Shown: one piece after another, positions 1 to 34,653 of the stretch
How positions within the stretch are numbered: the stretch's first letter is position 1
Layout of the letters: every line of letters starts with the position of its first letter
DNA from: an uncultured Oscillochloris sp.
GTDB lineage: Bacteria > Chloroflexota > Chloroflexia > Chloroflexales > Chloroflexaceae
Direction: 5' to 3'
Length of the DNA stretch: 34,653 nucleotides
Assembly (NCBI GenBank): GCA_903920315.1
Contig: CAIXLU010000233.1
Coordinates: 1 to 34,653, forward strand
The notes under the pieces: generated by a model
The model's input: only the letters and a program-made list of their open reading frames with translations
Told to the model about the DNA's origin: nothing
Database searches by the model: none
Translations under genes and position numbers: made by a program

Positions 1-162
1 ATGAGCAACGTCCTGTCACCGTATCGCCGTGGGGCTAAAGCCCTCGGCTCTTGGCGATGACGCCCGCCTGCGCGGGCTAGGATAGCCCGCGCAGGCGGGC
101 GTCGTAGATGTAGCCCGCGACTTCAGTCGCCGGGCGACCGGGTTTCTGAGGACGTTGCTCAT
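1..162. repeat. Palindromic (MITE-like) element with 14-bp terminal inverted repeats
   Basis: The first 14 bases and bases 149-162 are exact reverse complements (atgagcaacgtcct / aggacgttgctcat). Inside lies a 21-bp perfect inverted repeat, 59-79 with 83-103, separated by only 3 bases, and a small gggc-taaa-gccc hairpin at 32-43. No credible coding region is seen here. The arrangement suggests a small non-autonomous or REP-like element. The true left edge cannot be judged because the window starts exactly at the terminal repeat. Confidence 0.6.
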
Positions 163-241
163 GCCCTGGCATGCTCAGGTAGGAGCGACCTTCTGCGGCG
201 CGAGGGCGGTATAATGAAGGCAGCGCAACAGGAGGTGAGCG

Positions 242-330
242 ATGACCATAATCGAAGAGGTGCGTGAGGAGGGCTGAGCGCTATGCCAAGCATCTGCGCA
301 ACCAGGAGCTCGCCATCGCGGTCAGTAACC
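242..330 (+). pseudogene. Frameshifted remnant of a small unknown gene, possibly broken by the IscB element
   Basis: A good ribosome binding site (aggagg, about 231-236) precedes an ATG at 242 that reads MTIIEEVREE and then stops at 275. One base over, from 273, the frame continues sensibly as AERYAKHLRNQELAIAVSNP until the palindrome at 329-349. A TATAAT box lies at 210-215, but no clear -35 was found. The picture fits a small gene start, of a type often seen in short antitoxin-like proteins, that suffered a frameshift and was then cut by insertion of the IscB element. The coding reading is short, so a chance match is possible. Confidence 0.35.
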
Positions 331-349
331 CAGGGCTAAAGCACCTGGG
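329..349 (+). repeat. Hairpin at probable left end of the IscB element
   Basis: The bases cccagg (329-334) pair with cctggg (344-349) around a gctaaagca loop. The 24-base stretch from 329 is nearly the same as a hairpin at 1898-1921 downstream of iscB, so the two probably mark related element ends. Two further complementary pairs overlap it: 313-321 with 364-372 (9 bp) and 320-327 with 378-385 (8 bp). IS200/IS605-type elements carry subterminal hairpins at their ends rather than inverted repeats. The exact boundary was not resolved. Confidence 0.45.
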
Positions 350-571
350 CTTGTAGCGGTTCGCCGCGATGGGCCTGTACTGACCAGACTCAGGCTCGCA
401 AGAGCCTACGCACAACGGGTCATGACACCTTTCTGGTGCGTCTGCCAGCCGGAAGCTCTGTCGTCTGCGATCACACCCGCCTGGGGCAAGGGCGGGAGGT
501 CGCAGGCTCGACAAGCCCGATGTGCATTGTCGAGGCGAACATTCTCCCGCAAGGGACTGAGGAGTAATCCT
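350..571 (+). ncRNA. Putative omega RNA (HEARO-type) of the IscB system
   Basis: About 220 bases lie between the left hairpin and the iscB start, with no convincing gene. They hold several stable stems: 476-481 with 491-496; 507-514 with 527-534 (8 perfect pairs, 12-base loop); and 545-548 with 553-556 closed by a GCAA tetraloop. In known IscB loci the guide RNA scaffold, described earlier as the HEARO motif, is encoded directly upstream of iscB, with the guide at its 5' end derived from or next to the element's left edge. Position and structure fit. The 5' end, guide and fold are inferred and not aligned to a covariance model. Confidence 0.65.
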
Positions 572-574
572 TCA

Positions 575-1873
575 ATGGTTTTTGTTTTAAGCCACGACCG
601 GAAGCCGCTCGACCCCACCAGCCACCGGCGGGCGGGCCTGCTGTTGAAGAAGGGGCGGGCCGCCGTCTTTCGGCGCTACCCGTTCACCATCATCCTCAAA
701 GACCGGCTCGCCGCCGAGAGCGTCACCCACCCCCATCGGTTGAAGCTCGACCCTGGCAGCAAGACCACCGGGATCGCGGTGGTGGCTGAAGACTTCGGCA
801 AGCTCAGTCGAGGCACGACCGGGCGCGTCGTCTGGGCGGGCGAGCTGACCCACCGAGGACAGGCCATCCGCGACGCCCTGCTCAGTCGGCGGGCCAGCCG
901 CCGCAGTCGGCGACAGCGCAAGACCCGCTACCGCCAGCCCCGCTTCCTCAACCGGCGGCGGCCCGAGGGCTGGCTGGCCCCGTCGCTCCAGCATCGGGTC
1001 GATACGACGCTCACCTGGGTCAGAAGGCTGCTGCGCGTGGTGCCAGTCGCGGCCATCAGCACCGAGCTGGTGCGCTTCGACACGCAGTTGCGTGAGAACG
1101 CCGAGATCAGCGGCGTCGAGTATCAGCAGGGCACGCTGGCCGGCTACGAGGTGCGTCAGTATCTCCTCGAAAAGTGGGGTCGCCGCTGCGCCTACTGCGG
1201 CGCGAAGGATACACCCTTGCAGGTCGAGCACATCCTCCCGAGGGCGCGGGGCGGCTCCGACCGCATCTCCAACCTCTCGCTCGCGTGCGAGCCGTGCAAC
1301 ATCAAGAAAGGCACGCAGACCGCCGAGGAGTTCGGCCACCCGGACATCCAGGCGCAGGCCCGCCGCCCACTGAAGGACGCTGCAGCGGTCAACACGACCC
1401 GCTGGGCTATGTATCAGCACCTCGTCGCCACCGGCCTGCCCGTGGAGGTCGGCACCGGCGGGCGCACGAAGTTCAACCGTACCTGCCTGGGGCTGGAGAA
1501 GGCCCACTGGCACGATGCCGCCTGCGTCGGGGCCAGCACGCCCGAGGCGCTGGACGTGCGCGGCGTGCGCCCGCTGCTGATCACGGCCACCGGCCACGGA
1601 AATCGCCAGATGGCGGGTCTCAACACGTACGGCTTTCCCATTCGGCACCGCCAGCGGGTCAAGCGCCACTTTGGCTTTCAGACCGGAGACATTGCACGTG
1701 CAACGGTCACGACCGGCACAAAGCAGGGTGTCTATAGTGGGCGGGTGGCCGTGCGCGCCAGCGGGGCATTCAACATCACCACCACCAGCGCGAAGATCCA
1801 GGGACTCAATCACCGATTCTTTCGCACTGTCCATCGATCTGACGGGTACACCTATACCGCCGCATTGGGCTAA
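575..1873 (+). CDS. iscB: IscB, RNA-guided HNH/RuvC nuclease (Cas9 ancestor family)
   Basis: The start is the ATG at 575, with ggag at 561-564, giving 432 residues, typical for IscB; longer upstream readings run through the RNA region. The N-terminal PLMP-type domain reads MVFVLSHDRKPLDP, so the name motif is PLDP here. RuvC-I has Asp59 (LDPGSKTTG). An arginine-rich bridge helix spans about 104-128. RuvC-II has Glu164 (ISTELVRFD). The HNH domain has Cys205, Cys208, His219 (VEHI) and the Cys238/Cys241 pair. RuvC-III has His313-Asp314. The C-terminal region to about 400 matches the target-adjacent-motif interaction part of the family. Every catalytic residue expected for both nuclease centres is present, so the protein is probably active with the upstream RNA. 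No TnpA transposase lies nearby, so the element is probably non-autonomous. Confidence 0.95.
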   Translation: MVFVLSHDRKPLDPTSHRRAGLLLKKGRAAVFRRYPFTIILKDRLAAESVTHPHRLKLDPGSKTTGIAVVAEDFGKLSRGTTGRVVWAGELTHRGQAIRDALLSRRASRRSRRQRKTRYRQPRFLNRRRPEGWLAPSLQHRVDTTLTWVRRLLRVVPVAAISTELVRFDTQLRENAEISGVEYQQGTLAGYEVRQYLLEKWGRRCAYCGAKDTPLQVEHILPRARGGSDRISNLSLACEPCNIKKGTQTAEEFGHPDIQAQARRPLKDAAAVNTTRWAMYQHLVATGLPVEVGTGGRTKFNRTCLGLEKAHWHDAACVGASTPEALDVRGVRPLLITATGHGNRQMAGLNTYGFPIRHRQRVKRHFGFQTGDIARATVTTGTKQGVYSGRVAVRASGAFNITTTSAKIQGLNHRFFRTVHRSDGYTYTAALG

Positions 1874-1875
1874 AG

Positions 1876-1936
1876 CCGCTAAAGCGGGGCGCTTCCTCCC
1901 AAGGCTAAAGCTCTTGGGCTTCCGCCCCTAAAGGGG
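1876..1936. repeat. Hairpin cluster at right end of the IscB element
   Basis: Three adjacent palindromes share a ctaaag core: 1876-1887 (ccg-ctaaag-cgg), 1898-1918 (cccaag...cttggg) and 1925-1936 (cccc-taaa-gggg). The middle one matches the left-side hairpin at 329-349. The cluster starts only 3 bases after the iscB stop. It probably forms the right end of the element and may also act as a transcription terminator, although no T-run follows. Confidence 0.45.
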
Positions 1937-2001
1937 AGCGATCTGTGATGACGGTGATCGCTGGCCTGACGGTGATCACCGAAGCGTGAGAGGTACCCAG
2001 C

Positions 2002-2211
2002 GTGAACGATTCGGTACAGCGCTATCTGGCATCCCTGCCGCCCATCCGCACGCACCTGCTCGCCGGCGCGTTGCTCTTCGTCCATGCGACCGCAATGCTC
2101 CCCGGCGTATCACGCATCGCCCTGCTCGGCTCGCTCACGACCACGAAGGCCAGCCCGAAGGATATTGACCTGCTGGTCACGGTGGCCGACGATAAGGAGT
2201 CGAGCCTTTAG
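2002..2211 (+). pseudogene. Nucleotidyltransferase-domain gene truncated by a repeat element
   Basis: The 69-residue reading begins MNDSVQRYLASLPP and contains GSLTTTKASPKDIDLLVTV, which fits the GS...DxD motif of the polymerase-beta-like nucleotidyltransferase fold, including the metal-binding Asp pair. It ends straight after the motif, at a TAG lying inside the repeat copy that starts at 2199. Members of this family that I recall continue for roughly another 60-100 residues, so the gene is cut. A frame downstream of the repeat (about 2268-2365) ends in [12 protein letters not shown] and could be a displaced C-terminus of this or another gene. The fragment is probably not functional. Confidence 0.6.
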
Positions 2212-2266
2212 GCGGCCTTATCCGGCTAAAGCCTCGACTCCACGCAACAACCCCGAGAGGATTGCT
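2199..2266. repeat. 68-bp interspersed repeat, copy 1
   Basis: This segment matches 14143-14210 with five mismatches over 68 bases. Its left part is an inverted repeat: gtcgagcctttag (2199-2211) against ctaaagcctcgac (2226-2238), one mismatch. It supplies the stop codon of the truncated nucleotidyltransferase. Copy 1 lacks the left terminal arm that copy 2 has. Confidence 0.8.
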
Positions 2267-2367
2267 ATATTTACCAGTTCTATCTGGAGGCACCCTATCA
2301 ACACCGAGGACATTCCGAGCATCCCCGACCGTGCGCAGCGGTTCGATGAGAGCGAAAGGTGGTAGAC

Positions 2368-3720
2368 ATGAAGGTAGGACGCAACGACCCCTGCCCCTGC
2401 GGCAGTGGCAAGAAGTATAAGAAGTGCTGCCTGTCCAAGGACGAGGCATCCGCACGTCAGGCCGCCAAAGGGTTGGCCGAGACGGTGCGCGCGCTGGAGG
2501 TCAACCCGCCGAACTTCCCGAGGCAATTCGCCGACTTCCCTGAGCTGCCTGAGCTGCCTGAGCCGAAGCCGCTCAGCCCTGAGGACGAGGCGCGCGTGTT
2601 GCTCTGGGAGGAGTTCGAGGATGCTGAGTCCGACGCTCTTCCGGCGCTCTTCCGGCGCGGCCTCGCTGAACACGTACTTGACGATGAACTTACCTTCGAG
2701 ATGTTGACCGCCATTTATGACGAGGGGCCTGAGTCGGCGATCTTGGGTCTCCTCGACGAGCTACGCCTCGCTCGGCCCGACCTCTATCAGGCGAGCGAGG
2801 CGTACTACCTCCAGTGGCAAATCGCCGATGCCGTAGACAATGGTCGCGTCGGGCAGATCCCCGAGCTTGCGGCGGCGATGGCCGGGCAGGCGGGCATTGA
2901 CCTGGACACGTTCTATGCCGTGCGCGACCACTTAGCCTACCACGGGCACCTCGCCTTGGTCGCCGACATGATGCAACAGGCATGGCCGCTTGTGCGCGAC
3001 TCGGATGAGTATCTCGAAGGGGCCGATGTAGAGTTCGCCGCCGAGGGCCAGCAACTCACGCTCCTCGCCTACCTTGCACGCGCCGACGCGCCGCGCACCA
3101 ACGACCCTGAGCTTATCACAGAACTGGAGCGCTTCGCCCCGGTTGACGGCGAGTCGCTCAGCGACCTGTTCGCGCTGCTCACCGGCGGGTCGGAGGACAC
3201 ATGGGATCGTGCGGGCCGAATCGACGACGAGCAGATCAATCGGCTGAGCCTGCGCTTCCAGGGCGAGCTGTGGCGCGCCGAGGGTGTCGCGCTTAGCCGA
3301 GGCGAACTGGCCCGCACCACCCTCGTCATCTACATCGCCGACAGGCGCGCCGGGCGGATCGGCCGGGTCGCGCACCCGCCAAAGGCGAAGGGGAAGCCGC
3401 AGGCCACAGGCACAGCGGCTGCGGCGAGCTTGCTCGTCCCTGACCGCACTACCCTGAACCACTTCCTATCGCAGATGTTCGACCCGCTCACCTCAGCCTA
3501 CTACGAGGCTATCGCTACGCTTGAGCTCACCCCGGCCTGGCTGCGCTTTCTCCAGGCCCAGGAGCTGATCACCGCCGAGCAACGGGCAGCGGCCATGAAG
3601 GATCTGCGCCGACTGGTGCTAGAGTTGGCACCAATCTGGGGGCAACGCGGTGCCGACCCAGCGGTGGGCGCGAATATCAAGGCTGCCTGGGAGCGTGACG
3701 ATGTGCCCGATGCCGCGTGA
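2368..3720 (+). CDS. SEC-C motif (zinc-binding) protein of unknown function
   Basis: The ATG at 2368 follows aaaggtgg at a good distance and gives 450 residues; an in-frame GTG at 2359 is less likely. Residues about 4-21 are a textbook SEC-C motif ([16 protein letters not shown]), the zinc-binding motif found at the SecA C-terminus and in many unrelated proteins, where it mediates protein contacts. The rest is mostly helical and acidic with no domain I recognise, apart from an Ala/Lys/Pro-rich patch about two-thirds along. It lies between a truncated gene and a truncated peptidase, and its last 20 bases overlap the reading frame of the latter, which suggests a rearranged locus. Its specific role is unknown. 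Confidence 0.8.
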
Positions 3721-5005
3721 GCCGAAGCTGGCGATTGATGCCACCCTGGAGCGTTGCGGGCCGGGCTGTAGCCACCGCACCTTTCTGAAGAATGCGGGCG
3801 CTCTGGCTAACGTCCAGGTTGGCGTTCTCTACGACGGGCCGGGGGTTAACGACACTCGCCGTTACACCCTCTTATCCGATGGCCGATGGGGCACCGTGAC
3901 TCTGTCCGAAGCCCGCATGGACGAGATGGAAACCCTGCGCGACTTTGTGCGCTGGGGTTATGCGACGTTCCAGAGCGATTATTACGCCCTGTCGCTGGTT
4001 GATCACGCTAACGGGGTGGTTGGTTTCGGTCAGGACAACAGCAGCGATAGTACGGGCAAGGCGTTTCTGACGCCGATTGAGTTGCGTACCGCGCTCCAGC
4101 AGGCCACCGACAACGGAGCCCGCAAGCTCGATGTGCTGCACGTTGATGCGTGTTCGTTCGGGTTGCTGGAGGACGCCGCGATTGCCGCCGATCTCGCTCA
4201 GTATATGATCGTCTCGCCCAACACCGGCTGGGGCGTTTTCGCCTACGACACCTACCTCCAAATCGCCGGACGCGCAACAAACCCGCATATCTACGCCCAC
4301 GATGTCGCCCAGGCATACGCCAGCGCCGTGCGGGCGTGGGGGCGGCCCTATACGATTTCGGTATTTGATATGGCCCGTTTTGCCGACCTGAACCAGCGAG
4401 TGAGTACGTTGGGCGACCAACTGCTCGCCTATACAAAAGTCAACACGGGTACCAATGTCAGTCAGTTACGCACGCTGCGCAATGAGAGTCAGAAGTACGA
4501 CTCTGGTGGCGTCTACCTGGAGATAGACCTAGAGGATAGCTACGTGGATCTAAGCGACTTTGCCACGCGGGTGAAGACCAGCGTGAGTGACGTGAACGTC
4601 CAGAGCGCGGCGGGCGCGGTGATTGACGCGGTGGCGGGGAATACAGCCCAGGGCGTTGCACCCTTTGTGATCTACGAAGACCACGCCTCGGGGCAGTTTG
4701 TGGGCTACGACCCGTTCCAGGGCCGAGATCGGAGTTTCACGGTGACGCTGGAACAGGCAACGGGGCTGGCGATCTTTTACCCACCGCGCAGCAGCAGCAG
4801 TAGCACCTACAATGCCTATGTGGAACACCGCCTGTTCGACACGACACGCGACAGCGGCTGGACGCGCTTTCTCGCGCAGGGCATACCGCCGCAACTGAGT
4901 GGTGACCCATCGCCAATGCCAAACGATGTTTTGATCCCGCCGTTCAATCTGAGTGTACAATCATCCATCCCGCAGCGGGTTTTCTTGCCGGTGATTGTGC
5001 GCTGA
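3701..5005 (+). CDS. Clostripain-like (C11 family) cysteine peptidase, 5'-truncated
   Basis: From the ATG at 3701 the product has 434 residues. The C11 catalytic dyad is visible: His102 in SLVDHANG and Cys151 in HVDACSFG, with [14 protein letters not shown] and [12 protein letters not shown] as family landmarks before them. Normal relatives start with a signal peptide and a segment of the type fMLYldgDNdL; both are absent. The reading opens inside the end of the SEC-C gene with [11 protein letters not shown], so the 5' end has been replaced. The C-terminus carries a low-complexity Ser stretch and ends [10 protein letters not shown], a tail shared with two other secreted proteins in this window. 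Without a signal peptide it should not be exported, so it is probably a decaying gene despite intact catalytic residues. Confidence 0.75.
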
Positions 5006-5012
5006 CGTGAGA

Positions 5013-5047
5013 ATAGCCGATAGCCGATAGCCGATAGCCGATAGCCG
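5013..5047. repeat. Heptamer tandem repeat (atagccg)x5
   Basis: Five perfect copies of atagccg begin 7 bases after the peptidase stop codon. The flanks, gtgaga on the left and ggacaccagcg on the right, resemble those of four other arrays of the same heptamer in this window (8722, 19461, 20860, 22146). Confidence 0.95.
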
Positions 5048-5110
5048 GACACCAGCGACCACTCATGGAGCAAAAGTCACCCCGGCGTCATGTCACGCCG
5101 AGCGACACCC

Positions 5111-5218
5111 GCCGGGGGCTGAAGCCCCCGGCTAGGTCTGCGACGGTCGCTGAAGCGACCTGTCTGAGGCCGCTTCAGCGGCCGTCGCAGGTAGTAGCCG
5201 AGGCGTTTACGCCTACGG
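5111..5218. terminator. Cluster of GC-rich palindromes between convergent genes
   Basis: This gene-free stretch holds a 9-bp stem with a tgaa loop (5111-5119/5124-5132), then an outer 9-bp stem (5138-5146/5182-5190) enclosing two hairpins (ggtcgc-tgaa-gcgacc at 5145-5160, and gccgcttcagcggc at about 5169-5182), then gccgaggcg-ttta-cgcctacggc. They share a ctgaag/cttcag core. Lying between convergent genes, they could act as a bidirectional terminator or be REP-like repeats. There is no T-run, so termination is inferred. Confidence 0.45.
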
Positions 5219-5258
5219 CACGAGCGATCTGCGAGACTTTGCGACAGCCCCATTGCCC

Positions 5259-7988
5259 TTATTCCCGCACCGGCACGATCAGATCCGCAACTCGCATCAG
5301 CGGCTGGAGCGCCGCCCAGTAGTAGGGATGATCGTAGCCTGATGCCCGCACGTTGGCCTGGGCCTGCTGGATTGCTGAGCCGAGTCCAACACCACTACGC
5401 AACGCCCGGTAGCAGCCCTCGACGAAGATCCGCGCCGCCTCGGCGTCAATCTGCCAGAGTCCGGCAACCACTGCCGTCACTCCGGCGGCCAGAAATGAGC
5501 CGGAGAGTGCCAGGGCGAGTCCTCCCAATGGCGCAACGATGTTGGTTTCACAGGCGCTCAATACCACCAACGCCGTGCCGGTCAAGTTCAGATTGAACAC
5601 GTCGGCCAGCAGCAGCGGCCCATCGGCCAGGGTAATCGCCGAGAGCAGCGGTTGCTGGGCATTTAGCCGTCCGTGGGCGCTGATATGCAGCAGCGCTGCG
5701 CCACTCGCCCCAGCCAGATCGCCACAGGTGGCCTGCGGCACGATCCGCGCCGTGGGGAAGATCTGCGCATAGGCGGCCAGTTCCGCCGCCACCTGTGGCG
5801 CAATCCCCGCGTCGGCGCAGCCCAGAGCCAGCGGCGGGCCAGATGCGACCGGAGGCAGATCCAGGGCCAGCACCGCCAGGGACGGCACCAGACTCAGGGT
5901 GTGCTGCTGGCCCAGGTACGGTGTTGTCGGGCTGGTGCGATCATAAAACGCGGCCCAGGGCAAGTCGGCCAACGCCCCGTCGGGGGCGAGGATAAGCGGT
6001 GCATCAGCCAACAGCGGGCCAAGCGGCGCGATCAGGAGATCGTGCAGTTCGGCAAAGATCATGTCCGTGGCGCGGCGCTGGGTTAGTGCACATGATTGTT
6101 GTACGCTGGGCGACAGATTCGCAAGCGTCTGCAGCCGCAGCCCCAGACGCTCAGCAACATCGCGGATCGCCGCCGTTTTGCCCAAGGTAATCCAGCACGG
6201 CGCGGCGGATCGCGTCAGCACACACGCCATCGCCTGACGCTCGCCGAGCATATACTCGACCGCCACCGCCCCGGTGGGAATATGGGCCTGGATCGCTTCG
6301 AGCGAAGGGAATGGATGCGAGATCCGCTCCGGTCGCACGGCCCGCAGCGTCAGCATCGCGTCACGTATATGGCCCTGGCAGATCGCACGTTCCGTCTCGC
6401 CATCTGCGTCGCGGAGTCGCTCTTCCCAGAAAATCAGCGCGGTACGGGCCGTCTGCCATGCCGGGTGGGGTGATTCCTGCGGTCGGGGCGCGATCAGATC
6501 GGCCCAGATTCCTCCCTTCATCGTCAGCAGGGCATCGAGGGCCAGGGCGGGTCGTCCTTCGCGCAGATACGCCTCGGTCAGCCGTGTATGCAGCAGCGAC
6601 TGGTGGGTGAGGGCGCGGGCTTTCAGCTCCTCAACCGGCATGGTTCTGCGCATTGAGGCCGCCAAATCGGCGGCGCGCTGGAGGGCCGCGCTGACCGCAC
6701 GGCCCCGCACCACCGTCGCCAGACCCTCCAGCGCCTGCTGTTCTAGTCCCGGCTGACCACGATTCGCCGCCTGAGCCGCAATCGTCCGGTAGCGCGGCGC
6801 GGCATCCTGACGCATCAAGGCTGCCAGATCGGCGGCGATCATACGTGCGTGGAGTGCGATAACGGGAACATCGAGCATGTCGAGTGTCGCGACGGCCTCG
6901 TCTGCCTGGGACAGCAGCGTCGCCCGCTCTGCCGCAGGCTGAAGCGCCGGGTGGGATTGCAGTGCGGCCAGAAGCGTGCGCAGCGCGGGCGAGGCCCGAT
7001 CCGCCAACGCAACCGCCTGTCCCCGCACGATCTCGCGGTCGCGCACCAGCCAGCGGATCTGATCAAAGACCCATGGCGGCAGGACGCGCTCGGCGGTCAG
7101 GGCCAGCCGCAGCGCGAGCAGGGATGCCTCAACGCTCTCTTCAACGAACGGGTGCGCCGCAAACAGATGCGCGGCGGCGCGGGCCGACCGATAGCCCTCC
7201 TCGTACATGCCCAACCGCTCGTAGAGCGTGGCCTCCTCAACAGCCACAGTCGCCGCCTCAACCGCCAGTTCGGGAGGAAAAGAGGATCGCGCCTCGTGCA
7301 GCAGGCGCAGCGTCCGCATTAACTTATCCTGCACGATGCTCAGGTGAGCCTGATTCAGCGCCACCCGTGCCACCAGATCCGCGTAATCCTCGGCCAATGC
7401 CAGCGCACGGGCGCGATCAAGCGCATCTGCCGCCAGCCCCAGTTCACCCAGGAACATGCCGGCAAACGCCTGATTAATGCAGGCCATGATCGCCGCATCC
7501 GCATGCTCGCAGTGCAGCGAAACCTGCTCGGCCTCACGGGCATAGGCGAGCATCTCGCGGTAGCGCGATCCGCGACCCTCCAGATCCGAACGGTTGATCA
7601 GCAGCGAGGGAAGTCGTTCAATCAGCCCGTGGGTACGCAGCGTTGCCTCGGCCTCCGCCAGCGCCGCAACCCCGGCGTCAACCTGGCCCAACCGAGCCAG
7701 GAGCGGCCCTCGGTTGACCTGTATGCGCGCCGCCAGAACCGGATCATCACGGTAAGAGGTGTAAGCGGCGTCGAAGTGCGCCAGTGCCGCCGCACTGTCC
7801 CGATGCATGTCGGCCAGCCCCGCGCACCAGTGGGCCTCCGCCGCATCGGTAGGCAGACCGCTGGCCTGAGCGATGGCCCACGCCTGCAGGATCAACGCCT
7901 GCACCTGTTCGTAGGTGCCCTGACTACACGCCGCAACAATCGCGTCTTTGAGTTGCTGGAAGGCCGGGTTCGCGCTAGTGCGGCGCAT
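5259..7988 (-). CDS. TPR-CHAT domain protease-like protein
   Basis: The ATG at 7988 gives 909 residues; it overlaps the upstream gene's stop by 14 bases, so translation is probably coupled. Residues about 10-500 are alanine-rich helical repeats of the tetratricopeptide type. The C-terminal third is a CHAT domain, a caspase-fold peptidase: His about 772 in LLHISAHGRL and Cys about 813 in VVLSACET are the expected dyad, followed by the GGLALALSGSFLAAG and GLWQIDAEAA signatures typical of CHAT. No signal peptide or membrane segment is seen, so it should be cytosolic. In other bacteria TPR-CHAT proteins are sensor-gated proteases (for example Csx29 of type III-E CRISPR). Here its neighbours are a sigma-like factor and a putative regulator, which are plausible partners or substrates. 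Confidence 0.9.
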   Translation of the reverse strand: MRRTSANPAFQQLKDAIVAACSQGTYEQVQALILQAWAIAQASGLPTDAAEAHWCAGLADMHRDSAAALAHFDAAYTSYRDDPVLAARIQVNRGPLLARLGQVDAGVAALAEAEATLRTHGLIERLPSLLINRSDLEGRGSRYREMLAYAREAEQVSLHCEHADAAIMACINQAFAGMFLGELGLAADALDRARALALAEDYADLVARVALNQAHLSIVQDKLMRTLRLLHEARSSFPPELAVEAATVAVEEATLYERLGMYEEGYRSARAAAHLFAAHPFVEESVEASLLALRLALTAERVLPPWVFDQIRWLVRDREIVRGQAVALADRASPALRTLLAALQSHPALQPAAERATLLSQADEAVATLDMLDVPVIALHARMIAADLAALMRQDAAPRYRTIAAQAANRGQPGLEQQALEGLATVVRGRAVSAALQRAADLAASMRRTMPVEELKARALTHQSLLHTRLTEAYLREGRPALALDALLTMKGGIWADLIAPRPQESPHPAWQTARTALIFWEERLRDADGETERAICQGHIRDAMLTLRAVRPERISHPFPSLEAIQAHIPTGAVAVEYMLGERQAMACVLTRSAAPCWITLGKTAAIRDVAERLGLRLQTLANLSPSVQQSCALTQRRATDMIFAELHDLLIAPLGPLLADAPLILAPDGALADLPWAAFYDRTSPTTPYLGQQHTLSLVPSLAVLALDLPPVASGPPLALGCADAGIAPQVAAELAAYAQIFPTARIVPQATCGDLAGASGAALLHISAHGRLNAQQPLLSAITLADGPLLLADVFNLNLTGTALVVLSACETNIVAPLGGLALALSGSFLAAGVTAVVAGLWQIDAEAARIFVEGCYRALRSGVGLGSAIQQAQANVRASGYDHPYYWAALQPLMRVADLIVPVRE

Positions 7989-8661
7989 CACCAAGCACAA
8001 TCGGCGGAGTCAGGAGGATGCCCGCATCGAGGGCGATACGCACATGGTAACTGCCAACCGGGAGGTTTTCAAAGGTAAAAAAACCACCATCGTCGGTCGT
8101 GCGCGTGCGACGCCCGCCATACGGCGTGCGCAGCACCACCGCCGTAAACCCTAGCGGCTCGCCGTGCTGCTCCAGGTAGCCACGCAACCGCCAGGAATCA
8201 GCCGCAGTCGGGTGGATGCGGACAACCACATGCGCCGCAAGTTCCGCCGAAACCAGCACCGTCCCCCCTCTCGGATCATCGCGGTCGCTCTTGGTTGTAA
8301 AACCGCCAACCGGCAACGTGGCCAGGAAGAGCGATGGAGCATCCCGGCGCTTGGTGTCAGTGCCTTCCAACAAATAAGCCATGCGGGCGCGACCAGACGC
8401 GCTCATCCGCAGGTAGGCAGCAACCCGCAACTGCTGGCGGGCCGTAGCCTGACCAGCGGCAACATCAACCATATCCTGCGCACTGGGAATCACCGTTTGC
8501 GGAGCCAGAGCGTGCAGTCGCTCGTTGGCACGCGACAGGAACGCCAGTTGGTGCTGGATCGCGGGGGAATGTGCGAGAGCCTCACCCACATGCGGCGACC
8601 GCTCCCCCTTCACGTATGCCTGGAGTTCGCCTTCCTCAATCGCCTCATTGGTGTTATCCAC
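7975..8661 (-). CDS. Putative anti-sigma-like regulator with C-terminal carboxypeptidase-regulatory-like domain
   Basis: The start is a GTG at 8661 with gagg at good spacing; 228 residues. The N-terminal part (EEGELQAYVKGERS, then a helical stretch) resembles the start of anti-sigma domains, but the zinc-binding HxxxCxxC motif is absent. The middle is helical and ends near residue 120. The last 80 residues look like a small beta-sandwich: the stretch RTRTTDDGGFFTFENLPVGSYHV is typical of carboxypeptidase-regulatory or SdrD-B-like folds. No membrane segment is seen. It lies between a sigma-like factor and the CHAT gene and overlaps the latter. A role as sigma inhibitor, adaptor or CHAT substrate is inferred from position only. 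Confidence 0.6.
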   Translation of the reverse strand: MDNTNEAIEEGELQAYVKGERSPHVGEALAHSPAIQHQLAFLSRANERLHALAPQTVIPSAQDMVDVAAGQATARQQLRVAAYLRMSASGRARMAYLLEGTDTKRRDAPSLFLATLPVGGFTTKSDRDDPRGGTVLVSAELAAHVVVRIHPTAADSWRLRGYLEQHGEPLGFTAVVLRTPYGGRRTRTTDDGGFFTFENLPVGSYHVRIALDAGILLTPPIVLGDAPH

Positions 8662-8721
8662 CGCATTACCTCATTTTAACCACCAATAAAACCAGTCGCT
8701 CAGATCTGTACTAAAGTGAAA

Positions 8722-8749
8722 ATAGCCGATAGCCGATAGCCGATAGCCG
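8722..8749. repeat. Heptamer tandem repeat (atagccg)x4
   Basis: Four perfect atagccg copies lie in the 175-base gap between the sigma-like gene and the regulator gene. The left flank is gtgaaa and the right flank ataatcggacatcagcgg, close to the other arrays. The array therefore splits an otherwise operon-like gene row. Confidence 0.95.
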
Positions 8750-8836
8750 ATAATCGGACATCAGCGGCCATTGTGATCGGGTGTTGTACGCGAATCGCAT
8801 GGTTATCTGAACCAGACTCACGCCGCGTTTCCCAGG

Positions 8837-9523
8837 TCACCCCTCAAACAGATCGCGCACATCAGGAAGCGTACTGAGATAACGGATGCTGCGCTCAACC
8901 GAGCGGAAGACCTGTGATTTAGCAACATCCCAGCCCTGCTGTCTCAGCGCCTCAACCGTCTCATCAGGCGAAAGATCCAGCCCAAAGCGCAGACGGAAAA
9001 TCTCGCGGTCTACCGGCTTGCGAATGCGCTCTAGCAGCCACTCGAAGCGCAGGAGCTTCTCTAATTCTGCAATATCCGAGTGCGGGTCAGCGATCTCATC
9101 GCCGGACTCGGCCTGAGCCTGCTCAATTGACACGGTGAATGAACCAGATTCAGCGCGGATCTGATCGTAGGCCAGATTCCTGCCAGTAATTTTGAGGTAG
9201 GCCCGATAGGCGACAAAGGGCTTAGGCGGCGGAGAATTGATCACATACGGACTCTCACGGTTACGCATTTCGACCGTAATCTGGAGCAGGACGTCCTGAA
9301 TCCAGTCATCAATCACATCGCGTTGCCGCAACGGATACTGCCGACGAACCAGCGGCTCACTGACCTGAATAAGCGCCGTGATCGCCGGATCATCGTGAGT
9401 GACAGCCCGCTGCAAAATCGCATCACAGCTCGTCGTATCGCGCTCCCCGCGCAATCGAAAGCGCTGGAGTTGCTGCTCACACGCCGCGCAAAGGGAATCC
9501 AAGGTGGGTGGTTCGAGTGACAT
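8837..9523 (-). CDS. Sigma-70-like factor (ECF-type)
   Basis: 228 residues from the ATG at 9523. Residues about 45-125 fit sigma region 2: a helix with DVIDDWIQDVLLQITVEM corresponds to the core-binding helix, and ITGRNLAYDQIR to the helix reading the -10 element. Residues about 160-218 fit region 4, with VDREIFRLRFGLDLSPDETVEAL followed by a probable recognition helix (AKSQVFRSVERSIRYL). An unusual N-terminus holds LCAACEQQLQRF, with a CxxC pair. Divergence from standard ECF factors is considerable, so promoter specificity cannot be predicted. It starts 20 bases after the antitoxin-like gene stop and heads the regulator/CHAT genes, suggesting it controls or is controlled by them. Confidence 0.7.
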   Translation of the reverse strand: MSLEPPTLDSLCAACEQQLQRFRLRGERDTTSCDAILQRAVTHDDPAITALIQVSEPLVRRQYPLRQRDVIDDWIQDVLLQITVEMRNRESPYVINSPPPKPFVAYRAYLKITGRNLAYDQIRAESGSFTVSIEQAQAESGDEIADPHSDIAELEKLLRFEWLLERIRKPVDREIFRLRFGLDLSPDETVEALRQQGWDVAKSQVFRSVERSIRYLSTLPDVRDLFEG

Positions 9524-9543
9524 ACATACCCATAACTAAGCAA

Positions 9544-9903
9544 TTACCGGTTGATGCGCTTCGCTGGTGTGCGTGCCGTCTTTGCGCGACGCTTCTTTTC
9601 GGGAATCAGTTGAATCAGTGCCCGCAACGCCGCATTCACTGCCTCGGCATCACGGAAATACATGTACACATCGGGGTCAAGAGTAATTGTTCTCTCTGGC
9701 TTTATGACATGTTGGATAAGCGTTGTTCCATCAGATTGATTGACGTGAATGGTATAGCCATCACGCATACGCTGATAATACGCGCCACGCACACCCACCT
9801 TCCCAGAGAAATCATACTCAGGAAGCATATCGCCATCTTCGGGTGGTACTACTTTACTTTTGTGTATTGCTCTTCGCCTTTTCTTCATCCCACTCAAATA
9901 CAA
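9544..9903 (-). CDS. Small antitoxin-like protein of unknown function
   Basis: 119 residues from the ATG at 9903; an ATG five codons later (9888) is an alternative. It has a basic N-terminus and C-terminus, and the core DMLPEYDFSGKVGVRGAYY followed later by LDPDVYMYFRDAEAVNAALRALI. This core is common in small proteins that I know as putative type II antitoxins or orphan regulators in filamentous bacteria. No toxin gene of recognisable type adjoins it; the next gene, 20 bases away on the same strand, is the sigma-like factor. Function is uncertain. Confidence 0.6.
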   Translation of the reverse strand: MYLSGMKKRRRAIHKSKVVPPEDGDMLPEYDFSGKVGVRGAYYQRMRDGYTIHVNQSDGTTLIQHVIKPERTITLDPDVYMYFRDAEAVNAALRALIQLIPEKKRRAKTARTPAKRINR

Positions 9904-10097
9904 GATCCATCAACAACCCCTCATCAGAATTTCATCGCACAAGTGTACCATAGTGCCAGCCGTACCGCAAGCCACCCAAGCCATCGGATGTGGTCGGGGA
10001 TGACGTTGCATCAATCCCGAAATCATGTTGGGAAAACCTCCGGCGAACATGCTCACTGAAGTAACGAGTAATCCGCTGAGTGACGGAGTCCACCCAC

Positions 10098-10586
10098 ATG
10101 ACCGAGAAACAACCCGCGCCGATGCCATCCTCTCCCGACACTCTTCTGACGCCGCGTGAACACTACGTTATGGATCGGGTTGTGTGCGGCGACAACGACA
10201 GACAGATCGGCCACCTGCTCGGTATCTCGCCACAGACCGTGACTCACCACGTGCATAGCGTATGCCTGAAGCTGGGCGCACCAAACCGCACGGCTGCCGC
10301 CGTTCGCTACGACCTGCACAACGAGCAGCCGGAAGATAACCAGAAACCTGCCTGCACGCCCCTGAGTCCCCAAGAACGCCGGGTGATCGAACTGGTCGCC
10401 GAGGGCATCAGCGAGCCGAAGATTGCAGATCACCTGGGGGTAACGCTCTCCACCGTGAAACAGCACCTGCTAAACGTGCGCCGCAAACTCGACGCGCCCA
10501 ATCGCACCGCAGCGGCGGTTGAGTACTACCGCCAGGTAAGAGCTTTGTCTCATATGAAAAGGACAGGTGGCGATAGCGAGGGATGA
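10098..10586 (+). CDS. Transcription regulator with two tandem LuxR-type HTH domains
   Basis: The ATG at 10098 follows acggag at 9-base spacing and gives 162 residues; a GTG at 10080 would add six. Two complete GerE/LuxR helix-turn-helix units are present, at about residues 17-75 (LTPREHYVMDRVV... then SPQTVTHHVHSVCLKLGAPNRTAAAV) and 88-147 (LSPQERRVIELVAEG... then STVKQHLLNVRRKLDAPNRTAAAVEYY). No receiver or ligand-binding domain accompanies them, so the protein is essentially two DNA-binding heads. It lies 63 bases upstream of the large secreted protein and is divergent from the sigma/CHAT row, so it may regulate either. Confidence 0.85.
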   Translation: MTEKQPAPMPSSPDTLLTPREHYVMDRVVCGDNDRQIGHLLGISPQTVTHHVHSVCLKLGAPNRTAAAVRYDLHNEQPEDNQKPACTPLSPQERRVIELVAEGISEPKIADHLGVTLSTVKQHLLNVRRKLDAPNRTAAAVEYYRQVRALSHMKRTGGDSEG

Positions 10587-10649
10587 CCTTTACGATACGG
10601 GGTGGTAACGCTGTCATATATGTAATGTGTTACAGGAAGGATTCGTTTC

Positions 10650-13600
10650 ATGAACCGCTCAATGACGTTTCGCAGGCTGGCGAGTGTGGTTACGTTGCTG
10701 TTTGTGGTGCTGCTGTTCGGGACTCGATCTGTAGCGCAGAGCGCACCATCGATCAGCGGTTTTCGACTGCCATTCGAGGGAGGGCCATTTAGTATTGTTC
10801 AGGGACCTAGTTGCCCTCAGTATAGCCATTTAGCAGTACTAGAAGCAATTGACTTTGTCATGCCTGAAGGTACACACCTCATTGCAGTCCAATCAGGCAC
10901 AGTTGTATTCGTAGGATGGGACGGGAATTATGGCAACCAAGTAAGAGTAACACACGACAACGGGTTAACTAGTTGGTACAACCACATACAGCCCAATGGA
11001 TTTCAGGTGTCAGTTGGAGACAGAGTTAACCAAGGTCAACTTTTGGCGCTCTCAGGTACTACAGGTTATTCATCAGGTCCCCATTTGCATTTTGAGATGC
11101 GAGAGGGTGGGACTCAAGTAGCGATTGATACCCTGCCGGGAATATCATGGAATGCGGAAAGCGGAGGTCGTTGCACAGGTTCGGCGACTGGTACACCAGT
11201 AACATCCTCCAACGGCAACTTCGCCCTGCTCTCCCTGCAAGTCGGCCACCTAGAGATCTTCCGCCGCGACCCGAGCAGCGCTGCCAATCATCGCTGGTGG
11301 GATGGCGGTGCAAGCTGGGTTGGTTCCTGGGATCCGCTAGGGATTACGATTAGTGGAACGCCGTCAATCGTCTCGTGGGGGACTGACCGCCAGGATTTCT
11401 TTGTCCACGCTGCTGATGGGGCCATCTATCGCCAGACATGGACGCGGGGCGGGGTGCGTGGCCCTTGGATTCACATGCCTGGCTTGACGACCAATGATGA
11501 TCTGACGGCATTTTCGCTGCAGCCCAACAGTCTAGAGGTGTTAGCCAATGGCGGTGGCATTCTCTACCATAATTGGTCTGACGATGCGGGGGTCACATGG
11601 AGCGGCTGGCAAAGTTTGGGCATCAGAAATCGTGGGGTGCCAACGGTCATTACGTCCGGGCCTGACCGCCAAGATATTTTTGTGCATGGCGAGGATAATG
11701 TTATCTACCATCAGACGTGGACCCGGACTGGAGGCCGAACAAACTGGACCTCGATGAACGGGACGACCTACGACGATATTGCCGTGATCTCGCCCCAGCC
11801 TGGTCATCTGGTGGCATTTGTTCGTGGAACCGATGGCTTTCTCTATCACAGTTGGTCAACTGACACGGGCACCACATGGAGTCCCTGGCAAAATTTGGGC
11901 CACACGCTCCTGGGCAAGCCAGCCGTCGTCTCGTGGGCACCTGATCGTACCGATGTCGTTGTGCGCGGCGACGATGATGTCATGTATCACTTGGCCTACA
12001 CCAGCAGCGGCTGGGGCAATTGGGAATCGCTCGGTGGTCAGACAAAGTTTGCACCGCAGGCGATCTCGTGGGGTAATGGGCGATTGGATGTCTTCCACAT
12101 TGGCCTTGATGGCAATTTCTATCACAAGTGGTGGACGGGATCACTCCAGAGTGCATGGTATCAGGTAGGCACCTATCAGTACGTCCCCCCCCAAATCATC
12201 CTTTCACCCCTGCAACTCACCCGTGGCGCGCAGCAGAATGAGAGCGGGAGCGGCTTCACCCCGAATGGGCCGTTGCATATGTCCATCCGCTTGCCCGATG
12301 GCACGTACTACGAGCAGGCCCTCCAGGCCGATGCCAACGGGAGCTTTGCTACTCCGTATACGATGCCCATGAATGCGCAAATCGGGCACTATGCCTACCG
12401 TATCCAGGATCTCACCACGGGTGTCTGGAGCAATACCGTTGAGTATGACGTGCTGGCCAGTACCCCGCCGGTGACACCGACAACGGTAACGGCAACGGCG
12501 ACAGCGACAGCGATACCGCCCACGCCAACGGCGACAGCGACCCGGACGGCGACAGCGCTCACGGCGACCCCGCTCACGGTGACCCCGCCCACGGTGACAA
12601 TGACGCCAACGGCAACAGCGACCCGAACGGCGACGACAGCAACGGCGATACCGCCAACAGCGACGACCCTGACCCCGACCCCAACGGCGGCGACCCTGAC
12701 CCCAACCCCGACGGCGTCGGCGGCGACCGGAAGTGTGCTGGCACTCGTTCCCGCCGCAACAACGCTTTCCGTTGGGGGCACGCTCGCGGTGGCGGTGGAG
12801 GTGCGCAGTGGCACCCAGCCCATTGATGGTGCCGCCGTCTACCTTGATTTTGACCCGGCGGTGCTGGAGGTCGTGAGTATCATCCCCAGTGCCTCGCTCC
12901 CCATCTCCTTGACTCAGAAGAGTGACCCTATTGGCGGACACCTCGACCTTATCCGGGGCGCGATCTCCTCTCTTCCTCAGGGGACGTTCTCACTGGCGAC
13001 GGTTACTTTCCGCGCTCGCACCGCCGCGCCCACGGGTACCTTGCTCAGCATGAGTCGAACCACGGCCCGTCCAAGTGATGTCTCTTTCGGCGGTGTCTCG
13101 AAGTTGGGGCAGACTATTCCTGCCACCCTCACCATCCGTGATGGGTCGGTGATTACCGTTGACGTGCCGTTTGAGGGACGCCCACAGGCTCCCAGCGTAC
13201 GCCTGAGTGTCCCGCTCTCGGTCACGCTCACCCTCGCCGGAGCCTCCACTCCTGCCTATCAGGCCACGCTGACCACCGATCAATACGGGCGATTCCCGCT
13301 CGTGGGGATTGTCCCCGGCACCTATACCCTCAGCGTGAAACACCCACAATCCCTGCGCGTCCAGATCACCGCCGTGATCACCAGCGGAACCGCAACGCTC
13401 TCCCTCGGATTACTCCCGAGTGGTGATGCGAACAATGATAATCAGATCAACCTGCTCGACTTCTCGCTGCTGTCGGGTACCTTTGGGAAGAGTAGCAGTT
13501 CTACCGGCTACGATAGTCGGGCCGACTTCAACAACGATAGCATGATCAATCTGCTCGACTTCTCGCTGCTCGTCAAGAACTTTGGCAAGGCGGGGTTGGC

Positions 13601-14084
13601 GTCATCTTCGCTCGCACTCACCACGGTGAATACTCCGCAAGTGGTTGCCCAGGTCGTGCGGGATCTGCGTGCGGGGGAAACGTTCGCCCTGGATCTGGCG
13701 GTGAACGCGCCGATGACGGGTATTGACGGGGCCGCCGCCTATCTCAATTTCGACCCGATGCTGCTGGAGGTAGCCACCATCACGGGGGATCCGACGCTGG
13801 ATCTATCGCTCCAGCAGGAGATTGACAACCCCAACGGGCAGGTGGCGTTGGTACGCGGCACGCTCACGAGTCCGTTCCCCACGGGCCGAGTAAACCTGGG
13901 GCGGATCACGTTTCGGGTACGGACACCGGCGAGCGCCGCCGTAATCACGCTGGTTGATGACGGCGCACTGCGCCAGAGCGCGGTAACGGCCAACGGGCGC
14001 ACCCTGTCACAGACCGACGCGCCATGGCAACTCACGGCAACGACGGCGGGCTATTCCGTCTACCTGCCGCTCGTCGTCCGCTAA
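10650..14084 (+). CDS. Secreted multidomain protein: M23 peptidase, beta-propeller, cohesin-dockerin-cohesin
   Basis: 1144 residues; ATG at 10650 after aggaagg. A signal peptide covers about 1-30. An M23 (LytM-type) peptidase spans about 35-165: His60, Asp68 (AIDF), His112 (YNHI) and the HLH of GPHLHFE (145-147), all expected zinc or catalytic residues. Next come four repeats (about 190-508) with SWGTDRQDFFVH / GPDRQDIFVH / APDRTDVVVR signatures, fitting a PLL-like sugar-binding propeller. An Ig-like domain (about 512-603) precedes an 85-residue Thr/Pro linker. Then come a cohesin-like domain (696-832), a carboxypeptidase-regulatory-like domain (835-922), a dockerin with two calcium loops (924-941, 957-974) and a second cohesin-like domain (985-1128). 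It ends YSVYLPLVVR. It probably acts on cell wall or matrix outside the cell. Confidence 0.88.
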   Translation: MNRSMTFRRLASVVTLLFVVLLFGTRSVAQSAPSISGFRLPFEGGPFSIVQGPSCPQYSHLAVLEAIDFVMPEGTHLIAVQSGTVVFVGWDGNYGNQVRVTHDNGLTSWYNHIQPNGFQVSVGDRVNQGQLLALSGTTGYSSGPHLHFEMREGGTQVAIDTLPGISWNAESGGRCTGSATGTPVTSSNGNFALLSLQVGHLEIFRRDPSSAANHRWWDGGASWVGSWDPLGITISGTPSIVSWGTDRQDFFVHAADGAIYRQTWTRGGVRGPWIHMPGLTTNDDLTAFSLQPNSLEVLANGGGILYHNWSDDAGVTWSGWQSLGIRNRGVPTVITSGPDRQDIFVHGEDNVIYHQTWTRTGGRTNWTSMNGTTYDDIAVISPQPGHLVAFVRGTDGFLYHSWSTDTGTTWSPWQNLGHTLLGKPAVVSWAPDRTDVVVRGDDDVMYHLAYTSSGWGNWESLGGQTKFAPQAISWGNGRLDVFHIGLDGNFYHKWWTGSLQSAWYQVGTYQYVPPQIILSPLQLTRGAQQNESGSGFTPNGPLHMSIRLPDGTYYEQALQADANGSFATPYTMPMNAQIGHYAYRIQDLTTGVWSNTVEYDVLASTPPVTPTTVTATATATAIPPTPTATATRTATALTATPLTVTPPTVTMTPTATATRTATTATAIPPTATTLTPTPTAATLTPTPTASAATGSVLALVPAATTLSVGGTLAVAVEVRSGTQPIDGAAVYLDFDPAVLEVVSIIPSASLPISLTQKSDPIGGHLDLIRGAISSLPQGTFSLATVTFRARTAAPTGTLLSMSRTTARPSDVSFGGVSKLGQTIPATLTIRDGSVITVDVPFEGRPQAPSVRLSVPLSVTLTLAGASTPAYQATLTTDQYGRFPLVGIVPGTYTLSVKHPQSLRVQITAVITSGTATLSLGLLPSGDANNDNQINLLDFSLLSGTFGKSSSSTGYDSRADFNNDSMINLLDFSLLVKNFGKAGLASSSLALTTVNTPQVVAQVVRDLRAGETFALDLAVNAPMTGIDGAAAYLNFDPMLLEVATITGDPTLDLSLQQEIDNPNGQVALVRGTLTSPFPTGRVNLGRITFRVRTPASAAVITLVDDGALRQSAVTANGRTLSQTDAPWQLTATTAGYSVYLPLVVR
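12460..12735 (+). repeat. Low-complexity Thr/Pro/Ala linker coding region
   Basis: Inside the secreted protein gene, about 280 bases consist of short variants of acggcgacagcgac and ccgacc-type units and encode a Thr/Pro/Ala linker (residues about 606-692). The degenerate period invites slippage, so linker length probably varies between strains. Similar, shorter linkers precede the C-terminal tail of the GH5 protein. Confidence 0.85.
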
Positions 14085-14115
14085 CCCGGAAATCATCTGT
14101 ACAGAGTATACTGTA

Positions 14116-14209
14116 GCAATCCTCAACGGGTTATGAAAAGGTGTCGATCCTTTAGACGGCATTATTCGGCTAAAGCCTCGACTCCACGCAACAACCCCAA
14201 GAGGATTGC
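14116..14209. repeat. Interspersed palindromic repeat, full-length copy 2
   Basis: The ends 14116-14132 and 14193-14209 are 17-base inverted repeats with three mismatches (gcaatcctc...gaggattgc). Bases 14143-14210 match the 2199-2266 copy with five mismatches. An internal stem (gtcgat-cctttag against ctaaagcctcgac) is shared. It lies in the gap between the two secreted-protein genes. About 94 bases with terminal inverted repeats and no gene fits a MITE or REP-like element. Confidence 0.75.
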
Positions 14210-14266
14210 TAAAGGTACTGCTGAGAATGTAACGAGGGATTGATTTGATCACTTAAGGAGACACCA

Positions 14267-15661
14267 ATGCGTCGTCGTTCTGCACGCAACACGCGCACTC
14301 TCTTCATTTCATCCTTTGGCGCACTTATTCTGGGTCTGCTCTTCGCCCTCCCGCCAACATCCCGTATTCCATCCGCGCCCGTATCCGCTGCCGCCGCCAC
14401 CACATGCCCCGTCACTAAGAGCCACCTGGTGCCCGTGCAAGGTGGCCGCTGGTTCCTCGCGGGTGTCAATGTCCCCTGGCAGAATGGCGGCTACGGCGCT
14501 GACTTTGCGACAGTCGAGGAATGGGGCCAACACACGTACACCCACGCCGCCACCGATGCGATGTTCGCCGCGCTCCAGGCTAGCGGCGTCAACACCGTGC
14601 GCTGGTGGGTCTTCGCGGATGGTCGTGGCGCTCCTGAGTTTGCCGCCACCTCTGGCGGTGCCGTCTCCGGACTCGACGCCAACACCCTTCCCAGCATGGC
14701 CGATGCCATCACACTGGCGACCCAGCATAACATCCGAATCGTCTTCAATCTCTGGAGTTTCGACATGCTGATGTCGGACTCCACCGCTACTGCCAGGGGT
14801 GAGCACGCCGGAGGACACACCGACCTGATCACCGACGCTACCAAGCGGAGTTCTTTTCTGACCAAAGCCCTCCAGCCGATGCTCGCCTACCCCGTGCCGG
14901 GCACCAGTTACACCATCGGTAATCACCCAAACGTGCTGGGTTGGGATATCTTCAACGAGCCTGAGTTCGGCATCTCCGACCTCGGCTCGGTCAATGCTGG
15001 GATTAATCCGGTGACATTGGCCCAGATGCGCCAGTTTGTGGCCGAGATCGCCGGCACCATCCACCGTAACTCGAATCAACTGGTGACAGTGGGCAGCGCC
15101 TCCCTCAAGTGGAGCAGCGCGACAGTTCTTGGTGCCACAGGTAATATCTGGACGGACGCGGCGCTGACTCCCTACGATGCACAAGGCAACCTGGACTTCT
15201 ATCAGGTACACTACTATGTCTGGATGAATGGTGACGGCGTGACATGGAACTATTCACCTCTGGCGAGCAGTTGGGCAACGGCAAGTTTCGACAAGCCGGT
15301 GGTGATCGGTGAACTACCGGCCAACGCGACGGGTACAGGCTACACAGCAGGGGGGATGCTTGATCAGTTGCATACCAACTGCTACGGTGGATCGTGGGCC
15401 TGGAGTTACGACGGCGTGGACGGAGCCGGCACCTGGACTGATACCTCCGCTGCGCTGAAGACATTCACCACCGCCAACGCTGCAGAGGTCAATATCACGC
15501 CGAGCGGTACGTCGCCAACTGCTACGCCCATCACGCCGACTGCTACGGCGAAACCTGCCACTGCTACTGCCACCCCCACTCTAACATCAACGCGAGTGCC
15601 ATCACCAACACCGACAACCACGCAATTCAAGGTGTTTCTGCCATTGGTACGAAGAACGTAG
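14267..15661 (+). CDS. Secreted glycoside hydrolase, GH5 family
   Basis: 464 residues; ATG at 14267 with aaggag 6 bases upstream. A signal peptide covers about 1-43. The catalytic domain (about 50-400) is a TIM barrel: Glu231 in GWDIFNEPE is the expected acid/base and Glu349 in PVVIGELP the nucleophile, with His315 (YQVHYY) near the active site. These fit clan GH-A, best GH5 (mannanase or glucanase); substrate cannot be fixed. A Thr/Pro/Ala linker (about 410-455) leads to the tail FKVFLPLVRRT, like those of the two other exported-type proteins here. It follows the M23/propeller protein on the same strand, with the 94-bp repeat between, and probably shares its extracellular setting. Confidence 0.85.
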   Translation: MRRRSARNTRTLFISSFGALILGLLFALPPTSRIPSAPVSAAAATTCPVTKSHLVPVQGGRWFLAGVNVPWQNGGYGADFATVEEWGQHTYTHAATDAMFAALQASGVNTVRWWVFADGRGAPEFAATSGGAVSGLDANTLPSMADAITLATQHNIRIVFNLWSFDMLMSDSTATARGEHAGGHTDLITDATKRSSFLTKALQPMLAYPVPGTSYTIGNHPNVLGWDIFNEPEFGISDLGSVNAGINPVTLAQMRQFVAEIAGTIHRNSNQLVTVGSASLKWSSATVLGATGNIWTDAALTPYDAQGNLDFYQVHYYVWMNGDGVTWNYSPLASSWATASFDKPVVIGELPANATGTGYTAGGMLDQLHTNCYGGSWAWSYDGVDGAGTWTDTSAALKTFTTANAAEVNITPSGTSPTATPITPTATAKPATATATPTLTSTRVPSPTPTTTQFKVFLPLVRRT

Positions 15662-15698
15662 ATCTCTTGGCCCGTGACCTGCACTGGTCGTCCAGGCA

Positions 15699-15860
15699 GA
15701 TTTGGAGTTAATCCGCCACAAGTCAGCCATCGTGCTGCTCGGCAATCCTGGCAGCGGCAAACTACGGTGCTGTGTCACGTAGCCCTCGGATTCGCCCACG
15801 CCAGCCCGCACGCTGCAAAAGACGTTCATGCGCGGGGCGTCGGCTCCACAGGCGCGACTT
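15699..15860 (+). pseudogene. Remnant of a P-loop NTPase gene (NACHT/STAND-like)
   Basis: From about 15705 one frame reads ELIRHKSAIVLLGNPGSGK, a clear Walker A with its preceding strand, then meets a stop. Another frame continues from about 15765 as TVLCHVALGFAHASPHAAK. Joined, they resemble the start of a NACHT-type or other P-loop NTPase (VLLGNPGSGKSTVLRHLAL type). No intact gene exists. An IstB-like ATPase is an alternative reading. The rest of 15662-15914 holds nothing recognisable. Confidence 0.4.
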
Positions 15861-15914
15861 TTGTTACGAGCCGGGAGAACCCGATAAACCGCATTGACAT
15901 GCGGTAAAGTGGGA

Positions 15915-17276
15915 TTACACCTCATGCTCACCGAGCCGACGGGTTGCATATGTCAGTTCGCGCCGACCGACACCGGTGGTCTGCCCGGTTGAGTCCAGGG
16001 CGGTAGCCTCGCGAAGGGCGGCTTCAGCCAGCGATGGCTCACCTAGGTCGTGCAGACGAGCGGCAGCAGCGCGCATCAGTCTGGCTGCACCAACATGGTC
16101 GCCGCTTCCGACGGCATCCAGAGCGCGGCGCTGGAGATGCATGGCAGCCGCACGACCGGCAGCGTTAAGAATGGCGGGTGCGGGCGGAGGAGCGGTGGCG
16201 GAATAGTGGGCCACAATGTCGGCGCTGATATGGGCAGTGCCGCTCGATGCCGTCAGCGCACAGAGGCGACGACGGGCACCGCCAGGCGGCGGGCGGGGTG
16301 GCTCCGGTGGAGCCAACAACTCCAGCAGCAGGCGGATGGGCACTCCGCGCTCCAAGTCACCCAGGTGCAGAGTCTGGATACGCGGGTCGCTGCCAGATAA
16401 CTCCAGAGGCGCGAGACTGGGACTGATCCGGGTGGCCCGGCGCAGGGACGTGCCTTGAGGAAGAGTAATCTCCAGACTAAGCGACTGGGCCGCCACGCCT
16501 CGCGCCGCGTCAAGCTCAGTGGACACGGCGGCGGAAATCTGGTCGGCGTGACGCATAAAACTGGCCCGGCCGCCGCTCACGTCGGCCAGGGCGGTGAGCA
16601 GGTCGTCCTGAAATTCGCCGCCCAGGCCGAGGGTACTCACACTCACACCCGCACTCGCAGCCTGGCGCGCCAGATTCAGGCAGTCATCGGGGTTCTCCGT
16701 GAAGCCGTCGGTGAGCAGGATAAGCCGGCGCACGCTGCCGGGGGCGGCACCATGAGCCAGTTCTGCCAGACCCAGGCGCATACCGCTGGCGAGATCGGTA
16801 CTCTCCCCAAGGCGCAGACTGCGCAGGCGCGAGATTCCCGCCACCAAATCGGCCCGCCGGTCGCCACTCGTGCTGGGTACGAGCGTCTGAGCCTGCTCAG
16901 CACAGGCCACCAGGCTAAAGCGGTCGGTTCGATCCAGCCGCTCGACAACACTGTGCAGGGCACGGGCGGTGTAATCGAGGGCGCTCGGGGCGCTGTCCCG
17001 AATCTCGTCGGGTACCGGGCCAGAGAGTTGCCAGACCGGCACGCCATCCACCAACACCTCCTGGGCACCGCCGGCGCGCACCAGTTCGCGGAACTGCTCC
17101 TCGTTGACAATCGGGATCCGCATCGAGCGGCTGGCGTCAGCCACCAGTGCCCAGCTTACCGGCGCGGCAACACCCCCCGCATCCGCAGCGAGGGAGACCA
17201 GAGCGTAGCAGACCTGCGCTACAGTGCGCGGCAGCAGGGCGATCAGATCGGGTTGAGTGCGAAGGATAAGGCTCAT
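15915..17276 (-). CDS. von Willebrand factor A domain protein
   Basis: 453 residues from the ATG at 17276, which lies 7 bases after the stop of the oxidoreductase gene, so the two are probably one operon. The vWA domain occupies about 40-250 with a complete metal site: DASRS (Asp47, Ser49, Ser51), a Thr in GESTDLASGM, and an Asp in LILLTDGF. A beta-rich region follows (about 260-370), then helices at the C-terminus with many Ala/Arg. No signal peptide or membrane segment is apparent, so it is probably cytosolic. vWA proteins of this shape commonly act as chaperone-like partners of AAA ATPases or in protein binding; no partner is visible here. Confidence 0.85.
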   Translation of the reverse strand: MSLILRTQPDLIALLPRTVAQVCYALVSLAADAGGVAAPVSWALVADASRSMRIPIVNEEQFRELVRAGGAQEVLVDGVPVWQLSGPVPDEIRDSAPSALDYTARALHSVVERLDRTDRFSLVACAEQAQTLVPSTSGDRRADLVAGISRLRSLRLGESTDLASGMRLGLAELAHGAAPGSVRRLILLTDGFTENPDDCLNLARQAASAGVSVSTLGLGGEFQDDLLTALADVSGGRASFMRHADQISAAVSTELDAARGVAAQSLSLEITLPQGTSLRRATRISPSLAPLELSGSDPRIQTLHLGDLERGVPIRLLLELLAPPEPPRPPPGGARRRLCALTASSGTAHISADIVAHYSATAPPPAPAILNAAGRAAAMHLQRRALDAVGSGDHVGAARLMRAAAARLHDLGEPSLAEAALREATALDSTGQTTGVGRRELTYATRRLGEHEV

Positions 17277-17283
17277 GCTTGTA

Positions 17284-18264
17284 TTATGTTAACTTAGACA
17301 GCACATGCTCGCCATACGCCTTGATCCACGCCTCTTGGTTACGGCCCACATTGTGAACATAGATCTCGTCAAAACCAAGATCAATGAAACCCTGGAGGTG
17401 GGCGCGGTGTTGCTCAAGGTCGGAGGAGATCAGCACGCGGCCCGTGAAATGTTCAGCGCGCACCAGTTTGGCCATGGCCGCAAAATCATCAGGCGAGCGC
17501 ACATCCTGCTTGGGAAAGTTCATCCCGCCGTTAGGCCACTCCGTAAGGGCGTTCTGTAACGCCTCCTCATCGCTCTCGGCCCACGAAACGTGCAGTTGGA
17601 GCAACTTCGGCATCGTGTCGGGGTTTTTGCCAGCGGCGCGGGCACCCTGAGCGAAATTCTCCAGAATAGCCTTGAGTTTTTCCGGGCTGGCGCCAGGAGT
17701 AATCAGGCCATCGCACACCTTCCCGGCCCAGCGCAGAGTCTGCGGGCCAGTGGCCGCCACATAGATCGGTACCGGCTGCGTGGGCAGAGTCCACATGCGA
17801 ACCTTGTTCATCTGGAAGTGCGTACCACGATGGCGCACATCCTTGCCGCTGAAGAGCTTCTGGATGATCTCCACCGCCTCCTGAAGCATCTCGAAGCGTT
17901 CCAGAGGTTCGGGCCAGACTCCGCCAACCACGTTCTCGTTCAGAGCCTCGCCACTGCCTAGGCCAAGCCAGAAACGACCAGGGTACATCGCACCGAGGGT
18001 AGCGGCAGCGTGGGCGATCACCGAGGGGTGATAGCGAAAGCTCGGGCAGGTGACACCAGGGCCAAAGCGGTGGCCGGTGGTCGCGCCAAGCGCACCCATC
18101 CAGGCGTAGGCGTGAGCGTTGTGGCCCTGCTGGGGTACCCAGGGCTGAAAATGATCAGCGGCCATCACGCCACGAAATCCGTGTTCCTCAGCCAGCCGAC
18201 TATGGGCGATCAGATCCGTGGGGTGAAACTGCTCAAGAGCGGCTGAAAGACCAATGGTTGCCAA
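17284..18264 (-). CDS. LLM-class flavin/F420-dependent oxidoreductase, G6PDH (Fgd)-like
   Basis: A TTG at 18264 preceded by ggag at 7-base spacing gives 326 residues starting MATIGLSAALEQF, which matches the family's usual beginning; longer readings add unrelated residues. The TIM-barrel luciferase-like fold is marked by AADHFQPWVPQQGH, FGPGVTCPSFRYHP, and GRFWLGLGSGEALNE, the last two being landmarks of the F420-dependent glucose-6-phosphate dehydrogenase family (usual length about 336). The cofactor is inferred to be F420, but FMN-using members exist. It is the first gene of a likely two-gene operon with the vWA protein, divergent from the ParA-like gene. Confidence 0.85.
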   Translation of the reverse strand: MATIGLSAALEQFHPTDLIAHSRLAEEHGFRGVMAADHFQPWVPQQGHNAHAYAWMGALGATTGHRFGPGVTCPSFRYHPSVIAHAAATLGAMYPGRFWLGLGSGEALNENVVGGVWPEPLERFEMLQEAVEIIQKLFSGKDVRHRGTHFQMNKVRMWTLPTQPVPIYVAATGPQTLRWAGKVCDGLITPGASPEKLKAILENFAQGARAAGKNPDTMPKLLQLHVSWAESDEEALQNALTEWPNGGMNFPKQDVRSPDDFAAMAKLVRAEHFTGRVLISSDLEQHRAHLQGFIDLGFDEIYVHNVGRNQEAWIKAYGEHVLSKLT

Positions 18265-18368
18265 GGCATTACTCCTTCGGTAAAAGCCGTGATATGCCTC
18301 TCGATGAGGATAGGACAACTGCCGAGTATCATGCGTTCTTAATCCTGTGAGTACCCACGCTTTGCGAG

Positions 18369-18397
18369 TTGACATGCCCAAACCGATAGACTACACT
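18369..18397 (+). promoter_or_regulatory. Sigma-70-type promoter for the ParA-like gene
   Basis: A perfect TTGACA (18369-18374) and TACACT (18392-18397) are separated by 17 bases. Transcription would start near 18404, about 30 bases before the ATG at 18435. The spacing is ideal and the -10 matches 4 of 6 consensus positions. Confidence 0.65.
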
Positions 18398-18434
18398 GCC
18401 ATGCCGGATTTGTGCGCAGTGGAAAGCATGCCAT

Positions 18435-19454
18435 ATGGGGCGGATCGTCGCAGTTACGAACCTGAAGGGCGGTATCGGCAAGACGACAACGGTGGTGAAC
18501 CTGAGCGCTGGCCTCGCCCTGCGGGGATCCCACGTTCTGCTCATTGACGTTGACGCCCAGGGTAATCTTGCAATGGCCCTGGGGGTGGAGCCGCGCCGTA
18601 CCCTCTACGATGTGCTGGTAGATGGCGCCACCATAGCTGACTGTGTCAGCAACGCTCGTCCCAACCTCGATCTTGTGGCCGCCAATGAGAGTTTGCTCAC
18701 CGCCCAGCCCGAGATCGCCCGTCGCCCCGATTGGGCGCGTGTCCTTGAGAAAGCTCTGCAGCCGGTGCGCTCACGCTACGATGTCATTATCATTGACTGC
18801 GGCGGCTCGCTCACGGTGCTAAACCTCAACGCCCTCAACGCGGCCACCGATGTACTGGTACCTACGACCGTTGAGCCTTTTTCGCTAAAAGGGCTAGAGA
18901 TGCTGATCGAGCAGATCCGTCGGGTGAAGGGCAGTCAGGGCGCGCTACGGGCGATCCTTCCCACCATGTATGACGCACGCACGCGCCAGTCGGTGGATCT
19001 GCTCGAATCGCTGCGCGCCCGCTACGGCGACCTGGTGCTGTCGCCGATTCGGGTGAATGTGCGCCTCTCTGAGTGTTCGGCCCACGGCAAAACTATTTAT
19101 GAGTACGACCCGCGCTCACGGGGGGCGGTTGACTACGCGCTGCTTGTGGAGCGGCTGAGCGAGCGTATGAATATCGGGACAGCACCCACCAGTCCTGTGC
19201 CCGCCCGCCCTGCACGTCAGATCCCGCCCCCGCCCCGAATTCCTCGCGACCCGGCCCCCGTCCCCCCAGCTTCGCCCCCACGCCCGGCCTCTGTCGAGCC
19301 GCCGGTGGTGACAGGCGCGGGAAGTATGCTCACCTCAAACTGCCCAAACTGTGGTCGAGATCTCCAGCGAGCCACCGTCGCCGGTTATCGCGTCGCCTAC
19401 TGCGACCACTGCAAGTACCGCCGTCAGGATCTTGCTGCCGGGGGACGGCGCTAA
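18435..19454 (+). CDS. ParA/MinD-family ATPase with C-terminal zinc ribbon
   Basis: 339 residues from the ATG at 18435. The deviant Walker A is KGGIGKTT (11-18), followed by the family's LLIDVDAQGN and IIIDCGG strands. The ATPase domain ends near 250, where HGKTIYEYDPRSRGAVDY is typical of chromosomal ParA proteins. A 50-residue Pro/Arg-rich linker leads to a zinc ribbon with CPNC (303-306) and CDHC (323-326). No ParB or parS candidate was seen nearby, so it is an orphan ATPase that may position a cargo other than DNA. A promoter with near-consensus boxes lies just upstream, and an (atagccg)x9 array begins 7 bases after the stop. Confidence 0.85.
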   Translation: MGRIVAVTNLKGGIGKTTTVVNLSAGLALRGSHVLLIDVDAQGNLAMALGVEPRRTLYDVLVDGATIADCVSNARPNLDLVAANESLLTAQPEIARRPDWARVLEKALQPVRSRYDVIIIDCGGSLTVLNLNALNAATDVLVPTTVEPFSLKGLEMLIEQIRRVKGSQGALRAILPTMYDARTRQSVDLLESLRARYGDLVLSPIRVNVRLSECSAHGKTIYEYDPRSRGAVDYALLVERLSERMNIGTAPTSPVPARPARQIPPPPRIPRDPAPVPPASPPRPASVEPPVVTGAGSMLTSNCPNCGRDLQRATVAGYRVAYCDHCKYRRQDLAAGGRR

Positions 19455-19460
19455 CGTGAA

Positions 19461-19523
19461 ATAGCCGATAGCCGATAGCCGATAGCCGATAGCCGATAGC
19501 CGATAGCCGATAGCCGATAGCCG
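19461..19523. repeat. Heptamer tandem repeat (atagccg)x9
   Basis: Nine perfect copies, the longest array of this heptamer here. It lies 7 bases after the ParA-like stop codon, with left flank cgtgaa and right flank ggcatccacag resembling those of the other arrays. Confidence 0.97.
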
Positions 19524-19567
19524 GGCATCCACAGTTTGGGCTAATGCACCGCGTCCTGTTGCGGCAT

Positions 19568-19630
19568 ATCTGCAATCTGCAATCTGCAATCTAAAATCTA
19601 AAATCTAAAATCTAAAATCTAAAATCTGCA
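19568..19630. repeat. Heptamer tandem repeat of atctgca and atctaaa, 9 units
   Basis: The order is three atctgca, five atctaaa and one atctgca, all on a 7-base period over 63 bases. It ends exactly next to the stop codon (19631-19633, minus strand) of the next gene. Together with the atagccg array 44 bases away it fills most of the convergent intergenic gap. Confidence 0.95.
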
Positions 19631-20257
19631 TTAGGCCGCATCCACGGTGCGGTAGCCACCGCGCCCACGGGGCGGAAACGCATCGCTCAGGTTCGTAATG
19701 ACCGCGCTGGCAAGCTGGAGTTCAGTGCGTAGCAGCGCGCGCAGTCCCGAAATGTCACGGTCGGACCACTGCTCAAAAATATCCGAGACGGTGGTGCTGA
19801 CGAGTTGGATTGACTCGACATAGAGTTTCTGTCCGTCGCTCTGGTAGATACGGCGCACTTCAACTGACACCGGATCCATCTCGGCAGCTTCAGCCGGGTA
19901 GTAACGCACAAAGGCCATTTGGACAGCCCGCTGAAACATACGGACCAACTCAATATCGTTGCGCTCCTGTGAGCCAAGCAGAGTGACCGTATACGTCCAC
20001 GTCAGGTCAAGAGGATCCGTAGGAATCTCGCGGCCCTCCGAGATCAACTGATGGACAGCCGACCACGTAAAGCCGATCTCCAACCACGGCGGGATATTCT
20101 CGCTGGTAAGAGGTTCGTCGTGTTCTGGGAAGAGTTCGATCTTACAGGTGCGGTCGTGCGTAGCCGGAATCACACTTTCGACAAAAGCGTGCTCGTGCAA
20201 TCCAACCGCTAGCCAGGAATCCTCAAGACCACTCAGCAGGTCGTCGTAGGTCAACAT
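19631..20257 (-). CDS. Hypothetical protein
   Basis: 208 residues from the ATG at 20257 with aggag at 6-base spacing. It is acidic, without signal peptide, membrane segments or cysteine clusters. Features are SWLAVGLHEHAFVESVIPA near the start, a central TWTYTVTLLGSQERND and a C-terminal helix with SDIFEQWSDRDISGLRALLRTEL. I do not recognise the family. It is the last gene of the long minus-strand row from recN and converges with the ParA-like gene; codon use matches its neighbours. Confidence 0.75.
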   Translation of the reverse strand: MLTYDDLLSGLEDSWLAVGLHEHAFVESVIPATHDRTCKIELFPEHDEPLTSENIPPWLEIGFTWSAVHQLISEGREIPTDPLDLTWTYTVTLLGSQERNDIELVRMFQRAVQMAFVRYYPAEAAEMDPVSVEVRRIYQSDGQKLYVESIQLVSTTVSDIFEQWSDRDISGLRALLRTELQLASAVITNLSDAFPPRGRGGYRTVDAA

Positions 20258-20366
20258 GCTCGCTCCTAATGCGCCACCGCGCAGGAGAACAGGAAATAGA
20301 AAACAGGTACGTCATTGTACCGCCATCCTGCGGTGCGGGCAACAAGCCCCCGCAGAGCATCCATAC

Positions 20367-20804
20367 CTACTGCGGGAAAATTGACAGGTCGTTTTTAAGG
20401 GCAAGAGCCTGGCGGAGCGGGGCGATCTCGGCGGGACTGACAGACAGGGCGTCCATAAGCCGTGCGACAAGGGGGTGAGCCTCGGGGCGCTCATAACCGT
20501 CGGCCTGGAGGCGGTCAATCAGGTTGAGCATAAGGCAGAGCCGTTGGCGCTGATTGAGCCGCTCGGTAGCCTCGGCGGCGAAGGCATCGAGCGATACCTC
20601 GCCAAGATAACGCTCGGCGCGCCCAAGGATGTCGGGGTCGTAGGCAAGACCTCGTCGGGGCAAGAAGTCTGCCAAGGGGTACCCCGACCCGTCGGCGTAG
20701 ACACTGGTGGCCCCAGCGAGATGGCCCAAGGCAACGAGCAGCACGGCACCGGGCGTAAGTGTGCCGGGTGGATAAATCGCGTCGTATTCTATCCAAGAAC
20801 CCAT
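20367..20804 (-). CDS. Small helical protein, possibly TerB-like
   Basis: I chose the ATG at 20804 because ggag precedes it at about 6 bases; the ATG at 20840 has no ribosome site. The product has 145 residues. The second half (RQRLCLMLNLIDRLQADGYERPEAHPLVARLMDALSVSPAEI) recalls the TerB/DjlA fold, where an acidic helix pair binds metal, but the key motif is weak. The first half has a possible hydrophobic helix (TPGAVLLVALGHLAG). It lies just downstream of tgt, with the heptamer array in between. Function is unknown. Confidence 0.6.
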   Translation of the reverse strand: MGSWIEYDAIYPPGTLTPGAVLLVALGHLAGATSVYADGSGYPLADFLPRRGLAYDPDILGRAERYLGEVSLDAFAAEATERLNQRQRLCLMLNLIDRLQADGYERPEAHPLVARLMDALSVSPAEIAPLRQALALKNDLSIFPQ

Positions 20805-20859
20805 CAGTTCTCCATGGAACTCTGCCGCACACTGCCGCATGAAATGGCGTACTGGTGTC

Positions 20860-22125
<1,266 letters not shown>

Positions 22126-22145
22126 CTATAGAGCAATCCTCTGCC

Positions 22146-22173
22146 CGGCTATCGGCTATCGGCTATCGGCTAT
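22146..22173. repeat. Heptamer tandem repeat (cggctat)x4
   Basis: Four perfect copies, the reverse complement of the atagccg family. The stop codon of the wecA-like gene (22163-22165) and its last residues (ENSR) lie within the array, whose conserved flank gaaaa precedes on the coding strand. Confidence 0.95.
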
Positions 22174-23188
22174 TTTCAGCTTTGCCTCCAGGACAGACCC
22201 GCTCAAGCCAGATGATTGCCGCGATACCGGCTGATGCGAGCGCAGCGGCTACCACATACGCCTCAATCAGTCGGGCCTGGGTGAGGTAGATACCTACCAG
22301 CCCGCAGGCTCCGGCGATGAGGTAGCAGGTGAGAACCGCCTCGCGTTTGCTCAGTCCGAGGGCGAATAGCCGGTGTGAGAGATGATCTTTACCGGCGGTG
22401 GTGAAGGGGTTGACCTGCCGCCGAAGACGCGAGATAAAAACGAGGGAGGTGTCAAAAATGGGCAGGGCCAACACGCAGAGTGGCACCATCCAGGTGACAA
22501 CGGGCGTGCTGCCGAGAAAGCGCAGCTTCACCCCCAGGGCCGCCAGGATGAAGCCGATGAACAGGCTGCCGGTGTCGCCCATAAAGATCGTCGCCGGATT
22601 GAGGTTGTAGCGCAAAAACCCGACGCACCCGCCCATCAGCGCCGCCGCCATTGCGCCCACAAGTACCTGGCGCGGCTCGTTCATGGCCGCCAGCAGCAGG
22701 AAGAAGGCCGAGGCAATAGTGGCTACCCCGCCCGATAGCCCATCCATGTTGTCGAGCAGGTTGAGGGCGTTGGTGATTCCGACTACCCAGATCAGGGTCA
22801 ATGCCCAATTGAGCCAGGGCTCCGCAAAGAGCTGTACCTGGGTGCCGCCCAGCAGCAACACCACGCCAGCCATCGTCTGACCAAACATCTTCACCGAGGC
22901 GCGCAGACCCCAGCGGTCGTCAGCGAGGCCAAAGAGCGAGATGAGAGTTGCCCCCATCAGGATGGCCACCATCTCGCGGATGTAGCGCTGATCACCGAAT
23001 ACAAGCAGGGCCACCACGAATCCGCCGTAGATCGCCGCGCCGCCCAGCAGCGGCACCGGGGCAACGTGAATATCGCGGGTACGCGGGATGGCAACCACCC
23101 CGGTGCGCAACGCCGCCCGGCGGGCCAGGGGCGTCACCACAATGGAGAAGGTGAGGGCGACAAAGAGGATGAGCGCGATCTGGATCAT
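22163..23188 (-). CDS. WecA/TagO-like undecaprenyl-phosphate sugar-1-phosphate transferase
   Basis: 341 residues, multi-pass membrane protein with about 10 segments. Family motifs are in order: ADDRWG (Asp90-Asp91), [15 protein letters not shown] (about 140-154), [12 protein letters not shown] (about 205) and DHLSHRL (about 272), together the MraY/WecA active site. The reaction moves a sugar-1-phosphate, usually HexNAc-1-phosphate, from a UDP-sugar to undecaprenyl phosphate at the inner face of the membrane, starting a glycan polymer. MraY itself is less likely since the neighbours are not cell-wall genes. The start overlaps the stop of the ligase-like gene in an ATGA, indicating translational coupling. 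The last residues and stop come from the heptamer array. Confidence 0.92.
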
Positions 23189-26100
23189 GGATGAGTCTTT
23201 GCGGTCTGCACTATCTGAAGGAGCCGTTGCACCTGGCTGATCTTGTCCGTCTGCCCAACCGCCTGGAGCGCAGTAATGAGTCGGTTGGTCTCGGCTATCG
23301 CCTCGTCATAATGCCCCGTATCGCTCAGCACAATCGTGTAGTTGCGGCTGTACTCAACATTGGTGGGCTGGAGGGCCGCCGCTCGCTGGTAGGGTTCTCG
23401 CGATCCGTCCACGTTCCCGGCCCGCACGGATAACAGCCCGACCACCGATTGAAGCAGGGCAACCTGGCCGCGTACCGTCTTTGCGGTGGCGGCTTGCTCG
23501 GGGATACGCTCCAGGTTCGTCAGGCGATCCTCGGTTTTCTGTGCCTGAACCGCGAAGGCATCGTGCAGACGCCCAATCAAGTCGGGGTGCGCGGACATCG
23601 AGTCAATAACGTTCTGAATACCGCTAACCGCTGTCGTTGGCGTCAGTGCGATGGCCTTCACATAGAAGTCTGTGGCCTTAGCGAGATCTCCACCACGCCG
23701 CTGCTCAAGATCTCCCAGGCGCATGTAGGTATCGCCGTAGCGCGAGTCAAGTTCTTCAGAGTGACGCAACAGCTCGGCGGCTTGGTCATACTGCGCCTGG
23801 GCTTGTGCGTTATCGCCAGCGGCCTTGATGTCATCGCCAAGCGTCGCCACTACGCCAGCGCGCTCATTGATCAGGGTGACATCGTTAGGAGCAATCAGCG
23901 TCACCTTCTCGTACCAACTGATCGCCAGCCGCAGCCGCTCGGGGTCGCGGGTGATGCCGTACCAATAATTATTGAGTCTGCCCAGGTTGGCGAAGTGATC
24001 CTTGTTCAGCGGGTTGAGGTCGTGGGCCTTGAGCAACACCGCTTCGGCATAGCTCATCATGCTCAGAGGCGTGCTGCGCTGAATAAGACCGGCCACAGCT
24101 TCCTGATTGGCCAGATTGATCAGATCCAGCACATTCGCGTTGGGGATGGGCTTTCCAAGGGGCACATTGCGGGCGCGCAGAGCGTCACCAGTGGTCATCA
24201 GGGCGCGGCCCAGGCTGAGGTAGTAGAAATCCTCGCCGGGGCTGCTGCGCACGGTGCCGATATAGTCATTTAGCACCGTCACCATCTGGTTCAGATCGAT
24301 CCCGGCGCGGTCGCTGCCCTGCGCCTGCTGGAAGCGCATATCGGCGTAGACAGGGGCGATGTTAACGGCCCACGTGAACCAGAGGGCCACCAGCAGCAGG
24401 GCGGCGTAGGCGATCATGGCCGGGGCGCGGCTCTCGCTACGGGCGGTATGATGGATGCTGACTCGGCTGCGTCCTGTGACGACTCGGGAGCCTGCGCCGC
24501 GCTGCCCGCCCGTGCTGCCCTGGCGCTTGCGCTCGGCATCATCCTCGGCCTCGGGCAGAGCAACGGGCGCGGGGCGTAGACTTAGCCGGTAGTGACCATC
24601 GAGTGCGCCGCCCGCCACCGTGATCGCCAAAGCAACCCAGAGCAGCATCAGGGTTGCCACAATCGGGATGCCGGTGGCACCCTCAACCACGTGGCAGACG
24701 ACCATGCTGATGCTGGCAATAAACAGAACTTGCCAGCGCCAATCTTGGCTGCGCAGCATGAATTTGATAGCCAGCACAAAAAAACTGATGAGCAGAAAAA
24801 GGTAACTGGCCAGCCCAAGCACTCCCTTCGTCACCAGTTCGTCGAGGATGGCCTGATGCGAACGGTCGGGCGAGGCACCGCGAGCCTCAACATTCGAGAG
24901 CGAAGGGGGGAAGAAGGGGTTAAAGGCGACAAACATGCTCTCTGGCCCCCAGCCGATGATGGCGCGCAGCGGGTTGGAGGTAATCAGGCCGATTGCCCCG
25001 CCGCCGTGGGCGTCGCCCGCCCAGATCAGCCGACGTACCAGCCCGGTGCCGCTATCGGCCTCGGTGAGCGTACCCAAGCGTCCAAGGTAGGGCACTTTGC
25101 GCAGTTGATCAAAGACGGGCGCACCCGAAAAATTGAAGGCTGCCAGAAAGATCGCCGCTAGCACGGTGACACCGACCCAGCCGATCAGCAGGGCGCGCAG
25201 GCGTCCGGCAAGCCGGGAGGTTTCGTCCGCACGCACGCGGCGCAGGGCGACCCACAGCAGCAGGGTGAAGAAGACAAACAGGCCGGCCCCCAGGCCAATG
25301 AAGGGGCCACGGCTCTGGGTGAAGACCGTTGCCACCATGATCAGCAGGGCGGCGGCAGCGCTGACAATCGCACTGATGCCGATGCTCAGGCGTGAGGGCT
25401 GTGCCGAGCGGGATGGCAGAAAGAAGGCCATCCCGTAGCCAACCACACCGCAGCCAATGCTGACAAACAGCCAGATCCACCAGTCCACCGCATTGGGCGC
25501 ATCCTTGGGCAGCGCCGATACCTGAATCCCGGGAGCGGCGCTGAGGTTGAACTGCACGCCGAAGAGGAGCAAGTACCCCAGGGTGAGGATGCCGGGCCAG
25601 AGCGGGATACGCCCGCCAACACGGTCAAAGTCCGTGGTCAGAATCCACCACAGGCCGGTAGCGCTGATCACCGCGCCAGGGAAGACCCACCAGTAGCGGA
25701 AGTCAACCGTTCGCACGGCGGCACCGAACTTAATGACCGACAGCAGCAGCACGATACCGCAGATCAGCAGCAGACCGCGCACGAGGGTCCACAGCCAGTC
25801 GCTGAGTGGATGGGTGCTAGGCGGGGCTGTACGCATATCGCCCAGGGCCGCGATACACCGGTAGAGCGCCAGGGGCGTCACCAGGATCAGGAAGGCGGCG
25901 ACAAAGATCGAATTGCCGAGAGTTGACGCCACACGCGAGATCACATCACCCTGCCACGGCAGCGGGTCAATCGTTAGGTGCTGGAGTACCCCGTAGCCGG
26001 CAGCCGTCACCCCAGAAATCATCGTGATCGTGATGATCCGCTCGATCTGGGCGCGGGTGCGTACGGTGGCCACGATCAGCACAAAAAGCAAGATGTACGA

Positions 26101-26484
26101 GAGATTTGTGTAGGTACCCTGGAGTCGCTGGTACGAACCCCAAAAGCTCGTACCGGGTACCACCGAGGTAGCCGTGGTGAGCAAAAAAACCAAGGCGTAG
26201 ACGAGGATAGGTACGGAGAGAGGGATAGCAGTAAAGCGTCGCCAGAGACTCGTCCCATCAGTAGGGGGCGGGGCGGTGCTACGGGCATTGAGCGACTCGA
26301 TAGCGCGGATAAGCCCCATTGTGGCGGCGATCACCACCAGTGAACGGAGCGTCGTGGCCTTATCCGGCTCAAAGTGGCGGGCGGTGAAGAGATTGAAGTA
26401 GATCGGCACGAGGGTGAGGGCAAGAACCCAGCACGCCTCAATGATCCGCGCACACCAGCGGCTAATGGTTGTCTCTCGTTGCAT
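23185..26484 (-). CDS. O-antigen ligase/polymerase-like membrane protein with C-terminal TPR domain
   Basis: 1099 residues from the ATG at 26484. The first about 670 residues carry a dozen or more hydrophobic segments and match the Wzy/WaaL-type glycan ligase or polymerase layout, including a large extracytoplasmic loop holding [15 protein letters not shown] before [13 protein letters not shown], a landmark of the family. A charged cytoplasmic stretch (about 655-695) and another membrane segment follow. The C-terminal 350 residues are TPR-like helical repeats. Wzy/WaaL proteins join lipid-linked glycans to lipid or protein. Chloroflexota generally lack LPS, so the acceptor is more likely a cell-surface polymer or glycoprotein. 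It is coupled by an ATGA overlap to the wecA-like gene, which supports one glycan pathway. Confidence 0.85.
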
Positions 26485-26580
26485 AGCTCATCGGATCGGC
26501 GGCTGGGTTCCGGCGACCGGCCCCGGACTCCCGCCACCGATTATTAGACACTGGCGGTATCAACACATCCGGCACGATTT

Positions 26581-26636
26581 TCAGGTTTCAGGTTTCAGGT
26601 TTCAGGTTTCAGGTTTCAGGTTTCAGGTTTCAGGTT
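26581..26636. repeat. Heptamer tandem repeat (tcaggtt)x8
   Basis: Eight perfect copies of tcaggtt over 56 bases lie in the gap between recN and the ligase-like gene. It differs in sequence from the other heptamer families but keeps the same 7-base period. Confidence 0.97.
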
Positions 26637-26693
26637 GAGCGCATCAGAACACCAGATTCTGATATGAACGGTAAAGTATCTGCGACCCTTGTC

Positions 26694-26721
26694 TGACCCC
26701 TGACCCCTGACCCCTGACCCC
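26694..26721. repeat. Heptamer tandem repeat (tgacccc)x4
   Basis: Four perfect copies of tgacccc end 5 bases before the recN stop codon (26727-26729, minus strand). It lies 57 bases from the tcaggtt array, so two unrelated heptamer arrays occupy the 242-base gap. The rest of the gap shows nothing else. Confidence 0.95.
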
Positions 26722-26726
26722 TGGCC

Positions 26727-28493
26727 TTAAACAGCAATCTGCGGGCTGCGTTGCTGGAACTTCCAGCCACCAGCGCGACCAATGATCTCGCGGGCGTTGG
26801 CCCGACTATGTTCGCTCGGAGTCCCGTCCAGCATGGCGGCCAGTTCATCAATGCGCTGCTCATCACCAAGCAGGCGCACCGCAGTGCGGGTACGGTCGCT
26901 GCTGAACTCTTTGCTAATGTGGTAGTGGGCATCGGCGAAGGCAGCCACTTGGGGCAGGTGCGTAATACAGATCACCTGGTGGTTTGTCGTGATCGCCCAG
27001 AGTTTCTGGCCAACTACCTGGCCAGCGCGTCCGCCGACGCCCACGTCAATCTCGTCAAAGATCAGGGTAGGTACTTCATCCGCCCGCGAGAGAATAGATT
27101 TGAGCGCCAGCAGCAGGCGGGCGCTCTCACCGCCGGAGGCGATGCGGGCCAGGGGCTTGAGCGGTTCGCCGGGGTTAGGCGAGATCATAAACTCGACCCG
27201 GTCAATGCCAGTTTTATCGAAGGCGACCGATGCCGCATCGGGAACCGGCAGGCCGGACTTCTCCTCTACCCGCTCCATACGCACGCTAAAGCGAATATTG
27301 GGCATAGCCAGATCACTCATCGCGCCCTCGATCATCTGGGCGAGCTGATCGCCCACGGCGCGGCGACGGCCAGAGAGTTCCAGAGCGACACGGGCCAACT
27401 CGCCCAACTGCGCCGCCTCTTGCTTCTCCAGGGCGGCAATATGCTCAGAACTGTGGGTAAGTCGCTCAATCTCGGCCTTGGCCCGGTCGGCACGATCAAT
27501 CAGGTGTGCGACATCACCGCCATACGTGCGCTGAAGATCGCGCAGCACCGTCAGCCGATCCTCAATTCGATCAATCCGGTCAGCTTCAAAGTCTAGGCTG
27601 AGGCGGTAGGAGCGCAGCGACACGGCCAGATCCTCGGCCTGATAGTGCAGGTCGTTGGCCTGGGCCGATATATGAGCCACGCTCGGATCAAGGCGGGCCA
27701 GATCCTCAAGGATACCAGCGATCTGGGCCATCGCCTCAAGCACAGGGCGACTCGCCGCCCGCCCGCCGTCGCGGCCCTCATAGAGCGCGGTGTAGGAGTC
27801 GTTGGCCAAACCCGTAATCCGCGCCGCGTTCTGCACCACCGCCCGCTCGCGCAGCAACTCCTCCTCTTCGCCGGGGCGCAGCTTCGCCGCCGCAACATCC
27901 TCGGTGAGAAAGCGCAACTCCTCAAGCCGCTCCTTCCGCCGCGACTCGCTGTGCCGCAGTTCGGCTAGGTCGTCGCGGGTGCGGCGCAGGTGACCCACCA
28001 GCTCGGCCACATGCCCGCGCAGAGGCGACAGCTCGCCAAAACGGTCGAGCATGTCGAGGTGCGTACGTGGGTTAAAGAGCGAGAGACCATCGTGCTGGCC
28101 ATGAATATCGAGCAACCGCCCGCCTACCTCACGCAGCACGCTGGTAGAGACGGCCCGCCCGTTAATGCGGGCCACGCTACGCCCGCTCTCGGCACTGATC
28201 TCACGAGCGAGGATGACCTGGCGTTCGTCCTCGTCGTACAGCCCGTACTCTTGGAGCAACGGCAGCACAGGAGTGCGATCTTCAAGACTAAAGATACCCT
28301 CGATACGTGCCCGACTACAGCCGGCCCGCACAAAGGCAACATCGGCCTTCTCGCCGCGCAGGGTACCCAGGGCATCAATGATGATTGATTTACCGGCACC
28401 TGTCTCGCCCGTGAGGACGTTAAATCCCTCTTCCAGGCGCAGATGCAACCGATCAATGATCGCGAAGTCACGGATCTGAAGCTCAAGCAGCAT
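26727..28493 (-). CDS. recN: DNA repair protein RecN
   Basis: 588 residues from the ATG at 28493, which gives the classical start MLLELQIRDFAIIDRL; upstream readings are extensions. RecN is an SMC-like ATPase that acts on double-strand breaks and holds DNA ends. Walker A GETGAGKS lies at 29-36; two coiled-coil arms fill the middle; the ABC signature is SGGESARLLLALK (about 470) and Walker B LIFDEIDVGVGG (about 500), with ITHLPQVAAFADAHYHISK near the end. Length is a little above the usual 550. No ribosome site is obvious. It is the first gene of the minus-strand row and diverges from the phage-derived genes, with 324 bases between. Confidence 0.96.
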   Translation of the reverse strand: MLLELQIRDFAIIDRLHLRLEEGFNVLTGETGAGKSIIIDALGTLRGEKADVAFVRAGCSRARIEGIFSLEDRTPVLPLLQEYGLYDEDERQVILAREISAESGRSVARINGRAVSTSVLREVGGRLLDIHGQHDGLSLFNPRTHLDMLDRFGELSPLRGHVAELVGHLRRTRDDLAELRHSESRRKERLEELRFLTEDVAAAKLRPGEEEELLRERAVVQNAARITGLANDSYTALYEGRDGGRAASRPVLEAMAQIAGILEDLARLDPSVAHISAQANDLHYQAEDLAVSLRSYRLSLDFEADRIDRIEDRLTVLRDLQRTYGGDVAHLIDRADRAKAEIERLTHSSEHIAALEKQEAAQLGELARVALELSGRRRAVGDQLAQMIEGAMSDLAMPNIRFSVRMERVEEKSGLPVPDAASVAFDKTGIDRVEFMISPNPGEPLKPLARIASGGESARLLLALKSILSRADEVPTLIFDEIDVGVGGRAGQVVGQKLWAITTNHQVICITHLPQVAAFADAHYHISKEFSSDRTRTAVRLLGDEQRIDELAAMLDGTPSEHSRANAREIIGRAGGWKFQQRSPQIAV

Positions 28494-28817
28494 GGCGTAA
28501 AACAAGCGCACGTATGAGCGAAAAGGGACACTGTCTGCATTGTACCACACCCCCGGCCCACATAAGACCACCCCCAACGGCTACCGAAAGGCATCCGTTT
28601 CCACGTGCGTGCGCCCGGTAATGCTATGAAAGCTGCCGTTTCTGCACACAGAACGACAATCCCCGCTTTAGACCGTCACAAAGCCAACCCTTCCAAGCTC
28701 TACGCGACTACGCATGACACCCCCTGACCCGCCGTTGCATACACGGTTGCATACGGTGAGACGTTACACGCGAGTGCTATCCTGGACTCGTGTCGCAACC
28801 ATAGACGCGAGGTAGGT
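28494..28817. other. Gene-free gap between recN and the phage-derived genes
   Basis: No coding region on either strand is convincing. A 9-base direct repeat (gttgcatac at 28734-28742 and 28746-28754) is the only structure noticed. This is a candidate site for the left boundary of the phage-derived segment, but no attachment core could be identified without the other end. Confidence 0.5.
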
Positions 28818-28967
28818 ATGTTTCTCTTGCAGTATGGGTTTCTCCTGTACATCGTCTTCGCCATATTCATTGTGGTTTCGCCGATCATCATCGTTGTGCA
28901 ACTGTCGAAGATTACATCTCTGCTGCGCGAGATTGCACGGAGACTACCGCCACCGCCCCGCCCGTAA
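28818..28967 (+). CDS. 49-residue membrane peptide
   Basis: The ATG at 28818 follows gaggtagg at ideal spacing. The peptide begins MFLLQYGFLLYIVFAIFIVV, one hydrophobic span to about residue 27, then a short basic-acidic helix (LSKITSLLREIARRL) and a PPPPRP end. Its position just ahead of the phage-derived module suggests a phage or membrane accessory role such as a holin partner, but nothing in the sequence proves it. The strong ribosome site and hydrophobic pattern argue against chance. Confidence 0.55.
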   Translation: MFLLQYGFLLYIVFAIFIVVSPIIIVVQLSKITSLLREIARRLPPPPRP

Positions 28968-28970
28968 CCC

Positions 28971-28999
28971 TTCACATTCGTTCGTAAACCTGCTATACT
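28971..28999 (+). promoter_or_regulatory. Strong sigma-70-type promoter
   Basis: TTCACA (28971-28976) and TATACT (28994-28999) are separated by 17 bases, with a TGN extension (tgc) just ahead of the -10. The predicted start, about 29006, coincides with the first base of the hairpin that follows. Confidence 0.65.
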
Positions 29000-29005
29000 G
29001 ACACC

Positions 29006-29048
29006 GACAGCCGTAAGGGGGGAAGCCCCATATAACGGCTGTCTTTTT
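29006..29048 (+). terminator. Intrinsic-terminator-like hairpin immediately after the promoter
   Basis: A 9-bp perfect stem, gacagccgt (29006-29014) with acggctgtc (29035-29043), encloses a smaller gggg/cccc hairpin and is followed by five T (29044-29048). Because transcription is predicted to start at its first base, the whole transcript could be a 43-nt hairpin unless read-through occurs into the phage-like genes from 29078. Confidence 0.7.
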
Positions 29049-29077
29049 GTTTCCTCCCTTGCGGCCCCCCACCATCT

Positions 29078-29440
29078 ATGGACACCGTCACGACCGAACT
29101 GACCGCCCTCGCAATTATCATCATCGGCGCGCTGGGGACTCTGGTGAAGGTTCTGGTGAACCAGATCGCGAAAAAACTAGAGGAAAACACGACTCTCACC
29201 ATCCAGGCGAAGGACGCCGCGAACGGGCAACTCAGTAGCGTGATTGCCCAGCTTGCCGCCGAGCGCAATATTGTCACTGGCCTGCGAGCGGTTGTGCGGG
29301 AACGAGACGATAGGATCGCCTACATCATTGCCCGGTACCCCGCCGTAGAGTCATTGATGCGTGACTACAGCGACCGCCGCGCTACACGTGCTACGGATTC
29401 TGATGTGATCGCCGCCGAGCAGCATTTATTGAGCGAATAA
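29078..29440 (+). CDS. Phage-type membrane/coiled-coil protein
   Basis: 120 residues from the ATG at 29078. One hydrophobic segment (about 8-28, LTALAIIIIGALGTLVKVLV) is followed by a charged coiled-coil stretch (about 28-75). Small proteins of this design are common in phage lysis or tail regions (XhlA-like or holin-like), so a lysis or membrane role is plausible. It is the first gene after the promoter and hairpin. No clear ribosome site precedes it. Confidence 0.6.
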   Translation: MDTVTTELTALAIIIIGALGTLVKVLVNQIAKKLEENTTLTIQAKDAANGQLSSVIAQLAAERNIVTGLRAVVRERDDRIAYIIARYPAVESLMRDYSDRRATRATDSDVIAAEQHLLSE

Positions 29441-29505
29441 CTAGGGTTCTACTCCGTCCGGCCGGCGGAGAGAGACATATAGCATAGCAGTAGCAGGAGG
29501 TTCTC

Positions 29506-29778
29506 ATGGCCCTCTCCGAAATTCAGTTCACGGTGCTGTTCCTAGGCGCGTTTGGTCAGTCGGTAGAGGATGCCGGTCTGGAACTGGACACGTCCGGTGC
29601 TAGGATAGTTGCCCGCAAAGGGGAGCATGTCGTGTCGCTCCTCGTCGTGCAGGACAAGGCGCTTGAATGGCAGGTGGACGGCACCACGCTGCACGCCTTC
29701 GAGGTCAACGGGCGCGACGTAAAGAGCTTGGCCCGCAAATCGGCGGCGATGGGGAAGCTCCTGGAAGCCCTCCAATAA
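29506..29778 (+). CDS. Small phage-module protein of unknown function
   Basis: 90 residues; ATG at 29506 with a strong aggagg site. It is beta-rich in the middle (DTSGARIVARKGEHVVSLLVV) with a helical C-terminus (KSLARKSAAMGKLLEALQ). I do not recognise a family. Its location between other phage-type genes suggests a virion or tail accessory protein. Confidence 0.6.
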   Translation: MALSEIQFTVLFLGAFGQSVEDAGLELDTSGARIVARKGEHVVSLLVVQDKALEWQVDGTTLHAFEVNGRDVKSLARKSAAMGKLLEALQ

Positions 29779-29786
29779 GCCCCCCG

Positions 29787-29813
29787 GAAAATCGCGCATG
29801 TGCGCCTTTTTTC
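29787..29813 (+). terminator. Possible intrinsic terminator
   Basis: gcgca (29794-29798) and tgcgc (29801-29805) form a short GC-rich stem, and a run of six T follows at 29807-29812. A weak upstream aaaa pairs with that T-run. It lies between two phage-type genes, where it could set expression ratios. Confidence 0.45.
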
Positions 29814-29835
29814 TCTACCCTAGAAGGAGTCTTGT

Positions 29836-30363
29836 ATGGCCTTCGTCAACGGTGCCAAAACCGTCACATTCACGTTCCAGGATGACGACCTCGCGCAGTC
29901 GAGCATCAGCATCAAGCTCACCCCGGCCACCACGCTCGACGCCGCCTATGCCTTCGCATCCCAGATGGTGACCCTCATCGCCGCCGTGTCGGATTGTGCG
30001 CTCCAGAAGTACAGCGTCTCGGGCGAGATCTACGACGATACCTACCCGCTTGGGGCCGCAGGCTCCGATGTGGAGGACAAGGGTGTTTTGACCATCCGCA
30101 CGGTTGACAACAACACCACCACCCTGAGTTGGCCTGGTATCAAGGAGTCGCTGCTCATCAACACCATCACTCCTCCCGGCACCTATATCGACCTCGTGAA
30201 TGTCAACGTCGCGGCCCTCGGTACCGCCCTGCTGAATGGCATTTCGGCGGGCGTCCTGGGCATTGTCCAGCCCGCCAATCGGAACGGCCAGGACTTCCTG
30301 AGCATCAAGGAAGCCTATAAGCAGAATCGGGGCAGCCAGAAGAGCCGCCAGTACAAGGGCTAG
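29836..30363 (+). CDS. Phage structural-type protein, paralogue of the next gene
   Basis: 175 residues; ATG at 29836 with agaaggag upstream. It starts MAFVNGAKTVTFTFQDDDLAQSSISIKL and contains TLIAAVSDCALQKY. The following gene has the equivalent FRDDDGAESEHRLKL and SLIAAVSDCALYRM, so the pair derives from an old tandem duplication. Compact beta-rich proteins of this size in tail modules are often tube, spacer or baseplate components; the precise role is not known. Confidence 0.65.
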   Translation: MAFVNGAKTVTFTFQDDDLAQSSISIKLTPATTLDAAYAFASQMVTLIAAVSDCALQKYSVSGEIYDDTYPLGAAGSDVEDKGVLTIRTVDNNTTTLSWPGIKESLLINTITPPGTYIDLVNVNVAALGTALLNGISAGVLGIVQPANRNGQDFLSIKEAYKQNRGSQKSRQYKG

Positions 30364-30370
30364 TCGCTTC

Positions 30371-30910
30371 GTGGCGTGGAAACCCGACCCCATCGTCAAC
30401 GTCATCCTGTGCTTTCGGGATGACGACGGCGCGGAAAGTGAGCATCGTTTGAAGTTGCCACTTTCCGCGCTGCCAGCGGCGGAAGCCTTTGTGCTGGACT
30501 ATGCCAGCCTGATCGCCGCCGTGTCGGATTGCGCCCTCTACCGGATGCGTACAACCCTGGTCTGTAAGGACGATGGTTCCCAGGTTGCCGCCGTGGGCAG
30601 CAACGCCAAACGTCAGAGCGTATTGCTGTTTGAAACGGAGTCTCCTGGGCAGATCTATGTGATCGCCGTGCCTGGGCTGATCGTCTCACGCCTGATGCAA
30701 ATCGGCCCGTATGCACAGGTACAGCTTGACCCCTCCGATAGCGCTATCAGCGCCTTGGTTACGCTCCTGGTCAATGGGAGCGCGGGGGCGCGGCCCGTCG
30801 CTCCGTGGAACGCGACCGATGGCGGGGACAGTGCGTTTGACTGGGCCGGAGTGCCGCTGCTGCGACTACAAACCGCCTATTGGGGCTATGAGCCACCCGA
30901 ATGGCAGTAA
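30371..30910 (+). CDS. Phage structural-type protein, paralogue of the previous gene
   Basis: 179 residues from a GTG at 30371, 7 bases after the previous stop. It shares the DDD-containing opening and the LIAAVSDCAL core with its neighbour but diverges afterwards, ending in LLRLQTAYWGYEPPEWQ. The next gene's ATG lies inside its last codons (10-base overlap), showing tight coupling. Confidence 0.65.
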   Translation: MAWKPDPIVNVILCFRDDDGAESEHRLKLPLSALPAAEAFVLDYASLIAAVSDCALYRMRTTLVCKDDGSQVAAVGSNAKRQSVLLFETESPGQIYVIAVPGLIVSRLMQIGPYAQVQLDPSDSAISALVTLLVNGSAGARPVAPWNATDGGDSAFDWAGVPLLRLQTAYWGYEPPEWQ

Positions 30911-31773
30911 AATATCACTTCCCGCCCGCGTACACGCCCAACGGCGACCATGCGCTGCTCTGCGTCCCGGTAACCTTTATCCCCTTCTTCCGGCGCTTTT
31001 TCGAGGGTATGGAGCACGAGTCGCGCTGGGCTACCCGTGACGACTGGTATCAGGCGTATCAGGTCTTTGCCGAAATGGAGGCGTGTATGATGAGCGGATG
31101 CGTTGACCGAATTGTCGAGATGCAGGAGCGCACATACCGCCTGTTGGACGCCGCACTCAATGGCACGGCCTACACGGTGGACTCCCCGGCCACGCCCACA
31201 ACCCTGGCGGTTGTCTCTCCGGACATCCCCGCTGCGCCGGGTCTCCCCAACGGCATCACCGCTGGCCTACGAAAACAACTCCTAGACGCGCAGGGCATCA
31301 TGCCGTCAGGCTGGCCGTTTGGGATGGGGGACAAACTGGCAACAACAGCGGATATGGTCAAAGCTCTCAAAGCGGCAAGTCCGAGCGAAATCACCCGTGC
31401 GAAAGAGACAATAACCGGTTTGACCGAACTTGCACAGGGCGCAACGATTCTCGGAACAATCGGCCAGTTTCTGGAAGACGGGGCAGGTGTGACGGCAGAG
31501 GGTGGACTTTTACTGACAACGCTGGTGGCTACAGCGGGACAAATCGCCGCCGCAGCCAAACAGGAAACCATGATGTGGAGGCTGATTGACACATTGGATG
31601 GCGGCGGCCTGTGGGCACCATCTACCAACGTGATTGCCGAGCTGGTCAAGGCGAATGAAACGCTCGTGGCAAAACTGGATCGCCTCATCACCAGCCTAGA
31701 CGGCGGCGCAACCCCGGCCCCCAGCGGCAACATCTTGTCTGATCTGGATGCTATCAACACCAAACTGGTATGA
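30901..31773 (+). CDS. Phage tail-associated protein
   Basis: 290 residues. The N-terminal part (HFPPAYTPNGDHALLCVPVTFIPFFRRFFEGMEHESRWATRDDWYQAYQVF) matches a segment that I associate with phage tail or host-attachment proteins, in which a tryptophan-rich helix pair follows a proline motif. The rest is Ala/Thr-rich helix with no known domain, ending in NILSDLDAINTKLV. It overlaps the next gene in an ATGA. Confidence 0.55.
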   Translation: MAVKYHFPPAYTPNGDHALLCVPVTFIPFFRRFFEGMEHESRWATRDDWYQAYQVFAEMEACMMSGCVDRIVEMQERTYRLLDAALNGTAYTVDSPATPTTLAVVSPDIPAAPGLPNGITAGLRKQLLDAQGIMPSGWPFGMGDKLATTADMVKALKAASPSEITRAKETITGLTELAQGATILGTIGQFLEDGAGVTAEGGLLLTTLVATAGQIAAAAKQETMMWRLIDTLDGGGLWAPSTNVIAELVKANETLVAKLDRLITSLDGGATPAPSGNILSDLDAINTKLV

Positions 31774-33329
31774 GCAACCTCACTGAAAAGTTTGCCGCGC
31801 TGGATCAGGCGAATGCCATACGCCATGCTGAACTCATGGCTAAACTGGACACGCTGGCGGGAACTGCGTCTCTAGCCAAGATTTACGATGAAATCGTCGC
31901 CATGCGAGGCACCGGCGGCCCGGAAACAACTATTCGCAGTATCAATCAATCGCTGTGGAACCTGGCCGGAACCGCGCCGGGTGCCAGCCTCCTGCAATTA
32001 CTGAATGAGATTACCGCGATGCGTGGCACTGGGGGGCCGGAAACAACCATCCGTAGCATTAACCAATCCCTGTGGAACTTGGCCGGAACCGCGCCTGGTG
32101 CCAGTCTCCTGCAACTCAAAACAGCCATTGAGTCTCTGGACTCGGGAATATCCAGCGTCGCAAGCAACACATCAGGTGTGGCGAGCAATACATCTACGCT
32201 CAGTGCCACAAAAGACCTGATAGATCGACTACTTCAGCAGTTTGACACCGCCATTGTTACGCCTACCATGAAAGATTTGCTCCTCCTGGTCAAAGATGGT
32301 GTGGACGCGATTGAAGCCAACACGGGCGCAATTGCCGCCGATACGGGAGTCATCGTCACCAACACGGGGACGATTGCCACCAACACGGGGACGATTGCCA
32401 CCAACACGGGCGAAATTGCGGGGAATACCGGCAATCCGCTCAACACATTGCCACCCGACTGCTGTGCGGTGCCGATCGTAAGTACGGGGAATTTCTTCCA
32501 AGACACGACCGCAATATTCATTACTCCTGTCACCATTGCCACATGGCCGGAAACGCTAGGCGGCGACTTCACCGTAGATTTCGACATCATCGCAGCGGGA
32601 TATACAACTGTACACTGCGCAAACTGGACAAACTACCGTATCTATGTCGCCAGCAAAGCGGACTCGTTTGGGGTTATTCCGGGGAGAGGAGAGCGTTACG
32701 CCTGTAATCAGTGGGTCACTCTCTCGATACCTGAGTCTGGGCTGCTTACCGGCGCAGAGTTTAACGTAGACAGGGGAAATAGCCTGAAGGTCTACATCTG
32801 TGACTGCGACCCAGGAGGTTCGCCGCCCCCTACAAACCCTAACGAGCGCCGGAATGCAGATCCAGGAACCTGCACCGGCGTCGGGGCCGTCTACAACGCA
32901 CGCATCACGGACTTTGTTGAGGGGGGGACATTCCTAGCGAATGGTGTGGAATACACCCGCTATTATGTTGTACCCAATGTTCCGGGCTACATAATACCCT
33001 CTTCCGTACCAGGAGTTTTCGGATGCGATCCAAGCATGCCTGACGTTGTGACAGGCGATTATTCGGCTGGTTATTTTGTGCATATGTGCTGTAGTTTCGA
33101 TTTTACCGGGAATGAGGTCTATCCGACATGGGGAGAGTGGATGTCGGATGATCCGAATGATGCTATCGCCTATCCCCTCAAACCAATGAGTGAAAAGTTT
33201 CTCCTTGAATTCGCCATGCCTGCATGGAGAAATTCATATACACAGTATCTAAAACAATACGGGTCCATCGTCTTTGCTGCGCCCACGGGTCTTGGAATGC
33301 CCGCAAATGTGTTTTTAACAATACGATGA
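31770..33329 (+). CDS. Phage tail fibre-like protein with internal repeats
   Basis: 519 residues. Residues about 39-116 are two 39-residue direct repeats (AMRGTGGPETTIRSINQSLW...). From about 187 to 222 runs a 7-residue repeat of the IATNTGT type (five units), which suggests a trimeric stalk. The C-terminal 300 residues are a compact beta-rich region with paired cysteines (DCCAVP, CDCDPGG, MCCSFDF). This shape (stalk repeat then globular knob) fits a tail fibre or spike. It starts by ATGA overlap and ends by ATGA overlap with the next gene. Confidence 0.7.
   Translation: MSNLTEKFAALDQANAIRHAELMAKLDTLAGTASLAKIYDEIVAMRGTGGPETTIRSINQSLWNLAGTAPGASLLQLLNEITAMRGTGGPETTIRSINQSLWNLAGTAPGASLLQLKTAIESLDSGISSVASNTSGVASNTSTLSATKDLIDRLLQQFDTAIVTPTMKDLLLLVKDGVDAIEANTGAIAADTGVIVTNTGTIATNTGTIATNTGEIAGNTGNPLNTLPPDCCAVPIVSTGNFFQDTTAIFITPVTIATWPETLGGDFTVDFDIIAAGYTTVHCANWTNYRIYVASKADSFGVIPGRGERYACNQWVTLSIPESGLLTGAEFNVDRGNSLKVYICDCDPGGSPPPTNPNERRNADPGTCTGVGAVYNARITDFVEGGTFLANGVEYTRYYVVPNVPGYIIPSSVPGVFGCDPSMPDVVTGDYSAGYFVHMCCSFDFTGNEVYPTWGEWMSDDPNDAIAYPLKPMSEKFLLEFAMPAWRNSYTQYLKQYGSIVFAAPTGLGMPANVFLTIR
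31884..32117 (+). repeat. 117-bp tandem duplication within the fibre gene
   Basis: 31884-32000 and 32001-32117 encode nearly identical 39-residue units; differences are mostly synonymous, so selection has kept the protein repeat. The 21-base repeat around 32355-32435 in the same gene gives the IATNTGT units. Confidence 0.9.
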
Positions 33330-34282
33330 GCAACATCTACGTTGACAAATTAAACGAAGCGATAACCGTGCTGGGAGGGGAACCTGTGGCCGATCCAGCG
33401 GGTAACGTGTACGTCGCCAAGCTGGATGAGGTGATCGCCAGCCTGAGCCTGACGGCACTTCGTGACCAGATAGCACGCGATAGAGCTGCTATTTTTAATA
33501 ATGACGGCAACCCTCACATCCAAAATACCGATTTTAATGCCCTTCCAAATACCTACGCGGCGCATTATGTGTCCAATGGCTACGGGAATACTCCTGTCTC
33601 AAATGGTCCCCCGTTGGCGACAGCATCACACTTCTATGGCTTTACGTTGGGACTAGGGACGCCGCACGAGACTTCTTCTTATTCCAGCCAAATCTACTGG
33701 CCTCGTACCGGCAGCCCGTATCTCAGCGTGAGATTTCGTGAGAACGGATCATGGACAAGCTGGAGCAAGATGTATGCGGGCTATGCGGACGCGGCACCGT
33801 GGAGTGGTATCACAGGAAAGCCTAATACCCTCGCAGGGTATGGTATTACCGATGGTGTCACTTCGGCGGGGAGTGTGGCCTATGCCACGAACGCGGGTAA
33901 CTCTGCGACAACTTCGCAGACGACGTTTAGTCATCTATCTCTCTATCAGGCTGGTGTCTCCGATGTATCCCTACAAATCAGCGAAAATGGCACGTTACGC
34001 GGGTCGCTACTGTATGCGGGTGTGTCGGGTGGGTATTTCGGATTTGTCAATTATAAAGTAGGATCTCCTGTTAGATTTTTTACATCGTATGCGTCGGCAG
34101 CAGACGGAAATCCGCTCATCATATATCCAACAGGAGAAGTGAGCGCAATATATCTCAGCAGTATAGGATTGGGATATAGATGGCAGCTTGGTACGGCGCA
34201 GGCCACCGCCGATGCGGTCTCGAATGGATATGTAACCGTGTGGATTAATGACGTTGCGTATAAACTCATGACGAGGGCATAA
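33326..34282 (+). CDS. Phage tail fibre protein with pyocin-knob-like domain
   Basis: 318 residues from the ATG at 33326, which overlaps the upstream stop (ATGA). Two short repeats open it (NIYVDKLNEAITVLGG and NVYVAKLDEVIASLSL). Residues about 75-155 fit the knob domain of phage tail fibres, with YLSVRFRENGSWTSWSKM. Then TGKPNTLAGYGITDGV is the classic tail-fibre repeat that links shaft and tip. The C-terminal part is serine/glycine-rich beta structure. It probably contributes to host recognition. AT content rises in its second half compared with the host genes. Confidence 0.8.
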   Translation: MSNIYVDKLNEAITVLGGEPVADPAGNVYVAKLDEVIASLSLTALRDQIARDRAAIFNNDGNPHIQNTDFNALPNTYAAHYVSNGYGNTPVSNGPPLATASHFYGFTLGLGTPHETSSYSSQIYWPRTGSPYLSVRFRENGSWTSWSKMYAGYADAAPWSGITGKPNTLAGYGITDGVTSAGSVAYATNAGNSATTSQTTFSHLSLYQAGVSDVSLQISENGTLRGSLLYAGVSGGYFGFVNYKVGSPVRFFTSYASAADGNPLIIYPTGEVSAIYLSSIGLGYRWQLGTAQATADAVSNGYVTVWINDVAYKLMTRA

Positions 34283-34283
34283 T

Positions 34284-34653
34284 ATGATTCCGTATTTTTC
34301 CACTCCGAACACGATCACTGTAGAGGCAAACGTCGTGACGATTAGCTCTGCAAATGCACAGTCATCGTACACGTTCACCGACGAAACGACGGCCAACGCT
34401 TTCGCTGCTATTGCGAGGGAGAGTATCGTAGGCGCACAGGAATGGTACGCAGGGGTCAAGGCGTTGTTCCGTCAACTCGAAACGCTGCTTGCCGAAGCTG
34501 GCCGCTTGGAGTTGGTCTACAACTCCAATGGGTTGTTCGATTTAACGATGGCTACTCCCACAGGCACCAACGTTCCTGGTATGAACGTCCCTGCATTGCG
34601 TAGTCTCGTCGTCGGTTCGCTGATGCAGAATCTATCGGTATTTCTCGATGAGG
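34284..34653 (+). CDS. Phage-module protein, partial (runs off the window)
   Basis: The ATG at 34284 comes immediately after the fibre stop and the frame stays open to the window edge (at least 123 residues). It begins MIPYFSTPNTITVEANVVTISS and later has ESIVGAQEWYAGVKALFRQLETL and MATPTGTNVPGMNVPALRSLVVGSL. No family was recognised. The tight spacing to the fibre gene suggests co-translation, and a fibre chaperone or further tip protein is a guess from position. Confidence 0.6.
   Translation, partial: MIPYFSTPNTITVEANVVTISSANAQSSYTFTDETTANAFAAIARESIVGAQEWYAGVKALFRQLETLLAEAGRLELVYNSNGLFDLTMATPTGTNVPGMNVPALRSLVVGSLMQNLSVFLDE

Follow-up and report, generated by a model that had tools for sequence, protein, structure and literature searches.

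A sigma factor, a putative anti-sigma factor and a TPR-CHAT protease form a conserved gene row in Chloroflexota that resembles the Craspase circuit without a CRISPR effector

A sigma factor (SIG), a putative anti-sigma factor (REG) and a TPR-CHAT caspase-like protease (CHAT) are encoded in that order on the minus strand of an uncultured Oscillochloris sp. The window, the whole stretch of DNA analysed, is 34,653 nt long. The layout resembles the CRISPR 'Craspase' circuit but includes no CRISPR effector, so CHAT may act on some other signal to release SIG. Judged from sequence, the genes could form a cytoplasmic, CRISPR-independent switch in which CHAT cuts REG and thereby frees SIG; the chances of this being right are put at about even. 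The preliminary description of this DNA had proposed such a circuit of protease, cleavable regulator and sigma factor, and its reading is partly supported. If true, caspase-like control of transcription through anti-sigma cutting would be common and would extend beyond CRISPR systems. This genome is rich in TPR-CHAT proteins, with 24 CHAT genes, and for most of them no substrate is known; the gene adjoining CHAT is a concrete candidate.

The row of three genes is genuine and cannot be put down to chance: it is repeated in dozens of loci, while the remaining 20 CHAT genes of this genome have no relative of SIG or REG close by. A conserved neighbourhood, the check named in the preliminary description, is present: the SIG-REG-CHAT order is found again across at least 12 Chloroflexota families and many genera. 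Among 20 REG relatives fetched, SIG adjoins REG in 19 and CHAT adjoins it in 16. That the three are unrelated neighbours, brought together by accident, is scarcely credible. The weak sigma score of a single sequence speaks for it, but it is refuted by the conserved order, and gene fusions and overlapping ends also count against it (in the window, CHAT overlaps REG by 14 bases; order, strand and overlap agree with what had been described). An unseeded count, using neither SIG nor REG as bait, was made across 400 Chloroflexota genomes; of the 65 top-scoring Csx29-like CHATs, at least 41 have a REG or SIG profile match nearby. Twelve of the remaining Csx29-like CHATs were fetched, and a row of sigma factor, CarboxypepD-type regulator and CHAT was found in six; within those 12, the sigma factor of L167 was read from the sequence and none was seen in L174. 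CHAT proteins on plasmid records come from Pseudomonadota, Cyanobacteriota and Actinomycetota, plus one Chloroflexota plasmid. Profiles detected no SIG or REG near the six plasmid-record CHATs inspected, and a REG search of plasmid records gave no match.

SIG (8837..9523, minus strand, ATG start, 228 aa) is a divergent ECF-type sigma factor according to TIGR02937, its family profile and fold. The window protein alone matches TIGR02937 with E 5e-5, below the curated cut-off; 14 of 19 SIG relatives match this model. The sigma-70-like identity first assigned to it is thus weak for the window protein on its own and firm for the family. In the PDB, the family profile picks out SigK, SigW and RpoE. 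By structure, a fused relative aligns over its sigma half with sigmaE (1or7) at Z 9.8 and rmsd 2.9 over 99 residues. At family level, profile and fold give sigma regions 2 and 4 only, as is required of an ECF factor. The N-terminal extension has two cysteines, C15 and C33, which are invariant in 19 sequences. Upstream of SIG there is an extended -10-like element, TGCTACAAT, common to four other loci of the genus; it looks like a housekeeping promoter. No ECF-type motif for SIG-controlled genes was found, and a promoter scan did no better than shuffles.

REG (7975..8661, minus strand, GTG start, 228 aa) was assigned by family alignment, profile and model; the AlphaFold model has a mean pLDDT of 82.7. 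Residues 10-100 (8362..8634, minus strand) form two tandem three-helix modules of anti-sigma type in model and alignment, with helices at 10-17, 23-31 and 33-52, then 61-68, 74-86 and 88-100. In the family alignment (A4), these modules align to the HxxxCxxC of relatives. Residues 101-132 (8266..8361, minus strand) are a low-confidence linker, with pLDDT <50 at residues 106-128; this is the region of greatest length variation among relatives and a candidate cleavage zone. Residues 133-225 (7987..8265, minus strand) form a beta-sandwich of the CarboxypepD_reg or Cna-B-like type. It matches PF13620 at E 1e-6, below the cut-off, and beta-sandwich structures with Z up to 9.9 and rmsd 2.2 over 77 residues.

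The anti-sigma-like start attributed to this 228-residue protein was borne out at family level. zf-HC2 (PF13490) is present in 15 of 21 family members, and the family profile matches the solved anti-sigma factors ChrR (E 3e-4) and DdvA (E 9e-4). A fold search with the REG model ranked only the beta domain and no anti-sigma factor; the helical part was barely covered. REG is by sequence a member of a soluble anti-sigma family, and a putative one as regards binding and inhibition of SIG. All zinc ligands are lost in the window REG, which lacks the HxxxCxxC that defines a ZAS protein. With these ligands gone and SIG divergent, the window copy of the system might be drifting. It should also be mentioned that residues 7-47 of 8rot, a solved 991-residue CHAT protein, match the anti-sigma module (E 0.009). 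This hints that such a module is fused to CHAT there; no publication on 8rot was found.

CHAT (5259..7988, minus strand) is 909 aa long from the ATG at 7988 to the stop at 5259, and 913 aa long from an upstream TTG start. PF12770 matches it with E 5e-42 and 144.7 bits against a cut-off of 24, which together with its His/Cys dyad makes it a CHAT protease. The CHAT domain occupies 5304..6050 (minus strand) and has the catalytic His776 (5673-5675) and Cys817 (5550-5552), numbered on the 913-aa form. This dyad, reported as intact at the outset, is invariant in all 27 CHAT homologues checked, which indicates that catalysis matters. Neither loss of the dyad in homologues nor missing co-occurrence, two outcomes that the preliminary description named as refuting its reading, was seen. 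The TPR-CHAT label of the preliminary description holds directly for the CHAT domain; Pfam calls no TPRs on the window protein, and the TPR part comes from the family profile, which matches TPR structures.

Under the favoured reading, REG would hold SIG inactive via its helical anti-sigma modules, while its beta-sandwich would dock or present REG to CHAT. The TPR half of CHAT may sense an internal trigger and activate the protease, which would cut REG, probably at the linker joining the anti-sigma modules to the beta-sandwich. The freed SIG would then transcribe its regulon; in relatives this plausibly includes an exported subtilase or clostripain adjoining CHAT. Support for the cut comes from six loci in which SIG and REG are a single protein; CHAT adjoins in all six. 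A SIG-REG fusion is encoded in this genome itself, on contig C538. On the other hand, the model of the fusion has a pTM of only 0.55. A review describes fused ECF factors presumed to be released by cutting (PMC8999054). Since sigma and anti-sigma factor share one chain in these fusions, cutting is a natural release route. The beta domain of REG also appears tied to the protease: CHAT adjoins REG with a beta domain in 30 of 36 fetched loci, versus none of six for REG-like proteins without it (Fisher p 2e-4, ignoring relatedness and locus choice).

A second explanation, possible but less probable, takes SIG and REG for a conventional sigma/anti-sigma pair whose release depends on binding or a conformational change. 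CHAT and a neighbouring subtilase or clostripain would then be SIG-controlled output, and REG would stay uncut. Subtilase or clostripain genes do often follow CHAT in relatives, and CHAT with subtilase occurs with no sigma factor seen nearby (L168, L171, L173). REG-type anti-sigma factors with the beta domain also occur with no adjoining CHAT (L085, L088, L092, L093, L108, L118), so other release routes exist. However, the fusions cannot simply dissociate, the beta domain goes with CHAT, and CHAT usually lies directly after REG with ends often overlapping, as partners often do; these points speak against the second explanation.

Further protease genes are found around the row. A gene for a clostripain-family (C11) protease (3650..5005, plus strand; PF03415 E 3e-17) is convergent with it. 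Its orthologue in the sister genome is 1590 aa long, and residues 1-1184 of it are missing from the window gene: tblastn aligns just residues 1185-1590, with 81% identity. C11 genes lie directly after CHAT in relatives, and the window gene is possibly a former partner of the system. The window itself has no subtilase. Neither downstream protease genes, nor SIG-REG fusions, nor the published ECF54 context (PMC8999054) featured in the preliminary description.

On the other side, a small antitoxin-like gene lies 20 bases upstream of the row, at the distance originally given. It had been suggested as a fourth part of the system; this was rejected. Its counterpart in a sister genome is paired with a BrnT toxin (PF04365 E 3e-17), which is gone from the window. 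The gene is what is left of a BrnT-BrnA insertion that just the window and that one sister genome have; other members of the genus are without it. The BrnA name is by association only, because the gene itself matches no family in Pfam or NCBIfam.

Among known systems, ECF54 was compared by its described context. ECF54 sigma factors are found with carboxypeptidase, subtilase and CHAT genes and are described as having no anti-sigma factor (PMC8999054). Here too an ECF sigma factor stands beside a CarboxypepD_reg-type protein, a TPR-CHAT and, in relatives, a subtilase, so relatives show this type of context. The difference is that here the carboxypeptidase-type gene belongs to an anti-sigma family and is sometimes fused to the sigma factor. 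The ECF54 'carboxypeptidase' gene is probably its anti-sigma factor; if true, this sigma group would gain both the anti-sigma factor that it was said to lack and a protease substrate. The published proposal from this same kind of gene context is that the sigma factor itself is controlled by proteolysis (PMC8999054). Transferred to the present row, CHAT or a neighbouring protease would degrade SIG and keep the system off, and the middle gene would be no anti-sigma factor. This is improbable, as the middle-gene family has zinc anti-sigma motifs and matches solved anti-sigma factors, and six loci have it joined to SIG in one protein.

REG resembles ChrR of RpoE-ChrR in its N-terminal zinc anti-sigma-type module, C-terminal beta domain and cytoplasmic location. 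It differs in having two tandem modules rather than one, an Ig/Cna-B-like rather than a cupin domain, no zinc ligands in the window copy, and a neighbouring gene for a protease. As in the fused types ECF52 and ECF36 (PMC8999054), sigma and anti-sigma factor form one chain in the six relatives mentioned. ECF36 extensions carry transmembrane helices (PMC8999054), whereas the fusions here have a soluble-looking double module and a beta domain, and CHAT as their neighbour.

In Craspase (Cas7-11/Csx29/Csx30/CASP-sigma), the sigma inhibitor Csx30 is cut by Csx29 (PMC10028731). Both systems combine a TPR-CHAT protease, a two-part regulator and an ECF sigma factor, and the CHAT domains are distant homologues. 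Unlike Craspase, the window locus has neither Cas7-11 nor a CRISPR array: no Cas genes were detected among the window genes scanned, and a repeat search of the window found no array. The absence of a CRISPR effector assumed in the preliminary description therefore stands. RAMP matches elsewhere in the genome are separate frames of 224-664 aa and not one large fused protein. The Csx29 model scores 38.7 bits on CHAT, over the CHAT2 part only, against a cut-off of 300, which nothing in the 400 Chloroflexota genomes exceeds. REG has no detectable sequence similarity to Csx30 in NCBIfam or the PDB. Membership of type III-E CRISPR was rejected on the Csx29 score, the missing fused Cas7-11 and the missing array; the likeness lies in functional logic and distant CHAT homology. 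Most of the best Csx29-like CHATs of Chloroflexota are sigma-linked. If the proposed switch is real, such rows would offer natural protease-substrate pairs, and the Craspase circuit could plausibly have arisen from them. It is conceivable, though rather doubtful, that Craspase was built from such a CRISPR-free module, with Cas7-11 replacing the trigger and with Csx29, Csx30 and CASP-sigma descending from its genes or successively replacing them.

Three adjacent genes on the minus strand encode a divergent ECF-type sigma factor (SIG, 8837-9523), a 228-residue putative anti-sigma regulator (REG, 7975-8661) and a TPR-CHAT caspase-like protease (CHAT, 5259-7988), the last two overlapping by 14 bases. 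Arrays of the heptamer ATAGCCG are found at three intergenic places: 5013-5054, 8722-8763 (between SIG and REG) and 19461-19530. Other heptamer arrays lie at 19568-19623 and 26579-26648.

The preliminary description proposed that the three genes form a circuit, and the neighbourhood is conserved within the genus, the family and across Chloroflexota families. Within the genus, the row is present at 65-90% identity wherever contigs extend that far; in other genera of the family it is found at 30-41% identity. Among 400 Chloroflexota genomes, 79 contain REG profile matches, some of which are short anti-sigma factors or beta domains standing alone. SIG lies beside REG in 19 of 20 fetched stretches, and CHAT beside REG in 16. 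Rows occur in families f1, f2, f3, f24, f31 (seen up to the contig end only), f40, f46, f57, f59 (where the CHAT-linked locus, L086, has REG and CHAT and no SIG), f69, f83 and f86. A count seeded with neither SIG nor REG, using the Csx29 model over the 400 genomes (rows below E 1e-12), gave 65 rows, at least 41 of them with a profile match to REG or SIG nearby. Twelve of the remaining rows were fetched, and six of these carry another version of the three-gene row, in which a CarboxypepD-type regulator accompanies a short, canonical ECF factor (the L167 sigma factor was recognised by eye; none was seen in L174). L168, L171 and L173 hold TPR-CHAT and subtilase pairs, with neither sigma factor nor regulator found nearby. 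The window's own genome has 24 CHAT genes. Three further long-type genes (contigs C538, C251 and C88) are preceded by a SIG-REG or zinc-motif gene; around the other 20, the stretches fetched (several of them short contigs) contain no relative of SIG or REG.

SIG alone is only weakly assigned (TIGR02937, E 5e-5, below the cut-off). It is nevertheless a sigma factor, and this is settled at family level because 14 of 19 relatives match TIGR02937, the family profile matches the structures of SigK, SigW and RpoE, and a modelled fused relative superimposes on sigmaE (1or7; Z 9.8, rmsd 2.9, 99 residues) and matches other ECF factors across regions 2 and 4. Cysteines 15 and 33 (window 9425-9481), one preceding the sigma fold and the other where it begins, never vary among 19 diverse relatives and may form a metal or redox site.

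In an alignment of 21 REG relatives, two tandem HxxxCxxC zinc motifs, one per short helical module, are followed by a variable linker and a CarboxypepD_reg-like domain. Fifteen of the 21 match zf-HC2, and ChrR (E 3e-4) and DdvA (E 9e-4), both anti-sigma factors, are hit by the family profile. In the model of the window's REG, two three-helix modules (residues 10-52 and 61-100) precede a stretch of low confidence (106-128), and residues 133-225 form a beta-sandwich. REG is therefore of anti-sigma descent, and we infer that it binds SIG. The zinc ligands are gone from this REG and its near relatives.

CHAT matches PF12770 (E 5e-42), and its TPR part is detected with the family profile. The catalytic dyad, described earlier as intact, is kept: His and Cys are invariant in all 27 regulator-linked homologues. 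In the solved CHAT protein 8rot_B (991 residues), residues 7-47 match an anti-sigma-type module (profile E 0.009), which suggests that module and protease are directly fused elsewhere. Short REG-like anti-sigma factors without the beta domain adjoin SIG relatives; CHAT is adjacent in none of six fetched loci of this kind and in 30 of 36 with the domain, a comparison which takes no account of relatedness and in which loci are not random draws. Treated as a lead, this points to a probable role for the beta domain in serving CHAT.

SIG and REG form a single protein in six loci (L042 and L043, from the genome of the window itself, and L077, L079, L080 and L081), and CHAT follows in all six. Most likely, CHAT would sense a trigger and cut REG, so freeing SIG; the fusions and strict dyad conservation are the best arguments for this. 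In the chief competing explanation, CHAT and the protease encoded after it are effectors controlled by SIG. Such a protease gene is frequent: subtilases are recognised by profile in 14 loci, some with intact D/H/S motifs, prodomain and hydrophobic N-terminus (L163, L170), others with the serine motif alone, and clostripain-type proteins follow CHAT in six, most of these bearing propeller repeats and an N-terminus that resembles a signal. Because several look exported, these proteases are more likely output than direct CHAT substrates. The window's clostripain gene (3650-5005, plus strand) is convergent. Compared with its 1590-residue sister-genome orthologue it is missing residues 1-1184, the N-terminal two thirds with signal peptide and kelch propellers. 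Cleavage of REG by CHAT and an effector role under SIG could both be true.

The antitoxin-like gene upstream (9544-9903, minus strand), once considered a possible further member, is no part of the system. It is a solitary BrnA-like gene, with just the first codons of BrnT left; an intact BrnT toxin gene precedes its counterpart in a sister genome (L027:9475-10073), and it is probably a BrnA-type antitoxin remaining after BrnT loss. The label CRISPR-free holds for the locus and fails for the genome, since type III RAMP genes are present on other contigs; no fused Cas7-11 was found among them. An IscB-like protein (422-1873, plus strand; RRXRR domain PF14239, E 1e-70, and HNH nuclease domains), an ancestor type of RNA-guided nuclease, is also encoded in the window.

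The precedent is Craspase (PMC10028731), the type III-E CRISPR circuit. Its protease Csx29 is a distant homologue of CHAT: a broader CHAT profile aligns with both CHAT halves of solved Csx29-type chains (E 2e-11), whereas the window's protein scores 38.7 bits against the Csx29 model, under the cut-off of 300. A full-text search of open-access papers found none linking CHAT with anti-sigma factors outside CRISPR. Differently composed neighbourhoods of caspase, ECF and DUF1822 genes have been described (PMC8195603). For ECF54 sigma factors, genes for carboxypeptidase, subtilase and CHAT proteins have been described nearby, and control by proteolysis, without an anti-sigma factor, was proposed (PMC8999054). 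The gene context here fits ECF54, a likeness drawn from the published description rather than from sequence; should the two prove to be one system, what would be new is an anti-sigma identity for the carboxypeptidase-type gene.
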